Of a stretch of 64,000 bases of DNA, positions 1 to 64,000 are shown one piece after another. Location of the stretch: the NCBI GenBank assembly GCA_027623555.1, contig JAQBSZ010000015.1, positions 1 to 64,000 on the forward strand. Reading direction: 5' to 3'. This DNA is from Pseudomonadota bacterium (GTDB lineage Bacteria; Pseudomonadota; Gammaproteobacteria; Pseudomonadales; Pseudohongiellaceae). Position 1 is the first letter of the stretch, and every line of letters begins with the position of its first letter. The notes beneath the pieces are model-generated. The model searched no databases. It had not been told where the DNA came from and saw only the letters and a list, made by a program, of their open reading frames with translations. Position numbers and translations under genes: made by a program.

Positions 1-16
1 CTCACTTTAAAGTGAG
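1..16. repeat. perfect 16-bp palindrome at window edge
   Basis: The first 16 bases form a perfect inverted repeat with 8-bp arms (CTCACTTT / AAAGTGAG) and no loop. It lies about 170 bp upstream of the integron integrase, where an attI site or an operator would be expected. I cannot find a convincing GTTRRRY integrase core site nearby, so its role is unknown and it may be part of a larger structure cut by the window edge. Confidence 0.4.
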
Positions 17-184
17 CGTAGTTTTCGTAACTTCTTGAAATATCTCATTGAATTATTGGAGCCCCGGCAAACTGCGCCAACGTTGATTGGATTATGCGCG
101 AAATTTGTAGATTTGGCTGAATCTCTCCTATTGTTTGTCAGATGGATACTGATGATTTCCATTTAGTCACTAGGAGAAAATTGT

Positions 185-1141
185 ATGAGTAAGGAAATTC
201 TTGAATCTGTCAGACGGAACATTCGGCTACGCGGTTATAGCATGGGAACAGAGAAGACCTATATAAACTGGATAAGGCGCTTCCTGTACTTTACCAGCAG
301 TGAGAGTCCTGAAAATGTTAACCCTCAAAGAATTGGTGAATATCTGTCTTATCTGGCAAATGAGCGGCATGTCAGCATCAATACTCAAAAAGTTGTTCTG
401 AATGCGCTTGTCTTCTATTTTGAGAAATTCCTTAAGTGCGAAGTTGGGAACTTGGGATTCACTCTTGCCACCAGGCAACGGTATCTACCAACTGTTCTAA
501 CAGTTGAGGAAGTGAAATCCATTCTTGATCAATTAGAAGGGAGAAATCGCCTGATCATCGAGCTAATGTATGGAAGTGGGCTGAGGGTAAGTGAGGCGCT
601 GGCTATACGCATTCAGGACATTGATATCAAGCGTGGGGCGTTGACGATCAGGGATGCAAAGGGCAGAAAAGACCGCCAAACGTTATTAAGTAATAAGGCT
701 GGCGAAAGGCTGCAAACTCAGATAGACCATGCACTGAGAGTCCAATCTCGCGATACTGAGAAAGGGGTGGGTACCTCGATGAATCCTTCGCTGGTATTGA
801 AATACCCTAAGGCGCCGTTTTCGCCAGCCTGGGCCTACTTATTCCCCTCATCAAAATGGTGTGCACATCCACTGACCGGCGAATTGGTGAGACATCATCT
901 GCATCATTCAGTAGTAAGGAAGTTCTTGAAGATAGCGGTCAAGAAAGCCGGCATTACGAATAAGCGCGTAACTACGCATACCTTCCGACATTCGTTTGCT
1001 ACTCACTTGATGGCGCAAGGCACTGACATTCGTACAGTGCAGGAATTGCTTGGACACAACGATGTTTCAACAACGCAGATTTATACCCATGTATTGGGTA
1101 GACATTATTCAGGAGCAACGAGTCCGGCAGATTTGCTCTGA
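185..1141 (+). CDS. intI: integron integrase (IntI-type tyrosine recombinase)
   Basis: A tyrosine recombinase of 318 residues that would insert and excise gene cassettes at attI/attC sites. The N-terminal SAM-like DNA-binding domain spans about 1-90 and the catalytic domain about 105-308. The catalytic set is visible: R134 (GSGLR), H265-x-x-R268, H291 (LLGH) and Y300 (QIYTH). The IntI hallmark insertion, absent from XerC/D, is present at about 204-222 (KYPKA ... W ... LFPS), which separates it from Xer recombinases. The start ATG follows AGGAGAAAATTGT. Integrases of this class are normally transcribed away from their array, so attI and cassettes would lie left of the window. It appears full length with no disruption. 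Family assignment is strong; whether an array exists is not visible here. Confidence 0.92.
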   Translation: MSKEILESVRRNIRLRGYSMGTEKTYINWIRRFLYFTSSESPENVNPQRIGEYLSYLANERHVSINTQKVVLNALVFYFEKFLKCEVGNLGFTLATRQRYLPTVLTVEEVKSILDQLEGRNRLIIELMYGSGLRVSEALAIRIQDIDIKRGALTIRDAKGRKDRQTLLSNKAGERLQTQIDHALRVQSRDTEKGVGTSMNPSLVLKYPKAPFSPAWAYLFPSSKWCAHPLTGELVRHHLHHSVVRKFLKIAVKKAGITNKRVTTHTFRHSFATHLMAQGTDIRTVQELLGHNDVSTTQIYTHVLGRHYSGATSPADLL

Positions 1142-1142
1142 A

Positions 1143-1643
1143 TCAGACGATATGCCCAACCCATCTTCCAGCCAGCATCACTCCCGCCCATAGAAACAGT
1201 GACAGGCTGCCGACGATTTTAAGCTGGGCAGGGGTCGCAGCTACGCCATCCCATCGCTCGATGTGTTTGAATATCCGAAAATGGAAATAGGTCATATTGA
1301 TGCCGGCGAGAACCAGTAGCACTATCTTCCACTGAAACGCAGGATTGAGTACGTGGGAGGCGGCGCGAGTTATGAACATCCCCAGGCCGGTGATAGTTGC
1401 CACGCTAAATGCTCCCCAAGTCCAGGGTACGAGTTCGCGGTTGAGTGTGGAAATAGGATAGCGGGTAGCGGCGAGGCCGAGCAGGCGCAGGTCGACCCAG
1501 AGTATCGAGCCTACCACCATGGCAGCGGCGATAACGTGGATCGATTCGAGCAGGGGAAACCAGTTAGTGCCACCAATGGTCCAGGAGAGTGGCCAGTTTT
1601 CAACGTCTAACCATCTTGGTGAATTTAAAAATTCAGCTATCAC
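1143..1643 (-). CDS. small four-helix membrane protein (DUF6644-like), copy 1
   Basis: A predicted inner-membrane protein of about 166 residues with four hydrophobic segments and a conserved signature, a His-containing helix followed by VGSILWVDLRLLGLA, ending in AGRWVGHIV. I chose the GTG at 1643 because a GGAG motif lies 6 nt upstream; an in-frame ATG at 1694 would add 17 polar residues without a good ribosome site. It is a paralog of the next gene upstream on the same strand (1767-2303). The name DUF6644 is from memory of the family signature and is less certain than the membrane topology. Function unknown; the conserved histidines would be compatible with heme or metal binding, but this is speculation. 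Confidence 0.7.
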   Translation of the reverse strand: MIAEFLNSPRWLDVENWPLSWTIGGTNWFPLLESIHVIAAAMVVGSILWVDLRLLGLAATRYPISTLNRELVPWTWGAFSVATITGLGMFITRAASHVLNPAFQWKIVLLVLAGINMTYFHFRIFKHIERWDGVAATPAQLKIVGSLSLFLWAGVMLAGRWVGHIV

Positions 1644-1766
1644 GTTAAACTCCAATCTATCTGCAGCCGACGATCGTTCGGTGATTCCAGGCAACTAGAG
1701 ATCAACATCTCCACCGGCATAAGATTCGCAATTGGCATTTGGAGATTCAGCATGATCTCGAACACG

Positions 1767-2303
1767 TTAGGCACTCCAGATCGGATATTGGAGATGTTCG
1801 AGATAGGCGATCCATCTTCCTGCCATCGCCACCATGATCCACAGCCCCAGTGATGCCAAAGCGACACCACGCGCGGTCCACAGGCGTTTGGCATTAAGCT
1901 CCCAGTAGTCCATCTGGGTCCTGCTCATCAAATGAAAGAACAGGGTGAGCAGGATCGCCGCAAGCAGGAAGCTGAGCTTCCAGGCAAACACCGGATTGTT
2001 GAAGTAACGCACCGGTCTGCCAAACAAAAAGAAGGCACCGGAGACGAAGTTACTGGCCAGCGCCCACCACAACCACGGCATGACCCGTTTGGTCATCTCG
2101 CTGATTCCCTGGCTGGGTACCGCCAGTCCCAGAATTCTCAAATCCAGCATTACTACCGAACCCATAACCACCGCGATGCCGAGAATGTGCACGGTCTGGA
2201 TAATTGGCGGGAAGCCGGGGATATTTCTGAGGGCCCACAGGGCGCCTGCTTGCAGGAAGGAGTCGGAGAGTAACCCGCCAATGCTGGTAAAAAATTCTGG
2301 CAT
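1767..2303 (-). CDS. small four-helix membrane protein (DUF6644-like), copy 2
   Basis: A 178-residue predicted membrane protein, tandem paralog of the gene at 1143-1643. Both share a His in the first core helix, then VMGS...MLDLRILGLAV (here) or VVGS...WVDLRLLGLA (copy 1), a central FNNPVFAWK / LNPAFQWK motif, and a C-terminal MAGRW. The two genes are co-directional, 120 bp apart, and probably co-transcribed. The ribosome site is weak (purines run directly into the ATG). Function unknown. Confidence 0.72.
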   Translation of the reverse strand: MPEFFTSIGGLLSDSFLQAGALWALRNIPGFPPIIQTVHILGIAVVMGSVVMLDLRILGLAVPSQGISEMTKRVMPWLWWALASNFVSGAFFLFGRPVRYFNNPVFAWKLSFLLAAILLTLFFHLMSRTQMDYWELNAKRLWTARGVALASLGLWIMVAMAGRWIAYLEHLQYPIWSA

Positions 2304-2507
2304 CTCTTTTATTATTAAATCTTCACGCGACTGAAATCAGCTACCGCTGGTCGGTTTGGCCGTTTATGGATGCAGGGCGAGAATAGCATGATTCGGTGTC
2401 GTGCTGACAATACGGGCCGGCTAAATAGATTGTCCTAAAGAATTTACCACTGAATCGGATAGCTAATGTAGCGCTACTTCTTATGCAATAACTTGCCAGG
2501 AGGACTT

Positions 2508-2900
2508 ATGAGTGACGAACTATCCTATCTCACCTACGTTACCCTGTTAACGGCACTTATGTGGGTTCCCTACATCCTTAATATGATCAGTGTGCGTGGA
2601 CTCGTGAATGCCATGGGGTATCCCGAGAATTCGCCGCCTATGGCCGATTGGGCGAACAGATTAAAAGCGGCCCACTACAATGCGGTTGAGAATCTGGTGG
2701 TATTTGCGCCGCTGATACTGATAGTTGAAATCATGGACATAGGTGGCCTGGCAACCGCCCTGTCGAGCATGATTTATTTCATTGCCAGGGTCGTCCATGC
2801 GTTGAGTTATACCTTGAAAGTGCCTTATGTCAGGACTGGAGCATACGCAGCAGGGTGGCTAAGCGTGCTCTGCATCGCCTCTCAAATACTACTGGCGTAA
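2508..2900 (+). CDS. MAPEG family membrane protein
   Basis: A 130-residue protein with four hydrophobic segments and the MAPEG (membrane-associated proteins in eicosanoid and glutathione metabolism) pattern: an N-terminal helix, the RLKAAHYNAVENLVVFAPLI segment around 50-70, and the RVVHALSYTLKVPYVRTGAY segment around 90-110. The start at 2508 is fixed by an ideal AGGAGG at 2498-2503, 4 nt upstream; an in-frame GTG/ATG-type start 15 bases earlier would bury this site inside the gene. Bacterial MAPEG proteins may act as glutathione-linked peroxidases or transferases, but most are uncharacterised. It converges with ilvD. Confidence 0.85.
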   Translation: MSDELSYLTYVTLLTALMWVPYILNMISVRGLVNAMGYPENSPPMADWANRLKAAHYNAVENLVVFAPLILIVEIMDIGGLATALSSMIYFIARVVHALSYTLKVPYVRTGAYAAGWLSVLCIASQILLA

Positions 2901-2959
2901 TTCAGAGCTGTCTCTGCTGTGCCCGTTCGAATATAGGGCGGGCTCCTTGCTCTTCGCCT

Positions 2960-4639
2960 TCACAGATTCTTATCGGTAACAGCGCCTTCCGAGGCAGAAG
3001 TGACGGAGGCGGCGTACTTCGCCAGCACGCCACGGGTATAACGTGGCGCGGGTTGCTGCCATTTCGCCAGTCGCGCCGCAATCTCGGCATCACTCACATC
3101 GAGTGTTACCGTATTTGACTCGGCATCGATGAATATTTTGTCGCCAGTCTTCACGATCGCGATGGGACCACCTTCGAACGCTTCCGGGGTCACGTGTCCC
3201 ACAACGAAGCCATGTGATCCGCCGGAGAATCGACCATCGGTGATGAGTGCCACGTCTTCGCCGAGTCCCTTGCCCATGATTGCCGAAGTCGGGGACAACA
3301 TCTCCCGCATCCCCGGTGCTCCCTTGGGGCCCTCGTAACGAATCACCAGCACATCGCGTTTGACCACGGTGCCATCCAGAATGCCTTTCAGGCATTCCTC
3401 TTCAGACTCGAAGACCCGGGCATTGCCGGAAAAACTGAGGCCTTCCTTGCCGGTGATCTTCGCAACCGCACCGGTCGGGGCGAGATTGCCCCGTAGCACA
3501 ACCAGGTGACTGTCTTTCTTGATGGGATTGTCGAACGACCGGATGATGTCCTGTCCCTTGGGATAGGGGGCGACCGTGGCCAGGTTTTCCGCCAGGGACT
3601 TGCCGGTGACAGTCAGGCAGGAGCCATCCAGCATGCCGGCTTCCAGCATCATCTTCATCAGGGGCTGGATGCCGCCAATATTGATCAACTCCGACATCAG
3701 ATACTTTCCGCTGGGCTTGAGGTCCGCCAGCATGGGGATCTGCTTGCCGATGCGTGTGAAGTCATCCAGTTCCAGTGCCACACCCATGGTGTGGGCCATC
3801 GCCAGTAAATGCAGCACGGCATTCGTCGATCCGCCGAGGGCGATTGTGACCTTGATGGCATTTTCAAACGCCGACCGTGTCATGATGTCCGAGGGTTTGA
3901 TGTCGTGTTCGAGCAGGCGCATGATCGCCTCACCCGCATTGAGGCAGTCCGCCACCTTCTCCTGGGAGATCGCGTCCTGGGCCGAGCTATTGGGCAGGCT
4001 CATGCCGAGTGCCTCGATAGCCGAGGCCATCGTGTTCGCCGTGTACATACCGCCGCAGGAGCCGGGACCAGGTATCGCCGTATCTTCGATCTGTTTGAGT
4101 TCGATAGCGGAAACCTTGCCAGCCGCATGTTCACCCACCGCCTCGAACACGGAGATAATATTCGTATGGTTTGGGCCCGGCTGGATTGTGCCCCCATAGA
4201 TAAACAGCGCAGGGCGGTTCAGCCTGGCCATGCCCATCAGTAATCCCGGCATATTCTTGTCACAACCGCCGATCGCGATGATCGCGTCGTGGCCCATGCA
4301 ACCGGAGACCGTTTCGACGCTATCGGCGATCACTTCACGGGACACTAGCGAGTACTTCATGCCCTCGGTGCCCATCGAGATGCCGTCAGAGATCGTAATG
4401 ACGTTATAGATGATGCCCTTTCCGCCGGCGTCATCGGTTCCCTTGTTAACATCCTCAGCGAGCTTGTTGATATGCATATTGCAGGGCGTGACCATGCTCC
4501 AGGTTGACGCGATTCCGATTTGCGGTTTCGCGAAATCGCCGTCTTCGAACCCCACAGCCCGCAACATGGCTCGGCTTGGGGCCTGTTCCATACCGTCAAC
4601 TACTATCTTAGAATATTTGCGTAAGTCCTTGTCTGTCAT
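2960..4639 (-). CDS. ilvD: dihydroxy-acid dehydratase IlvD
   Basis: Dehydrates 2,3-dihydroxy acids to 2-keto acids, the penultimate common step of valine and isoleucine synthesis and a precursor step for leucine and pantothenate. The 559-residue length matches the shorter IlvD class. Family signatures: GMEQAPSRAMLRAVG near the N terminus, C53 (TPCN), GGCDKNMPG around 124-132 (C126), GPGSCGGMYTANTM near 190-205, and the C-terminal GRFSGG...GHVTPEA. The three cysteines fit Fe-S ligation at the active site. It is a stand-alone transcription unit, convergent with the MAPEG gene and divergent from the Ada-AlkA gene across a 250-bp gap. Confidence 0.97.
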   Translation of the reverse strand: MTDKDLRKYSKIVVDGMEQAPSRAMLRAVGFEDGDFAKPQIGIASTWSMVTPCNMHINKLAEDVNKGTDDAGGKGIIYNVITISDGISMGTEGMKYSLVSREVIADSVETVSGCMGHDAIIAIGGCDKNMPGLLMGMARLNRPALFIYGGTIQPGPNHTNIISVFEAVGEHAAGKVSAIELKQIEDTAIPGPGSCGGMYTANTMASAIEALGMSLPNSSAQDAISQEKVADCLNAGEAIMRLLEHDIKPSDIMTRSAFENAIKVTIALGGSTNAVLHLLAMAHTMGVALELDDFTRIGKQIPMLADLKPSGKYLMSELINIGGIQPLMKMMLEAGMLDGSCLTVTGKSLAENLATVAPYPKGQDIIRSFDNPIKKDSHLVVLRGNLAPTGAVAKITGKEGLSFSGNARVFESEEECLKGILDGTVVKRDVLVIRYEGPKGAPGMREMLSPTSAIMGKGLGEDVALITDGRFSGGSHGFVVGHVTPEAFEGGPIAIVKTGDKIFIDAESNTVTLDVSDAEIAARLAKWQQPAPRYTRGVLAKYAASVTSASEGAVTDKNL

Positions 4640-4889
4640 TGCATTTCCAGAATTAAGTTAAGATTGTGCATGCGCTATTCACCCGCCCTTTCAGGCGCGG
4701 TGCCATGGCGTTCCAGATTCTTAAGAGACGCTGGATTGCGTTCGGTTAGCCCAAAAAATGAGGGCGTTAATATACACCAGCACGGCGCGCATCGGCTATT
4801 CACTTTGTACGCATAGGCCAATCCAGGGATCAGGCTGTCGGCGCCTGTCTGGCGCTGTAAAAGCGTCCGCTACCTGGCCTTGATCTGGT

Positions 4890-6455
4890 GTGGAGAAAAT
4901 AAATGATAAGGTCCGAAAACGGCCAGTTTTCCCAGACAAACCGGGTATCATGGCTGTCAGAATTCACAGAGGAACTTGCGTGTTACTCAACCCCGATGAT
5001 TTTGAAGACGCCCGCCAGAGTCGCGACCCTCGCTTCGATGGGCGTTTCTTTGTCGGCGTGCTGACCACGGGAATCTACTGCCGCCCGGTATGTCCGGTCA
5101 AAATCCCGAAGAAAGAAAACATCCAGCTCTACCAATCAGCCGCTGCCGCTGCCGCTGCGGGATTCCGACCCTGCCTGCGCTGTCGACCTGAGTCTTCACC
5201 GGGTACGCCGGCCTGGAGTGGGTCATCGTGGAAGGTCTCCCGGGCGCTGCAGCTGATTGACCAGGGATTTCTGGATGACGGGGCTGTCGATGAGTTGGCC
5301 GCGCAGCTGCAGGTTGGAGCCCGGCAACTGGACCGGCTGTTTCAAAAACACCTCGGGGCATCACCGGTCGAGGTCGCCCAGACCCGGCGTCTGCATTTTG
5401 CGAAGAAACTGATCGATGAGACAAATATGGCGCTGTCTGAGATTTGCTATGCGGCAGGCTTCGGCAGTGTGCGGCGCTTTAATGCCGTGTTCAGCAAGAT
5501 CTATGGGAGATCCCCGAAACAACTACGGGAAAAGCGCAAGCAACCACGCCGCACCGAACAGGCGGCGATCGAGATAACGCTGTCATTCAGGCCGCCGTTC
5601 GATTGGCAGTCGATGCTCGGGTTTCTGAAGTTTCGTTCCATTCCAGGCGTGGAAGCGGTCACCGATGATTCCTATGCCAGAACGATTTGCGTGGCTGGTG
5701 TCGCCGGGGATTTTTCGGTCAGGTTCAGCCAGGACTCGAACCAGGTTGCAGTAATGATCAACCACCCGCAGTCGTGCCACTTGTACCAGATTATCGATCG
5801 CATTCGTTCCATCTTTGATCTCCGCGCAGACAGCGCCCAGATCGATCAATTCCTGGCAAAGGACAAATTACTCAAACCGATGGTTAACAAGTTTACCGGG
5901 CTACGGGTACCGGGTTGTTGGGATGGCTTCGAAGTCGCCGTGCGCGCAATCCTTGGACAGCAGATTTCTGTCAAAGCCGCCTCTACCCTGGTGGCGAGGA
6001 TTGCAAGTCGTCACGGTAGCGCCTATACATGCGCGAACCCGCAGTTGACCCATGTGTTTCCCGGTGCAACCGAGCTGCGCCGTGCAAACCTCGATGGTCT
6101 TGGCATCGTTACCCAGCGCATCGCTGCCATCAAGTCCGTGGCTGAGCTCATTGCTTCGGGAAACATCAAGATCGATTGCACACTTGATACCGATACCTTT
6201 GTGGAAAAAATCTGCCAGGTAAAAGGAATTGGTGAGTGGACGGCACACTACATCGCCATGCGGGCACTGAACGACCCGAACGCGTTTCCCCATTCCGACT
6301 TGATACTGCGGCGTGCGGCCGCACCGGCTAGCGGTGCGGGTGAAACAGCGGCGCTGACTGCCAGGCAACTCCTGGCCCGCGCTGAAGCCTGGCAACCCTG
6401 GCGAGCCTATGCCGTTATCTTGCTGTGGAGAAACTATCAAGCATCTTTGAATTAG
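4890..6455 (+). CDS. Ada N-terminal/AraC regulator fused to AlkA-type 3-methyladenine DNA glycosylase
   Basis: A 521-residue three-part protein. Residues ~35-100 form the Ada methylphosphotriester domain with zinc cysteines C64, C68, C95 and C98 at exactly the E. coli Ada spacing (38/42/69/72), so C64 is the predicted methyl acceptor. Residues ~115-212 are an AraC-type helix-turn-helix. Residues ~225-515 are AlkA: N-terminal beta domain, LGQQIS (355-360), helix-hairpin-helix VKGIGEW (444-450) and predicted catalytic D470 in FPHSDL. This should sense methylated phosphates, activate its own operon and excise alkylated bases. The methyltransferase half of Ada is supplied by the next gene, 44 bp downstream. 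The start is GTG (4890); an ATG at 4950 is possible, still upstream of the Ada domain. Confidence 0.93.
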   Translation: MEKINDKVRKRPVFPDKPGIMAVRIHRGTCVLLNPDDFEDARQSRDPRFDGRFFVGVLTTGIYCRPVCPVKIPKKENIQLYQSAAAAAAAGFRPCLRCRPESSPGTPAWSGSSWKVSRALQLIDQGFLDDGAVDELAAQLQVGARQLDRLFQKHLGASPVEVAQTRRLHFAKKLIDETNMALSEICYAAGFGSVRRFNAVFSKIYGRSPKQLREKRKQPRRTEQAAIEITLSFRPPFDWQSMLGFLKFRSIPGVEAVTDDSYARTICVAGVAGDFSVRFSQDSNQVAVMINHPQSCHLYQIIDRIRSIFDLRADSAQIDQFLAKDKLLKPMVNKFTGLRVPGCWDGFEVAVRAILGQQISVKAASTLVARIASRHGSAYTCANPQLTHVFPGATELRRANLDGLGIVTQRIAAIKSVAELIASGNIKIDCTLDTDTFVEKICQVKGIGEWTAHYIAMRALNDPNAFPHSDLILRRAAAPASGAGETAALTARQLLARAEAWQPWRAYAVILLWRNYQASLN

Positions 6456-6499
6456 TTTTTTTAAGTATTGGGATTAGTATTTGGACCAGGACACGCGCT

Positions 6500-7000
6500 A
6501 TGACGACTTACTATCATTACCACACCACACCCATCGGCCAGTTATTGCTCGCCGGTGATGGCGACTACCTGACCTTACTGGGCTTTCCTCAAGGGTCCAT
6601 GGCGCGCCGCCATGAACTGCCCTGGTCGAAAGACAGCAAGCCATTCAGGGAAGTGATGTTTCAACTCGATGCCTACTTTGCGGGGGACTTGCAGGAGTTC
6701 GACCTGCCGCTGGCGCCAGTAGGTACTGAATTTCAGCACAGCGTCTGGAATGCCCTGACGGAAATTCCTTTCGGGCAGACCTGGAGTTATGGCCAGTTGG
6801 CCCGGCATATCTCTCGACCCAAAGCCTCGCGTGCTGTGGGTGCGGCTAACGGATTGAACCCGATTCCAGTAATCATTCCCTGTCATCGTGTCATTGGCAG
6901 TAACGGCAAGCTCACAGGCTTTGGTGGGGGTCTGAAGACGAAGCAGTTTCTGCTCAATCTCGAGACCGAGGTGATTGCGCCAGGCCTGAATTTTGCTTAG
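6500..7000 (+). CDS. ogt: methylated-DNA--protein-cysteine methyltransferase
   Basis: A suicide repair protein of 166 residues that removes alkyl groups from O6-alkylguanine and O4-alkylthymine. The active-site motif IIPCHRVIGSNG places the acceptor cysteine at 128, preceded by GQTWSYGQLA (helix-turn-helix) and RAVGAANGLNP (Asn hinge region). The start at 6500 (ATGACGACT) has AGGA upstream and fits the family length; a longer in-frame reading overlapping the end of the alkA fusion would add an unconserved leader. It follows the Ada-AlkA fusion directly and should be co-transcribed as an adaptive-response operon. Confidence 0.95.
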   Translation: MTTYYHYHTTPIGQLLLAGDGDYLTLLGFPQGSMARRHELPWSKDSKPFREVMFQLDAYFAGDLQEFDLPLAPVGTEFQHSVWNALTEIPFGQTWSYGQLARHISRPKASRAVGAANGLNPIPVIIPCHRVIGSNGKLTGFGGGLKTKQFLLNLETEVIAPGLNFA

Positions 7001-7132
7001 TTGCGGCTTTGCAGGACAATCCTCTTGTGTGCAACTCATCCAATGCAATGACGGGGAACTAGGAACACTACGCGCTGTCGCAAGTAGAGTACTGGAGAAT
7101 TAAGCAGCCGCGCACCGGCAACTGGTTAACGA

Positions 7133-8029
7133 ATGACTCGAGCGCTTGAGTATTTGAAGTCAACGGAGAATCGCGTGCTACTGTTTGCGGTAGCGCTGAG
7201 TCTCACACTGCATATTTCCCTGCTCGCCGCCGTTTTTTCCCAGCGCATTGAGTTTCCCCAATCTGCAGTTCCCAATAGCGTACAGGTGCGCCTACTTCCA
7301 GCGAATCCGCAGCAGACTGCAATTGTAGCCACGGCCGAAGCACTCATCGCGCCTGTACCCTTAGCTGCGGATGAGGAGCCAACACCAGTCAGCGAAGCAC
7401 TCGTTTCGGAATCCCGGGATACACAGAACCAGATAGCAGAAAACATTGCGTACAGTGAGCCGCTTAGCGCAACGTTCAGCGAACCTCAGGAGAGGGTTAA
7501 CTTGGTTGAAGAAGCAGCCGAGCAGGAAGCCACGTCCAGACTTTTCGTTCCTTCTGTAGTCACGGTGGAAGCATCGTTGCGCCAGATACAGCAGCAGGCT
7601 GCCGGAAATTCCAGGTCATGGGCGAAAGACTGTAATATTCTGGAAGAACAGTCTGAGCTGTATTCCTGCGATCTGAAAGATCAGCGCAATTACCAGTCAC
7701 TCGAGCGCAATCACACATACGAGACATTGAATCCGATTCGCGAACTCACCCGATCGCAGCGCACCCTGCCGACAATTGCAGAAAATGCTCCGGCCCTGGC
7801 GGGGCGGTTGGCTCTTGCCGATATTCCAGAAGGGCTAAGTGATTATCTTTTGGAAGAGGTGGAGGCGGGTATCACACTAAACTCGAACATGGGGAATCGC
7901 GCAGTGGGCCATATGCGCGCCATGACAGACAAGAGTGCGGCTGGTGCGATGGCGCGACAGATCCTTGGCGATGCCTGGGTAGTTACTCGTGCAAAGCAGC
8001 TACAGCAACGCAAAGTGCATGCACGCTGA
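7133..8029 (+). CDS. TonB-like single-pass envelope protein of unknown function
   Basis: I do not recognise a named family. The 298-residue protein has a short cytoplasmic N terminus (1-12), one transmembrane segment (about 13-36, LLFAVALSLTLHISLLAAVF) and a long periplasmic part. The topology, and the SLTLHISLL helix followed by SVQVRLLP, resemble TonB or TolA N termini. Residues ~45-140 are Pro/Ala/Glu-rich and probably extended. Two cysteines (near 163 and 174, in KDCNILEE and YSCDLKD) could form a periplasmic disulfide. The C-terminal 60 residues are helical and basic. No canonical TonB C-terminal domain is visible, and no ExbB/ExbD partner is adjacent. It could be an energy-transducer relative or a structural envelope protein. 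Confidence 0.7.
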   Translation: MTRALEYLKSTENRVLLFAVALSLTLHISLLAAVFSQRIEFPQSAVPNSVQVRLLPANPQQTAIVATAEALIAPVPLAADEEPTPVSEALVSESRDTQNQIAENIAYSEPLSATFSEPQERVNLVEEAAEQEATSRLFVPSVVTVEASLRQIQQQAAGNSRSWAKDCNILEEQSELYSCDLKDQRNYQSLERNHTYETLNPIRELTRSQRTLPTIAENAPALAGRLALADIPEGLSDYLLEEVEAGITLNSNMGNRAVGHMRAMTDKSAAGAMARQILGDAWVVTRAKQLQQRKVHAR

Positions 8030-8092
8030 TTTACTACTAAAACTTTACCGCAATCCTCCGATAAAATACTAGATCGAAAAAAATGTTCGCTC

Positions 8093-8098
8093 TATAAT
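8093..8098 (+). promoter_or_regulatory. predicted sigma-70 -10 element for the MATE leader
   Basis: A perfect TATAAT. With 17-bp spacing the -35 region (TAGATC at 8070-8075) matches the consensus only weakly. The predicted transcript would start near 8105 and carry about 310 nt of leader before the MATE start codon. Confidence 0.45.
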
Positions 8099-8158
8099 GC
8101 GCGCACTTCAAATCCATCAGCAGCACTTTTCATAAAACCCATATTGAGGATTCAGCCC

Positions 8159-8197
8159 ATGGAATTCATTCCCGATCTAAACGGAGCGAAGGCCTGA
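8159..8197 (+). CDS. 12-codon leader ORF ahead of the MATE gene
   Basis: An ATG preceded by AGGA (8147-8150) opens a 12-residue frame, MEFIPDLNGAKA, closed by TGA. It lies inside the long leader between a perfect TATAAT and the MATE transporter start at 8415. A perfect 6-bp stem with a 4-nt loop (8204-8219) follows immediately. The arrangement is typical of a translated leader peptide controlling a downstream gene, but I see no known attenuator family, so this is an inference from position and ribosome site only. Confidence 0.35.
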   Translation: MEFIPDLNGAKA

Positions 8198-8414
8198 TTC
8201 TTGTAACGCAAGCGCGTTATTGGTTCTTCAGTACTCTTACACGCTCAAAACTGTAAAGTACTCATACTCGTCTTCTTCAGTCTGATCTTCCCGTTCAGGT
8301 CTCAGGAATTCTCCGGCTCTGCTTGAGTCGATTCAGAATCCAGGTCTTCAAATCTCCGCTTCGTTTCGCAGCGTCCATCGTTGTGGCTACTCGTTCTGTT
8401 AACGGAATTTGAAA

Positions 8415-9818
8415 ATGACAACAAGTAAACTAAGGAATGGCTGGTCGCTGTTCAAGCAGGCACTGGCCGGTGATTCGGACATCAATTACACCGAAGGCTC
8501 GATTGCGCGCGTAACTATCCTGCTGGCGATTCCCATGATCCTGGAGATGGCCATGGAATCGGTATTCGCGATCGTGGATATCTTCTTCGTGGCCAGTCTC
8601 GGTACGGATGCGGTGGCCACGGTCGGACTCACCGAGGCGGTTATCACGTTGCTCTATGCGATCGCGATCGGATTGGCGATGGGTGCCACGGCGATGGTGT
8701 CGCGGCGGATCGGTGAGAAGGATCCTGAGCGGGCGTCCGAGGCAGCAGGGCAGGTTATCTGGATCGGCGTCTTTGTCTCGGTGATAGTCGGTGCGATCGG
8801 AATTATCTTCGCACGTGACATCCTCTTGCTGATGGGAGCCAGTGAGTCAGTCGTGGCAACCGGCGTAAACTACACGCGGATTATGTTCGGCGGTTGTTTC
8901 AGTATCGTGTTTCTGTTTCTGATAAACGCGATCTTTCGTGGTGCCGGCGATGCCACGATTGCGATGCGCGCGCTGTGGTTGGCCAATGGCATCAATATCG
9001 TACTCGATCCCTGCTTCATCTTCGGCTGGGGTCCGTTTCCTGAACTCGGTGTCACCGGGGCGGCGGTCGCCACGAACATCGGCCGCACGATTGGGTTTCT
9101 CTATGGGCTGTATCACTTGATTGGTGGCAGGGGCCGCTTGCAGCTGCATCTGGCTACTATGGGATTGCGCATACGGGTCCTGTGGTCACTGGTGCGAATA
9201 TCTCTGGGTGGTATGGCACAGTTTCTGGTGGCGACCGCGAGCTGGGTATTCCTGATGTCAATCGTGTCAGGGTTCGGCAGTGCGGCTGTCGCCGGATATA
9301 CGATAGCCGTGCGGGTCGTGATGTTTGCGATCTTGCCCGCCTGGGGACTGAGTAATGCAGCGGCTACTCTGGTCGGCCAGAATCTGGGTGCCGGTCTGCC
9401 GGAGCGCGCCGAGACCACCACCTGGAAGATCGCGCAATACAACGCCCTGTACATGGGGCTGGTAATGCTGTTACTGCTCTTGTTGACCCGTCCGATCATC
9501 GCCTTCTTTTCCCAGGAGTTGGAGGTAATCGAGTACGCGGTGCAGTGCCTGCGCATCTTTGCCTATTCCCTGGTGCTATGGGGATATGGGATGGCGGTGA
9601 TTCAGGCATTTAACGGAGCGGGGGATACGATGACCCCGACCTGGATCAATATCTTCTGCTTCTGGATCGTGCAGGTACCGCTGGCCTATACTCTGGCTCT
9701 GGGCCTGGGGTTCGGCCCGCTCGGGGTATTCTGGGCAGTGTTTGTTTCAGATGTCCTCGCTGGTATAGTGGGCGTCGCCTTTTTCATACGCGGCAAGTGG
9801 AAGCTGCGTGAAGTGTAA
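8415..9818 (+). CDS. MATE family efflux transporter
   Basis: A 467-residue multidrug/toxin extrusion protein with twelve predicted helices in two homologous halves. It would export cationic drugs or metabolites using a Na+ or H+ gradient. Signatures include the first-helix region around IARVTILLAIPMILEMAMESVFAIVDIFFVA, GLAMGATAMVSRRIGEKDPERA (~85-106) and, in the second half, AVRVVMFAILPAWGLSNAAATLVGQNLGAG. I used the ATG at 8415, with GGAA 7 nt upstream, rather than a TTG two codons earlier. It is preceded by a long leader and followed by a 12-bp tandem repeat. Substrate cannot be predicted. Confidence 0.93.
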   Translation: MTTSKLRNGWSLFKQALAGDSDINYTEGSIARVTILLAIPMILEMAMESVFAIVDIFFVASLGTDAVATVGLTEAVITLLYAIAIGLAMGATAMVSRRIGEKDPERASEAAGQVIWIGVFVSVIVGAIGIIFARDILLLMGASESVVATGVNYTRIMFGGCFSIVFLFLINAIFRGAGDATIAMRALWLANGINIVLDPCFIFGWGPFPELGVTGAAVATNIGRTIGFLYGLYHLIGGRGRLQLHLATMGLRIRVLWSLVRISLGGMAQFLVATASWVFLMSIVSGFGSAAVAGYTIAVRVVMFAILPAWGLSNAAATLVGQNLGAGLPERAETTTWKIAQYNALYMGLVMLLLLLLTRPIIAFFSQELEVIEYAVQCLRIFAYSLVLWGYGMAVIQAFNGAGDTMTPTWINIFCFWIVQVPLAYTLALGLGFGPLGVFWAVFVSDVLAGIVGVAFFIRGKWKLREV

Positions 9819-9820
9819 GA

Positions 9821-9880
9821 AAAGGTGTAGTGAAAGGTGTAGTAAAAGGTGTAGTGAAAGGTGTAGTGAAGGGTGTAATC
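9821..9880 (+). repeat. 12-bp tandem repeat, five units
   Basis: Five consecutive 12-bp units of AAAGGTGTAGTG with a few substitutions (the last is AAGGGTGTAATC) start 2 bp after the MATE stop codon. In the transporter frame each unit carries stop codons; in another frame the repeat reads as an uninterrupted Lys-Gly-Val-Val series. This looks like recent slippage expansion. Confidence 0.9.
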
Positions 9881-9917
9881 AATCACCGCCAGCCTATCCG
9901 GCAGGGACAGTAAACCG

Positions 9918-10889
9918 ATGTTAAGCAGCCAGCAACAGATCATCTCCTTCGTTGCGAGCCGCCTTGCCAGCGGCACGCCGGTCTGGTTGTGTACCATTCT
10001 AAAGACCTGGGGCTCCTCGCCACGACCGGTCGGCGCCATGCTGGCCTGTACTGTCGAGGGTGAACTGGTCGGTTCCCTGTCTGGCGGCTGTATTGAGGAA
10101 GATTTCCTCGAGCAGCTACGCGATGGCAGTCTCAAGTCCCAGTACGACGTCAAGGGTCAGCCGTTTACCGTCCGCTATGGTGAGACCGAAGCGGAGCAGG
10201 CCCGCCTGAAGTTGCCCTGTGGCGGACAACTCCACGTGTTACTCGAATACATCGAGCCGACACAGGCGAACCAGCAGGTATTTACGCAACTGGCGAGCAG
10301 CCTGGAGAGTCACACGAAGATCAGCCGTGTTCTCAACCTGGAAACCGGTGCGATCTCCACCGAGGATCACAGTGGCGAAGATGCCGTGGTGATGGAACGC
10401 AACAAGATGACACACAGCCTCAGTCCCATGTATCGGTTGTTATTGCTTGGGGCAGGGGATGTAGCAAAATTCGTCGCCGAGATGGCACTGGCGCTGGAGT
10501 ATGATGTAACGTTGTGTGACCCTCGCCCGAATTACCTCGACAATTGGCACGTGGACGGAGTCGAGACTACTTCCCGACTGCCCGATGATGTCGTGAGGGA
10601 GCGCTTCAGTAATCCTTACAGCGGCATTATCGCGTTGGCTCATGACCCAAGAGTAGATGATATGGCGCTGATGGAAGCTCTCAAGACTGACGCCTTTTAT
10701 ATCGGGGCGATGGGTTCCGAGCGTACTTCAGCGGCGCGCCGCGAGCGGCTGCCCGAGCTTGGCCTGACGAAGGACGAGATCGACATTCTGCGTGCCCCAA
10801 TCGGTTTCGAGATTCAGTCGAAGACGCCGGCAGAGATTGCGATCTCGATCATGGCTGAGGTAACTGCCGTGCGCCATGGCGTGGAATAA
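9918..10889 (+). CDS. XdhC/CoxI family molybdoenzyme maturation protein
   Basis: A 323-residue XdhC-family protein. Such proteins bind molybdenum cofactor, promote its sulfuration and deliver it to xanthine-dehydrogenase-type enzymes. The N-terminal XdhC/CoxI domain (about 10-110) shows the GSSPRPVGAMLA, GSLSGGCIEEDF and KLPCGGQLHVLLE motifs; the C-terminal part (about 170-320) is a Rossmann-like domain opening with LLLGAGDVAKFVAEMA and containing GAMGSERTSAARRERL. The start has AGGGA about 10 nt upstream. No xanthine dehydrogenase genes are nearby, but a MocA-like nucleotidyltransferase lies at 25343-25918. A perfect bidirectional terminator follows. Confidence 0.9.
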   Translation: MLSSQQQIISFVASRLASGTPVWLCTILKTWGSSPRPVGAMLACTVEGELVGSLSGGCIEEDFLEQLRDGSLKSQYDVKGQPFTVRYGETEAEQARLKLPCGGQLHVLLEYIEPTQANQQVFTQLASSLESHTKISRVLNLETGAISTEDHSGEDAVVMERNKMTHSLSPMYRLLLLGAGDVAKFVAEMALALEYDVTLCDPRPNYLDNWHVDGVETTSRLPDDVVRERFSNPYSGIIALAHDPRVDDMALMEALKTDAFYIGAMGSERTSAARRERLPELGLTKDEIDILRAPIGFEIQSKTPAEIAISIMAEVTAVRHGVE

Positions 10890-10941
10890 AGACGCTGCGC
10901 TGCCCTTGATCAGCTTGCACCCAAGCAAGTGGCACAAGTAA

Positions 10942-10966
10942 AAACGGGTAGCGATGCTACCCGTTT
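10942..10966. terminator. bidirectional rho-independent terminator
   Basis: A perfect 11-bp stem (10942-10952 with 10956-10966) with a 3-nt GAT loop, GC-rich near the loop and flanked by A-rich sequence on the left and T-rich sequence on the right. It lies between the convergent xdhC-like gene and the secreted-protein gene and should stop both transcripts. Confidence 0.85.
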
Positions 10967-10997
10967 CATTTTCAGTTCCTGCCTGGAGCCTACGAGC

Positions 10998-12017
10998 CTA
11001 CTGGCGAATCTCTCGCTCAATGCCCTCTTCCGCCATGGCTTCGAGCCGGCGGGCACCGGCGAGAATGCCGATAATGCCGTAATTACCTTCGTGACAGGCA
11101 TACTCGTATACTGGATCGTCCATGCGTGACAGGGGATATTCACCGCTCCACTGGGAGGCATACACCGTAGGGTCATCGACGGTAAACCCGTAGATGATCT
11201 TGTTTGGACCCTCGCGCCGGAACGTCTCGATCACAGTGAGGTTTTCAGTCGGTGCGCCCTGATAGGTATGCCAGTGATTGTAGTTCTCGGTTTCAACGAT
11301 CAGTGTGTCACCTTCCCAGCGCCCGATGGAATCACCCATCCATTTGCTGTGGGCTTTCGAGGCAGGACTGCGCGCATTGGCAATCCGAATGATGCGGGCA
11401 TCGTGCACCATCTCCACCACGATAGTGACATAGCCGGGTGACTGCACGATCTGCATATGGCTGTTGTACATCACCGGTGACATCACTGGACCGGAGCTGT
11501 TGCCGAATGCCACCAGGCAGCGCTCGCCAAGACCGCGACCCTCGGGGCCTGCATTGGCATCCGGCTGATTGGCGCGCCGCTCTTGCATGCGCTCTCGAAA
11601 TCCAGCAACCCGTTCCGGGATGCGGCCGTTCGGCGGGTCGATGATTGCCGAGGTGCGGAATTCGCCATTGATGGTGGGCAGGAACATGCCGCGATCGGTC
11701 CAGAACAGGTCGTAGTTACCTACTGGTGGCAGGGCTGCCAGTTCGGGAGCGGGACGGTTCGGATCCAGCGGCTCGTTGTCTTCTTCAACCTGGCGCTGCG
11801 CTTGACGCTCGAGTTGCATCGCCTCCTCTTCGGTATAGGCCTGCTTGGTTCCCAGCTCACGTGGACGCTGAAACGGCATCACCGTATTGTTCTTCCACAT
11901 ACCCTGAAGGTCAGGCACGCCCCAGGCCGTACGAGGAATTTCGTAATCCTGGGCCAGGCTGCCGGCGGACAGGCTAAGTGCCAATACTGCGGCGCTGAAC
12001 TTTAAACTAAATTTCAT
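10998..12017 (-). CDS. secreted protein of unknown function with WGVPDLQGMW motif
   Basis: A 339-residue protein with a clear Sec signal peptide (MKFSLKFSAAVLALSLSAGSLA, cleavage near 22), so it is probably periplasmic. The mature part opens with PRTAWGVPDLQGMW, a motif I associate with an uncharacterised family found in multiple copies in marine Gammaproteobacteria and Acidobacteria. Other visible features are an Arg/Glu/Gln-rich helix near 60-80 and a C-terminal beta-rich part with DSIGRWEGDTLIVET and YEYACHEGNYGI. GGAG lies 7 nt before the ATG. It is a single-gene unit with its own upstream AT-rich region. No enzymatic motif is recognised. Confidence 0.75.
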   Translation of the reverse strand: MKFSLKFSAAVLALSLSAGSLAQDYEIPRTAWGVPDLQGMWKNNTVMPFQRPRELGTKQAYTEEEAMQLERQAQRQVEEDNEPLDPNRPAPELAALPPVGNYDLFWTDRGMFLPTINGEFRTSAIIDPPNGRIPERVAGFRERMQERRANQPDANAGPEGRGLGERCLVAFGNSSGPVMSPVMYNSHMQIVQSPGYVTIVVEMVHDARIIRIANARSPASKAHSKWMGDSIGRWEGDTLIVETENYNHWHTYQGAPTENLTVIETFRREGPNKIIYGFTVDDPTVYASQWSGEYPLSRMDDPVYEYACHEGNYGIIGILAGARRLEAMAEEGIEREIRQ

Positions 12018-12155
12018 TCGTAGTCTCCATGAACTAAGCTCTATAACTCATTGTTATTGTAAGATTTATCACTATCAAAGAAAGTATATTTTATGACGAA
12101 TAGCGGCCTGGATACAGGGTGAGAAAGTCATTATTTGTGACAGGCAAAGCCGGAC

Positions 12156-13604
12156 TCAGGCGCTGCAGACTGGCGCGCTGCGCGGCCAGGGCTGAGCCTG
12201 TTCCAGCTGCCGGGCCAACTGTAACAGCAGCAGGTCAGATCCCCAGGCTGCGGTGAACATCACGCCGACCGGCAAGCCGTTCTTAGCCTGGTGCCCAGGG
12301 ACTGACATGCTGGGTTGTCCGGTGCCGTTGTAGAGCGCGGTAAAGCCGCCATAAGCTCTGAACCTGCTAACGTACTCCTTCTGGTCGCTGCTGTTCATAT
12401 CCAGCCAACCGATCCGCGCCGGTGTCTTGCTAATAACTGGTGAAACGATGACATCGTGGTGGTGATGAAACTCCGCCATCGTGCGCTCGGCCTCTTTGAC
12501 GGTGTCTACGGCTTCCAGGTAGGCGGCTGCATCAACATCTCTGCCGAGGTTTGCCATGATGCGGGTGGAGATCTCCAGTGGGGCGTCTTCCAGGGCCAGC
12601 TTGAGTGCCGCCAGGCGTGGAGCGAGCGTCTGATACACATAAGCGTTTATGCGCAAGGCCATGGCAGAGACTACTGTTCGATAGTCCACCGGGTAGCTGA
12701 CTCTTTCCACATAGTGCCCAAGTGATTCGCACAGTTGAGCGGCTTTCTGCACCGCCAGGATGCATTCATCATCAAGAGGCTGGTCCATGGGATGTTCCAG
12801 TTGCACGCCGATTCGCAGTGGTTCCGGCGCTGCATTGAGATTGGCATAAAAAGAGGCTGGGGCGGGTGGTATCGCAAACTGGTTCGGCTCTTCCAGTTTG
12901 ATCAGGTCGAGAAAGGCGGCACTATCCCTTACCGTCTGACTGACTACGTGCCCGACGCTCATGCCGCCCCAGCTTGCTGCGCGCTTGTTCTCGATGGCCG
13001 TCAAGCCACGGCTGGGTTTAAGCCCGAACAGCCCACAACAGGCAGCCGGAACTCGAATTGACCCGCCACCATCGGTGGCGTGAGCTACTGGTGTTATCCC
13101 GGCAGCCACGGCCGCCGCCGCACCGCCGCTGGAACCACCCGGGGAATGCTCCGTGTTCCAGGGATTACGTGTTATGCCATTGGCGACAGGCTCGGTGGTC
13201 AGGGTTAAGCCACATTCCGGCGTGTTAGTCTTGCCCAGCACGATAAGGCCGGCATCCAGATACTTGCGGGCGATGTTGTAGCTGCGCTCGGCAACAAAAT
13301 CTTTGTACAGGCGGCTACCGTAGGTAGCGCCCAGACCTTTCACCGTTGCCAGGTCCTTGATTAGAAAGGGTAGCCCGGCAACGCGACTCTGATTGAGAAG
13401 ATCGGGATGCTGATCGAAGTGCTGTGCCTGGGCCAGGGCGGCATCGAAACACTCGATATTGATGGCGTTGATTGTCGGGTTGGTTTTCTGCGCCTGCTCG
13501 ATGGCGCAGGCTGTCACGTCCGCATTGGAGAATTGCTGTTGGCGGACACCGAGGGCAAGTTCGATGGCATCCATGCCCAGGTAGTCTGAGAGAGAGAGGC
13601 TCAA
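12156..13604 (-). CDS. amidase (amidase signature family)
   Basis: A 482-residue amidase-signature hydrolase with the Ser-cisSer-Lys triad visible: K83 (LIKD), the Gly/Ser-rich [15 protein letters not shown] (156-169) carrying the cis-serine, and the nucleophile S182 ([10 protein letters not shown]). It would hydrolyse a C-N amide bond; the substrate (aryl or aliphatic amide, indole acetamide, peptide amide) cannot be told. It is not GatA, since length and context differ and no gatB/gatC is adjacent. It lies 15 bp downstream of pilU on the same strand but is probably functionally unrelated. Confidence 0.88.
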
Positions 13605-13619
13605 TGACTTGCCAGTAAC

Positions 13620-14771
13620 CTAAAACATACGATTGTTATCTTCTTCGGTTGAAACCAGTGAGAGACCACCGGAGTCATCTTCTTCGTCAAGGTCATCATC
13701 GTCGACGTCCTTGCCTTCGGACAACTGAATACGCAGCCGCAAGTTATTCTTCGAATCTGCATTCTTCAAGGCTTCCTCGTAGGTGATCTTGCCTTTCTTG
13801 AAGAGATCGAAGAGAGCGGCATCAAACGTCTTCATGCCTACCCCCTCACTCTTCTCCATGACTTCCTTGAGTTCGAGCACCTTGCCCTGTTTGATCAGAT
13901 CGCACACCCGCGGTGTACCCAGGAGAATCTCGATGGCTGCCGCACGCTTGCCATCGACGGTAGGAATAAGTCGTTGTGAAATAAAGGCTTGCAAGTTCAG
14001 CGACAAGTCGAGGAACAATTGCTTGTGGCGCTCATCCGGGAAGAAGTTAATGATGCGGTCGAGCGCCTGGTTTGCATTGTTCGCGTGCAGGGTAGATAGA
14101 CACAGGTGGCCGGTTTCGGCAAATGCCAGGGCATGTTCCATCGTTTCCTGGCTGCGAATCTCACCAATAAGAATGACATCTGGCGCCTGCCGCAAAGTAT
14201 TCTGCAAGGCTTCTTCGTAACTGTTGGTATCGACTCCGACCTCTCTCTGGTTGACGATACAACCCTGATGGGGGTGAATAAACTCAACCGGATCTTCAAT
14301 TGTGATGATGTGGCCGTCGCTGTTCTTGTTGCGATAGTCAATTAGCGCTGCCAGGGAAGTTGACTTTCCAGAGCCGGTACCGCCAACGAAGAGCACGATG
14401 CCGCGCTTATTCATGATGACTTCTTTAAGCACATCAGGCAGCCCGAGTGATTCAGGGTTGGGAATTTCAGTCTTGATATGTCTTGCAACGATGGCGAGTT
14501 CGCCGCGCTGCTGAAAGATATTGACGCGGAAACGTCCGATATTCGGATCTGACACGGCGAGATTCATCTCGGGACTCTTTTCGAACTTGGCGATCTGCTC
14601 GGCGTTCATGATCTGGTAGGCTATCTTCTTCACCATGCCTTCCGGGAGTGTCTTGTCCAGCAATGGCACCATCTTTCCAAATGCCTTCATGCTTGGGGGA
14701 GCACCGGTGGTCAGGAACAGGTCGGAACCTTCCTTTTCGGTCATCATCTTCAGTAAATCGTTAAATCCCAT
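13620..14771 (-). CDS. pilU: type IV pilus retraction ATPase PilU
   Basis: A 383-residue PilT/PilU-family AAA+ motor acting at the cytoplasmic base of type IV pili. Walker A is GGTGSGKS (130-137), with the Asp box (HIITIEDPVEF), Walker B (APDVILIGEIRSQETM) and His box (GHLCLSTLHANNANQALDRIINFFP). Conserved stretches such as GCIVNQREVGVD and the length fit PilU rather than PilT (about 345). The C terminus is unusually acidic (about 355-367, Asp/Glu run). PilT, which usually adjoins pilU, is not in the window. The neighbour pyrB is 42 bp upstream on the same strand. Confidence 0.92.
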   Translation of the reverse strand: MGFNDLLKMMTEKEGSDLFLTTGAPPSMKAFGKMVPLLDKTLPEGMVKKIAYQIMNAEQIAKFEKSPEMNLAVSDPNIGRFRVNIFQQRGELAIVARHIKTEIPNPESLGLPDVLKEVIMNKRGIVLFVGGTGSGKSTSLAALIDYRNKNSDGHIITIEDPVEFIHPHQGCIVNQREVGVDTNSYEEALQNTLRQAPDVILIGEIRSQETMEHALAFAETGHLCLSTLHANNANQALDRIINFFPDERHKQLFLDLSLNLQAFISQRLIPTVDGKRAAAIEILLGTPRVCDLIKQGKVLELKEVMEKSEGVGMKTFDAALFDLFKKGKITYEEALKNADSKNNLRLRIQLSEGKDVDDDDLDEEDDSGGLSLVSTEEDNNRMF

Positions 14772-14813
14772 AGTCGTCTCGCCTTCCCTCGATTCGTAGA
14801 ATTGGGTCTGTTG

Positions 14814-15830
14814 TTATTCGAATCTGCTCTCTGTATACCAGCCTACTGGTTTCGCAGACAGATCGACCTTGTCAGCCACGTCCAGTATAAGCGCGAACAG
14901 CGCCATGCGCACTAGTACGCCGTTGTCAGTCTGTCTGAAAATGGCCAGATTCGGGTGCTGATTCAGGTCATTGTCCAATTCATTCGCATCTTCCCGGGAA
15001 TCCCGCGGCAGCGGATGCATGATAACCGTGTTGGGTTGGCAATTGCGTGTGTAAATTGCCTGGTTGAGCCGGAAACGGCCTCGGTAGATGTCTGCTTCCA
15101 GCTTGTTCGTGAAACGCTCTTCCTGGATGCGTGTGAGATACACCGTGTCATTGTCATGCAGACCGGTCTCCATATCATCAGTCTCGATGACAACGTGGCC
15201 GGCGGCCTTAAGCTCGGCGACAATCTCCGTCGGCATGCGGAGTTCTTCAGGAGAAATTAACGTGAACTTGATGTCTTTGTACAGGAACAAGAGCTGGGAG
15301 AGGGAGTGTACGGTTCGGCCATGTTTCAGATCTCCCACCATGGCGATGTGCATGCCATCGATTGCACGCTGCCTGGAGTGCAGTTCTTTCTTGATGGTAT
15401 ACAGATCAAGCAGCGCCTGAGACGGATGCTCGTTTGGCCCGTCTCCGCCATTGATCACCGGTACCCGGCTGGCCTTGGCAAATTCAGCCACAGACCCGAC
15501 CTGGGGATGACGCATGACAATGACGTCGCTGTAACCGCTGATGACCCTGGCAGTGTCATACAGGGATTCGCCCTTGGTGATTGACGAAGTCTTTACATCG
15601 GTGGTTTCCCGAACATCGCCGCCGAGCAGGTTGAAGGCGCAGCCAAAGCTGACCCGGGTTCGGGTGCTGGGTTCGAAGAACATATTTCCGAGGATGGCGC
15701 CGTCCAGGACCTTGGATACTTTCTCCCGGTGCGCATAGGGTTCCATATTGTCGGCGACTTGAAAGACCTGGTCGACATCGGCTCTTTCAAATTGTTTTAC
15801 GCTGATTATATGGGCGCCGCGAAAATCCAT
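14814..15830 (-). CDS. pyrB: aspartate carbamoyltransferase, catalytic chain
   Basis: Condenses carbamoyl phosphate with L-aspartate in the first committed pyrimidine step. Carbamoyl-phosphate loop FFEPSTRTRVSF (51-62), HPSQALLDL (135-143) and MHPLPRDSRED near 280 are all present. At 338 residues it is somewhat longer than E. coli PyrB (about 310), the extra length lying mostly at the C terminus (SAKPVGWYTESRFE). No pyrI and no inactive dihydroorotase partner is adjacent, so subunit organisation is open. It precedes pilU on the same strand. Confidence 0.95.
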   Translation of the reverse strand: MDFRGAHIISVKQFERADVDQVFQVADNMEPYAHREKVSKVLDGAILGNMFFEPSTRTRVSFGCAFNLLGGDVRETTDVKTSSITKGESLYDTARVISGYSDVIVMRHPQVGSVAEFAKASRVPVINGGDGPNEHPSQALLDLYTIKKELHSRQRAIDGMHIAMVGDLKHGRTVHSLSQLLFLYKDIKFTLISPEELRMPTEIVAELKAAGHVVIETDDMETGLHDNDTVYLTRIQEERFTNKLEADIYRGRFRLNQAIYTRNCQPNTVIMHPLPRDSREDANELDNDLNQHPNLAIFRQTDNGVLVRMALFALILDVADKVDLSAKPVGWYTESRFE

Positions 15831-15931
15831 GACGTGTTTCTATTTATAGGCTTGCAAGTACTGGTTATGGCGTCCGAAAGGGGCAGGTTCCGGATACAGC
15901 ATTTATAAATCAGAGCGATATTACTACAAAT

Positions 15932-16202
15932 AGGCTATCGAGAGGAGTGAGAATTGCGATTCGTAGACTGCCGGGGATTAGGATAGTATTTCTGTAGTAT
16001 GAACTCTCCTAGCAGTAAAATCCGGCAATCTACAATTCAGAGCGTTGGAGTATCCGCTAGGCTGCTGAGAAATGAAGAAGAATAGTCACGCAAATCACGA
16101 ATAGACTGCCAGCATATACGATTAACATCATGACCTTCCCAACCAGTAAAACCCGGCAACCTCCCCAAGACACTGCTAACGTATACGATAGGCTGCAGTG
16201 AG
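15932..16202. repeat. degenerate ~130-bp tandem repeat upstream of sbcB
   Basis: Two diverged copies of a ~130-bp unit lie head to tail (15932-16058 and 16059-16189), and the first bases of a third run into the sbcB start (16190 onward). Shared landmarks occur in the same order: AGGCT at the unit start, a purine-rich GAG..ATGAAG patch, TAGACTGCC in the middle, then CAGTAAAAYCCGGCAAYCT, and TATNCGNT at the end. In unit 1 a 12-bp inverted repeat with one mismatch (15965-15976 with about 16022-16033) could fold into a long stem-loop. The 372-bp gap between pyrB and sbcB holds nothing else that I can identify. Confidence 0.7.
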
Positions 16203-17609
16203 ATGAAGAGCATTTTTTGGTACGATTTCGAGACGTTTGGAGATAATCCGCGGCGCGACCGGGCTTCACAATTCGCGGGTATCCGCACCGATGAGAACCT
16301 GACCGTGATCGGTGAGCCTCTGGTGATGTATTGCCAACCTGCCGATGATTTTTTACCCAATCCGATCGCCTGTCAGATCACCGGGATTACTCCTCAGCGC
16401 GCACTCGAGCTTGGTGTGTCCGAGGCTGAGTTTATAAAGCGCATCAATCTTGAGTTCTCCGAGCCAGACACTTGTGTGGCCGGCTACAACAATATTCGCT
16501 TCGATGATGAGCTTACCCGGCAACTGCTGTATCGTAACTTTTTCGATCCCTATGAGAGAGAGTGGAAGAACGGTAACTCGCGCTGGGACATCATCGACAT
16601 GATTCGTCTGTGTGCCGCTACTCGACCTGAAGGGATAAACTGGCCCAAGAAGGAAGACGGCAGTAATAGCTTCAGACTGGATCAACTGACGGCGGCGAAC
16701 GGTATCGAACACACCGCTGCTCACGATGCGCTGGCTGATGTAATCGCTACCATTGAGATGGCGAAGCTGGTAAAGGCGCGGCAGCCCAAATTGTATGAGT
16801 ACGTCTATCAGCTTCGTGACAAGCGCCGGGTACAAGCTGAACTCGATCTGACTACGCGCAAACCGACCCTGCACATCTCAATGATGTACCCTTCCCGCCG
16901 TGGCTGTCTGGCGCTGGTGATGCCACTCTGTGTGCATCCGTCGAACAACAATGGGGTGATTGTCTACGACCTGAGAGAAAATCCAGAAAACTGGCTGAAT
17001 CTGTCTGTCGATGAAATACGGCAACGGGTTTTTTCGCCAGGCGATCAACTACCCGACGGGGTGAAGCGCATTCCTCTGAAGACAATACACATCAACAAAT
17101 GTCCGATCGTGACATCTCCGGCGGTGCTGGAACCGGACCGTGCAGCACAATTCGAACTCGATCTAAACGTCTGCCGGGAGAACTGGGAGTTGTTGCAATC
17201 CAGAAGTGAGAGTTGGAAAAAAGTCAGCGATGTGTTCCGAAAGGAGCGTTTTACTGACGAACAGGATCCGGATTTCATGATATACAGTGGTGGATTCTTC
17301 GCAAATAACGACCGCAGCCTCATGAATACCGTGCGTGCCACCAGCCCGCGCGATCTCGCCAGGCTGGACCTGCCGTTCCGAGACCGGCGCCTTAAAGAGA
17401 TGTTGTTTCGCTATCGGGCACGCAATTTTAAAGACTCCTTGAATCCAGAGGAACTGCTGAAGTGGGAGACCTTCCGAAAGGCCAGGCTAAATGACGAACA
17501 GGCCCGTGCGCGTTTCGAGAACGACATGCTGCTTGCCATGGAGCAGGCTGACGAGAAAGCCCGGCAGGTGCTGGTTGAACTGAAGGGCTATGTTGCCTCC
17601 TTATTGTGA
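16203..17609 (+). CDS. sbcB: exodeoxyribonuclease I
   Basis: A 468-residue single-strand 3'-5' DNA exonuclease (ExoI), active in mismatch repair and suppression of RecF-type recombination. The DEDDh nuclease core is visible: D8 and E10 in WYDFETFG, the YNNIRFDDEL block near 98-107, and the HDALADVIATIEMAKL block near 178. The ExoI C-terminal region follows, including ELLKWETFRKARL. The ATG at 16203 sits at the edge of an upstream tandem repeat, with GTGAG immediately before it, so translation signals overlap the repeat. Confidence 0.95.
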   Translation: MKSIFWYDFETFGDNPRRDRASQFAGIRTDENLTVIGEPLVMYCQPADDFLPNPIACQITGITPQRALELGVSEAEFIKRINLEFSEPDTCVAGYNNIRFDDELTRQLLYRNFFDPYEREWKNGNSRWDIIDMIRLCAATRPEGINWPKKEDGSNSFRLDQLTAANGIEHTAAHDALADVIATIEMAKLVKARQPKLYEYVYQLRDKRRVQAELDLTTRKPTLHISMMYPSRRGCLALVMPLCVHPSNNNGVIVYDLRENPENWLNLSVDEIRQRVFSPGDQLPDGVKRIPLKTIHINKCPIVTSPAVLEPDRAAQFELDLNVCRENWELLQSRSESWKKVSDVFRKERFTDEQDPDFMIYSGGFFANNDRSLMNTVRATSPRDLARLDLPFRDRRLKEMLFRYRARNFKDSLNPEELLKWETFRKARLNDEQARARFENDMLLAMEQADEKARQVLVELKGYVASLL

Positions 17610-17759
17610 AGCCAACAATACAGTGAAGCCAATAACTTGGTGCAGATGGCGCAGTACACATTAGCTGGCGAAGGGGATAGAATTCAACTTCGCTGTCACC
17701 TGCACTTGTTCAAGGGCTCCCTAGCAAAGGTGACAAGTTCGATTCATTAACAGGATTGA

Positions 17760-18905
17760 ATGACATTGGATCAGTTCAAAGATATCAGGCCCTATCTGGA
17801 TGACGAGATTCGTCCGGTACTCGACAGGCTGATTACCAATCCGGAATTTCTAAGCAGCATCGCCAAGTTTTATTATCCGCGTCTGACTCGTTTCTTCCCC
17901 CAGGCCATGGAAAACGCGGCGCGTAAAAAACTGCAGGATCAGCTAAAGGGTGTGCATAACGTTGCTACTATGCAGGATGTGATTGCCGATTACATGGACA
18001 AGATGATCCATGACACTACCACGCAGCTGACGCATTCCGGTATGCAAGACTTGAAGGAAGGCAGGAGCTATCTCTTTATCAGCAATCATCGGGATATTGC
18101 CATGGACCCGGCCTTTGTAAATTACATGTTGTATCACGCCGGTTATGAGACCCTGCAGATTGCCATTGGTGATAACTTGTTGAAGAAGCCGTTTGTCACC
18201 GACTTGATGCGACTCAACAAGAGCTTTATTGTCAGGCGTTCGCTTAAGGGGCGCGAACTATTGAAGTCATTGAGTCTGCTGTCCCAGTACATACATAACT
18301 GTATAGAGAACAAGCACAATGTTTGGATAGCACAGCGTGAGGGCAGGGCAAAGGACGGTATCGATAAGACCGATCCCGCCCTGTTGAAGATGCTTGCCAT
18401 GGGAAGGCGCGACTTGTCTCTCGGAGACAGTTTGAAAAATCTGCACATCGTGCCAGTGACAATATCATACGAATATGACGCCTGTGATGTACTCAAGGCT
18501 GAAGAACTCTATGCCATCGAAAAAACCGGTAATTTCACCAAGACTGATCAGAGCGACATTCAATCCATCGTAACCGGAATGATCGGATTCAAGGGTCATG
18601 TTCATGTTGCCTTTGGCAAGGAACTGAGAATCACTAGCAACGACCCTGATGAACTCGCCGAGGAAATAGACTATCAGATCCTGGAGAACTACGAACTACG
18701 GGACATTAATTTCCTGGCACTGGAGAGGCTCAAGCAGGACGGGCTGATTCCGTTACATCGACTCAGTTCAGGGATTGGTTTACAAGACATTAAAAAAGCG
18801 TCTCGAAAGAAATTTGAGAAACGCCTTAAAACAGTAGCCCCGAAACTACACAGGCACTATCTGTTCAGCTATGCCAATCCGGTGATCAGCAAGTTCCAGA
18901 CTTGA
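17760..18905 (+). CDS. glycerophospholipid acyltransferase-like protein (PlsC/LPLAT superfamily)
   Basis: A 381-residue protein of the lysophospholipid acyltransferase superfamily. The acyltransferase block begins SYLFISNHRDIAMDPAF (103-119), with H110 and D116 in place of the usual HX4D spacing, and continues through KKPFVTDLMRLNKSFIVRR, NVWIAQREGRAKDG (equivalent of the EGTR block) and HIVPVTISYEYD. No membrane helix is obvious. AGGA lies a few bases before the ATG. It would transfer an acyl chain to a lysophospholipid or related acceptor; the exact substrate is unknown. Convergent with the DUF349 gene. Confidence 0.8.
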   Translation: MTLDQFKDIRPYLDDEIRPVLDRLITNPEFLSSIAKFYYPRLTRFFPQAMENAARKKLQDQLKGVHNVATMQDVIADYMDKMIHDTTTQLTHSGMQDLKEGRSYLFISNHRDIAMDPAFVNYMLYHAGYETLQIAIGDNLLKKPFVTDLMRLNKSFIVRRSLKGRELLKSLSLLSQYIHNCIENKHNVWIAQREGRAKDGIDKTDPALLKMLAMGRRDLSLGDSLKNLHIVPVTISYEYDACDVLKAEELYAIEKTGNFTKTDQSDIQSIVTGMIGFKGHVHVAFGKELRITSNDPDELAEEIDYQILENYELRDINFLALERLKQDGLIPLHRLSSGIGLQDIKKASRKKFEKRLKTVAPKLHRHYLFSYANPVISKFQT

Positions 18906-18908
18906 TTC

Positions 18909-18924
18909 GAGCGTTGATTCGCTC
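18909..18924. terminator. short hairpin between convergent genes
   Basis: A 5-bp GC-rich stem (18909-18913 with 18920-18924, GAGCG/CGCTC) with a 6-nt loop lies in the 20-bp gap between the acyltransferase and DUF349 stop codons. No T-tract follows on either side, so termination function is weakly supported. Confidence 0.3.
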
Positions 18925-18925
18925 C

Positions 18926-21436
18926 CTAGAGTAACTTCTTGACTGCCTGATTCAGGCGCTGGGAGAGCTGTTGTTGCGCCGCCGTTTCCAGTGGTCCGAT
19001 ACACAGGCCCTGGAGTTCGGCATCCAGTGCATAGCGGGCATTTTCCTTACGGTCGGGCTTCATCTGACCGAATCCATTCTTGAGCTGATCGAGCTGGATC
19101 TGCATGCGCAGAGACTGATCCTCAGCGGGTGTTTCTATGTTTGCCCGGATCTCGAGTTCGATGCACAAGACGCGGGCCTGCTGTTCTTTCTGTTGTGCCA
19201 GTTTCTGCAGCGCCTCCAGTGAATCCGCCTCGAGTAACAACTCAAGGCGAGACTGCAGTGTTTGTTCATACTCAGGCTTGCCACTGGGCGCGATCGCCTC
19301 AAAATCGCTACTGTCGAGGTTGGACTTGAGCTCTGAGAATTGCTGTTGGTTTGCGCAGTTCAAGAGCTGGTGCTCAAGATTCTCAATGAAACTCGCTTTC
19401 TCGTGAATGGCATTCTTCAGCTGCTGGCGTTTCTTGTCGGGTAGAGTGCGATACCGCGCATCGATCTTGTGTTTAATGCCATTGAAATTATCGATGACCT
19501 GACTGCGCTGTTTGCGAACTTTTGGATTCAAGGCATCGGAGAATTTCTGCACCAGGTCCTGAACCTCACCGCGTGCGCCTCGGAACGCATCGTCCTCGAG
19601 CGTTAGCACAGCCTCGAGCGATTGCAACGTGTTGTTCAGTACTTCATCAGCATTCTTCTGCTCTTGCTTAAACGCGGCAACCTCCTGATTGCGCTCGGCA
19701 AAAATCTTGTCACAAGCGCCACGAAAATCATCCCAGTATTTCTTGTCTTCCTTGTAGGACGTCGGGCCGAGCTTCTTCCAGGTTTTCTGCAGCAGTTTCG
19801 CTTCACTCATTGCCTGCTGCCTGTCATCGAGCGCTGCGAGTTGTTCTGCCTGATTGATCAAGCCCTGTTTCTCTTTGGCATTCACCGCCAGGGAATCTTT
19901 GCGCAGGCGACGCACCTGGTTAACCACAGCATAGTAGCGTTTCTGCACTACTTTAATCTTGGATTGTTCGACTGGCGCGAATTTCTTCCAGTCGCTCTCG
20001 GCTGTACTGAGCAAATTATTGACTTGCGCGATATTGATAGTGTCCTTCTTTAGCTTCTCCAGTTCCTGTTCCAGGCTTTCGCAAATTTCCCGGCGCTTCT
20101 GCAGGTTGCCAGCCATGACTTGCTTGCGTTCTTTGAAGTAAGCCTTGCAGGGCTCGTAAGCTTTGTCGGAAAACTGGTTGAACTCTCGCCACAGGGTTTC
20201 ATTCTGACTGGAGCGACCCAGGGATTTCCATTCCTTATGCATCGCTGCGATGTGTCGTGAACGATCAGAGGCGTGCATGCGAGATTCAATAAGGTGCTGC
20301 ATCTGCTGAATGAGCGTTTTCTTCTTCTCAGTAGCCGCGAAAATCTTCCAGTCTCTGAACTCGTTAAGTTTGGCCTTGTACTGATTCGCTTGTGACTGCA
20401 GCTCGGCTCGTATCTTGCCGCTGGTATTGCTGATGTTGCCTTGAATCTTGTCCCAGGCGGGCAGGGCATCGTGGGATTGACCGGCTTCCAGGGCTTGCTT
20501 TAGTGATTCCAGCAGACTCTCCGTGCTTAGCTTGAGTTGCTCCTGGTGCGCCAGGTTCTTCTCCATCCTTTGTGAGATTGCTTCATGCAATGCCTGCGCT
20601 CTGGCGGTAAGGTCGGTGGCCGAACTATCTAACTGCTTGCGAATCCGGTTAAGTGTGTTTCGAAAAGTAGCAAGACGGGCGGTGTTTTTAAAACTCAGTT
20701 TTTCGATTTCCGCTTCCAGCAGTGGAATGTCTTTCTCTGGATTGACCTTTTCGGGAGGGATCTCAGCAACCCGCTTGCTTGACCTGGCGGCCTTCGGTTT
20801 TTTGGCGGTGCTGGTCTTCGGAACCGGGGTTTCTTCAGCTGACTCTTCGGAGAGAGCAGGGAATGCTGGTTGAGTCTCTTTATTGCTTTTGCTTTGCTTG
20901 CTTGTGCTTTCCTTGATTTTGTTTTTCTTGGCTATTTTTTTTGGGTCTGTGTTTTTCGTGTCTGTGCTTTCCATGTCTGTGCTTGCCGTGTCCGGGATTT
21001 TATTACTGGCGGCAAGACGTTGATCCACGACCTTGAACACTGTCTTGTCTTTGTCCTTAACCTTGGCGCGCAGCTCTTTCAGTAAGCTAACGTCATTGAT
21101 AGTCAGCGCTGCATTCTTGCGGGTAACTACGCTTCTGGCAAACAGACAGAGATCCAGCAGGTCTGCATTCTCACCATGCAGGGCTACCAGTGCTTCTGCA
21201 ATAGTGCGTGAGCGGGTTATCAGGGCAACTTGCTTTATGGTCTTCGGATCCAGCGTTCTGATAATCTCGAGTAGTTGCGTGGTTTCAATGCCCGCATCCT
21301 TACTGCCGGCAAGAATATCCAGATATTGATCTGTCGCCTGTAGCTCAATCAGCTGCTGCAAAGACAGCAGGCGTTGGTCGTTATTCTGCTGATCCCAGGA
21401 GAGAGTCTTGGTTTGTTGTGTGGGCTTGCTTGTCAT
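18926..21436 (-). CDS. large DUF349-repeat coiled-coil protein
   Basis: An 836-residue, highly charged, mostly helical cytoplasmic protein. Residues ~1-140 form a helical N-terminal domain. Residues ~145-235 are a low-complexity linker rich in Lys, Ser, Thr, Asp and Glu, partly built from short repeats (TDMESTDTKNTD). The rest carries several DUF349 units, recognisable by W-K-x-[LF]-[GA]-R/P motifs: WKSLGRSSQNETLWREF, WKKFAPVEQSKIKVVQKRY and WKKLGPTSYKEDKKYWDDF. DUF349 proteins are widespread in Gammaproteobacteria and poorly characterised. Divergent from dinG. Confidence 0.85.
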   Translation of the reverse strand: MTSKPTQQTKTLSWDQQNNDQRLLSLQQLIELQATDQYLDILAGSKDAGIETTQLLEIIRTLDPKTIKQVALITRSRTIAEALVALHGENADLLDLCLFARSVVTRKNAALTINDVSLLKELRAKVKDKDKTVFKVVDQRLAASNKIPDTASTDMESTDTKNTDPKKIAKKNKIKESTSKQSKSNKETQPAFPALSEESAEETPVPKTSTAKKPKAARSSKRVAEIPPEKVNPEKDIPLLEAEIEKLSFKNTARLATFRNTLNRIRKQLDSSATDLTARAQALHEAISQRMEKNLAHQEQLKLSTESLLESLKQALEAGQSHDALPAWDKIQGNISNTSGKIRAELQSQANQYKAKLNEFRDWKIFAATEKKKTLIQQMQHLIESRMHASDRSRHIAAMHKEWKSLGRSSQNETLWREFNQFSDKAYEPCKAYFKERKQVMAGNLQKRREICESLEQELEKLKKDTINIAQVNNLLSTAESDWKKFAPVEQSKIKVVQKRYYAVVNQVRRLRKDSLAVNAKEKQGLINQAEQLAALDDRQQAMSEAKLLQKTWKKLGPTSYKEDKKYWDDFRGACDKIFAERNQEVAAFKQEQKNADEVLNNTLQSLEAVLTLEDDAFRGARGEVQDLVQKFSDALNPKVRKQRSQVIDNFNGIKHKIDARYRTLPDKKRQQLKNAIHEKASFIENLEHQLLNCANQQQFSELKSNLDSSDFEAIAPSGKPEYEQTLQSRLELLLEADSLEALQKLAQQKEQQARVLCIELEIRANIETPAEDQSLRMQIQLDQLKNGFGQMKPDRKENARYALDAELQGLCIGPLETAAQQQLSQRLNQAVKKLL

Positions 21437-21595
21437 TGACTACGCGGGTGTGAATTTCTTAGCACTAGAAAGACACAATATTAGCAGAACTTCTTTCCTC
21501 GGGTCGCACCCTTATGAACTAAACACAGGGGATGCTGCGACTTTGGCCAGCTATTCGTGGATTTTCCCGATTTTCAGGGGATAATTCCGCATCAG

Positions 21596-21604
21596 TGCTA
21601 TAAT
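21596..21604 (+). promoter_or_regulatory. extended -10 promoter element for dinG
   Basis: TG-C-TATAAT (TG at 21596-21597, TATAAT at 21599-21604) is a perfect extended -10, 55 bp upstream of the dinG start codon. No good -35 is visible and I see no LexA box (CTGT-N8-ACAG) in the 223-bp intergenic region. Confidence 0.5.
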
Positions 21605-21659
21605 TCTCTGCTTTCTTGCTTCTTTTATATAGTCGGAATTTCCTTAAGGATCATGCTGC

Positions 21660-23789
21660 ATGCTGGCGGATGAAGTAAAAGACAGGATCCAGTCCGCTTA
21701 TCGCCAGCTGCTAGAATCCCGAGACCTGACGCCGCGCTATGGACAGCGGCAAATGATCGCAGAGATTGCCAATACCCTGGCTGTGCTGGCGGGCGACGCT
21801 ACCGTCGAGCCGCCGATCTGCGTAGTGGAGGCAGGTACCGGTACTGGCAAGACCCTGGCCTACCTGTTATCGGTGATTCCCCTGGCACAGGAGCTCGGAT
21901 ACAAGGTCGTGGTTTCTACCGCAACGGTAGCACTTCAGGAGCAGGTGGTATTCAAGGATATTCCTGAGATTCTGCAAGGCAGCGACCTGCGTTTCAGCTT
22001 TTCTCTTGCCAAGGGACGTGGCCGCTACTTGTGCCTGTCCAAGCTGGATATGCTGCTGCAGGGTAGCGACAGCCTGCAGGCAATGATGGATCTGTACGGC
22101 GAAGAGCTGGCAGATCCAGGTGCTGGAGATCAGGCTCTGTACAGCGAGATGCTGGAACAGCTCGGTTCCGGAGACTGGCAGGGGGATCGTGATGACTGGA
22201 AGGATCCAATCTCTGATAGCAATTGGCGGCCCCTGACTGTCGACAGGTACCAATGTACAGGGCCGAAGTGTAGTCATTTCCGCAACTGCTGTTTCTACCA
22301 GGCGCGCAACTCACTCGATAAGGCCGACTGCATCATCAGTAATCACGACCTGGTGTTGTCGGATCTGGCCATGGGTGGAGGAGTGATCCTGCCAGAGCCA
22401 GAGAAATGCATCTACATCTTCGATGAAGCTCACCACCTGCCATTTAAAAGCAATAATCATTTCTCCACATTCACCCGCATCAAGGCAACCCAGACCTGGT
22501 TAGAGCGCAGCGAAAATCTGCTGCAGCAATTGCTGAAGGAAGACTTGGTGGCAGTGAACGAGCAGTCGCTGCTGATAAAGCTAAGCACAGAGATCCGGGA
22601 ATCCCTGGATGAAGGCTGGCTACTGCTGCAACAGATTATCGAGTCGCTGGATAGTGTGAACAGTTACGAGAATCGTGTCCAGTATGCGTTCGAGCTGGGC
22701 AGGGTGCCCGTTGCACTACAGTCTTTCGCCGCCGATCTGGCGAAGCGTTTTGCCCGTCTGACCAGTGGCCTGCAGGACATCGCCGAAATCATGCGGCAGG
22801 AACTGGAGGATGCAGATAACCTGGTACGCAGCCAGTTGATCGAACAGTGGTACCCGGTGCTCGGTACCAATATCAATCGCAGTGAAGCGAGCCTGGCTTT
22901 GTGGGCGAGTTATGCCGTAAACGATGTGGAGAGACAGGCACCTTTTGCGCGCTGGCTGAGCTTCAATGACACTGACTCGATTAGCGATATCGGGCTGTCC
23001 TCCAGCCCGGTACTGGCGGCTGAGAGTTTGCAGGAACGGCTCTGGCAGCGCTGTGGGGGAGCCGTACTGACATCGGCAACTCTTTCCGCGCTCGGTCAAT
23101 TCTCGATGCTGACCATGCGCGCCGGCCTGCCGCCTCACACCCATTATCTGAGTATTCCGAGTCCTTTCGATTTTGCCGGTTCCGCAACCCTCGTTGTTCC
23201 GCTGATGGGCTGCGATCCGTCTGACACAGAAAGGCACACGCAAGCTATCGTTGCTGCGCTACCTCAGCTACTCGAAGCGAAGCCGGCGGCCCTGATGTTG
23301 TTCTCTTCTCGGCGCCAGATGCAGGATGTGTTGCAGAGTCTGCCGCAAGAATGGCGCGATAGGGTGTTATGCCAGGACGATTATCAAAAAGCCCAGTTGC
23401 TTAAATACCATCGACAGCGCATCGACAAGGGTGAGGGAAGTGTTATTTTTGGGCTCGCGAGCTTTGCCGAAGGAGTCGATCTGCCTGGTGAGTATTGCAC
23501 CCACGTCCTGATTGCGAAGATTCCATTCGCAGTACCCAATGATCCGATCGAGATGACCCTGGCGGCCTGGGTTGAATCGCAGGGGATGAATGCGTTTATG
23601 ACACTGGCCGTACCGGATGCCGCGTTTCGACTGGTGCAGGCCAGCGGCAGGTTGCTGCGTAGCGAATCAGACAGGGGACAGATAACCCTTTTCGACGAGC
23701 GCATTATCAATAAGCGCTATGGCAAGACCATACTGGAATCTATGCCCCCGTATCGACGTGAAGTATTCGAGCTGGATATCTCAGGTTGA
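21660..23789 (+). CDS. dinG: ATP-dependent DNA helicase DinG
   Basis: A 709-residue superfamily 2, XPD-like 5'-3' helicase that unwinds R-loops and D-loops. Walker A is AGTGTGKT (58-65); the Fe-S domain cysteines are C125 (GRYLCLSK), C199, C204 and C210 (CTGPKCSHFRNC); the DEAH box is FDEAHH (254-259). Later motifs include SATLSALG, FSSRRQM, GLASFAEGVDLPG and QASGRLLRSESDRG. Length matches E. coli DinG (about 716). All four [4Fe-4S] ligands are conserved, so it should be active. It stands alone with its own promoter region. Confidence 0.95.
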   Translation: MLADEVKDRIQSAYRQLLESRDLTPRYGQRQMIAEIANTLAVLAGDATVEPPICVVEAGTGTGKTLAYLLSVIPLAQELGYKVVVSTATVALQEQVVFKDIPEILQGSDLRFSFSLAKGRGRYLCLSKLDMLLQGSDSLQAMMDLYGEELADPGAGDQALYSEMLEQLGSGDWQGDRDDWKDPISDSNWRPLTVDRYQCTGPKCSHFRNCCFYQARNSLDKADCIISNHDLVLSDLAMGGGVILPEPEKCIYIFDEAHHLPFKSNNHFSTFTRIKATQTWLERSENLLQQLLKEDLVAVNEQSLLIKLSTEIRESLDEGWLLLQQIIESLDSVNSYENRVQYAFELGRVPVALQSFAADLAKRFARLTSGLQDIAEIMRQELEDADNLVRSQLIEQWYPVLGTNINRSEASLALWASYAVNDVERQAPFARWLSFNDTDSISDIGLSSSPVLAAESLQERLWQRCGGAVLTSATLSALGQFSMLTMRAGLPPHTHYLSIPSPFDFAGSATLVVPLMGCDPSDTERHTQAIVAALPQLLEAKPAALMLFSSRRQMQDVLQSLPQEWRDRVLCQDDYQKAQLLKYHRQRIDKGEGSVIFGLASFAEGVDLPGEYCTHVLIAKIPFAVPNDPIEMTLAAWVESQGMNAFMTLAVPDAAFRLVQASGRLLRSESDRGQITLFDERIINKRYGKTILESMPPYRREVFELDISG

Positions 23790-23813
23790 TGTGGTAGCGC
23801 GCGGGTCGCGCGG

Positions 23814-24002
23814 TTATCTTCGGGAGCGTTTATTCAGATGCGAAAAGAAGTATCCAGCACCGGCACCCACTACACCGCCCAGGATCGTCGTAATGGGTAC
23901 ACTACCCAGCATCGGACCCAGACCAACCCCGACGATAAGGCCGACTGTGATGCAGAGGGCATAAGTGCCCTGCACGGCACTCTTCTTGGCTTTTTTGGAC
24001 AT
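23814..24002 (-). CDS. 62-residue glycine-rich two-helix membrane protein
   Basis: A small hypothetical protein with a lysine-rich N terminus (MSKKAKKSAVQ) and two hydrophobic helices rich in Gly (ITVGLIVGVGLGPMLG and ITTILGGVVGAGAGYFF), ending in basic HLNKRSRR. The second helix is a glycine-zipper type. The start at 24002 is supported by GGAG 6 nt upstream; a start four codons earlier is possible. Lies downstream of the cyclophilin gene on the same strand and convergent with dinG. Function unknown. Confidence 0.6.
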   Translation of the reverse strand: MSKKAKKSAVQGTYALCITVGLIVGVGLGPMLGSVPITTILGGVVGAGAGYFFSHLNKRSRR

Positions 24003-24037
24003 ACTGATCTCCAATCCTGATTTCCAGAATCACTGGT

Positions 24038-24910
24038 TCAGTTCACGCGGTAAACTGAATAGATAACAGTGCTCAGTCGCGATGTTCGCAGGGGATCGAC
24101 TGCGATTTCACCAATAGTATCTACTACTTCCATGCCTTCGACTACTATTCCGATAACCGTATGTTTGCCGTTTAACCAGGGCGAGTCTTGGAGTGCGATG
24201 AAAAACTCCGGACCGTTACTGTCCGGACCCCGGTTGGCCAGAGCCACGGTTCCCCGTGCGATTGACCGGGTAGGATGATCACTTGAGTAACGATAGCCCT
24301 GGTTTTCATAGACCTCCTGCACAGTCATCTGCTGCAGTTCTTCCAATACCGAATATTGTCTCTCCAGTAACTCCGCCTCGCTGTCAATGTTCAAGCTCAC
24401 ATAAAGCGGTGCCAGGATCTGCTCTGCGAAATCTGCGTGGTCCGCAATATTCAGGATCGCATTGAAGCTGCCATCGGGATTGAGCACCGGCTGGGTGTTG
24501 AGTCCCAGGGTCCTTGCGTTTATCTCATCCATGAGTTCTTCCTTTGGAGGACCCAGTGGGTTATGCAGGGGCGAGCCTGCCTGGACGATGAAACCGGGAA
24601 CTACCCGGTGAAAGCGCATGCCATCGAAGTAGCGTGGTCGAAAGGCAGTATTGGTGTTGGTATCGATGATCTCTACTTCCCCCTGGGCGAGTGCGATGAT
24701 GTTTGCGACATTATTTGGGGCCTCGTTCGGCAATAGTTCGATGAAGATGTCACCCCGGGACGTGTTGAGCTGCAATAAAGGATTCTGTGGATTCTCCATG
24801 GACTGTTGTGCCGTTACTACATCGGCCTCGCTGCACGGAATCACCAGAGCCAGTACACAGAGCATCAGAAATACCGGGAGGTGGAGCCTTGGAAGCGATT
24901 CGGGCGTCAT
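24038..24910 (-). CDS. periplasmic cyclophilin-type peptidyl-prolyl isomerase with large insertion
   Basis: A 290-residue exported cyclophilin. A hydrophobic signal segment spans ~11-28. The cyclophilin fold starts at TSRGDIFIELLPNEAPNNVANI and includes the active-site block FDGMRFHRVVPGFIVQAG (95-112) and the later GTVALANRGPDSNGPEFFIAL and LNGKHTVIGIVVEGM. Between ~131 and ~217 an insertion of about 85 mostly helical residues separates the two halves, which the ordinary cyclophilin at 62397-63026 lacks. The insertion probably forms an extra substrate-binding or interaction domain. The insertion's relatives are not known to me. Confidence 0.85.
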   Translation of the reverse strand: MTPESLPRLHLPVFLMLCVLALVIPCSEADVVTAQQSMENPQNPLLQLNTSRGDIFIELLPNEAPNNVANIIALAQGEVEIIDTNTNTAFRPRYFDGMRFHRVVPGFIVQAGSPLHNPLGPPKEELMDEINARTLGLNTQPVLNPDGSFNAILNIADHADFAEQILAPLYVSLNIDSEAELLERQYSVLEELQQMTVQEVYENQGYRYSSDHPTRSIARGTVALANRGPDSNGPEFFIALQDSPWLNGKHTVIGIVVEGMEVVDTIGEIAVDPLRTSRLSTVIYSVYRVN

Positions 24911-24927
24911 GGTTAGTTCACCGGTAC

Positions 24928-25194
24928 CTACTGCAACAACGCATGGTCGGCAGGTAATTTTTTCGAGATCCAGATGGCCAGTTTGTGGCGCATGTTCTGC
25001 ACATTTTCCTGCGGCGATGCCAGGGGTTGAATTACATTGTCTTTAACCAGCAGCAGGTAGATGGCGCGCACCTTCATATCGATGTGATCGGTGGCTTCAA
25101 ATTCGCCGGCGCCCCTGGCTTGAAAATAGCGAGAGCCCACTCGAATAGCTTCTTTCAAGAGTTCAGTTTCATTCCTTATTTTTTTTGAGCTCAT
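24928..25194 (-). CDS. DUF5062 family protein
   Basis: An 88-residue soluble helical protein matching my recollection of the DUF5062 family pattern: NETELLKEAIRVGSRYFQ near the N terminus, a central DMKVRAIYLLLVKDNVIQPL and the C-terminal MRHKLAIWISKKLPADHALL. I chose ATG 25194 (MSSKKIRNE) since the conserved part begins there; an upstream in-frame start would add 13 unconserved residues. It lies immediately upstream of the insertion-bearing cyclophilin and may be co-transcribed. Function unknown. Confidence 0.75.
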   Translation of the reverse strand: MSSKKIRNETELLKEAIRVGSRYFQARGAGEFEATDHIDMKVRAIYLLLVKDNVIQPLASPQENVQNMRHKLAIWISKKLPADHALLQ

Positions 25195-25342
25195 GAATTC
25201 AACTTCTTGTAATGTGCTGCATGATACACCCACAGCTTTTCAGTCTTTATGCTGCATTATCTCGCGCAGCAGCAACCCGCGCGACAGAAGGAATTGTAGG
25301 GTTAAAGCGAAGGGGGGTGCAACCTGCTACGGCAACACAGGA

Positions 25343-25918
25343 CTACACTTTCTCTTGATAGCTAGCCAGATCGTCAGGCGTGTCTATATCCCAGAGAATG
25401 GCGGGATCCTCGATGTTGAGTCTTACTACGGCTTCGGGATACTGGCGAACTACGGGCCGGCCACCGGAATCGCCGCTTAGTTGGCGCAGCTGGGAGAAAT
25501 AGGCACTGCCGAATCCCACTGGATTGCCTGCATGACCCTGGTGGAAGGGGATTACGATGTTATCGCGGCAGACTGCATCAGCCAGTAGTTGATAGCTGGC
25601 TTCATGGATAAAAGGCATATCTGCCAGGCAGATAAGACAGGCGTCCCATTCATGTACTAGGCCAATGCCGTAGGCCAGTGTGGCCCCCATTCCCCGCTCC
25701 GCATGCTCAAAGGCATGGATATCTTGATGGTCGCTGGCGAGCATCGGCAGCAGCTCAGGGCGGGTCACCACTGTTACTGTATCGATGATCCTGCTGATGC
25801 GCTGGAGTGTCTGCTGGAAGACAGTCTTGCCATTGTTCAGCTCGGCACACAGCTTGATACTACCAAAGCGGTGGCTGAAACCAGCGGCCAACACCAGGGC
25901 ACCTGTTTTACGAGTCAT
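25343..25918 (-). CDS. MocA-like nucleotidyltransferase
   Basis: A 191-residue NTP-transferase fold protein. The N-terminal GALVLAAGFSHRFGSIKL (6-23) is the nucleotide-binding signature, with a variant of the usual GxSxRMG-x-K; LADMPFI (about 97-103) carries the metal-binding Asp; and FHQGHAGNPVGFG and GDSGGRPVV match the MocA/MobA-like group. It would add CMP or GMP to molybdopterin for a xanthine-dehydrogenase-type enzyme. Its usual partner XdhC is 15 kb away and no molybdoenzyme structural gene is seen. Assignment to MocA rather than MobA is likely but not certain. Confidence 0.82.
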   Translation of the reverse strand: MTRKTGALVLAAGFSHRFGSIKLCAELNNGKTVFQQTLQRISRIIDTVTVVTRPELLPMLASDHQDIHAFEHAERGMGATLAYGIGLVHEWDACLICLADMPFIHEASYQLLADAVCRDNIVIPFHQGHAGNPVGFGSAYFSQLRQLSGDSGGRPVVRQYPEAVVRLNIEDPAILWDIDTPDDLASYQEKV

Positions 25919-25992
25919 GATGGTTCAGCTTTTTCGGGACAAAAAAATGTCGTTGCCACTTTCGTGACAACGACAAACTGAGATAGGTACTA

Positions 25993-26346
25993 CTAGTGCA
26001 GGGTTTTGCTGCTCTTTCGAACGGGTTCATTCTCCTGCTGCCTGATTTCAACAACAAAACTTTCTCGATCCTGGCTCTTGCTGGATTGCGGTGGGTTAAT
26101 AGTTGACTCTGCGTGTGCCGGTGGCGTCTCTGCTGCCGCACAGTTTCGCTGCGCTGTTTGTTTTGTTTCCTGTTTTGCTGATTCCCTTGCCTTGTGCTGT
26201 GTCTCGATCTGCGCCTTTAATTGCTCACTCAAGTGTTGGCGAAGCCGATTGACCACACTGGTCATCACTTCGATAGTCTGGCTCAGCTGCTCGAGGGTAA
26301 TCAAGGTTCGCTCAGGATCATTGTCCAGCTGATTGTCTTCACTCAT
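25993..26346 (-). CDS. small acidic/glutamine-rich coiled-coil protein, hypothetical
   Basis: A 117-residue hydrophilic protein of unknown function. Residues ~12-60 form an amphipathic helix (TLITLEQLSQTIEVMTSVVNRL ... EQLKAQIETQHKARES), a probable coiled coil; the rest is Gln/Ser/Pro-rich and likely disordered. GAGG lies 8 nt before the ATG. It follows nrdB by 44 bp on the opposite side of that gene's stop and is co-directional, so it could be a downstream member of the nrdAB unit. Confidence 0.5.
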   Translation of the reverse strand: MSEDNQLDNDPERTLITLEQLSQTIEVMTSVVNRLRQHLSEQLKAQIETQHKARESAKQETKQTAQRNCAAAETPPAHAESTINPPQSSKSQDRESFVVEIRQQENEPVRKSSKTLH

Positions 26347-26390
26347 TCCTTTTACCTCGTCAGCATTTCGTCATCGACTCGTTTCCGGGT

Positions 26391-27689
26391 TTAATCCCAG
26401 GAAAGCGCGCCACCTGTTTGATACTCAATAACCCGGGTTTCGAAGAAGTTTTTCTCTTTGCGCAGATCCATGATTTCCGACATCCATGGGAAGGGATTGG
26501 CTACTCCCTTGAATTGATCAGGCAATCCAATCTGTACCAGACGACGATTTGCGATGAATTTCAGATACTCTTCCATCATCGCGGCATTCATACCCAATAC
26601 ACCGCGCGGCATTGTGTCTCTGGCATACTCGATTTCTAGTTGGGTGGCTTGCAGAATCATCTGGGTGGCATGTTCCTTCATCTCGTTATTCCATAGATGG
26701 GGATTCTCGAACTTGATCTGGTTGATCATGTCGATGCCGAAATTCAGGTGCATGGACTCATCGCGCAAAATGTACTGAAACTGTTCCGAGGTGCCGGTCA
26801 TCTTGTTACGCCGACCCATCGACAGGATTTGGGTAAAGCCGCAGTAGAAGAAGATTCCCTCCAGGCAACAGTAGAAAGCGATCAGGTTCTTGAGAAGATC
26901 CTGGTCTGTCTCCACAGTGCCAGTCTTGAAATTCGGGTCACTCAGGGCATGGGTGTATTTCAGTCCCCAGGATGCTTTCTTGGCTACCGACGGGATCTCG
27001 TGGTACATGTTAAAAATCTCGCCCTCATCCATGGCCAGGGACTCGATGCAGTACTGATAAGCATGCGTGTGAATGGCTTCCTCGAAAGCCTGGCGCAGGA
27101 TGTACTGCCGGCATTCCGGGTTGGTGATCAATCTGTAGATCGCCAGTACCAGGTTATTCGCCACCAGGGAGTCGGCCGTCGAGAAGAAGCCAAGGTTACG
27201 CTTGACAATGAGTCGCTCGTCTTCGGTCAGGCCATTGGGATTTTTCCACAGCGCTATGTCAGCGTTCATGTTGACTTCCTGTGGCATCCAGTGATTCGCG
27301 CAGCCATCGAGATACTTCTGCCAGGCCCAGTCGTACTTGAAAGGAACCAGCTGGTTCAGATCGGCACGGCAGTTAATCATCCGCTTGTCATCGACCGCAA
27401 CGCGCATCGAAGCGCCTTCCAGTTCAGCCAGTCCTTCCTCCGTGTCGAGCACCTCGAGTTCATCTATGGCGCGCTGCAAGGCGGCGTCGTTGTTCTTTAT
27501 ATCTGACTCATTCAGGCTGGCTTTATAGCCAGCCGCCCTTGCCGCGGTGGTTGCGGCAGTGGCAACGGGTGCGCTTTCTAGCGCTTTAATTTCGTCTTCC
27601 ACCGGCAGCGGCTCCAGCTTGGCTTCGGCCGCCTTGCTAACAGGAGCTGGTGCTTCCTCCTGATTGAATTCATCCCATGACAACATCAT
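26391..27689 (-). CDS. nrdB: class Ia ribonucleoside-diphosphate reductase subunit beta
   Basis: The 432-residue radical-generating subunit, holding the diiron-tyrosyl cofactor. The first ~80 residues are an Ala/Glu-rich extension. The R2 fold then shows the metal and radical signatures: the FFSTADSLV segment, [16 protein letters not shown] (second Glu/His pair), [17 protein letters not shown] and [16 protein letters not shown]. The C terminus ([18 protein letters not shown]) is the tail that docks into NrdA. It lies 186 bp downstream of nrdA. Confidence 0.96.
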
Positions 27690-27875
27690 TACACCTCGAA
27701 TTTATACTTATCTCGTTTGCACTATTGATTGCTATTCTTGCTTTCTATTATTGCTGACTCTATTTAGTTATCTCGCACTGGCTTGATAACCTTTACACTA
27801 TTTTTTTTCAGCCTAACAGTCATTATTTGTCAGGCGATGACATCCCTGGCGTTTCGATAGCCATATACTGGCAGC

Positions 27876-30725
27876 CTATTGACAGGCCTCACAATCCGGA
27901 TCGTCAATCGAGCAGGCCAGTGGTACGCTCGCTACACCACTGGATACCTTGTTCAGTGTGTTATCGGAAATGGTCGATTTCTCTGTGGTGGTGGCGGCCA
28001 GCGCACGTAAGTAATAGGTCGTCTTCAATCCACGCAACCAGGCCATGCGATACGTGATATCCAGTTTCTTGCCGCTAGCACCGGCGACATAGAGATTAAG
28101 AGACTGTGCCTGGTCGATCCATTTCTGACGGCGGCTGGCAGCGTCTACTAACCAGCGCGGTTCAATCTCAAATGAAGTGGCATAGATCTGCTTGATCTCT
28201 TGCGGCACCCGGTCAATCTTCTGCACACTGCCCTCGTAATATTTAAGATCGTTGGCCATGACCCCATCCCAGAGGTTCAGTTTTTTCAGGTCGTTGACCA
28301 GGTAGGGATTCACGACAGTGAATTCACCGGACAGGTTCGATTTCACGTACAGGTTTTGATAAGTGGGCTCTATGGATTGGGAGACGCCACTGATATTGGC
28401 AATGGTGGCAGTGGGCGCTATGGCCAATACATTGGAATTACGCATACCGGTTTTCTTGATGCGTTGCCTGAGACCATCCCAATCCAGGCGCTGATCCATA
28501 TTGACATCGAAGAACTCCTCGCCTCGCGCCTGTTGCAACAATTTCAAGGAGTCGATAGGCAGAATGCCCTGATCCCAGAGTGAGCCGGCATAGGATTCAT
28601 AACGGCCACGTTCCTCGGCCAGTTCGGTTGAGGCGTTGATGGCGAAGTAGCTGATCATCTCCATCGACACGTCGGCAAATACCATGGCCTGCTCAGAGGC
28701 ATAAGGAATCCGCTGCTCATGGAGGGCATCCTGGAAGCCCATGATACCCATGCCGATGGGACGGTGTTTCAGGTTGGAGTTTTTTGCCTGAGGCACGGAG
28801 TAGTAATTAATATCGATTACGTTATCCAGCATCCGCACGGCGGTGGTGATTGTGCGCTGCAGTTTTTCCTTATCAAGCCCATTTTCATCGGTGTGATTAA
28901 CCAGGTTTACCGAACCGAGGTTACAGACGGCAATCTCGTCCTGGCTGGTGTTGAGTGTGATTTCCGTACACAGGTTTGACGAATGAATAGTGCCAACGTG
29001 TTGTTGCGGAGACCTAACGTTACAGGCGTCCTTGAAGGTTATCCATGGATGCCCGGTCTCGAACAACATGGAGATCATCTTGCGCCACAGATCGGTCGCT
29101 TTCACTGTCTTGTAGGGCTTGATTTCGCCGGCGGCTGCCTTGCGCTCGAAGTCCTCATAAGCCGCCTCGAATGTCTGGCCATGCAGATCATGCAGTCCCG
29201 GCACGGTGTTCGGCGAGAACAGGGTCCAGGGCTGGTCATTGAAGACGCGTTTCATGAATAGATCAGGAATCCAGTTCGCCGTGTTCATATCATGGGCGCG
29301 ACGGCGATCATCACCGGTGTTCTTTCTAAGTTCGAGGAACTCCTCGATATCCAGGTGCCAGGTCTCCAGGTAAGAACAGACAGCGCCTTTGCGCTTGCCG
29401 CCCTGGTTGACAGCAACCGCGGTATCGTTGACCACCTTCAGAAAGGGCACCACACCCTGCGACTTGCCATTGGTTCCCTTGATGTGCGCACCCAGCGCCC
29501 TGACTGGTGTCCAGTCATTGCCTAGACCTCCGGCCCACTTGGAGAGCATGGCGTTGTCGCGGATTGCCGAGTAGATGCCAAACAGGTCATCGGGCACGGT
29601 AGTGAGAAAACAGGATGACAGCTGTGGGCGCAAGGTGCCGGAGTTGAAGAGCTGCGGAGTTGAGACCATGTAGTCAAAACTGGAGATCAGGTTATAGAAC
29701 TCGATGGCACGTTGTTCACGGTTGTCTTCTTCCGAGGCCAGTCCCATGGCGACGCGCATGAAGAATACCTGCGGTAGCTCGAAGCGAATTCCCTCGCTGT
29801 GAATGAAGTAACGGTCGTAAAGCGTCTGTAATCCCAGGTAGGTGAATTGCTGGTCACGTTCTGCTTTCATGGCTTCGCTCAGCACCGTGAGATCGAACTC
29901 GAGCAGGTGAGGAGATAACAGCCCCAACTCGACACCTTTCTCGATGTAAGGCTTGAGGGTTGCCGCATAGCGGTAGTGCATCTCAGACTGGGTAGCGGCA
30001 TTGGTAATGCCCAGAAAGCTCAAGGCTTCCGAGCGCAGCGTATCCATAAGCAACCTGGCGGTGACATAGGAATAATTGGGATCTTGTTCCACCATCGTGC
30101 GGGCGCACATGACCAGCGAGGTGCGCACGTCTTCCATCTTCACGCCAGGATAGAGATTTTTCAGTGTCTCCTTGTAGATTGTCTCAGCTGAGACATCTTC
30201 CAGACCCTCGCAGGCCTCGTTGATTACTGTCCGCAGCCGCACGGTATCCAGTGGACCCTGCTGGCCATCTTCGAAGGTAACGGTGATCTCCGAGTGCTCG
30301 GGTTGTTCCGCTTCCTGCTTTTGAGCGCGCAGTCGCGAGTGTTCGGCGCGATAGATCACATAGCTTCTGGCAATCTTGTGCTCACCAGTGCGCATCAGCG
30401 CCAGTTCTACCTGGTCCTGAATATCTTCAATATGAATGGTGCCGCCAGAAGGCATCCGGCGCTTGAAGATCTCGGTGATCTGGCCCCCTAACTGGGCGAC
30501 AGATTCATGGATTCGAGTTGAGGCTGCCGCATTACCACCTTCGACGGCCAGATAAGCCTTGGTAATGGCAACAGAAATCTTGGACTCATCATACCCCACC
30601 ACCGCACCATTTCTTTTGATAACGCGGAGTTGTCCCGGAGCGGTTGATACCACTGATACGGCGTCGTCATTTTCGGGGGTAGTGGTTCGTGGAGAGTCAC
30701 CTGTTGTTTGTACATCAGTCTGCAT
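27876..30725 (-). CDS. nrdA: class Ia ribonucleoside-diphosphate reductase subunit alpha
   Basis: The 949-residue catalytic subunit that reduces ribonucleoside diphosphates. It is longer than E. coli NrdA (761) and of the Pseudomonas-like size. The N-terminal ATP-cone (about 33-120, VIKRNGAVVGYDESKI) is followed by a second cone-like region (about 145-235). The catalytic barrel contains the LFNSGTLRPQLSSCFL segment, NLCTEI, the MGIMGFQDAL block and the PTATIANISGVSQSIEP loop. The C terminus ends with a redox-active type pair, CSIDDPDCEACQ. A 240-nt leader, a NrdR box and DnaA-like sites lie upstream. Confidence 0.96.
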   Translation of the reverse strand: MQTDVQTTGDSPRTTTPENDDAVSVVSTAPGQLRVIKRNGAVVGYDESKISVAITKAYLAVEGGNAAASTRIHESVAQLGGQITEIFKRRMPSGGTIHIEDIQDQVELALMRTGEHKIARSYVIYRAEHSRLRAQKQEAEQPEHSEITVTFEDGQQGPLDTVRLRTVINEACEGLEDVSAETIYKETLKNLYPGVKMEDVRTSLVMCARTMVEQDPNYSYVTARLLMDTLRSEALSFLGITNAATQSEMHYRYAATLKPYIEKGVELGLLSPHLLEFDLTVLSEAMKAERDQQFTYLGLQTLYDRYFIHSEGIRFELPQVFFMRVAMGLASEEDNREQRAIEFYNLISSFDYMVSTPQLFNSGTLRPQLSSCFLTTVPDDLFGIYSAIRDNAMLSKWAGGLGNDWTPVRALGAHIKGTNGKSQGVVPFLKVVNDTAVAVNQGGKRKGAVCSYLETWHLDIEEFLELRKNTGDDRRRAHDMNTANWIPDLFMKRVFNDQPWTLFSPNTVPGLHDLHGQTFEAAYEDFERKAAAGEIKPYKTVKATDLWRKMISMLFETGHPWITFKDACNVRSPQQHVGTIHSSNLCTEITLNTSQDEIAVCNLGSVNLVNHTDENGLDKEKLQRTITTAVRMLDNVIDINYYSVPQAKNSNLKHRPIGMGIMGFQDALHEQRIPYASEQAMVFADVSMEMISYFAINASTELAEERGRYESYAGSLWDQGILPIDSLKLLQQARGEEFFDVNMDQRLDWDGLRQRIKKTGMRNSNVLAIAPTATIANISGVSQSIEPTYQNLYVKSNLSGEFTVVNPYLVNDLKKLNLWDGVMANDLKYYEGSVQKIDRVPQEIKQIYATSFEIEPRWLVDAASRRQKWIDQAQSLNLYVAGASGKKLDITYRMAWLRGLKTTYYLRALAATTTEKSTISDNTLNKVSSGVASVPLACSIDDPDCEACQ

Positions 30726-30966
30726 TGATTACTCCGAGTGCTAACTACTCTGTGTTCTTGTTTGTTTTAGTTTTTACAGAATCCAGGTCCCTGGATTCCA
30801 CTGCTTGTCCTGCATCTACTCATTGCTGGCTACCCGGCGCCATATGCCTGGCTGCTTGCGCCTGGGTTGCCGCAGGTGTTTTACAGCGCGCCAAACCCGG
30901 TCTGGCGCAAACCGGCGACGAAATCTAATCCTTTCGAATCCGGCTGCCAGGCAGCGAATAAGCCAT

Positions 30967-30982
30967 ATACTATATATTGTGT
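30967..30982 (-). promoter_or_regulatory. NrdR box upstream of nrdA
   Basis: On the minus strand the 16-mer ACACAATATATAGTAT matches the NrdR-box consensus ACACWATATATWGTGT except for two of the last four positions. It is centred about 250 bp before the nrdA start. NrdR sites usually occur in pairs about three helical turns apart; I do not find a second one at that spacing. Confidence 0.6.
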
Positions 30983-31266
30983 TTTTGCGGCAGGACTTTA
31001 ATTGTTTTTTTAGATTAGGTCGAGAACACACGAAATCCCCATAAACAATTCAGAAAACGAGGTCTGAATCCCCAGTTTTTATCAAGCGCTTTTCTTGTTA
31101 TTAGCCTCGAGCCGTATCCCTATGTGCTCGATTTTTCGTTAAATTATTCTGCTTTCACCCACAAAGAGAAGCCCTCGATTTAAGCGCTGCTAATACAACA
31201 TATAGACAAGCATTAAATCACCGACACAAGATAATGCGCTTACAAGTCGATTGCAAGAGATTTTTG

Positions 31267-31297
31267 TGTGGGTTATTTGTGGACAAATTGTGAATAG
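31267..31297 (-). promoter_or_regulatory. cluster of three DnaA-box-like sites
   Basis: Within 31 bp, three 9-mers on the minus strand resemble the DnaA consensus TTATNCACA: TTGTCCACA (31278-31286, one mismatch), CTATTCACA (31289-31297, one mismatch) and a two-mismatch copy, TAACCCACA (about 31267-31275). E. coli nrdAB is known to be controlled by DnaA sites upstream of its promoter, so a similar role is plausible. Confidence 0.4.
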
Positions 31298-31426
31298 CTT
31301 GTTGTTGTTACAGGGAAAATTCGATTTGGAACAATTGTTGGATTGTTGCTCAATAGCGGAGCAGAAATCGCTCAAAAAATGTGCAATACAGGGGCCCGGA
31401 ATTGGGCTATTTGGCCAGGTGATCAG

Positions 31427-31444
31427 ACCACAAGATGTTGTGGT
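31427..31444 (-). terminator. hairpin downstream of argF
   Basis: A perfect 7-bp stem (ACCACAA/TTGTGGT) with a 4-nt GATG loop, extendable with gaps, sits about 50 bp beyond the argF stop. There is no T-tract on the minus strand, so it may be a rho-assisted or processing structure. Confidence 0.3.
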
Positions 31445-31492
31445 TGGTCAGCGCTGGATTTATCCTGAAAAGGCCACAAGATGCCCGGGATA

Positions 31493-32389
31493 TTAGCTGG
31501 AAAGAAGCGTCTCCAGGAGCGCTTTCTGCGAGTGCATGCGATTCTCAGCCTCCTCCCAGATCACCGCATCGGCCGCATCGATAAGCTCGGCACTGACTTC
31601 TTCGCCGCGGTGTGCTGGCAGACAATGCATGAACAGTGCGTTGTCCGCCGCGAGTGACATCAGCTGGGTTGTCACTTGATAAGCGGCAAAGCTCTGGCGG
31701 CGTTTTGCCTGCTCGTCTTCCTGCCCCATGGACGCCCACACGTCGGTCACTACCAGGTCTACATCCTTCACCGCAGCATCCGGTGCTCTCATTACGGTGA
31801 CTCGACTGCTGTTTTTCGCCACCAGCTCCGAATTCGGTGCAAAATCGGCAGGGCAGGCGATGAGTAATTCAAAGTCAAACACGGTGGCGGCGTTGATGTA
31901 GGACTGGCACATGTTATTGCCATCTCCGACCCAGGCGACTCGTCGTCCGGCGATGCTGCCGCGATGCTCACTGAACGTCTGCATGTCTGCCAGCAGCTGG
32001 CACGGGTGGAAGTCATCGCTGAGCGCATTGATGACCGGTACTTTTGAGTAGCTGGCAAACTGTTCGAGCTTGGCGTGCTCAAAGGTGCGTATGGCCAGGC
32101 AATCGACCATGCGGGACAGTACCCGGGCCGTATCCGCAATAGGCTCGCCGCGACCCAACTGGGAATCCTTCGCGGCCAGAAACAGCGATGCGCCGTCCAG
32201 TTGCGTCATCGCCACTTCGAACGCGACCCGGGTACGCGTGGAGGATTTCTCGAAGATCAAACCCAGTGTCTTGCGCGCTTGACTCCTTGCCAGGGCAGGG
32301 TCGCGTTTCAATTCACTGGCACGCGCAACAATACCCAGTACATCTGCCCTGGGTAAGTCCAGTAAAGTCAAGAAATGTGGCACGCTCAT
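31493..32389 (-). CDS. argF: ornithine carbamoyltransferase
   Basis: Forms citrulline from ornithine and carbamoyl phosphate in arginine synthesis. The 298-residue chain carries the carbamoyl-phosphate loop EKSSTRTR (47-54), FHPCQLLAD (127-135, catalytic region) and MHCLPAHRGEEV near 250. I placed the start at ATG 32389 (MSVPHFLTLLDL), where family similarity begins; the frame is open upstream but offers only a TTG and an unconserved leader. A terminator-like hairpin lies ~85 bp upstream of this start on the same strand. Confidence 0.95.
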   Translation of the reverse strand: MSVPHFLTLLDLPRADVLGIVARASELKRDPALARSQARKTLGLIFEKSSTRTRVAFEVAMTQLDGASLFLAAKDSQLGRGEPIADTARVLSRMVDCLAIRTFEHAKLEQFASYSKVPVINALSDDFHPCQLLADMQTFSEHRGSIAGRRVAWVGDGNNMCQSYINAATVFDFELLIACPADFAPNSELVAKNSSRVTVMRAPDAAVKDVDLVVTDVWASMGQEDEQAKRRQSFAAYQVTTQLMSLAADNALFMHCLPAHRGEEVSAELIDAADAVIWEEAENRMHSQKALLETLLSS

Positions 32390-32468
32390 CGCCGTCTCTG
32401 TTCTTGCAAATTCGCTGCGCCAAGTCTTAAAAAGGTAAGCCTTAACAAGCAAAATAGGTTCAGAAAGC

Positions 32469-32491
32469 AAAAAGGGCAGCTTGCGCTACCC
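32469..32491 (-). terminator. terminator-like hairpin in the argF leader (possible attenuator)
   Basis: On the minus strand a 7-bp stem with one mismatch (32491-32485 with 32480-32474), closed by a 4-nt loop, is followed immediately by five T residues (32473-32469), the layout of a rho-independent terminator. It lies upstream of argF, with no minus-strand gene before it (the next gene is divergent), so it would act on the argF transcript itself. Confidence 0.5.
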
Positions 32492-32603
32492 AGTTAAGGT
32501 CGCCATTTTAGCCAGTTCTCAGTGCCGGAGCAATTTTGTTCGCTAATTGTGTTTGCGCTGACCTTTCGCTAGGCTTCGCCAGGCAATGCACCCAATAAAG
32601 ACC

Positions 32604-34157
32604 ATGAATGCCATTGAATTAAAGCTGTTCTCCAGCCGCGTGGCAGCGATTTGCGACGAAATGGGCCTGGTTCTGAGGCGGGCGGCATTTTCGCCCAATA
32701 TCAAGGACCGGCTCGATTTCTCCTGTGCGCTGTTCGGGGCCAATGGTGAGCTGTTTGCCCAGGCCGATCATATGCCGGTGCATCTGGGTAGCATGGCGTT
32801 CGCCATGGGAGCGCTTGTCAAAGACCGGGATTGGCTGCCTGGCGATATGCTGGTATTAAACGATCCCTTCCTCGGGGGCACCCATTTGCCCGATGTGACG
32901 CTGATTGCACCAGTTTTCGAGCAAGCCGGCGGAGATCTGCTCGGCTTTGTGGCTAACCGGGCTCACCATGCCAATATTGGTTGCGAGACACCGGGATCGA
33001 TGCCGGTATCAAGGTCGCTTGAAGAAGAGGGCATAATCATTCCACCAACCCTGCTGGTACGGGGGGGCAAACTACAACCGGGTACCAAGCACCTGCCGGA
33101 CGTTATTAACGGAGAGCTAACTGGCGACTTCGCGGCCCAGGCAGGGGCCAACCAGGTCGGTGTGATGCGCCTGCAACAACTCGTGGCAAAGATGGGACGG
33201 CAGGACTATACACAGGGTATGCAGCAACTCAACGACTATGCTGAGCGTATCGCAATCAATACGATTGCTGCATTGCGGCCGGGTGAGTATGAATTCCGGG
33301 ATTACCTCGACGATGATGGCTGTGGCACCAGCAATATCAAATTAACGGTAGTTATGACCATCAAAGCCGAGTCGGTTGAGCTGGACTTGACAGACTCAGC
33401 GGCAATGGTTGCGGGCAATCTTAATTGCCCTGAATCGGTGGTAGCCGCCGCGGCCTACTATTGTTTTCGCTGTCTGATGCCGAATGAGGCTCCTGCCTGC
33501 GAGGGCTTGTTTCGCAGTATTCATATCAAGACCCGGGCTGGCTCAATCGTCAATGCGCAACGACCTGCCGCCGTTGCAGCGGGCAACGTGGAGACCTCTA
33601 CAAGGTTGGTGGACCTGGTGTTCGGCGCCCTGGCGCAGGCCGTGCCCGAGCGAATTCCTGCCGCCAGTCAGGGCACCATGAACAATGTCGCCATGGGTTA
33701 TATCGATGCCGAGGCAGGAACGCGCTGGGATTACTATGAAACAGTAGCGGGTGGACTCGGTGCCGGACCCAGGTATCCCGGACTCAATTCTGTGCACAGT
33801 CATATGACGAATACCCTGAATACACCAATTGAGAGCCTGGAAATGCATTACCCGCTAAGGGTTCGTCGATATGCCGTGCGCAAGGGCAGTGGGGGTGAGG
33901 GAGAACACCGCGGTGGCGACGGTATCATCCGTGAATACGAATTTCTGCAGCCTGCCCAACTCAGTCTTCTGAGTGAGCGGCGCGTGTTTGCACCATGGGG
34001 TTTGCAGGGCGGCAGTGCCGGTGCAACCGGAGTGAACTTGATTAATGGACAACGACTGCCTGGCAAATGCACGCTGGACGTAGTGGTCGGCGATCGACTC
34101 ACGATCTGTTCACCGGGTGGTGGAGGCTGGGGATCGCCCTTAGGGAACGATAATTAA
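32604..34157 (+). CDS. hydantoinase B/oxoprolinase family protein
   Basis: A 517-residue HyuB-type subunit. Enzymes of this family open hydantoin or 5-oxoproline rings in an ATP-dependent complex with HyuA. Signatures: DEMGLVLRRAAFSPNIKDRLDFSCALF near the N terminus, HLGSM, DPFLGGTHLPDVTL (about 87-100), NRAHHANIGCETPGSMP, GNVETSTRLVDLVFGALAQA and C-terminal GGGGWG. HyuA is absent on both sides, which is unusual. The start could be the ATG 18 bases upstream; neither has a good ribosome site. Substrate unknown. Confidence 0.88.
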   Translation: MNAIELKLFSSRVAAICDEMGLVLRRAAFSPNIKDRLDFSCALFGANGELFAQADHMPVHLGSMAFAMGALVKDRDWLPGDMLVLNDPFLGGTHLPDVTLIAPVFEQAGGDLLGFVANRAHHANIGCETPGSMPVSRSLEEEGIIIPPTLLVRGGKLQPGTKHLPDVINGELTGDFAAQAGANQVGVMRLQQLVAKMGRQDYTQGMQQLNDYAERIAINTIAALRPGEYEFRDYLDDDGCGTSNIKLTVVMTIKAESVELDLTDSAAMVAGNLNCPESVVAAAAYYCFRCLMPNEAPACEGLFRSIHIKTRAGSIVNAQRPAAVAAGNVETSTRLVDLVFGALAQAVPERIPAASQGTMNNVAMGYIDAEAGTRWDYYETVAGGLGAGPRYPGLNSVHSHMTNTLNTPIESLEMHYPLRVRRYAVRKGSGGEGEHRGGDGIIREYEFLQPAQLSLLSERRVFAPWGLQGGSAGATGVNLINGQRLPGKCTLDVVVGDRLTICSPGGGGWGSPLGNDN

Positions 34158-34313
34158 CTCAAACCCATCGCAACTCAGTCAGCGACGCCGTTAAGCGTGT
34201 TCGTCGATAGCAACGAATCTTCCGCAGGGCTGAGATCTGTCACTGGCAAGCCCTAAACCATCCGTGTAAAATTGCCCACTCCCTGTTGTTGAATACGAGT
34301 TATTGAGGCTGCC

Positions 34314-34673
34314 ATGAGTACCGAAAGTACCATCGAAGACACCATTAAAGATCAGATCGCCAGTAATACTATCCTGTTGTATATGAAGGGAAATCCTGAA
34401 CAGCCCCAGTGTGGATTTTCGGCGCAGGTGACCCAGGTCCTGATGGCCTGCGGGCAACGCTTTGCCTATGTGGATATTCTCAGCAATCCTGAGATTCGTT
34501 CGACATTGCCAAAAATCTCCAACTGGCCAACTTTTCCACAGCTTTATATTGCTGGTGAGTTAGTTGGTGGCTGCGACATTGTTACCGAGATGCATGAGAA
34601 GGGTGAACTGCAGCCAATGATTGAGGCCGCGGTCGGTGAGTCCAAGCCAGTCGAGAGCGAGGTCGAGGAATAA
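34314..34673 (+). CDS. grxD: monothiol glutaredoxin (Grx4/GrxD type)
   Basis: A 119-residue monothiol glutaredoxin with the active-site motif CGFS (C33), preceded by LLYMKGNPEQPQ and followed by WPTFPQLYIAGELVGGCDI. These proteins bind a bridging [2Fe-2S] cluster with glutathione or BolA and act in Fe-S delivery and iron sensing. The C terminus carries an acidic tail (ESKPVESEVEE) not usual in short family members. It is convergent with rnt. Confidence 0.95.
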   Translation: MSTESTIEDTIKDQIASNTILLYMKGNPEQPQCGFSAQVTQVLMACGQRFAYVDILSNPEIRSTLPKISNWPTFPQLYIAGELVGGCDIVTEMHEKGELQPMIEAAVGESKPVESEVEE

Positions 34674-34726
34674 CTGAGCCTGAAATTAAGGTGCCGGCTA
34701 TCTTCCAATACCCGGAACTCTGAACT

Positions 34727-35374
34727 CTAGCGGGGGGATGGCCATCCTCCCAGCTCTTTCCAACGATTCACAATGCCGCAGAAAAGCTCCGCCGTTTTCT
34801 GCGCGTCATATCGCGCCGAGTGCGCCTCATTGTCATCAAACTCAATATTCGCCGCCTCACAGGCGCGGGATAGCACGGTCTGCCCATAGGCCAGTCCGCT
34901 GAGGCTGGCTGTATCGAAAGAAGAGAAGGGGTGAAAGGGATTGCGCTTGAGCTTATGTCGATCACTGGCAGCATTGATGAAACCATGATCGAAATGCGCG
35001 TTGTGACCTACCAGGATTGCCCGCTTGCAAGCATGACTCTTCATGGCCTCGCGTACTAGCTTGAACATAGCCTGGAATACTTCGCGCTCGCCTCTGGCAA
35101 TACGCAGTGGGTGATAAGGATTGATGCCAGTAAATTTCAGTGCGGCTTCTTCTATGTTGGCGCCTTCAAACGGAATCACTCGATGAAAGTAAGTCTGGTC
35201 TATAGAGAGAAAACCGTTCTCGTCCATGGCAAGAATGACAGCGGCGATTTCCAGGATGGCGTCGGTGCTGGAATTGAACCCTCCAGTCTCGACATCAATC
35301 ACCACCGGCAGATAGGTTCGGAATCGATCGGCCAGCAGTGAGGTGGTCAGGGATTCGACGTCGTTTGCAGTCAT
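34727..35374 (-). CDS. rnt: ribonuclease T
   Basis: A 215-residue DEDDh 3'-5' exoribonuclease that trims tRNA and other stable RNA 3' ends. The exonuclease motifs are VIDVETGGFN (Asp and Glu, ~25-34), VGHNAHFDHGFIN (near 122-134) and AHSARYDAQKTAELF (His and Asp, near 184-198). It starts 22 bp after the pyrC stop, suggesting an operon pyrC-rnt. Length matches the family. Confidence 0.95.
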   Translation of the reverse strand: MTANDVESLTTSLLADRFRTYLPVVIDVETGGFNSSTDAILEIAAVILAMDENGFLSIDQTYFHRVIPFEGANIEEAALKFTGINPYHPLRIARGEREVFQAMFKLVREAMKSHACKRAILVGHNAHFDHGFINAASDRHKLKRNPFHPFSSFDTASLSGLAYGQTVLSRACEAANIEFDDNEAHSARYDAQKTAELFCGIVNRWKELGGWPSPR

Positions 35375-35396
35375 AGTGTTTTCATCAGAGGATCAG

Positions 35397-36440
35397 TCAC
35401 AGTTTTTCCAATTGCCAGACGATTGAATTGCCCGCTCTGATTGGAATTACTACATCGTCAGCAAAACCAAATTCGGCAGGCATCTGCCAGCCGTTGCGGC
35501 GCAGTGTTATCTTTGAGGAGTTGCGAGGCAGGCCGTAGTAATCAGCTCCATGGAAGCTGGCGAAGCCTTCAAGCTTGTCCAATGCCCCGTGGCTTTCGAA
35601 TACTTCGGCGTACAATTCGATAGCGGCTGGTGCCGAATAGATTCCAGCACAGCCACAGTCGGTTTCCTTGGTGGTTCTGCCATGTGGAGCAGAGTCTGTG
35701 CCGAGGAAGAACTTTGGATTGCCGCTTACCGCTGCCTTGGCCAGGGCGCGTTGGTGCGAGTCACGTTTTAACACCGGCAGGCAGTAAAAGTGTGGCCTGA
35801 CCCCTCCTGCCAATAAGTCATTCCTGTTATAGAGCAGGTGGTGCACGGTTATAGTTGCTGCCACATTGTCAGGTTGATGCAACACGAACTCTACGGCGTG
35901 GCTGGTGGTAATGTGTTCGAATACCAGTCTCAGTGTTGGATAGCGACTCAGCAGCTTCGTTAGCACTGAGTCAATAAATTGTTGTTCGCGGTCGAAGATG
36001 TCGACCCGGTCATCGGTAACTTCGCCGTGAACCAGTAGCGGCAGGCCGAGCTCGGCCATTCTCTCTAAAACAGGGTAAACCCTGCTGATATCGGTGACGC
36101 CGTTCTCGGCGTTGGTGGTAGCGCCAGCCGGGTAGTACTTCACAGCAACGACAGCATCTACAGCAGAGGCCTTGTCAATCTCATCCCGGGAGAGAGTGTC
36201 GGTGAGATACAGTGTCATCAGCGGCTGAAATTTGTTCGCCGGGGGGACACAGCTCAGAATTCTCTCCCGGTAGGCCAGGGCTTCGGCAACGGTGGTGACC
36301 GGCGGTTGCAGGTTTGGCATGACGATAGCGCGTGAGAAAGCCCTGGCGGTGTGGGGTACCGTAGTTCGTAATGCCTCACCATCACGCAAATGCAAATGCC
36401 AGTCATCAGGCTTGGTGAGGCTTAGTAAATCAGAAGTCAT
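35397..36440 (-). CDS. pyrC: dihydroorotase
   Basis: Cyclises N-carbamoyl-aspartate to dihydroorotate, step 3 of pyrimidine synthesis. A 347-residue class II enzyme: zinc ligands in WHLHLRDG (14-21), the carboxylated lysine in [12 protein letters not shown] (near 99), [29 protein letters not shown] and the catalytic Asp in [10 protein letters not shown]. All metal ligands are present. Divergent from argG. Confidence 0.96.
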
Positions 36441-36660
36441 TGTTACTGTGCCGAGGGTGAGAGGGCGGCTATTGTAGCCGATTTAGGAAATCAGCTGAAA
36501 TAGCGCGGCGGGTTCATTGTGTGCTAATCAGGCTATGATGCTAGAATACGCGTCTTTTTTTTCCGGATCATATCGGCAAGCAGCGACACAAACCGTCGCT
36601 GTCGTCCAATGCCGGTGGTTCCAGTAGCTGTTATTGCAAAGCACAATTCGGGGGCTCCTC

Positions 36661-37887
36661 ATGTCAGGGACAAACAAGGTAGTGCTGGCCTATTCCGGAG
36701 GTCTGGATACCTCCGTGATTGCCAGGTGGCTGCAGCAGACCTACGACTGCGAAGTAGTTACCTTTACCGCTGATATCGGCCAGGGTGAAGAGGTAGAACC
36801 TGCCCGCGCCAAGGCAGAAGCCATGGGTATCAAGGAAATCTATATCGAGGACTTGCGGGAAGAATTTGTGCGCGACTTTGTGAATCCCATGTTTCGTGCC
36901 AATGCGCTCTATGAAGGGGAGTATCTGCTCGGCACATCAATCGCGCGCCCACTTATCGCCAAGCGTCTGGTGGAAATAGCCGCCGCAACCGGAGCCGATG
37001 CGATCTCGCATGGCGCGACCGGGAAAGGCAATGACCAGGTACGGTTTGAACTCGGCGCCTATGCGCTCAGCCCGTCTATCAAGATCATCGCACCGTGGCG
37101 CGAATGGGACCTCAATTCCAGAGATCGACTGCTGGCTTATTGCGAAGAACACAATATTCCGGTGGAGAAGAAGCGGGGCAGCAAGTCTCCCTATTCGATG
37201 GATGCGAATCTGTTACATATCTCCTATGAGGGGGATGTGCTGGAGGATCCTTCCGCCGAACCAGAAGAGTCAATGTGGTTGTGGTCGGTCTCGCCCGAGA
37301 AGGCTCCCGATCAGGCTACCTACATTGAACTTGAATACCTCAAGGGCGACATCGTGGCGATCGACGGTGACAAGCTTTCTGCCGCGGGGGTGCTGACCCG
37401 GCTTAACCAGATTGCCGGTGCCAATGGTGTGGGCAGGGCCGATATTGTCGAGAATCGCTATGTAGGGATGAAATCCCGCGGCTGTTACGAGACACCGGGT
37501 GGGTCGGTGATGTTGAAAGCGCATCGGGCCATGGAATCGCTGACGCTGGACCGCGAACTGGCACACCTGAAGGATGACTTGATGCCGCGCTATGCTTCTC
37601 TGGTCTATAACGGCTATTGGTGGTCACCGGAACGCTTGGCTCTGCAGACCCTGATCGACTATTCCCAGGTCTACGTGAATGGCAAGGTGCGGGTGAAGCT
37701 CTATAAAGGCAATGTTATGGTGGTTGGCCGGCAGTCCGATGATTCACTCTTCGACGCGGCAATCGCCACCTTCGAAGACGATGCGGGCGCCTACAATCAG
37801 GCCGATGCGGCGGGATTCATCAAGTTGAACGCCTTGCGCATGCGCATCGCGGCGCTCAAGGGCCGGAAGCAGCTACAGCGGCGTTGA
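36661..37887 (+). CDS. argG: argininosuccinate synthase
   Basis: ATP-dependent ligation of citrulline and aspartate, penultimate step of arginine synthesis. The 408-residue chain opens with the PP-loop [19 protein letters not shown]; other signatures are the TADIGQGEE block, [16 protein letters not shown] and [15 protein letters not shown]. The start at 36661 is preceded by GGGGG; an in-frame TTG 27 bases upstream would add nine unconserved residues. It is near argF, giving two arginine genes within 6 kb, though not in one operon. Confidence 0.96.
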
Positions 37888-37899
37888 GACCTGCTTCAC

Positions 37900-38535
37900 T
37901 CAGTCATCGATCTTGCGCGAGTATTCACAGAGATCTTCGATAAGGCAGGCGCCGCATCTGGGTTTGCGAGCCAGGCAGACATAGCGGCCGTGTAGTATCA
38001 GCCAGTGGTGCGCATCGAGCAGAAACTCTTCCGGTACCAGACGCACCAAGCGCCGCTCCACCTCCAGAACATTCTTGCCCGGTGCGATGCCAGTTCGGTT
38101 AGAGACTCGAAATATATGGGTATCCACGGCCATGGCGAGCTGCCGGAACGCCGTATTCAGCACTACGTTAGCTGTCTTGCGACCGACACCCGGCAATGCC
38201 ACCAGGTCTTCACGATTATCTGGCACGCGTGAATTATGCTCCGCCACAAGTATGGTGCAGGTCTTGATGATGTTTTCAGCCTTGGTGTTGAATAGTCCGA
38301 TAGTCTTGATGTACTTCTTCAAACCATCTACGCCGAGGGCAAGAATTGCCTCGGGAGTATTCGCGACCCGGTAGAGTTTCTCGGTTGCCTTGTTAACGCT
38401 GACATCGGTTGCCTGGGCGGACAGAATCACTGAGATGAGTAATTCGAAAGTATTGGAAAATCGCAGTTCGGTGGTCGGTGCTGGATCTGCTGCACGCAGG
38501 CGCCTGAATATTTCAGTGCGTTTGTTTTTATTCAT
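37900..38535 (-). CDS. nth: endonuclease III
   Basis: A 211-residue bifunctional DNA glycosylase/AP lyase that removes oxidised pyrimidines. The helix-hairpin-helix LPGVGRKTANVVLNTAF contains the catalytic Lys, followed by VDTHIFRVSNRTG with the catalytic Asp. The C-terminal [4Fe-4S] loop C-x6-C-x2-C-x5-C (CLARKPRCGACLIEDLC) is intact. Its ATG overlaps the rnfE stop codon (ATGA), so it is translationally coupled to the Rnf cluster, an arrangement also seen in E. coli (rsx-nth). Confidence 0.96.
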   Translation of the reverse strand: MNKNKRTEIFRRLRAADPAPTTELRFSNTFELLISVILSAQATDVSVNKATEKLYRVANTPEAILALGVDGLKKYIKTIGLFNTKAENIIKTCTILVAEHNSRVPDNREDLVALPGVGRKTANVVLNTAFRQLAMAVDTHIFRVSNRTGIAPGKNVLEVERRLVRLVPEEFLLDAHHWLILHGRYVCLARKPRCGACLIEDLCEYSRKIDD

Positions 38536-39245
38536 AGCTTGCCAGTCACCCGCGCTCGCTGAACCGGTTGGATCTTCTCTGGCTCGCTGTGGTCTCCAGC
38601 CCGGCGCCCGTAATCCAGCCAGTTTTTAGCGGCGACCAGCAGACCCAGAACAATCAGGGCGCCAGGCTGCAGGGCGATATAGGTGAAGCTTTTCATTGTC
38701 TGGCTGTCAGTCCCGAGCAGGCCTGTCTCTGCACTCGATGCAGACATCAGGAGTTGCCAGTTCTCCAGCAGTGTGCCGTTGGCAAGAAGTTCTCTAAGGC
38801 CGGACAGTAGCAGTAAGGTGATTACCCATCCGAGCCCCAAGCGCAGGGCGCCGGTCAAGCTGGACAGTACCTGAGTCTCGCTGCGCTGTTTCTCCAGTTG
38901 CACGAGCAGAGCAATATTACAGGCGATCAGGGGAACATAGATACCCAGTTCCCGGTACAGCGGGAAGTATAACCATTGCATGAGGATATCGACCGCCGTG
39001 GTATAACTGGACAGAATTACCAGGTACCAGACAAAGCGCCATGTGTCATTGATATGTTGTCTGAGCAGGAAAGTAGTCAGGCTCGAGAGCATTAACACGA
39101 GCAACGTAGCAAGGCCGAGCCCGATGCCGTTCACGGCGGTGGTGGAAACTGCCAGCACCGGGCTCAGTCCGAGCATCTGTACCAGTAGCGGATTTGCTCG
39201 CCATAGGTCAGCCGCGGACAGGATGCGTTGTTCCAGTTCGCTCAT
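38532..39245 (-). CDS. rnfE: RnfE/RsxE-like membrane subunit lacking the cluster cysteines
   Basis: A 237-residue, six-helix subunit of the Rnf/Rsx electron-transport complex, aligned by its LVQMLGLSPVLAVS, NGIGLGLATLLVL and GIYVPLIACNIALL blocks. In canonical RnfE these read GLCP and TNC, the two cysteines being ligands of the intramembrane [2Fe-2S] cluster shared with RnfA. Here they are S28 and I111; one cysteine (C109) lies two residues early. The C terminus is charged and extended. It overlaps rnfD by 4 bp (ATGA) and nth likewise, leaving no space for rnfG, which normally separates rnfD and rnfE. Confidence 0.9.
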   Translation of the reverse strand: MSELEQRILSAADLWRANPLLVQMLGLSPVLAVSTTAVNGIGLGLATLLVLMLSSLTTFLLRQHINDTWRFVWYLVILSSYTTAVDILMQWLYFPLYRELGIYVPLIACNIALLVQLEKQRSETQVLSSLTGALRLGLGWVITLLLLSGLRELLANGTLLENWQLLMSASSAETGLLGTDSQTMKSFTYIALQPGALIVLGLLVAAKNWLDYGRRAGDHSEPEKIQPVQRARVTGKL

Positions 39246-40372
39246 GATCCGGGCTCGTTATTTTCTGCCGCCGCCCGCGGGAGATTTTCTGTCGTTGGCA
39301 GGGGGCGGTTTTCGCCATAGAGTCTGGGTCGGCAGAAATGATCCAGCAGCGGTGCACAAAAATTGCCAAACAGCACGGCGATGGCAATCGAATCGAGATA
39401 ACTGCCCCAGACTCGAATGGCATAGATGGATGCACCGATGATAATGCCGTATACCAGCCGACCCTTGTTAGTAGTGGCGGCACTGACCGGGTCGGTCGCG
39501 ATGAAAAATGCGCCGATCATGGTGGCGCTGCCAAACAGATGCAGGTAAGTAGTCCCGTAGATTGAAGTGCTGCCAGGCGCATAGAAGAGTATCGACAGCA
39601 CGACAATAGTTGCCAGTATGCTGACTGGAATATGCCAGTTGATGATGCGCTTGAAGAGAAGAAACAATCCCCCCAGCAGGTAGCCGAAATTGACCAGTTC
39701 CCAGCCAGTTTGTGAGCTGCGTGCAAACAGTGACAGGCCGTTCTCTTGAGCAGCGCGCAGTGCGTTGGGGCCTGCCATCTTGAACTCAATCAGCGGTGTG
39801 GCCATAGCTAAACCGTCGACAGTGGCCTGAATGCCAGAAGGATCACTCGTCAGGAATGGGAATGTCAGCAGCAGCGCTTGCAGAAAGCCCTGCCAAGCTA
39901 TCGGTGAGAAGGAACTACCTGCCACGATGGCATCGTTGGGAATATGCCAACTCGTCATCTCCAGCGGAAAAGTCAATAACAGGAACAGGTAACCGCACAT
40001 GGCCGGGTTAAAGGCATTCTGGCCCAATCCACCAAAGGCGTGCTTGCCGATCACAATCGCGAAGGCAATGCCCATCAACAGCAGCGACCACTGGGAGCCG
40101 GGTGGTATGGCAATGCCAAATAATACAGCGGTGACCAGGGCGCTGTTATCCGCCAGATAGAGTCGTGGTTCTCGTCCACGAATTTTCACCAGGCAGGCCT
40201 CCAGAACAAGCGCTGCGATCACCGCCAGAGAAATATTGATGAGAATTCCGTAGCCGAAAAACCAGGTGCCGATAAGAACGCCAGGCAGGCAGGCGGCCAC
40301 TACCAGCAGCATGATGCGGTTGGTATCCAGGGAACCGTGCTGCATCGGCGAGCTAGTGACGATCCTGCCCAT
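39242..40372 (-). CDS. rnfD: Rnf complex membrane subunit RnfD
   Basis: A 376-residue polytopic subunit related to NqrB. A flavinylation-type motif is present as DGLAMATPL (186-194), with T192 the expected covalent FMN acceptor at the position known in E. coli-type RnfD, although the residue two before it is Met-Ala rather than the common Gly-Ala pattern. Helices bear GKHAFGGLGQNAFNPAMCGYL and ATMIGAFFIATDPVSAATTNKGR, both characteristic. It begins directly after the rnfC stop codon. ApbE, which would attach the FMN, is not in the window. Confidence 0.93.
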   Translation of the reverse strand: MGRIVTSSPMQHGSLDTNRIMLLVVAACLPGVLIGTWFFGYGILINISLAVIAALVLEACLVKIRGREPRLYLADNSALVTAVLFGIAIPPGSQWSLLLMGIAFAIVIGKHAFGGLGQNAFNPAMCGYLFLLLTFPLEMTSWHIPNDAIVAGSSFSPIAWQGFLQALLLTFPFLTSDPSGIQATVDGLAMATPLIEFKMAGPNALRAAQENGLSLFARSSQTGWELVNFGYLLGGLFLLFKRIINWHIPVSILATIVVLSILFYAPGSTSIYGTTYLHLFGSATMIGAFFIATDPVSAATTNKGRLVYGIIIGASIYAIRVWGSYLDSIAIAVLFGNFCAPLLDHFCRPRLYGENRPLPTTENLPRAAAENNEPGS

Positions 40373-41986
40373 CTAGTGTCTATCCTTATCTTTGGCCTTA
40401 TCTTTGGCACTGGATGGTGCAGTTCGATTCGAGTGGCGCGCAGCTACCCGGCGCACGGCGGCGGCAATTTCATCCCGTGCCTGATCCCTTGAGAATGGTT
40501 GAGCGGGCTCATTCGCCGTGGTTTTTTCAGCGCCTGGAAGTTTCTTATCCAACGCCTTCGTGGTCTCTTTCTTCAGGCGGTATTGATGAAATTGAAAGCG
40601 GGACTGCCATTGCTTGCTCGTTTGAAATTGTCGATCCCGTTCGGCGATGGCCTGCTTGCTGGCACGGTAATACTGCACCAGGGGAATGTGGCTGGGGCAG
40701 ACATAGGCACAGGCGCCACATTCGATGCAGTCAGCCAAGCCATGTTCTTCCAGTTGATCGAGGTCCTCACTCCGGGAAAAAGCGTAGAGCTGCTGCGGGA
40801 GCAATCGTGCCGGGCAGACGTCAGCGCAGTAACCACAGCGGATACAAGCCTGCTCCGGTGCTGGATCCGGAAACTCTCCAGTCGATTTGGCAAGCAGACA
40901 ATTAGTCGTCTTGATCAGCGGTACCTCGTCGCTGTCTAATTCAATGCCCATCAGTGAGCCGCCCATAATCGTTCCAGTGTGCTGACTTTTATCAATACCG
41001 CACATCTCAAAAAGGAAAGAGACAGGTGTCCCAATTAGGGCTTCAAAATTTTTGGGAGTCTGCAGTGGGCTGCCAGTTAATGTAGTAATGCGGCTGATGC
41101 AGGGCTTGCCTTCGACAATGGCATTGTGAACTGCATAAGCGGTACCTGCATTCTGCACCAGGATGCCTGCATCAACGGGCAGTAATCCACGTGGCACTTC
41201 AAAGCCGGTAACTGCTTGAATGATTTGTCTCTCACCGCCGGTTGGGAATTTACTGTTCAGGACGAGTAACTCAATAGAGCTGTCTTGCAGTGCCGTGCTT
41301 AGCGCCTCTATGGCATCGGCTTTGTCTTTTTCGATGGCGATGACACAGCGCTTTGCCAGACAGACCGATTGCAGAATCTCCGCACCACTCACAACTCGGT
41401 CTGCACGTTCCCTGATTAAGGATTCGTCAGCGCTTATGTACGGCTCGCATTCCGCCGCATTGATAATGAGAAGTTCGACTCCCTGTTCGATGCTCACCCG
41501 AAGTTTCTCGGCGGTTGGGAAACCGGCTCCTCCCAGACCGCAGATTCCTGCCGCGTCGATCAACGCCAGCAATTGCAGGTGACTTAAAGCGCGATAGTCC
41601 AGGCACGGCTGCAACTCTGCCGCCGTGTCCAAACCATCGGCCTGGAGATGAATACAGCGCTGTACTTGCGCGCCAAATCCTGGCACTGCGGAATCGGCAA
41701 TGGCAGTGATAACGCCGGATGTTGGAGCGTGAACAGGAACGCTCAGGGGCCCATTCCCCATCGCCAATACCTGGTACTTCAGAACCGCCTGGCCTACTTC
41801 AACAACTGCCATGGCGGGCTGGCCCTGGTGCTGCAGCAATGGCAACACCAGGTTACCGGGAAGGGGTGCCGGCATTACCCGAGAGCGCAGCGCATCCGCT
41901 TTATAGACGGCTGGTTTGATACCACCGAAGATTTTATGCGCGCGTAGCCTCGCGGTGAAACTCTTGTGGTGAGGGGATTGACTCAT
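40373..41986 (-). CDS. rnfC: Rnf complex NADH-oxidising subunit RnfC
   Basis: A 537-residue peripheral subunit that takes electrons from NADH through FMN and two [4Fe-4S] clusters. It shows the N-terminal [11 protein letters not shown], the flavin/NADH region [16 protein letters not shown] and NAAECEPYI, and two ferredoxin motifs [12 protein letters not shown] and [12 protein letters not shown], all intact. The C-terminal ~100 residues are Lys/Ala/Glu-rich and ordinary for the family. The start at 41986 is set by a 4-bp ATGA overlap with rnfB; a longer reading would run into rnfB by 96 bases. Confidence 0.94.
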
Positions 41987-42576
41987 ACGGCAGTATCTAG
42001 TTGTTGGCGCACGCCAACCCCGCTGCTTGGCAGTAACCAGATGACCGGGTTGCCCCACGCGCGGCTGATCATGTCGATGCAATCAACCGGACAGGGCTCG
42101 ACACAGAGATCACAGCCCGTGCATTCCTGTTCGATTACAGTGTGCATGAGTTTCGGACCCCCGATGATGGCATCTACCGGGCAGGCCTGGATGCACTTGG
42201 TGCAACCGATACACTCTGCTTCGCGAATGACGGCGACAGCGAACGGCTTGACCTGCCCGTGAGCGGGATTCAATGGCTCTACCGGCCTATGCATTAATGC
42301 GGCAAGTCGGACGATGGTTTCCGGGCCACCGGGAGGGCATTTGTTAATGGCATCACCGCGACAAATTTCCCGGGCATAGGGCAGACAGCCCTCATAGCCA
42401 CACTGACCGCATTGGGTCTGGGGTAACAGCCGATTAATCCGCTCCAGTAACGAGCGCTGCAACAAGCGTTGCCGTAGCAACGCTTGCCAGATTTTCAAGC
42501 CCAGGTGGGCAGCGAGCAGCAGGACCAGGCTCCCTGAGATGACCTGGACGTAAATAGTGTCTATCAGCGGGTACAT
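41983..42576 (-). CDS. rnfB: Rnf complex ferredoxin subunit RnfB
   Basis: A 197-residue membrane-anchored iron-sulfur protein: N-terminal helix (about 8-27), a Fe-S domain with CGQCGYEGC plus a downstream Cys (four-cysteine cluster), then two [4Fe-4S] ferredoxin motifs [12 protein letters not shown] and [15 protein letters not shown]. All expected ligands are present. The start ATG at 42576 comes 2 bp after the rnfA stop codon. An earlier in-frame start overlapping rnfA would add eleven residues. Confidence 0.94.
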
Positions 42577-42578
42577 AG

Positions 42579-43241
42579 TCAGACCAGACCTGCAAACCCA
42601 AGCAGGCACATGGCGACTATGCCGGCACTGATTAGGTTGATCGGGAAGCCGCGAAAGGCGGCGGGACTATCGGCAGTCTCCAGGCGTTGCCGCAGCGCGG
42701 CGAATCCTATCAGGACGAAGGCGAAGCCTGTCGCGGCGCCAAGACTATAGGCAAATGATTCAATGATGCTCGATGTGCTGACGCTATTCAGCAGCGCCAC
42801 TCCAAGCACAGCACTATTGCCACCCACCAGTGCAAAGGCGAGGCGGTGACGTTGCATCGAGAGTGGGTAGTGGCGCTCGATTATCAGGGCAAGCCAGGTA
42901 CTAAGACCCGAGCTTATAGTTACAAATACAACGAGTTTCAGGACCTCCAGCCCGAGCGGGTGCAGCACCCATCGGTAGAGTAACAGGTTTGTGAATGAAG
43001 CGGCCAGCAACACGAAGAAGCTGAGCATTACCAGTTCGAGCGCGCTCTGCAACCGATTGCTGTAAGCAAATAATGACGAGACGCCGAGAAACTGCACCAG
43101 GATGACATTGTTAACGAGCGCGGCGGCGACAATGATGCTTAGCAAATTAGACAAGGAGGGTATTGTCTCCGGGCTTGGGATTAATTCGTTGCCGGAGATT
43201 TTAGCACGGTTGCGCCAGGCAAAAACTGCGGCGCAACCCAT
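42579..43241 (-). CDS. rnfA: RnfA/RsxA-like membrane subunit lacking the cluster cysteines
   Basis: A 220-residue subunit whose family similarity starts around residue 31 ([24 protein letters not shown]). Canonical RnfA has FLGLCPF and [12 protein letters not shown]; here they are FLGVSSLF (S55 for Cys) and [12 protein letters not shown] (S143 for Cys). Both [2Fe-2S] ligand positions are therefore serine, while the surrounding helices are well kept. The N-terminal 30 residues are not conserved, and the annotated ATG lies inside a 9-bp inverted repeat region, so the true start may be further in (TTG at 43154 or a non-AUG codon). First gene of the rnf operon. Confidence 0.88.
43208..43238 (-). 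promoter_or_regulatory. 9-bp inverted repeat at the rnfA 5' end
   Basis: GGTTGCGCC (43208-43216) and GGCGCAACC (43230-43238) form a perfect 9-bp stem with a 13-nt loop. It lies between the protease stop codon and the conserved part of rnfA, overlapping the possible rnfA start. It may end the protease transcript or act in the rnfA leader; there is no T-tract. Confidence 0.45.
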
Positions 43242-43278
43242 GCCTGGCTGGTTAGTTCATGCTGCGCCTGGAAGAGCC

Positions 43279-44796
43279 TCAGTCGTCGAACAGGCCGATG
43301 GAGTAGGCTGAGGGTATGCGGTACTGACTCAGGATTTGCGATTCGCTGTTCAGTGCCGACTCATGATTGATCACCATCTGGTAACCATTAGTGTTTTTGA
43401 AGACTATATTGTCTGCTGTGTTGTTTTTGATGAGCGCGGAGAATTGGCTGAAGTCGCGCACTGGTTCACCGTTAACCGTATCCACTACCCAGTTGCGCCA
43501 GTCGTGATAGCCCAGATTTACATCGGAGGCCAACACCTGCAGTGCGACTACCAATTGACGTCGTTCCGGCGAACTCCATTCATTGCGAGCCTGCAATAGA
43601 CTCACCGGTGCTGTGCGCCCCCAGTCATTACCCCATCTCTTTATTAGATTCATATTCAGTGGCACGAACAGAATGCCACCGTAAATGTAATATTCCGGAA
43701 CCTTGTCGAATTGCTCACCGGCCACCAGGCTATAACTCTGCAGAGAACGCCTGGCGATCATCTGGGTGGTGGCTCGTTCCCCATGGCGGGAATAGGTAAT
43801 CGAGATGGGTTCGTCGATATGATGAAGATCGATCGCATGCTTGTAATCGGTGAGCAGATCATCCGAGAGCCTGATGGTTCCATCATCGGCGATCTTGAAG
43901 TTGTCGATCTGCAGAATGACATCATTTTCCTGCAGGATGCCGTCAGCCGGAGAGCCTTCGAAGACCTTTATAACCAGCACGCCGTCCTCATCTCTCTCCA
44001 GACCATAGGCGGCTTTGGCGGAGGGGCTGTCCAGGGTTTGGGTCCTGAATCCCAGTTCGGGGAACCCGTCATGTGTAGCATCTTTACTGTCGGTCAGCAC
44101 GTGACGGATGATGCTGGGGGGGACGAAGTACCCCAGGTTTTCGGCGCGACCCCCGCTATTGGCCTGCATGACCACGCCGACAATCTGCTGATTTACGATT
44201 ACCGGGCCACCGCTGTTACCGGGATTTATCGCGGCATCAATTTGACCAGCTAACAGGTAGGTGCCGGCATGGGCGTAGACCTGTTGTTCAACACGGGAAA
44301 GAATGCCCTTGGTAATACTGAGCGATTTGCCACCGATGGGGTATCCATAGACTGAGACTTCCTGTAAGGGATCGGGCAGGTCACCGATGGCGAGTGCTTT
44401 CAGATCGCTGAAGAATCCAGGCTCGTCTACCGTGATCAGCGCGAGATCGGCTTCGTGAGAGATGAATGAAACTCGCGCCTGGTAGCGCCGGGGATCATTG
44501 TGTTTCTGGGCCTGCACATAGCTGGCATCGGCAACCACGTGAGCGTTGGTAAGTATCTGATTACCTGAGATGACCGCTCCGGAGCCGCTGCTTTGGCGAG
44601 GAGTCAGTAGACGCCATGGAGTAAAGTAGTCCGGCTCAGCCTGGGTGGTATAAATCTTGACAACCGAGTTCTGGATTTCGCGGATTTCATCGACCTGCCC
44701 AACTAGCTGAGTCGAGGAAGATAGCAGTAGAAATATGAGACTCACCAGGAAAAGGTTCTTCGAGTTTTGCGCGCTAACACTTTTGCTATTGTGCAT
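43279..44796 (-). CDS. exported trypsin-like serine protease with PDZ domain(s) (Deg/HtrA-like)
   Basis: A 505-residue protein with an N-terminal signal/anchor segment (about 14-33). The trypsin-like domain carries H86 (TNAHVV), D117 (EADLALI) and S195 (NPGNSGGPV), a complete catalytic triad. A PDZ-like domain (about 235-350, GVLVIKVFEGSPADGILQENDVILQI) and a long C-terminal part with a second PDZ-like region (NWVVDTVNGEPVRDF) follow, as in plant/organellar Deg-type proteases rather than DegP. I chose ATG 44796, just before the signal segment; an in-frame start 26 codons earlier is possible. Lies upstream of and co-directional with rnfA. Confidence 0.88.
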   Translation of the reverse strand: MHNSKSVSAQNSKNLFLVSLIFLLLSSSTQLVGQVDEIREIQNSVVKIYTTQAEPDYFTPWRLLTPRQSSGSGAVISGNQILTNAHVVADASYVQAQKHNDPRRYQARVSFISHEADLALITVDEPGFFSDLKALAIGDLPDPLQEVSVYGYPIGGKSLSITKGILSRVEQQVYAHAGTYLLAGQIDAAINPGNSGGPVIVNQQIVGVVMQANSGGRAENLGYFVPPSIIRHVLTDSKDATHDGFPELGFRTQTLDSPSAKAAYGLERDEDGVLVIKVFEGSPADGILQENDVILQIDNFKIADDGTIRLSDDLLTDYKHAIDLHHIDEPISITYSRHGERATTQMIARRSLQSYSLVAGEQFDKVPEYYIYGGILFVPLNMNLIKRWGNDWGRTAPVSLLQARNEWSSPERRQLVVALQVLASDVNLGYHDWRNWVVDTVNGEPVRDFSQFSALIKNNTADNIVFKNTNGYQMVINHESALNSESQILSQYRIPSAYSIGLFDD

Positions 44797-44888
44797 TACT
44801 GAAGATCTCACTGATTGCTGAATTAACTTTGGAACGACTGGACTCCGGGCCTGCCTGATTGAGGCTTGCAACAAGCTTATTACTTTCG

Positions 44889-44904
44889 ACTGGCAAGTGC
44901 CAGT
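44889..44904 (-). terminator. perfect hairpin between metG and the protease gene
   Basis: ACTGGCA and TGCCAGT form a perfect 7-bp stem with a 2-nt loop, about 65 bp after the metG stop. No T-tract follows on the minus strand, so it is only a candidate terminator or processing site. Confidence 0.3.
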
Positions 44905-44968
44905 AACCCTGAATCGAACTCACCTGAAGAAATTATCCAGATTCTCGCAATCGATCGCTGCCAGGCGA

Positions 44969-47023
44969 TTAAGTGATGCGCATCCCTGGCTCGGCACCGC
45001 TGTGAGGTTCCAGCAACCAGATCTCTTCGCCTCCCGGGCCAGCAGCCAGAATCATACCTTCAGAGAGCCCGAATTTCATCTTGCGCGGTTTCAGGTTGGC
45101 GACCAGCACCGTCAGTTGGCCCACCAGGTCATCCGGGTTATAGGCAGACTTGATTCCAGAGAACACGGTCCTGGTGAGCGAATCGCCATGTTTGTCCAGG
45201 CCAACATCCAGTTGCAGTTTTAACAACTTGTCGGCGCCCTCGACATGTTCTGCTTTCACAATCCGCGCAACACGCAGATCTACCCTGGCGAAGTCATCGA
45301 ATTCTATTTCGGGTTCCAGTCCGCTGCTGTCAGCTGCCACGGCAATCTCCTTCTTTCGTTTTGCGCTGGATTGCTGCCTAAATTCATTTTGTGTGGCAAT
45401 GACCATGGCCGCAACCTTGTCGTTTTCCACGCGAGTCATCAGCGGCTTGAATTTGTTGATCTTGTGTCCGAGTAATAATGCATCTATATCCTTCCACAGC
45501 AGCGGTTCCACGCCGAGAAACTCCTCGGCCTGTGCGGCCATGGCCGGAACCACCGGTTTCAGGTAACAGATGAGCAGACGAAAGGCATTGATGCCGGTAC
45601 TGCAAATAGCCTGCAGTTCAGTAGATTGCGTATCAGTCTTGGCCAGTACCCAGGGTTGCTTGTCGTTAATGTATTGATTGGCCTTGTCTGCCTGTGCCAT
45701 GATCAGGCGAATTGCCTTGCCAAATTCCCGCTGATTAAAATGCTCGGTGATTTCTTCTTTAGCCGATTGCATCGACTGAAGCAGTTCAGGGTCGTCCACT
45801 TGCTCGGTTAACATACCGCCGAATCCCTTGCCGATGAACCCGGCGCAGCGACTGGCAATATTTACCACCTTGCCAACCAGATCTGAGTTTACCCGCAGCA
45901 AGAAGTCATCCAGGTTCAGATCCAGGTCATCGATTCCAGAGGAGAGCTTGGCCGCCAGGAAATAACGCAGGTATTCCGGATTCAAGTGCTCAAGATAGGT
46001 GCGGGCATTGATAAAGGTGCCGCGAGACTTGGACATCTTGGTGCCATCCACTGTCAGAAATCCATGGGCATGGATCGCTGTAGGCGTACGGTAGCCTGCG
46101 CTGGTTAACATGGCAGGCCACAGCAGGGTGTGGAAATTGACAATGTCCTTGCCGATAAAGTGATAGACCTCGCACGTGGATTCGGCATTCCAGTACTCGT
46201 CAAAGTTCAGTTGCTTTCGATCACAATAATTTTTAAAACTGGCCATGTAACCGATGGGGGCATCTACCCAGACATAAAAGTATTTGCCAGGCGCGCCTGG
46301 AATTTCGAATCCGAAATAGGGGGCATCTCGACTGATGTCCCATTCCTGAAGTTCGTCATCTAGCCACTCACTGAGCTTGTTGGCTACTGACTCCTGCAGC
46401 GTTCCACTGCGCGTCCATTCCTTCAGCATGGCTGAGAATTCCGGCAGCGCGAAGAAGAAGTGTTCGGATTCTTTCTCTACCGGAGTGGTACCGGAGATTG
46501 ATGAGCGCGGATCGATAAGCTGGGCAGGGCTGTAAGTCGAGCCACAGACTTCGCAGTTGTCGCCATACTGGCCTGCGGCTTTACACTTGGGGCAGGTTCC
46601 AGTGATGTAACGATCGGCAAGGAATAGTTCTTTCTCCGGGTCAAATAGTTGCCGGATAGTGCGTCTGTTGATATGCCCGTTCGCATCCAGTGACTTGTAA
46701 ATGGATTCAAGCAGCGCGCGATTTTCTTCTGAATGAGTCGAGTGAAAATTATCAAATTCGACCAGAAAATCTGCATAGTCTCTCTCGTGCTCAATTTTTA
46801 CCTTGGCGATGAGTTGCTCGGGAGTGATCCCCTGGGCTTCGGCGCTCAGCATAATGGCCGTGCCATGAGTGTCATCTGCGCACACGTAGATGCAATCGTG
46901 ACCCTGAAGTTTTTGCAGGCGTACCCAGATATCAGTCTGGATCGCTTCCATCAAGTGTCCGAGGTGGATAGCGCCATTGGCATATGGCAGGGCGCAGGTT
47001 ACAAGAATTTTCCGCTGATTCAC
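44969..47023 (-). CDS. metG: methionyl-tRNA synthetase
   Basis: A 684-residue class I synthetase charging tRNA-Met. HIGH-type motif HLGH (20-23), zinc knuckle [23 protein letters not shown] motif (TKMSKSRG), anticodon-binding helices and the C-terminal tRNA-binding OB-fold dimerisation domain ([27 protein letters not shown]) are all present. Length matches the long, dimeric E. coli form. It starts 36 bp downstream of the rubredoxin gene. Confidence 0.97.
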
Positions 47024-47059
47024 GCAGGTGTCCTTAATCGCGAGCGAGGCAGGGCCGTA

Positions 47060-47224
47060 CTATAATTCGATCATCTCGAAGTCTTCTTTACCGACTCCGC
47101 AATCCGGGCACATCCAATCATCTGGTATTTCATCCCAGCGAGTACCCGGGGCGATGCCATCTTCGGGCAAGCCCAGTTCTTCCTCGTACATAAAACCGCA
47201 AATCATACATTGCCACTTTTTCAC
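47060..47224 (-). CDS. rubredoxin
   Basis: A 54-residue rubredoxin, a one-iron electron carrier. The four iron-binding cysteines are in CMICG (6 and 9) and CPDCG (39 and 42), with the usual surrounding [25 protein letters not shown] and C-terminal KEDFEMIEL. The start is GTG, supported by GGAGG 8 nt upstream. Too short for length-filtered gene callers. It lies just upstream of metG on the same strand; its redox partner is not adjacent. The sequence fits small alkane-type or general rubredoxins equally well. Confidence 0.93.
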
Positions 47225-47559
47225 CTGGGCATCCTCCGGTGCTGCAGTGTTTACAAGCTGGATTACCGAACCTGCTGTGATTATAGCGCTATCAGCAGGA
47301 ATGGTTTTAGTGTGTTTCCAGGAATTCTAACAAGAGTCTGACAAGTCAACACGGCCTGTTTGGATATTAGCATCGCGTTTGGGCGATGTAAGCTGTCTCG
47401 TGACAGGCTGCGCATCATACTCCAAGTGCCTTGGGAATTCAGCCACTTTTCAGTACTTGCACTGGTTGTAAGCAGGCCAAATAACAGATGATTCACCAGG
47501 GAATTGGCTTTATCATTCGCGATTCGTTTTTAAGACAAACCATCCCATCGGAATATTTC
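47225..47559. other. 335-bp divergent intergenic region between rubredoxin and dcd
   Basis: Carries no convincing gene. It includes a perfect 10-bp palindrome (ATAGCGCTAT, 47283-47292) of unknown role. Promoters for both divergent units should lie here, but no element is clear enough to name. Confidence 0.4.
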
Positions 47560-48129
47560 ATGAGCATTAAGTCGGATCGCTGGATTAGACAAATGGCAGA
47601 AGAGCAGGGCATGATTGAGCCCTTCGAAGCAGGACAGGTCCGCAGTGTCGATGGACAGAAGGTGATTTCTTTCGGTACCTCGAGTTACGGATATGACGTG
47701 CGGTGTGCCAGCGAGTTCAAGATTTTTACCAATGTGCACACAACGAGCGTAGTGGACCCGAAAAATTTCGATGAATCCAGCTTCGTCTCGATCGATGAAC
47801 CCTTCTGCATAATTCCACCTAATTCTTTCGTCCTGGCTCGCACCATGGAGTATTTTAGAATCCCCAGTGATGTACTCACGGTGTGTCTCGGGAAATCGAC
47901 CTATGCGCGCTGCGGAATCATCGTAAACGTCACTCCTTTAGAGCCTGAGTGGGAAGGGCATGTAACTCTGGAATTTTCCAATACTACGCCGTTACCAGCG
48001 AAGATCTATGCATACGAAGGGGTAGCCCAGATGTTGTTTTATCAATCGGATGAACAGTGCGAAGTGACTTACAAGCAACGCGGTGGCAAATACATGGGCC
48101 AGACTGGAGTTACCCCACCCAAGGCCTAG
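47560..48129 (+). CDS. dcd: dCTP deaminase
   Basis: A 189-residue trimeric enzyme that deaminates dCTP to dUTP for thymidylate synthesis. Signatures: the [19 protein letters not shown] block, [39 protein letters not shown] with the catalytic Glu region, and C-terminal [12 protein letters not shown]. The start is at 47560 (MSIKSDRWI) by family alignment; the reading 72 bases upstream would add unconserved sequence. Its TAG stop is formed by the CTAG target duplication of the adjacent MITE, so the insertion may have replaced or trimmed the original end. Confidence 0.96.
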
Positions 48130-48381
48130 GGAGCCTCTGATCACATATGATCACTCTGGCTTAACGCCGATTTCGCTATCAAGGCGCGCTGTCGCGGTCT
48201 GTCGACCTGTCAGGACAGTGCAACGCAGAGAGCGAGATCGGCGGAAAGCCCCTTTGGGCGGGGCCTGGCGCGCCGTGTTGTCGCGCTTGCGAAGGACGAT
48301 GCCATTCCCTGCGCATGACGCCTTACCGCTGTACGCGCCAGACTCCCGCAGAGTGGCCCTATGTGATCAGAGGCTCCCTAG
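48126..48381. mobile_element. 248-bp MITE with perfect 17-bp terminal inverted repeats and CTAG target duplication
   Basis: The termini GGAGCCTCTGATCACAT (48130-48146) and its exact reverse complement (48361-48377) bound a 248-bp element with no intact gene. CTAG directly repeats on both sides (48126-48129, 48378-48381) as a 4-bp target duplication of YTAR type, as used by IS5-group transposases. It is small, palindromic-ended and lacks a transposase: a non-autonomous element moved in trans. The left duplication coincides with the dcd stop codon. Confidence 0.85.
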
Positions 48382-48387
48382 TGATCG

Positions 48388-48408
48388 CCTGGTGCAGCTT
48401 GCACCAGG
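48388..48408 (+). terminator. perfect hairpin just beyond the MITE
   Basis: CCTGGTGCA and TGCACCAGG form a perfect 9-bp stem with a 3-nt GCT loop, 7 bp after the MITE's right target duplication. It may be the original dcd terminator separated from the gene by the insertion; there is no clear T-tract. Confidence 0.45.
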
Positions 48409-48618
48409 TGTAAGCACAGCACCAGGTTTGTCATACAACTAATTTACTCTTTCCTGACAGATTTCATGGGGTAGCGCTAATACATTGGCGCTTTCATCGA
48501 CAGACTGTCAAGTTTCTGACGCTTTTAACGCCAGCCATTCTTCACTGATAAATTTCTCTATCCACTGAAGCCTTGTAAATAGGGGCGTGCAAAGAATTAT
48601 TGAGACTTATTAGTGATG

Positions 48619-48634
48619 TGGAACAGTAATTGCA
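48619..48634 (+). promoter_or_regulatory. sigma-54-type -24/-12 sequence
   Basis: TGGAAC-N5-TTGCA matches the RpoN consensus TGGCAC-N5-TTGCW at all but one position, with GG and GC separated by exactly 10 bp. It lies about 600 bp upstream of fliA, whose neighbours in other species are RpoN-controlled. A chance match is possible. Confidence 0.35.
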
Positions 48635-48801
48635 GATAAGCATTACAGTGGTGCGTCTATTGTAAGGAGAACCGGGACTGGTTTGATTTGCAAGCAAGAA
48701 GCCCAGCTTAGGAATTAGTCGTCAAAAAATAAATTAAGTTTAGTAGTACAAACAAAAAACGGAATTTGAGTGGAAATAAAAATGAGGGAGCACGCAGAAG
48801 C

Positions 48802-49002
48802 ATGGCAGTGAAGAGAATTTACCCGGCAGACATAGAACCGGCACAACACTATCTCTGCGCGCAATTGGCAGCGGAAGAATATTTCCTGACCAGTCACCGG
48901 TGGATTTTTCAAACAGGTGCATTGTTAGTCGGAAGTCGTGTTGGCCGCGAAATTCTCTGTTCTAATTTCCCAAATCCCATTCCTGATCGCGTTCTCCATT
49001 GA
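48802..49002 (+). CDS. possible 66-residue hypothetical protein
   Basis: An open frame starting at an ATG with GGAG about 11 nt upstream encodes a 66-residue protein without recognised features. Nothing confirms coding; it could equally be an untranslated part of the region between the MITE and fliA. Confidence 0.2.
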   Translation: MAVKRIYPADIEPAQHYLCAQLAAEEYFLTSHRWIFQTGALLVGSRVGREILCSNFPNPIPDRVLH

Positions 49003-49232
49003 GCTGGAACACACGGCTATGTGGCGGCTCGAATGGATCGTCCGAAGGGTTGGAAGAAAGGATTGAAAGCCGCTTTGTGCTACCAGGGGTGAAGCTACAC
49101 AAAAAATAGTAAAACGACTTAACAAATATCTGCCCAAGGCAGCCCTAGACCGTATGAATGCGGGTTACCGCAAGGGAGCCTTATGTTTGTTGAGATTTTA
49201 GAGAATTAGAAAACCAATCGGGATGACTGAAA

Positions 49233-49994
49233 ATGACTTCGGCAACAGGCGCTTCCGCTAAGACTCAAACTGATGAGCCTGTAAAGGTCCATGAGGACAT
49301 AAAAGATATTAGCCTGGATGAGGCAGTGGAACGCTTTGCACCGCTGGTTAAGCGGATTGCACACCATCTGCTGTTACGCATGCCAGCCAGTGTACAGATC
49401 GATGACTTGATCCAATCCGGTATGATTGGCCTGTTGGAGGCTGCCAAGAAATATGATGTCACCAAGGGTGCCAGCTTTGAAACTTATGCTGGAATTCGAA
49501 TTCGCGGTTCGATGCTGGATGAGGTGCGTAAAGGCGATTGGGCACCGCGCTCGGTACACCGTAAGTCCCGGAAAGTAGCCGAAGCGGTCAAGGCGATTGA
49601 GGCGCGCACTGGTGAAGATGCCAAAGTCCAGGATATTGCCAATGAACTGGATATCGATTTGAACGCTTATTACGCTATCTTGCAGGACGCCTCCGGCAGT
49701 CGACTGTTCAGTTTCGATGACATCATGGAGGGTGATGATTCGGCAATAGAACTGGCTGCTGGTGAATTGCCAGGACCCTGTGACGGATTGCAGCGAGATA
49801 CTTTCAAGGCGCATTTGTCCAATGCCATCGACGGGCTACCAGACCGCGAAAAATTGGTGCTGGCACTGTATTACGATGAAGAACTGAACCTGAAAGAAAT
49901 CGGTGAAGTGATCGGGGTTAGTGAATCCAGGGTAAGTCAGATCCATAGCCAGGCAGCATTGCGTCTCAAGGCTCGATTATCAGATTGGAATTAA
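49233..49994 (+). CDS. fliA: RNA polymerase sigma factor FliA (sigma-28)
   Basis: A 253-residue sigma-70-family factor of the flagellar/chemotaxis class. Region 2 shows LVKRIAHHLLLRMPASVQIDDLIQSGMIGLLEAAKKYD and the FliA hallmark RIRGSMLDEVRKGDWAPRSV; region 4 shows LPDREKLVLALYYDEELNLKEIGEVIGVSESRVSQIHSQA, the promoter-recognition helix-turn-helix. Complete and full length. Its usual neighbours (fleN/flhF upstream, cheY/cheZ downstream) are absent: upstream is a MITE and non-coding DNA, downstream is ccmA. Confidence 0.95.
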   Translation: MTSATGASAKTQTDEPVKVHEDIKDISLDEAVERFAPLVKRIAHHLLLRMPASVQIDDLIQSGMIGLLEAAKKYDVTKGASFETYAGIRIRGSMLDEVRKGDWAPRSVHRKSRKVAEAVKAIEARTGEDAKVQDIANELDIDLNAYYAILQDASGSRLFSFDDIMEGDDSAIELAAGELPGPCDGLQRDTFKAHLSNAIDGLPDREKLVLALYYDEELNLKEIGEVIGVSESRVSQIHSQAALRLKARLSDWN

Positions 49995-50231
49995 GCTGAC
50001 GCGCCGATCGTTGTTTCGCCTTTTCTCACCAGCCTAAAGCCCTGCCACTAATCGCTCTGCCTGCTTCTCATCCAGGCTCTGTGCTGCCGTAGCAACCAGT
50101 CTTCGGCTGGGGATTATTTGTTGTGCGCCGGGGCTTTGCTCACATGGTAGATGGGTGAAGGTAGCAGGGAATTGACAGATATAATCATGCCTGTGGGGGT
50201 GGGGGAGAGTAAATTCAGGTAAGCTTCAACT

Positions 50232-50897
50232 ATGGCATCTTCAGTTGCATCCACCAATAACGATCCCAATTCGGTTCCGACTATTCCAGCGCTGCTCGAT
50301 GCCCGAGATTTGTTCTGTGAACGCGATGACCGGATTCTGTTTCAAGCCTTAAATTTTTCCGTAACTGAGGGGCAGGTTCTCCAGGTCAAGGGCAGTAATG
50401 GTAGTGGCAAGACCACACTACTGCGTATCCTGTGCGGATTAAACGATGCTTACCGGGGAACTATCCGCTGGTACGGTCGAGCCATCGAGTCACAGGCCGA
50501 AGAGTTCTACGCCGCGCTTTTATATATGGGTCATCGAGTCGGTGTTAACAAGGTACTTTCGCCGCTGGAGAATTTGCGCTGGACCTGCAGCCTGCAACAG
50601 CAGGTTGATACTGACGAACTCATGGTCGCGCTCGCCGAAGTTGGATTGCGCGGCTTTGAAGAATCCCAGTGTTATACACTCTCGGCGGGCCAGCAACAGA
50701 GAGTCTCGCTAGCCCGGTTGTTGATCAGTAATGCAAAACTCTGGATTCTCGATGAACCATTTACCACGCTGGATTCCCTGGGCGTTAAACAACTCGAAGC
50801 ACTGTTGCGCGGCCACGCCGATGAGGGTGGCGCCGTCATAGTTACCACGCATCATCAGTTAAAGGTTGCGGACTTACGGGAACTGACACTTGGTTAG
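50232..50897 (+). CDS. ccmA: heme exporter ATP-binding protein CcmA
   Basis: The ATPase of the CcmABCD complex that releases holo-CcmE from CcmC during cytochrome c maturation. 221 residues: Walker A GSNGSGKTT (54-62), signature YTLSAGQQQRVSLARLL, Walker B LWILDEPFTTLD and the H-loop VTTHH. The N terminus is about 20 residues longer than in E. coli. First gene of an unbroken ccmABCDEFGHI operon. Confidence 0.95.
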   Translation: MASSVASTNNDPNSVPTIPALLDARDLFCERDDRILFQALNFSVTEGQVLQVKGSNGSGKTTLLRILCGLNDAYRGTIRWYGRAIESQAEEFYAALLYMGHRVGVNKVLSPLENLRWTCSLQQQVDTDELMVALAEVGLRGFEESQCYTLSAGQQQRVSLARLLISNAKLWILDEPFTTLDSLGVKQLEALLRGHADEGGAVIVTTHHQLKVADLRELTLG

Positions 50898-50906
50898 AAT
50901 CAGCCT

Positions 50907-51596
50907 ATGAGCGAGACACGCACAAGTACCGGACAAGCCTTTCGGGCAACCTTGAAACGCGATCTTCTGATTGCCTATAAAAGGAAGAACGATGTGGTCA
51001 ATCCATTCATGTTCTTCCTGATTGTCGCTACCTTATTTCCGATCGGTATTACCCCCGAACCGGAACGACTCGGTGAGATCGCTGCCGGGGTGTTGTGGAT
51101 TGCCGCCTTGCTGGCTTCATTGCTGGCGATGGATAGCCTGTATCGTGCCGATTATGAAGACGGTTCCCTCGAGCAACTGTTGCTGAGTTCGCATCCGCTG
51201 TACTTCATGGTACTGGCCAAGAACATCGCCCACTGGTTGGTGAGTGGGTTACCGGTTGTGCTGGTTTCGCCCCTGATTGCCTATATGCTAAATCTGCCCC
51301 CCGAATCCTACCTGATCTTGTTTGTAACGCTGCTGCTGGGCACACCCATTCTCAGTCTGCTCGGATCTATCGGCGTGGCACTTACTGTGGGTCTCGGTAG
51401 CCGTGGACTGATACTGGCTGTCATCACACTTCCGATGAGTGTACCGATTCTTATCGCCGGTACATTGACCGTGCAGCAGACACTCAACGGCGCCTCCCTG
51501 CTTGGTTATCTCGCGATTATGGGGGCGATGTTATTGGCCGCGATCTCTCTGGCACCACTGGCTTCGGCAGCGGCCCTGCGCATCAGTGTAAATTGA
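50907..51596 (+). CDS. ccmB: heme exporter membrane protein CcmB
   Basis: A 229-residue, six-helix permease component of CcmABCD. Family signatures are FRATLKRDLLIAYKRKNDVVNPFMFFLIVATLFPIGI at the N terminus, DSLYRADYEDGSLEQLLLS and LGLGSRG-type loops. It starts 9 bp after ccmA and is surely co-transcribed. Confidence 0.94.
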   Translation: MSETRTSTGQAFRATLKRDLLIAYKRKNDVVNPFMFFLIVATLFPIGITPEPERLGEIAAGVLWIAALLASLLAMDSLYRADYEDGSLEQLLLSSHPLYFMVLAKNIAHWLVSGLPVVLVSPLIAYMLNLPPESYLILFVTLLLGTPILSLLGSIGVALTVGLGSRGLILAVITLPMSVPILIAGTLTVQQTLNGASLLGYLAIMGAMLLAAISLAPLASAAALRISVN

Positions 51597-51743
51597 GACT
51601 AACGACCTCAATTTGGTATTACCTCGTAATTACAATGAGTTACAATACGTAACATGGTGCGCCCGGGCGAGCATGATATATTGCTCACCTCGATGCATAA
51701 CCTGAATAGCAGGCAAGAGTCGGCGGTACAGCGAGCAAATTAT

Positions 51744-52484
51744 ATGTGGATGTGGTTTTCAAAACTGGGCTCACCCAAGTGGTTCTATGAGCTTTCCGGG
51801 AAATGGTTACCGTGGCTGGTAGTGGCGATGTCTCTGCTGCTGGTGGTGGGAATTACCTGGGCCCTGTTGTTTGTCCCGCCAGATTATCAACAGGGAAATA
51901 CCATCCGCATCATGTATATACACGTTCCGTTTGCCAGCATCTCCCTGGCATTCTTTCCCCTGATGGCAGTAGCTGGCACCATCACACTGGTATGGCGGAT
52001 GAAACTGGCCGACATGGTAGCGAAAACTGCCGCGCCATTAGGCGCATGGTTTACTGCGCTGGCGTTGGCATCGGGATCCATCTGGGGGAGTGATATTTGG
52101 GGTACCTGGTGGATATGGGACGGCCGGCTTACTTCGATGTTACTGCAGTTCTTTTTATTGGTCGGTGTGATCTCGCTCCGGTCGGCTCTGGAAGATGCAG
52201 AAGCGGCTGCCAAAGCCTGCGCTGTGCTCTCGATTGTAGGGTGTATCAATGTATTCGTGATCAAATACTCTGTGGATTGGTGGAATACCCTGCATCAGCC
52301 TTCCAGTGGATTCAGCCTCTCTGACCAGGCGCCCAATCCACCGGAAGTATGGATTCCTCTGGTCATTATGATTTTTGCTATCTATTTATTTTTCGCCGTT
52401 AGCCTTATTCTTTCCATTCGAAATGAAATATTGGTCCGAGAGCGGCGATCTCAATGGGTGGAGGAACTCGTTCAGGGCACGTAA
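51744..52484 (+). CDS. ccmC: heme handling protein CcmC
   Basis: A six-helix protein that loads heme onto CcmE. It shows the WWD heme-binding domain (WGTWWIWDGRLTSMLLQFF) and flanking His residues (the HVPFAS motif and the H near NTLHQPSS). I put the start at ATG 51744 (MWMWFSKLGSPKWFYEL), where family alignments begin; the open frame extends to 51654, adding a possible 30-residue leader, and neither start has a strong ribosome site. Confidence 0.94.
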   Translation: MWMWFSKLGSPKWFYELSGKWLPWLVVAMSLLLVVGITWALLFVPPDYQQGNTIRIMYIHVPFASISLAFFPLMAVAGTITLVWRMKLADMVAKTAAPLGAWFTALALASGSIWGSDIWGTWWIWDGRLTSMLLQFFLLVGVISLRSALEDAEAAAKACAVLSIVGCINVFVIKYSVDWWNTLHQPSSGFSLSDQAPNPPEVWIPLVIMIFAIYLFFAVSLILSIRNEILVRERRSQWVEELVQGT

Positions 52485-52511
52485 TTCGGTTGCCTGGTGA
52501 GTGGATATAAC

Positions 52512-52733
52512 ATGTTTGACTCGATTCAGTTTTCCAGTATAGGCGAGTTTTTCAGCATGGGAGGGTATGCCTTCAATGTGTGGACGGTGTACACACTTTT
52601 TGTGCTGTTTTTCGCCATTAATCTCTATTTTCCACTGATAAGAAAAAAGCAGATACTCAGTGAACAAAAACGGCGCCTGATCGTAAATAGAGAAATGCAG
52701 ACCTTAAAGAATGACGACGGAGAAAATTCGTGA
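52512..52733 (+). CDS. ccmD: heme exporter small subunit CcmD
   Basis: A 73-residue single-pass protein that stabilises CcmC-CcmE association. It has the FFSMGGYAFNVWTVYTLF motif, a typical CcmD N-terminal region leading into one membrane helix, and a charged cytoplasmic tail. A GTG 15 bases upstream is an alternative start. The stop overlaps the ccmE start (GTGA). Confidence 0.9.
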   Translation: MFDSIQFSSIGEFFSMGGYAFNVWTVYTLFVLFFAINLYFPLIRKKQILSEQKRRLIVNREMQTLKNDDGENS

Positions 52734-53197
52734 AACCTCATAGACAGAAACGACTCGGAATTGTTCTGTTCATTGCCGTTAGCTTGAGCCTGGCGATCGG
52801 CCTCACACTGTTTGCCCTGAGTCAGAATATCGATCTATTTTATACACCGACTCAGGTTGCACAGGGAGAAGTCGCGGCAGGACAGCGAATCCGCATCGGA
52901 GGAATGGTGAAAGAAGGCTCACTATATTCTGCAGACGATAGCCTGATGGTGCAGTTTGCTACGACCGATTATGTAAACGACGTGATGATTCACTACGAAG
53001 GCATTCTCCCTGACTTATTCAGAGAAGGTCAGGGCATTGTCGTCGAAGGGTCGGTAGATGCCGCAGGAGTCTTTCGCGCATCGAGAGTGCTGGCTAAACA
53101 TGATGAAAATTACATGTCGCAAGAAGTCAAGGCTGCACTGGATGCCGCTGGTGCCTCGGCAACAAATCACCCCTTAACCTCCCAACCGGAAAGTTAA
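52730..53197 (+). CDS. ccmE: heme chaperone CcmE
   Basis: A 155-residue periplasmic, membrane-anchored chaperone that covalently carries heme. An N-terminal anchor helix (about 9-30) is followed by the OB-fold and the heme-binding motif HDENY, with H124 the attachment residue and Y128 the axial ligand. The GTG start has GGAG 7 nt upstream. Confidence 0.95.
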   Translation: MKPHRQKRLGIVLFIAVSLSLAIGLTLFALSQNIDLFYTPTQVAQGEVAAGQRIRIGGMVKEGSLYSADDSLMVQFATTDYVNDVMIHYEGILPDLFREGQGIVVEGSVDAAGVFRASRVLAKHDENYMSQEVKAALDAAGASATNHPLTSQPES

Positions 53198-55192
53198 ATG
53201 ATCCCCGAGCTCGGGCAGTTTTCGCTAATTCTGGCGCTGTGTTTAAGTATTCTACTTGGCACCTTGCCGGTCATCGGCGCGCAGCGCAACAATGTGCTCT
53301 GGATGAGCCTGGCACGGCCGCTCAGTGCCGGGATTTTTGTTTTCCTGGGGATCAGCATTTCTATCCTGGCCTATGCATTCGCTACCGATGATTTTTCTGT
53401 GCGCATCGTCGCGGCTCAATCTAATTCTCTGCTGCCGATGCACTTTAAATTGACCGCGCTCTGGGGTGGTCATGAGGGCTCCTTTCTATTGTGGACGTTC
53501 ATGTTGTCCGGGTGGATGCTGGCGGTAAGCATTTACAGCAAAAACATGCCAGTTGAATTTGTAGCAAGAGTCTTAGGTGTGCTGGGATTCCTGTGCATTG
53601 GATATATCTTTTTCATGCTGGCCACTTCCAATCCTTTCGACCGTATCGTGCCACTGCCACCGGCAGACGGCGCGGATCTCAACACGGCATTACAGGACTT
53701 TGCGTTTATTGTTCACCCACCGACGTTATACATGGGCTATGTTGGGTTCTCAGTCGTCTTTGCCTTTGCGATAGCGGCATTACTAAGTGGACGCCTGGAC
53801 GCGGCCTGGGCGCGCTGGTCACGGCCATGGGCAAATGTGGCCTGGGCGATACTCACGATCGGTGTCGCCCTCGGTAGCTGGTGGGCTTATTACGAATTGG
53901 GCTGGGGAGGCTGGTGGGGATGGGATCCAGTTGAGAATCCACCGTTAATCACCTGGTTGTTCGGCACTGCCTTGATTCATTCTCTTGCGGTGACCGAGAA
54001 GCGCGGGGTATTCAAGAGCTGGACAGTTTTACTGGCAATACTCGCTTTCTCCGGTAGCTTGTTAGGAACCTTTATTACCCGTTCCGGGCTGCTTACTTCG
54101 GTTCACGCGTTTGCCAGCGATCCTTCCCGGGGGTTTTTTATTCTGGGCATACTTGGCCTAACTGTCGGAGGTGCCTTGCTGCTATATGCCTTTCGAGCCC
54201 CGCTTATGAAGAGTGAATTTGGCTTCGACGTGGTTTCGCGAGAGATCTTCATCCTGATCAATAATGTGATACTGGTAGTCGCGGCTGCTTCCATCTTCCT
54301 TGGAACAATTTTCCCGATGGTGTATCAGGCTCTTACCAATGATCTGATCTCGATTGGTCCGCCCTATTTCAACGCTATTTTTGTGCCGCTCATGATCCTG
54401 TTAGTGCTGTTTCTTGGTGTAGGTCCGTTGAGCCGCTGGAAACGCACTTCCACGGCTTATCTTCTACAGCAACTGACCAGGGTAGCCGGTGCCAGTTTAG
54501 TCATTGGCGTGATTTTACCGCTCATTATATTGCTCGAATTTTCCTTTGCCGCCACCGTTTCAGTTGCCCTGGCTGCCTGGATAGTTCTGAGTATGGGCAA
54601 AGACCTTATGAACAAGACGGCGAACAAAGCAACGCGGTCAAAGGGGCTGCGTTCACTATCGCTGAGCTACTATGGAATGCAGACAGCACACCTGGGAATC
54701 GCGGTCATGTTAATCGGCATCGGCTTGACCAGTTATTTCAGCAGCGAGAGAAGCGTAGTATTGGGTCCTGGTCAGAGTATCGATCTTGGTGACTACGAGT
54801 TCACATTTATAAGCAGCTCAGCGGTCCGCGGCCCGAACTTCATCGCCGATGAGGCTGAAATCACCGTGCATAAAGCAGGTGTTGAAATAGAGGTCTTGCG
54901 CCCGCAGCGGCGTGTGTATCTGGCCACTGGGACTCCTTCCACGGAGATGGCGATTGACTCCGGCTTTTTGCGAGACCTGTTTATCACGCTAGGGGAAGAA
55001 AAAACGGGTGGAGCCTGGTCGATGACGATCTACGTTAAACCTTTTATACGTTGGGTGTGGTTGGGTGCTCTCTTCATGGCTCTCGGCGGCATGGTAGCCG
55101 CAGGAGACAAACGCTATCGACGCTTACTAAGGCGTCGCCAGACAGAAAGAATGGCAGCAAATACTTCTGGCGCAGTACCCCTGATCTCTTGA
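53198..55192 (+). CDS. ccmF: cytochrome c heme lyase subunit CcmF
   Basis: A 664-residue polytopic protein that ligates heme to apocytochrome c with CcmH. It carries the WWD domain (ELGWGGWWGWDPVENPPL, about 226-243), conserved periplasmic His residues, and the typical HPPTLYMGYVGF and TRSGLLTSVHAFASDPSRG segments. Starts at the codon following the ccmE stop. Confidence 0.96.
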   Translation: MIPELGQFSLILALCLSILLGTLPVIGAQRNNVLWMSLARPLSAGIFVFLGISISILAYAFATDDFSVRIVAAQSNSLLPMHFKLTALWGGHEGSFLLWTFMLSGWMLAVSIYSKNMPVEFVARVLGVLGFLCIGYIFFMLATSNPFDRIVPLPPADGADLNTALQDFAFIVHPPTLYMGYVGFSVVFAFAIAALLSGRLDAAWARWSRPWANVAWAILTIGVALGSWWAYYELGWGGWWGWDPVENPPLITWLFGTALIHSLAVTEKRGVFKSWTVLLAILAFSGSLLGTFITRSGLLTSVHAFASDPSRGFFILGILGLTVGGALLLYAFRAPLMKSEFGFDVVSREIFILINNVILVVAAASIFLGTIFPMVYQALTNDLISIGPPYFNAIFVPLMILLVLFLGVGPLSRWKRTSTAYLLQQLTRVAGASLVIGVILPLIILLEFSFAATVSVALAAWIVLSMGKDLMNKTANKATRSKGLRSLSLSYYGMQTAHLGIAVMLIGIGLTSYFSSERSVVLGPGQSIDLGDYEFTFISSSAVRGPNFIADEAEITVHKAGVEIEVLRPQRRVYLATGTPSTEMAIDSGFLRDLFITLGEEKTGGAWSMTIYVKPFIRWVWLGALFMALGGMVAAGDKRYRRLLRRRQTERMAANTSGAVPLIS

Positions 55193-55202
55193 TGGTGAGA
55201 AC

Positions 55203-55739
55203 ATGAGCAGACTAAAATATTTCGTACCAGTTATCGTGTTCCTGGGATTGGCAGTGGTGTTGTGGCGAGGATTGTATCTCGATCCAAAAGAGCTGCCCTC
55301 AATGCTGATTGATAAGCCGATGCCGGAATTTGCCCTGACCACAGTGGATGATGAATCGGTATCGAATGCTGACTTACCTGACCAGATATTCCTGCTGAAT
55401 ATCTGGGGTAGTTACTGTCTTCCCTGTTTGATCGAACATCCCACTTTAATGAGGCTGTCCGAAGAAGGAGAGATACCGGTTGTGGGGGTAAATTATCGTG
55501 ACAGAAAAGATCTTGCGCAGGACTGGCTCGTCGATAATGGCAATCCATTCTCATTCAGTATTCTTGATGAATCTGGACGCTTCGGCATCGATCTCGGAGT
55601 CTACGGGGCACCGGAGACCTACCTGGTAGATGCCAACGGTGTCATCCGCTTTCGTCATGTGAGTGTGCTGGATGAAACCGTATGGCAAGAAGAATTCGTG
55701 CCGGCAATAGCTGAACTCAGAGCAGGATCGGGTCAGTGA
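55203..55739 (+). CDS. ccmG: periplasmic thiol:disulfide oxidoreductase CcmG/DsbE
   Basis: A 178-residue membrane-anchored thioredoxin-fold protein that keeps the CXXCH motif of apocytochrome c reduced. N-terminal anchor at about 6-25; active site C72-L-P-C75 in IWGSYCLPCLIEH. The residue before the first cysteine is Tyr, where family members usually have Trp. YGAPETYLVD is the typical cis-proline region. Confidence 0.94.
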   Translation: MSRLKYFVPVIVFLGLAVVLWRGLYLDPKELPSMLIDKPMPEFALTTVDDESVSNADLPDQIFLLNIWGSYCLPCLIEHPTLMRLSEEGEIPVVGVNYRDRKDLAQDWLVDNGNPFSFSILDESGRFGIDLGVYGAPETYLVDANGVIRFRHVSVLDETVWQEEFVPAIAELRAGSGQ

Positions 55740-56245
55740 TTACCTTATCTTTGGGCAGCCCTCGCGAATTTTCAATGAGATCCAGGCTGCTTCTCTTTGT
55801 ACTACTTGCGTTGCTTGGCATACCTTCGAGTGCAGATGCACAAGTCGATACCTTCCAGTTCGATACCGAAGAGCAGCAACAACGATTCAGGCATTTGTCA
55901 GACATTTTGCGCTGTCCCATGTGTCAGAACACCAACCTGACTGGTTCAACCGGAGGAGTTGCCGAAGACCTGCGCCGCGAGATTCACCGTATGATCATGG
56001 AAGGATTGAGCGATGCAGATATTGAGCAGTTTATGTTTGACCGCTACGGAGATTTTATCTTTTATCGGCCGAGACTCACGGCAGAGACCCTTCTGCTCTG
56101 GTTTGGTCCGCTGATATTTCTCTTTATTGGCGGTATTGTTGCGTACGGGATAGTGCGACGAGCCACGCCAATGAGTGATGCCGGAGTTCCCCTCGATAAA
56201 TCCCAGCAGGAACGACTCGAAAAGCTACTAGAAAATAAGCGGTAA
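55736..56245 (+). CDS. ccmH: cytochrome c maturation protein CcmH (CycL type)
   Basis: A 169-residue thiol protein working with CcmF. The redox motif LRCPMCQN (C60, C63), a signal segment around 16-35 and one C-terminal membrane helix (LLLWFGPLIFLFIGGIVAYGIV) are visible. It overlaps ccmG by 4 bp via a GTGA junction, with AGGA before the GTG. An internal ATG at 55775 is the alternative start. Confidence 0.93.
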   Translation: MITLSLGSPREFSMRSRLLLFVLLALLGIPSSADAQVDTFQFDTEEQQQRFRHLSDILRCPMCQNTNLTGSTGGVAEDLRREIHRMIMEGLSDADIEQFMFDRYGDFIFYRPRLTAETLLLWFGPLIFLFIGGIVAYGIVRRATPMSDAGVPLDKSQQERLEKLLENKR

Positions 56246-56274
56246 CCCCTCTACTTTACAAATAGGATTTCATC

Positions 56275-57567
56275 TTGTTCTGGCTGTTTACAGTACTACT
56301 TTTTATTCTTGCCATAGCATTTTTGCTGGTTCCACTCTGGTTGCGCAGCAGCAATACAGAGTTTGCCTCGGAAAAACTGCGCGAGGCGGAGAACATTGCG
56401 CTGTTTCAGGAGCGTAACGATGAACTGGAAGTCGAGCTAGCCGCGGGCAATATCGACCAGGCTCAATTTGACAGCCTGATGCTCGAACTGCAACTAAGTC
56501 TGCTGGCAGATGTGTCAGCAGAGCCGCCGGCATCCGAGGGGCAACCCAGGCAAGCTAAGAGCGCCAGGAAAACCAGGCACAAGACCAGCAAGCCCCAGAT
56601 CGCTACTCCGAAGATCCGGGATCCAGGATTCATGGTGCCAGTGGTGTTGTGTATGTTGTTGCCACTGGCTGCTTATAGTCTGTATAACCAGTGGGGCTAT
56701 ATCGATGATGTAGAGTTGATGGGCTTGTTCCAGCGCACGGTCGACAATGTGGACGATCCTGGAGAGGCACAAGACCTGATTGTGAGTCTCGGGGAAGTTG
56801 TCCAGGAAAACGAAGAGATGCCGTGGCCCTGGTATTTCCTCGCCGAAAACCTTGCCAACATTGGCTTGTTCAACGAGGCAGAGATTGCCTACCAGAGATC
56901 GGCTGACCTGCTCGATGATGTCCCCGAGAAGGCATTGATACTGGGCAGGGTGGCCCTGGCGAAGTACATCAATGCAGGCCTGGAATTTACCCCGGAGATT
57001 CTTGAAGTAATAGCCCAGGCGCGCGCAATCAATCCAAATGAAATTTCCTTATTGCAATTGTTAGCCTCGGATGCGGCAGAGCGAGAAGATTACTCGGCAG
57101 CGATCGAATATTGGCGACTCCTTATTCAAGCCAGTCCAAATTCAGAACAAGCTCAGACCCTGAGAGTAAACATTGCCGCCGCCCAACAACTGCTGGCACA
57201 ACAGAGTCCGGCGGCGGCGGATTCTCCTGTAATCACGCTCAATCTAGCTCTCGCTGACGGTCTGGAACTCAATGGTGAACTGAGAGTGTTTGTTGCGGCA
57301 CGTAATGCAAATAGAGAAGGCATGCCTCCGCTTGCTGCTGTTGTTTTAATCGTTGCAGAGCTGCCAGCGACGATTCGCCTGGACAATTCTTCCGCCGTTG
57401 GCCCGTTTAACCTGTCATCAGCAGAATCGGTTTATGTATCCGCTCTGGTGTCTAATGCCGGTGTGGCGTCACCGCAGTCTGGTGACTACCGGGTAGTTTC
57501 AGAAAGCTTTGCGCTCAACAGCGCGATGGCACCGATCGATCTCGTAATTACTGAGCAAGTTCCGTAA
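56275..57567 (+). CDS. ccmI: cytochrome c maturation protein CcmI (TPR)
   Basis: A 430-residue apocytochrome chaperone. Two membrane helices frame the N-terminal part (about 1-22 and 113-135), enclosing a charged cytoplasmic loop. A TPR region follows (PWPWYFLAENLANIGLFNEAEIAYQRSADLL and two further repeats), then a beta-rich C-terminal domain. The start is TTG with AGGA 8 nt upstream. Final gene of the ccm operon. Confidence 0.9.
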   Translation: MFWLFTVLLFILAIAFLLVPLWLRSSNTEFASEKLREAENIALFQERNDELEVELAAGNIDQAQFDSLMLELQLSLLADVSAEPPASEGQPRQAKSARKTRHKTSKPQIATPKIRDPGFMVPVVLCMLLPLAAYSLYNQWGYIDDVELMGLFQRTVDNVDDPGEAQDLIVSLGEVVQENEEMPWPWYFLAENLANIGLFNEAEIAYQRSADLLDDVPEKALILGRVALAKYINAGLEFTPEILEVIAQARAINPNEISLLQLLASDAAEREDYSAAIEYWRLLIQASPNSEQAQTLRVNIAAAQQLLAQQSPAAADSPVITLNLALADGLELNGELRVFVAARNANREGMPPLAAVVLIVAELPATIRLDNSSAVGPFNLSSAESVYVSALVSNAGVASPQSGDYRVVSESFALNSAMAPIDLVITEQVP

Positions 57568-57608
57568 AAATATATTTCTCCAATCCTGTCACTTGCCCGG
57601 GACAGTCG

Positions 57609-58232
57609 ATGTACTGGACAGAATTTCTAACCATTGCCATTGCGCATTTATTTGCGGTCGCTTCTCCTGGGCCGGATTTTGCCGTTGTCACTCGACAATC
57701 TGTGACAGGTGGCACCACAGCGGGGCTGTGGACAAGTTTTGGCGTTGGTACGGGAATATTTTTACACGTCGGCTACTGTATCCTCGGTGTAGCGCTTGTT
57801 ATTTCTCAGTTTCCCGCTCTGTTCGAGGGATTGAAATACGTGGCGGCAGCCTACCTGCTGTACCTTGGCGTGCAGTCGATAAGGAAAACCCTGCGAGCTG
57901 CGGACCAGTCCGCCACAGCAGTCGTGGATGTTAGCGTGCAACCGGGCAGAGCATTCGTGCTTGGGTTTCTCACCAACGGATTGAACCCCAAGGCCACGCT
58001 TTTTTTTCTCGCGCTCTTTACAGTGGTCATCGATGCGAGTACACCATTGGCGATACAGCTTGTCTATGGGGTATACCTGGCCATCGCCACCTTTGCCTGG
58101 TTTGCCATGCTGTCCAGCATCCTCGGGCGGCGCCGCGTGCGTGACTGGATTCTAAAGGCCGGAGTCTGGTTTGAAAGAGCGATGGGTATTATCTTGATTT
58201 TGCTTGCCGTGCAGATCGCTGTGAACACCTGA
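57609..58232 (+). CDS. LysE/RhtB family amino-acid exporter
   Basis: A 207-residue, six-helix exporter. The FLTIAIAHLFAVASPGPDFAVVTRQSVTGG motif at the N terminus is diagnostic (SPGPDF), as is GFLTNGLNPKATLFFLALF. Substrate (lysine, threonine, homoserine or similar) cannot be determined. It follows ccmI by 41 bp and may be read through from it. Confidence 0.92.
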   Translation: MYWTEFLTIAIAHLFAVASPGPDFAVVTRQSVTGGTTAGLWTSFGVGTGIFLHVGYCILGVALVISQFPALFEGLKYVAAAYLLYLGVQSIRKTLRAADQSATAVVDVSVQPGRAFVLGFLTNGLNPKATLFFLALFTVVIDASTPLAIQLVYGVYLAIATFAWFAMLSSILGRRRVRDWILKAGVWFERAMGIILILLAVQIAVNT

Positions 58233-58335
58233 CGCTGCAGTCTGAACGAGAAATTCATGCGGCTGCAGTGTGTATCAAAGCCGGCAATTACGCTATAGTT
58301 ATGCCCTAACTAGTTGAAGGTGCGGTAGAAAACCG

Positions 58336-59367
58336 ATGAATTCACCCCTCAAATCGCCATTGAAGTCGACCGCACAAACACCAGAGTTGGTGGATAAGTT
58401 CGGACGCCGGGTCGATTACATACGGCTGTCTGTGACAGATCGCTGCGATTTCCGCTGTGTCTACTGCATGACCGAAGAGATGACCTTTCTCCCGCGCAAC
58501 CAGATACTCTCACTGGAAGAGCTGCTCCAGGTTGCCAGGGCATTTACCGAACTCGGTGTTAAAAAGATTCGACTTACCGGTGGTGAGCCGTTAGTGCGCG
58601 GCGATATTCTCTCACTCATACAGAACATTGGACAGCTACCCGGCCTGGAAGAGCTGCTCTTAACCACCAATGGAGCGCAACTGGGCAAGTACGCTGCACC
58701 CCTCAGAGCTGCCGGCGTCAACCGGGTAAACATCAGCATCGATAGCCTGGATGCGGAGCGATTCAAACGCATCTCCCGGGTTGGCAAGCTAGAGAGTGTA
58801 CTGGCAGGAATCGAGGCGGCCAGAGAAGCAGGATTCGACCGGATTAGACTTAATTCGGTCATCTTGCGTGGTTACAACGAAGACGAAGTGTTGAAATTGA
58901 CAGACTTTGCAATCGAGCGCGGCATCGACATTGCGTTTATTGAAGAAATGCCCCTCGGGGAGGCTTCCGACCACAATCGCGAGGACACAACCTGCAGTAA
59001 CGATTGGGTCAGGAGTGTGATCGAGGAAAAATACGAATTAATCAACAGCACCGAAAAGACCGCAGGTCCATCCCGTTACGTACAGATTCCCGGGCAGCAG
59101 AGTCGCATCGGATTTATTTCTCCTGTCACCCATAATTTTTGCGAAGATTGCAATCGTGTAAGGGTGACTGTCGAAGGGCGTCTGTTGCTATGCCTGGGCA
59201 ATGAACATTCCGTGGATTTACGAGCAATTCTGCGCGATGAAAATTGCGATCATGAAGATCTGAAGCAGGCCATCATCGCCGCCATGGATCTCAAACCCGA
59301 GCGCCACTACTTCTACGACCGCGATCATGCCCAGCCCGTTAGACTGATGAATATGACCGGGGGGTAA
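58336..59367 (+). CDS. moaA: GTP 3',8-cyclase MoaA
   Basis: A 343-residue radical-SAM enzyme that, with MoaC, starts molybdenum cofactor synthesis. The N-terminal [4Fe-4S] motif is C37-x3-C41-x2-C44; the C-terminal cluster motif is [19 protein letters not shown] (three cysteines); the radical-SAM GGEP motif is at LTGGEPLVR; and the C terminus ends in the conserved Gly-Gly required for activity. Co-transcribed with moaB 2 bp downstream. Confidence 0.96.
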
Positions 59368-59369
59368 AC

Positions 59370-59888
59370 TTGAGTCCCGGAATTGCCCTCACTATTGCTG
59401 TGGTTACGGTATCGGACACCCGGACTGAAGAAACTGACAAGTCCGGTATCGTCCTGGTCGATTGTTTACAGGATGCAGGACATCACCTGCATTCCAAGCA
59501 GATTGTCAAAGATGATATCTATGCGCTGCGCGCTCTCGTATCCACCCACATTGCCGATCCCACAGTCCAGGTTGTATTGATGACCGGCGGCACTGGGTTC
59601 ACTGCTCGGGATAACACGCAGCAGGCCATTAGCCCGCTGTTCGATCTCGATATTGAAGGATTTGGCGAGTTGTTTCGACAACTCTCCTTCGAGGAAATTG
59701 GTACTTCGACTGTACAATCACGTGCCTTCGCCGGTCTTGCCAATAGCACCATTGTATTCTGCGTCCCTGGATCACCAGGTGCCTGTCGTACCGCCTGGCA
59801 CAGGATTATCGCCGAGCAGCTGAATAGCAATCATAAGCCATGTAACTTCGTCGACAAGCTCAATGTCGACCATCCTGCCCACAGCTAG
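59370..59888 (+). CDS. moaB: molybdenum cofactor biosynthesis protein MoaB
   Basis: A 172-residue MogA/MoaB-fold protein that binds molybdopterin, thought to adenylylate it. Signatures: VVTVSDTRTEETDKSG near the N terminus, VLMTGGTGFTARDNT (GGTG motif) and VFCVPGSPGACRTAW. The TTG start lies 2 bp after the moaA stop and follows a GGGGGG purine tract within the end of moaA. It is MoaB rather than MogA by sequence impression. Confidence 0.92.
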   Translation: MSPGIALTIAVVTVSDTRTEETDKSGIVLVDCLQDAGHHLHSKQIVKDDIYALRALVSTHIADPTVQVVLMTGGTGFTARDNTQQAISPLFDLDIEGFGELFRQLSFEEIGTSTVQSRAFAGLANSTIVFCVPGSPGACRTAWHRIIAEQLNSNHKPCNFVDKLNVDHPAHS

Positions 59889-60050
59889 TTCAGTCAGTAA
59901 GCAATATCCGATTATTGGCAGCAGTCGATCGCCTGGTGGCGCTACTGCATTTTGCTGAAATGACCGCAAGGTCGAGTCGAGCCTGGAACGGCTGAAGAGG
60001 GTGTAGTAGTTGGAAGGATCAGGTCGAGAAGTTGTGTCCGCAGACAATGA

Positions 60051-60085
60051 AACACCAGCGCAGGATTTGTTCCCTGGCTGGTGTT
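60051..60085. terminator. 9-bp inverted repeat between moaB and the 37-residue gene
   Basis: AACACCAGC (60051-60059) and GCTGGTGTT (60077-60085) can pair perfectly over a 17-nt loop between the converging moaB and small membrane gene. No clear T-tract; a weak terminator at best. Confidence 0.35.
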
Positions 60086-60143
60086 AAGTTAGTGCAAAAA
60101 TATTGGTTAAAGGATTTTGCATAGTGCCCCTTCTGGCGGTTGA

Positions 60144-60257
60144 TTACACGGCGGTGTAGAGAATCATTGCTGGGACGGCGAGGGCGGCTAATACCAATAA
60201 CACGCTGACCAGAGTTGCTTCTACGATTGGCCGTGCTTCACTGAGAACCTTGCTCAT
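60144..60257 (-). CDS. 37-residue single-helix membrane protein
   Basis: A small open frame starting with MSKVLSEARPIVEAT, then a hydrophobic helix (about 16-33, LVSVLLVLAALAVPAMIL) and ending YTAV. The ribosome site is near ideal: AAAGGAG at 60264-60270, 6 nt before the ATG. A cytoplasmic amphipathic N terminus and one membrane span predict an N-in small membrane protein. I do not recognise the family. Too short for standard gene calling. Its upstream region is 430 bp long and rich in repeated GTAAC motifs, plus a CRP-type site. Confidence 0.65.
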   Translation of the reverse strand: MSKVLSEARPIVEATLVSVLLVLAALAVPAMILYTAV

Positions 60258-60280
60258 ATCTATCTCCTTTAAATGTTTGG

Positions 60281-60600
60281 GTTACAAAATGACTACTCAT
60301 CACAACTGGCGCGCATGGTAACACATGATGTCCAAAAAGGTAACATTAATGTGTAAAAGGGCACACTTGTCAAGAAAAGTAACAAATAAACAATGAAAGC
60401 TTCGGGTACTTCAATTTAATCCAGTAAATACAGAAGGTTAGGTGATTATCCGGCATTGAAAACCCGTCAAGAAGTGCCAAACAGTGTGCCTATAAGCCTC
60501 TGAAAATAATAACTAAAAGTTCAAAGCCTCAAAAAATTCATAGAAATGTGACTCCAATCACATATGTAACCATGGGTAACAAATTAACAATGCTCGTTAC
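60281..60600. promoter_or_regulatory. cluster of GTAAC motifs in the divergent promoter region
   Basis: GTAAC or its complement GTTAC occurs seven times in 320 bp (near 60281, 60318, 60340, 60379, 60566, 60576 and 60596); three have the form GGTAACA and one AGTAACA. A given pentamer should occur well below once on both strands in this length, so the enrichment suggests binding sites for an unidentified regulator. The region is AT-rich and otherwise has no gene. Confidence 0.45.
60544..60565. promoter_or_regulatory. perfect CRP/Vfr-type operator
   Basis: AAA-TGTGA-CTCCAA-TCACA-TAT (core 60547-60562) exactly matches the TGTGA-N6-TCACA consensus of cAMP receptor proteins, including flanking A/T. 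It lies 140 bp upstream of the HemD-like start and about 300 bp from the 37-residue gene, and could serve either. No CRP gene is in the window. Confidence 0.75.
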
Positions 60601-60694
60601 ATGCCGTCGGAATCATCTCGGTGAGCCTTGCTCAGCAACTGGGCAGGAAGTTTAAAGGTGCGCGACATAGCAGACGGGAAAACAGGGTTTGAAT

Positions 60695-61531
60695 ATGCCG
60701 AATAAGCCGCTTCTTAGCTCGTCCCTGCAATCGCGAGTGGTCGCTCTGCCGGAAAGCCGTCAGCTCGATGTGTTGGCTGCCCTGTTTGAACGCCGTCAGG
60801 CACGAGTTATTCGCCTGCCGCTGGTGAATATCGAGGATGCGCCAGACCAGGAGAGCATTGCACTCTGGTTGCGCCAGTTCATCGCCTCGCCACCGGATTA
60901 TTTCATCATCCTGACCGGAGAAGGGCTGCGGCGCCTGGTGAGTGCGGCCAGCCGCCTGCATGTGCGGGCTGCATTTATCACGGCATTGAGCCGGGTCAGG
61001 AAAATTTGCCGCGGTCCGAAGCCGGTCAAGGCATTAAAAGAGCTGGGATTGGATGCAGAACTGCAGGCGAGCGTTCCGACTACTGAGGGAATCATCACCA
61101 CACTGCAATCGTTGGATCTGCATACTAGTGAGGTCGCTGTGCAACTCTACGGCGAAGATCCAAATTTCAGACTAATGCAGTTCATTCAGGGATGCCAGGG
61201 CGTGAAATGCACAAGCGTGGCTCCGTATGTCTATGGCCCGGCGCTAGAAAATTCAGCGGTTCAACACTTTATTGAATGCCTGGCTGACAAAGAGGTCGAT
61301 CTGATCGCGTTTACTAGCAAATCCCAGGTAATCCGTCTCTTTCAGATCGCCGAGCAGACCGGATTGGTGAATGCATTGGTGACAGGGTTGAATCACTCCC
61401 ACATCGGCGCAGTTGGCCCGGTGGTCAGGGCGGAACTCGAATCGCGTGGGATTGTGGTAAGTCTGATGCCGGAATCTGCCTATTTCATGAAACCCCTTGT
61501 CAGGGCGGCCGAAGCGCTATTTAGTGAGTGA
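60695..61531 (+). CDS. uroporphyrinogen-III synthase-like protein (HEM4 domain)
   Basis: A 278-residue protein of the HemD/HEM4 fold, two alpha/beta domains. Visible marks are the N-terminal VVALPESRQLDVLAALFERRQARVIRLPLV, the central ICRGPKPVKALKELGLDAEL, APYVYGP and the C-terminal AFTSKSQVIRLFQIAEQTGL and AVGPVVRAELESRGI. It would close the uroporphyrinogen ring. HemC, HemX and HemY are absent nearby, so it could be a paralog linked to siroheme or nitrogen metabolism rather than the main HemD. ATG 60695 follows AGGG at 8 nt. Confidence 0.8.
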   Translation: MPNKPLLSSSLQSRVVALPESRQLDVLAALFERRQARVIRLPLVNIEDAPDQESIALWLRQFIASPPDYFIILTGEGLRRLVSAASRLHVRAAFITALSRVRKICRGPKPVKALKELGLDAELQASVPTTEGIITTLQSLDLHTSEVAVQLYGEDPNFRLMQFIQGCQGVKCTSVAPYVYGPALENSAVQHFIECLADKEVDLIAFTSKSQVIRLFQIAEQTGLVNALVTGLNHSHIGAVGPVVRAELESRGIVVSLMPESAYFMKPLVRAAEALFSE

Positions 61532-61602
61532 GCGCTGGTTTCAGCAAGATTCAGACTATAGAATTGCCCGCCTGAATAGATTGTGAGTTGGATTGCAATG
61601 CA

Positions 61603-62379
61603 ATGCGTGTAATGACATTTAACTGTAATGGAATCCGGGCCGCCGCCAGGAAAGGATTCTTTGATTGGCTTGAAACCTGCGATGTCGATGTGGTGTGTCT
61701 GCAGGAAACCAGGGCACAGATTCACCAACTCACTGACCCTGTTTTTCAACCCAGTCAATTCAGTTGCCATTACTACGATGCTGAGAAGAAAGGGTATGCG
61801 GGCACTGCCTTGTATAGCCGTACTGAACCTGAAAAGGTCAGCAGGGGTCTGGGGTTTGAGATGGCGAACGTCGAGGGCCGTTACCTGCAGGCTGACTTTG
61901 AAGGGCTTAGCATAGCCTCCCTGTACCTTCCTTCAGGGTCGGCCGGTCCAGAGCGGCAGACGCGTAAATTTTCATTCATGGATGATTGCATGCAGCATAT
62001 GAAGACACTGAGAGAGCAGGATAGGGAGTTCATCATTTGCGCTGATTGGAATATCTGCCACAAGGAGATCGATTTAAGGAACTGGAAGGCTAATCAAAAA
62101 AATTCCGGGTTCCTGCCTGAAGAGCGTCAATGGCTCGACGAACTTTATTATACGGTAGGCTTTGTCGATGCATTTCGAGTGGTTAATCAGGAACCAGATC
62201 AGTATTCCTGGTGGTCAAACAGAGGGCAGGCCAGGGCAAATAATGTAGGATGGCGCCTGGACTACCATGTCATTACGCCGGGATTGCAGGACAAGGTAGT
62301 TGCGGCGGAAATCTACACGGATCAAAATTTTTCGGATCACGCTCCGGTGATTTTGGAATACAATATTCAGGATTCCTAA
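61603..62379 (+). CDS. xthA: exodeoxyribonuclease III (XthA)
   Basis: A 258-residue AP endonuclease/3'-5' exonuclease of the EEP superfamily. Motifs: MTFNCNGIRAAARKGFFDWL at the start, the metal-binding Glu in CLQETR, ADWNICHKEIDLRNWK, and NVGWRLDYHVITPGL with SDHAPVILEY at the end (catalytic Asp/His). The start at 61603 (MRVMTFNCN) fits the family; an in-frame TTG 15 bases earlier is possible. Repairs abasic and blocked 3' ends. Confidence 0.94.
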   Translation: MRVMTFNCNGIRAAARKGFFDWLETCDVDVVCLQETRAQIHQLTDPVFQPSQFSCHYYDAEKKGYAGTALYSRTEPEKVSRGLGFEMANVEGRYLQADFEGLSIASLYLPSGSAGPERQTRKFSFMDDCMQHMKTLREQDREFIICADWNICHKEIDLRNWKANQKNSGFLPEERQWLDELYYTVGFVDAFRVVNQEPDQYSWWSNRGQARANNVGWRLDYHVITPGLQDKVVAAEIYTDQNFSDHAPVILEYNIQDS

Positions 62380-62396
62380 TATTCAACTAATTGCCT

Positions 62397-63026
62397 ATGA
62401 ACAGAATTAAACTACTTTCAGTCACACTCAGTCTCCTGTGCTCATTAATGCTAGTGCCGTTGCAGGGATCGGCGCAGAACCTCAGGGCGCTTATCGATAC
62501 TTCAAAGGGTGAAATCCTGGTTGAACTCAATACCAAAGCGGCTCCGACGACAGTGGCGAACTTCGTGAACCTGGCGCAACGGGGCTTCTATGATGGACTC
62601 ACCTTTCACCGCTTTGAGCGAAACTTTATGGTGCAGGGTGGGGATCCGCTGGGAAATGGAACTGGAGGGCCTGGTTATCAGTTTTCCGGTGAGATTATTC
62701 TAAAGCACAACCAACCCGGCATAATCTCTATGGCAAATTCTGGCCCGGGTACCGACGGCAGCCAGTTTTTCCTGACTCACCTGGCAACACCTCATCTGGA
62801 TGGACTGCATTCAGTATTTGGCAAGTTACTCCAGGGTCAGGCTGTGGTGAATCAAATCAGGCGCAAGGATGTCATTAGTTCGATCACTATCGAAGGGGAT
62901 CCCAGTGAACTGTTCAGGCGCAGGCAGGCGCAATTGGAAGAATGGAATCGAACACTTGATGAACTATTCCCGGAACTGAAACCGGCCTTCGTACCCGAGG
63001 TAGACCAGGGAGAAGTCTTGGAGTAA
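62397..63026 (+). CDS. ppiA: periplasmic peptidyl-prolyl cis-trans isomerase (cyclophilin)
   Basis: A 209-residue exported cyclophilin. Signal peptide (about 1-25, ending near GSAQN), then the compact domain with [52 protein letters not shown] and [11 protein letters not shown]. The active-site Arg, Phe, Gln set is present. A C-terminal extension of about 35 charged residues follows. Compared with the other cyclophilin in this window (24038-24910), there is no large insertion. Confidence 0.93.
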
Positions 63027-63027
63027 T

Positions 63028-63324
63028 TCACAACACGCGTTTGAACGGTTTGACCCGCACGTTTGCATACACACCTGCCGCCACGTACGGATCGGCGCTT
63101 GCCCAAGCCTCGGCCTGTGCCAGGCTGTCGAACTCTGCAATAACCAGGCTACCACTGAATCCAGCCTCGCCTGGATCTGGACTATCGATCGCTGGATGAG
63201 GTCCGGCCACCAGCAGGCGTTTCTGGTCGGCGAGTTGATTTAGTCTTTCCAGGTGGGCTGGCCTAACGGAATGGCGTTTACTCAGGCTGTCGTTTACATC
63301 TTCACTTAAAATGGCATAGTACAT
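63028..63324 (-). CDS. YciI family protein
   Basis: A 98-residue ferredoxin-like fold protein of the YciI/YCII group. The conserved His and Asp appear in [26 protein letters not shown] and [19 protein letters not shown]. The start is placed at ATG 63324 ([10 protein letters not shown]). Family function is uncertain, possibly a small hydrolase or stress-linked enzyme. Adjacent to yciB and convergent with ppiA. Confidence 0.85.
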
Positions 63325-63344
63325 CGGCTGATTTTCCAATGAGC

Positions 63345-63956
63345 TCAGACGGAATCTTCGCCGGTGGATTCGCTGGATTCTTCCTCTTCGACCTCCATGT
63401 ATTTTGCGAGCAGGGGCATTTGTCCAATGACGAAGGCGAACGTTAATATCAGGTTGCCGAACACTTTAAATTGAATCCATAGCGCTTCGCTGAGCGTAAA
63501 GGCGACTATCAGATTTATCGTGCCCAGTGCTACAAAGTAATAGATCCAGATTGTGTTTAGTCGCTGCCATAATTCTTTTGGTGCCTTTACCGCGTGCCCC
63601 ATCATGTGTTCTATGGCCGGTTTATCGCCGAAGAATCGAGACGCCAGGAAGATGCTGGCAAAAATCCAGTTGACGATCGGGGCTTTCCATTTCAAGAAAT
63701 CTGTGTTTCGAAAAATTATGGTAGGTGTGCAAAACAGTACCACGGCAATGAGAGTAATCCACTGGAACTTATCCAGACGTCTCTGCACCAGGAACATGGT
63801 TCCGTAGACCAGTATTGATGCAACCAGCAGGAATTCGGCAGCGCTGAAAATGCCGCCGACGCTACGTTCATAGCCGGCTATGGACACTACTCTCTCATCC
63901 ATTGCCCAGATCGAGAAGAATACCAGTAGCGGAATGTAGTCGATAAATTGTTTCAT
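63345..63956 (-). CDS. yciB: inner-membrane septation protein YciB/IspA
   Basis: A 203-residue polytopic inner-membrane protein with five to six helices. Signatures include [14 protein letters not shown] at the start, [30 protein letters not shown] and the C-terminal [28 protein letters not shown]. YciB proteins affect cell-envelope synthesis and septation. The C-terminal tail is acidic ([14 protein letters not shown]). It lies 20 bp upstream of the YciI gene, likely one operon. Confidence 0.93.
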
Positions 63957-64000
63957 ACTAGTCAGACACTTTGCTCGCTGTCCCTCAGAATCCGGGAAAT

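Follow-up and report, generated by a model that had tools for sequence, protein, structure and literature searches.

The systems closest to the locus described here are RnfABCDGE (RsxABCDGE in E. coli), for which 9eri, 7zc6 and 8ahx are solved complexes, and Na+-NQR, which shares a common membrane core with it (homologues of NqrB, NqrD, NqrE and NqrC). In the accessible part of a review (PMC12174285), an RnfA/E-type [2Fe-2S] cluster is listed for all four RNF/NQR complexes tabulated, and the membrane cofactors are described as strictly conserved between the two complexes compared. According to the available sections of a study on A. woodii (PMC11889175), neither ferredoxin:NAD activity nor growth under autotrophic conditions survives when the AE1 ligands are removed, Na+ pumping is proposed to start when the cluster becomes reduced, and RnfA E88 and T110 together with RnfE L103 and R67 belong to the proposed Na+ path. 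Similarly, the portion of PMC10643135 at hand reports that the cluster is absent from NqrD-C29A, a single Cys-to-Ala change.

In the window (the whole stretch of 64,000 nucleotides that was analyzed), the minus strand carries rnfA, rnfB, rnfC, rnfD, rnfE and nth, all subunits being homologous to those of known Rnf/Rsx complexes and arranged as in E. coli, except that rnfG is not within the operon. Coordinates, gene order and strand had been given in a preliminary description of this DNA and all proved correct, as did its statement that rnfD and rnfE overlap by 4 bp (a shared ATGA) and leave no room for rnfG between them. In most of the relatives read, the locus is anchored on its upstream side by an HtrA/DegP-like gene. 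The RnfA ORF of 220 aa is probably overlong by 29 residues, because the ORFs of two compared relatives begin at the equivalent of residue 30, and the true start probably lies near 43154 or 43145 (TTG). Likewise, rnfC was called as a long ORF with a TTG start and its true start is probably further in; its product ends in a C-terminal tail (20 residues).

Table 1. Genes of the Rnf locus and its flanks in the window (ORF coordinates).
Gene	Coordinates	Strand	Model scores and features
rnfA	42579-43241	minus	NCBIfam rnfA 132 bits, cut-off 229; S55/S143 in place of E. coli RsxA C26/C114
rnfB	41983-42609	minus	NCBIfam rnfB 224 bits, cut-off 68.7; all iron-sulfur Cys present
rnfC	40373-42082	minus	NCBIfam rnfC 510 bits, cut-off 246; NADH/FMN domain, two [4Fe-4S] motifs
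rnfD	39242-40372	minus	NCBIfam rnfD 351 bits, cut-off 207; FMN-accepting Thr (ATPL) and riboflavin-site Asn/Asp present
rnfE	38532-39245	minus	NCBIfam rnfE 156 bits, cut-off 213; RsxE model 183.9, cut-off 184
nth (endonuclease III)	37900-38535	minus	downstream anchor of the Rnf locus, same in E. coli
HtrA/DegP-like serine protease gene	43279-44874	minus	best NCBIfam match degP_htrA_DO 120 bits, cut-off of 416 not reached

None of the four known ligand positions of the intramembrane [2Fe-2S] cluster holds a Cys in the window. The residues read earlier at these positions, S55 and S143 in RnfA and S28 and I111 in RnfE, with a separate C109, were confirmed by alignment to E. coli RsxA (C26/C114) and RsxE (C26/C109) and to the chains 9eri_A (C25/C113) and 9eri_E (C25/C108). 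The ligand numbers in the available sections of PMC11889175 are those of the 9eri chains, from which 9eri would be the A. woodii complex. Conserved Cys at shifted positions, which the preliminary description had named as evidence that would count against it, were looked for in these alignments and are ruled out: the sole Cys of RnfE is C109, two residues before I111, and RnfA has Cys only at C212 and at C3, in the N-terminal stretch that is probably untranslated. A sequencing or assembly artefact is ruled out by the identical ligand-free state across 40 RnfAs. Structure prediction with AlphaFold2 gave poor models for both RnfA (mean pLDDT 53.6) and RnfE (49.1), which were left unused.

The absence of the RnfA/E ligand Cys is a trait of the clade. 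The survey of relatives proposed earlier revealed the same loss throughout the genus, with a ligand Cys in 0 of 40 RnfAs and 0 of 35 RnfEs in which both positions were readable; all four positions could be read in 33 genomes. All 20 genomes fetched from the order's other families had the C,C/C,C ligands and rnfG between rnfD and rnfE, and at class level, where Cys were read in the best 29 of 230 matching genomes, all 29 had the RnfA Cys pair. Within the genus, Ser replaces three of the four Cys (40/40 and 39/40 in RnfA, with Gly at the second position in G054, and 35/35 in RnfE), and the fourth position, the second of RnfE, is hydrophobic (F, V, I, M or L) in 35/35. The new RnfE Cys is near-invariant (33/35; Ala in G011 and Ser in G054), the Asn adjoining each second ligand position is retained (37/40 and 35/35), and so are the derived RnfA residues G40E (38/39) and I81S (37/39), G016 and G007 having been left out of this list. 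The additional RnfA-like matches of G045, G041 and G066 are part of a further Rnf that has its Cys, and their assignment as NqrE was rejected.

When invariant residues were defined from 21 canonical rows and genus rows below 75% of the window protein length were left out, the genus medians for the share retained were 0.47 for RnfA, 0.56 for RnfE and 0.44 for RnfG, and 0.93, 0.89 and 0.90 for RnfB, RnfC and RnfD, respectively, with some rows down to 0.63 (RnfC) and 0.59 (RnfD). The canonical leave-one-out medians amounted to 0.98-1.00, the lowest single row being 0.75 (RnfE). By this measure, change is concentrated in RnfA, RnfE and RnfG. The cofactor residues of RnfB, RnfC and RnfD are retained, the window included, in agreement with the preliminary description, in which RnfB, RnfC and the RnfD flavinylation Thr appeared intact: 13 aligned RnfB Cys wherever the column is filled, 8 RnfC cluster Cys in 41/41 filled rows, and in RnfD the FMN Thr in 37/37 and the riboflavin-site Asn and Asp in 36/37 and 35/37. 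The dN/dS values were mostly low, ranging for RnfA from 0.07 to 0.18 in 13 of the 15 pairs that were comparable out of 17, and for RnfG from 0.05 to 0.14 in the pairs giving a value, which indicates purifying selection; several pairs had dS >1 or yielded no value. Ratios near 0.4 occurred in single pairs for RnfA (G014/G006, G049/G050), RnfE (G065/G071, G014/G006) and RnfB (G045/G066). Of the residues equivalent to the proposed A. woodii Na+ path, RnfA E88 gives way to a residue from the set L, I, M, A, G and V in the 37 of 40 proteins listed for this position and RnfA T110 to G, S, A or C in 40/40, and RnfE L103 and R67 are retained in 35/35 and 30/35, respectively.

The absence of RnfG noted earlier holds for the operon and not for the genome, since an rnfG relative is located on another contig, 3' of nuoN (G000:C4:90023-90655, minus strand; L004:1453-2088). 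The ApbE search suggested in the preliminary description returned two genes, and an apbE lies slightly upstream of the nuo genes that rnfG follows. A canonical RnfA/RnfE pair, which together with an rnfG elsewhere would have spoken against a rewired complex, is absent: the genome has two PF02508 matches, both in the window and best matched by Rnf/Rsx models, and no second rnf or nqr was found in it. The idea that Rnf replaces the NADH module of complex I was rejected because nuoA-N are all present (named by eye and by E. coli order). In canonical RnfG, FMN is bound covalently to the residue that closes the motif D-x-x-[S/T]-G-A-[S/T]; the corresponding motif in the window genome is DQFVGAS, the FMN-accepting Thr is Ser in 30/30 rows compared, and the ETPGLG stretch is broken. 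Overall, rnfG is present in 31 genomes of the genus. Among 63 scored genomes (8 of 71 tree rows being unscored), both genes occurred in 31, rnf without rnfG in 7, rnfG without rnf in none and neither of the two in 25, with states assigned by hand, remnants, reduced four-gene loci and lone RnfBs counted as "no rnf", and G041 scored as rnf on a partial rnfE. With kinship allowed for, this association was not significant (4 independent pairs, p 0.125). The single-contig genome G025 has rnf without an intact rnfG, and rnfG is missing, truncated or degenerate in G065, G049 and G119. The rnfG candidates C62 (671 aa, more than the FMN domain), C83 (200 aa, NosR and rnfG models both at about 42 bits) and C46 (188 aa, weak) were set aside.

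In many genomes of the genus rnf is absent, a remnant or shortened; several have lost it entirely, and eroded operons occur in G007, G016, G046, G047 and G117. RnfB is the most widely retained part among sister genomes, whose loci are shorter than that of the window: some have an RnfC that lacks the NADH/FMN domain, some a fusion of RnfB with RnfC, and some nothing but an RnfB-type ferredoxin. In six genomes, rnfB and the ferredoxin part of RnfC lie between two membrane genes, and G069, with RnfA and RnfE also ligand-free, encodes an RnfB-RnfC(ferredoxin) fusion without NADH domain. Lone RnfB copies adjoin nth in sister genomes, and 15 of 16 lone RnfB-type proteins have an RnfC-like tail motif. 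The NCBIfam model PRK06991, a long RsxB-type family, aligns along the L274 protein through the tail. Lone RnfBs need not be remnants, and the tail fusion may be older than the clade and unrelated to the loss of the cluster.

As judged from the sequences, this lineage has a selected form of Rnf that is predicted to be cluster-less. The known form of the intramembrane [2Fe-2S] cluster can no longer be assembled, yet the rest of the machine is maintained by selection, which suggests that it has been turned to another job. Because change is confined mainly to RnfA, RnfE and RnfG, the cofactor residues of RnfB, RnfC and RnfD are kept and dN/dS is mostly low, we infer that the RnfB-AE-RnfG leg is rewired and not decaying; the earlier proposal of a rewired complex under selection is supported by the ligand-free RnfAs and their dN/dS. 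Our preferred reading, a tentative one to which we give somewhat less than an even chance, is a long-lived uncoupled Rnf, with no membrane crossing through RnfA/E, RnfG moved to the complex I operon and RnfB reduced on the cytoplasmic side. Within the U-shaped path, electrons would have ceased to flow along the RnfB-AE-RnfG leg, so that the coupled ferredoxin:NAD pump as it is known would be idle, and RnfA/E would act as a membrane scaffold or an uncoupled conduit. Electrons would pass from NADH through RnfC (FMN and [4Fe-4S] clusters) to RnfB and a putative cytoplasmic acceptor, and that RnfB, served by RnfC, is the working output we likewise consider possible, though short of probable. Sister lineages would have finished the conversion by dropping the RnfC NADH domain, then fusing RnfB to the RnfC ferredoxin and finally keeping the ferredoxin alone. 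Judging by the shortened loci, the RnfB ferredoxin would be the most widely kept part, accompanied by the ferredoxin part or tail of RnfC. Of the options in the preliminary description, delivery to a cytoplasmic acceptor only would best fit these shortened loci. Several points weigh against this reading: the RnfC-to-RnfB route needs neither RnfD, whose cofactor residues are kept, nor RnfG, which is under purifying selection where present; the tail-fusion argument is weakened because PRK06991 already covers long RsxB-type proteins; several genomes have lost rnf or retain remnants of it; the association of rnf with rnfG is not significant with kinship allowed for; and RnfC and RnfD have low shares of invariant residues in some rows. 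Without ion coupling, the acceptors within reach of NADH are those whose potential is similar to its own or higher. SoxR, the acceptor in E. coli, scored above the cut-off in 6 of 84 genomes, this genome not being among them, and its reduction was rejected as the shared job.

The retained RnfC and RnfD cofactor residues and the selection on RnfG would be accounted for by an outward, one-legged Rnf, in which electrons run from NADH through RnfC and RnfD (riboflavin, FMN) to FMN on RnfG Ser182 and a periplasmic or quinone acceptor, with RnfB and AE bypassed or structural. Single-path NQR/RNF-like systems are proposed in the accessible text of PMC8238504, ApbE can flavinylate Ser according to that of PMC12052999, and the two ApbE genes and the placing of rnfG and apbE around the nuo genes agree with such a path; however, it is unlikely in view of the seven scored genomes with rnf but no intact rnfG, including G025, the deviating RnfG motif with its broken ETPGLG stretch, and the wide retention of RnfB. 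The almost invariable Cys-to-Ser exchanges, the new RnfE Cys, the neighboring Asn residues and the intact RnfB and RnfD ends could instead mean that the U-shaped path still runs over another cofactor in the same place, such as a [2Fe-2S] cluster or single iron on the three Ser and the new Cys, or another metal or cofactor. We consider this unlikely, as the fourth ligand position is always hydrophobic, G011 and G054 lack the new Cys, the C29A change in NqrD is enough to remove the cluster (accessible part of PMC10643135), and the next carrier, RnfG, is remodelled too. Quite unlikely is a vestigial Rnf that lost its redox use and left a decaying, structural or ion-leak remnant: the absent, shortened or eroded operons, the defective rnfG genes, the changed RnfA part of the Na+ path and the single dN/dS values near 0.4 would fit it, but the low RnfA dN/dS, the near-invariant G40E and I81S and the retained RnfE L103 and R67 equivalents do not.

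Compared with RnfABCDGE/RsxABCDGE, the window Rnf shares the RnfB/RnfC cluster Cys and the RnfD flavin-site residues, and differs in its missing RnfA/E ligands and its extra-operonic, remodelled RnfG. In contrast to Na+-NQR, the NqrE and NqrD models score far under cut-off, RnfB/RnfC stand in place of NqrF/NqrA, and the four NqrD/E Cys are gone. The single-path systems of PMC8238504 resemble it, as an idea, in using half of a two-leg circuit, but as described in the accessible text NqrB/RnfD and an NAD-binding domain of the NqrF type form a single protein in them, whereas the window subunits are separate genes; no RnfD-PF00175 fusion was found, the window RnfD matching PF03116 only. Lone RsxB-type ferredoxins (PRK06991, PRK08764) contain the same RnfB ferredoxin, and the window RnfB is still within a five-gene operon. 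No title on a cluster-less RnfA/E or on rnfG beside nuoN appeared among the open-access papers listed in the literature searches (titles and abstract starts). Since selection maintains the complex without its cluster ligands, the clade offers a natural experiment for finding the parts that link electron flow with ion transport, and it makes testable whether RnfA/E have a role without the cluster and whether RnfC can feed RnfB at the cytoplasmic face. Annotating Rnf as present on the strength of RnfB or RnfC models would ascribe to such genomes a pump that they probably lack. In this genome, the rnfA, rnfE and rnfG models all remain below their NCBIfam cut-offs, RsxE being short by 0.1 bit, and the Cys-bearing Rnf of G045 is also slightly under cut-off (rnfA 227.8 versus 229.3, rnfG 96.9 versus 102).

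The minus-strand operon of the window encodes proteins that, by sequence, are clearly Rnf subunits. Its rnfB, rnfC and rnfD pass the NCBIfam cut-offs, and RnfA (132 of 229 bits for rnfA) and RnfE (156 of 213 bits for rnfE, 183.9 of 184 for RsxE) stay below them. A missed cut-off alone is little proof, since the cysteine-bearing Rnf of another genome, G045, also falls slightly short for rnfA (227.8 of 229.3) and rnfG (96.9 of 102). The preliminary description had reported the loss of the four ligand cysteines that hold the intramembrane [2Fe-2S] cluster of RnfA/RnfE, and alignment places S55 and S143 of RnfA and S28 and I111 of RnfE at these positions, with a lone RnfE C109 two residues ahead of I111. 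The ATG-started RnfA reading frame (42579-43241) is probably 29 residues too long; in two named relatives RnfA starts at the equivalent of the TTG at 43154.

Features of the cluster-less Rnf system and of related loci
Feature	Location	Strand	Remark
rnfA, B, C, D, E, nth	window, 37900-43241	minus	E. coli order without rnfG
apbE, sthA (by eye), nuoA-N, rnfG, gpsA	G000 (genome of the window):C4:90020-108547 (L040, L041)		one neighbourhood
Second, Cys-bearing rnfCDGEA-type locus	L260 (G045:C52), L261 (G041:C71), L262 (G066:C193)
Four-gene Rnf-derived operon	L216:4366-7503, L227, L270-L273 (G123, G024, G027, G060, G043, G048)		between HtrA-like gene and nth
RnfB-RnfC (ferredoxin part + tail) fusion	L265:3263-4318 (G069:C173)	minus	NADH/FMN domain gone
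Small RnfB-type ferredoxins	L214, L215, L218, L219, L224, L225, L280-L283		adjoining nth; 9/10 with RnfC-like tail motif

The genome of the window (a draft of 4.5 Mb in 95 contigs, 97.5% complete) holds no further PF02508 protein outside the window and, because of this, neither a second rnf operon, which the preliminary description had thought of, nor nqr was found. The absence of RnfG, as first described, applies to the operon, where the end of rnfD runs 4 bp into rnfE, but not to the genome: of four FMN_bind matches there, the one at C4:90023-90655 is related to RnfG, scoring 88 of 178 bits with the RsxG model and 78.5 of 102 bits with the rnfG model. It is the next gene after nuoN in a complete nuoA-N set, upstream of which lie apbE, also looked for in the genome, and a gene read by eye as sthA (names of nuo, sthA, gpsA and methyltransferase genes come from inspection by eye and from the gene order in E. 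coli). Within the genus (84 genomes as grouped by the tool, mostly drafts, with operon ends cut in several), rnfG is present in 31 genomes, the window's own counted and with a match beginning at residue 74 in G064. It follows nuoN in 30 of the 31, the contig of G066 beginning within rnfG, and is followed by gpsA, often with a methyltransferase gene between them. In G072 (L158), an nqr-like set lies directly upstream of apbE. Among scored genomes 31 have rnf and rnfG, 25 neither, 7 only rnf and none only rnfG; as rnfG never occurs without rnf in this set and rnf sometimes does without rnfG, RnfG would seem to be part of the complex and yet dispensable, the association amounting to 4 independent pairs (p 0.125) once kinship is allowed for.

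Where both RnfA positions could be read (40 genus genomes), they were Ser/Ser in 39 and Ser/Gly in 1; in RnfE (35 genomes) the first was Ser in 35/35 and the second V, F, I, M or L. Among the 47 genus genomes that gave a row for RnfA or RnfE, partial rows included, none shows a ligand cysteine; all four positions were readable in 33. The loss pattern of the window recurs among its relatives. The eroded operon of G117, counted separately, has Pro and Ser in RnfA. In other families of the order, 40 genomes gave a match, and all 20 that were fetched have the four cysteines and rnfG between rnfD and rnfE. When a profile of genus RnfA was run against 369 sampled genomes of the class, the window scored 300 bits and any other protein at most 187, and the RnfA cysteine pair is present in 29/29 of the best class-level matches (28 by pattern, 1 by eye). 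By these alignments, ligand-cysteine loss is a trait of the clade. G045 and G066 carry a cluster-less operon alongside a second Rnf with cysteines in RnfA/RnfE and with ETPGLG and TGAT in RnfG; G041 carries a second Rnf as well, its first being readable only in part.

Residues invariant in 21 canonical rows (Rnf sets with the cluster cysteines) are kept by genus rows at medians of 0.93 for RnfB, 0.89 for RnfC and 0.90 for RnfD, and of 0.47 for RnfA, 0.56 for RnfE and 0.44 for RnfG. When canonical rows were left out one by one, the medians were 0.98-1.00 and no row fell below 0.75 (reached in RnfE); among genus rows the minimum is 0.63 for RnfC and 0.59 for RnfD. The preliminary description called RnfB, RnfC and the flavinylation threonine of RnfD apparently intact in the window, and the genus rows keep the cofactor residues of these subunits: all 13 aligned RnfB cysteines are retained wherever the column is filled, the eight cluster cysteines of RnfC in 41/41 filled rows and the FMN threonine of RnfD in 37/37, along with the riboflavin-site-equivalent Asn (36/37) and Asp (35/37). 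Near-invariant new residues (E. coli numbering) appear in RnfA (G40E 38/39, I81S 37/39) and RnfE (F101Y 35/35, T107C 33/35). Pairwise dN/dS values, which are rough with dS >1 in several pairs, were 0.07-0.18 for RnfA in 13/15 pairs, the other two (G014/G006 and G049/G050) being at about 0.4, with maxima of 0.40 for RnfE and, in one pair, 0.44 for RnfB. They agree with the earlier argument against decay, and the change in RnfA, RnfE and RnfG looks more like remodelling under selection than like decay.

The FMN site of RnfG is changed as well. According to the available text of PMC11889175, FMN is carried by T185 of Acetobacterium woodii RnfG, for which we take chain 9eri_G of a solved complex because the numbering fits; the equivalent residue is Ser182 in the window, and Ser in 30/30 genus rows versus Thr in 21/21 canonical rows. 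The window motif is DQFVGAS, the flavinylation motif being D-x-x-[S/T]-G-A-[S/T] with Ser usable and Thr preferred, as the accessible part of PMC12052999 has it. The stretch around ETPGLGD is broken, with Phe for the Y113-equivalent Tyr in 30/30 genus rows. Both flavinylated subunits lack the [S/T] at the fourth motif position, the window's RnfD having Ala there and genus RnfG Val, which may point to an altered preference of ApbE.

In the genus, an HtrA-like protease gene lies on one side of the locus and nth on the other. By our own reading, rnfABCDE, whole or cut by a contig end, is present in 40 of the 84 genomes and a four-gene operon in 6. A lone RnfB was read in 6 and an RnfB-type ferredoxin domain as the sole element in 10; 7 retain at most a remnant, 6 have a partial or odd locus and 9 were unreadable. 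The four-gene operon encodes, in order, a diverged, RnfA-like membrane protein, RnfB, a short RnfC (two [4Fe-4S] motifs and the C-terminal tail only) and another diverged membrane protein with an RnfE-like end. For G123, Pfam gave no match to the first of these membrane proteins up to E 0.1, and none but sub-threshold matches to the other. Profile comparison, with profiles from few sequences and E-values that hold for one comparison, relates the first to RnfA (probability 88.5, E 2.7e-6) and the C-terminal part of the second to RnfE (89.8, E 1.8e-6), its middle weakly resembling RnfD (20.8, E 0.0011). In G069, the RnfB-RnfC fusion is followed by RnfD, its Thr retained, and by an RnfE that has no ligand cysteines; RnfA, likewise without them, lies on a separate contig. 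An RnfC-like tail motif (our own pattern, modelled on the RnfC tail) ends 15/16 lone RnfB-type proteins. Since long RsxB proteins are already known as a family (NCBIfam PRK06991), such lone tailed proteins may be older than the clade. A quick tree was built from GpsA, NuoN and Nth. One of its supported sets, 54 rows in size, contains every one of the 38 scored rnfABCDE genomes as well as the lone RnfB of G026; the ferredoxin-only group and the four reduced loci that the tree includes are placed outside this set. As the root is the midpoint, the order of events is not proven.

The cluster in RnfA/RnfE is the step linking RnfB to RnfG, as stated in the accessible part of a review (PMC12174285). 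In A. woodii, where the cluster ligands were removed, the complex had two Fe fewer and no ferredoxin:NAD activity, and autotrophic growth was lost (PMC11889175, available portion); NqrD-C29A is without the cluster (PMC10643135, text available in part). It is unlikely, judging from the missing ligands, that the leg from RnfB through RnfA/RnfE to RnfG works as known. What is kept most widely, and in G069 even as one fused protein, is RnfB together with the ferredoxin portion of RnfC, which suggests that RnfB would be the product that matters and that RnfC could serve it. We infer, tentatively and at less than even probability, that RnfC supplies electrons to RnfB on the cytoplasmic side and that RnfB is the working output of the cluster-less Rnf. 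The retained flavin residues of RnfD count against this RnfC-to-RnfB route and favour a working RnfC-RnfD arm, by which NADH electrons would exit via RnfD and RnfG, an alternative that we consider rather improbable. That a non-cysteine cofactor occupies the old cluster site would fit the replacement of three of the four cysteines by Ser almost without exception, and appears unlikely. SoxR was considered as a shared acceptor and rejected after a survey of the genomes.

With regard to Na+, A. woodii RnfA T110G prevented autotrophic growth and T111G had no phenotype at 20 mM NaCl, as far as the accessible text of PMC11889175 reports. In genus RnfA, the T110-equivalent is G (24), S (10), A (5) or C (1) and the E88-equivalent is L, I, M, A, G or V in 37 of 40 rows. 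The proposed A. woodii Na+ path is partly kept in genus RnfE, with the L103-equivalent in 35/35, the R67-equivalent in 30/35 and E or D at the E115-equivalent in 28/35 rows.
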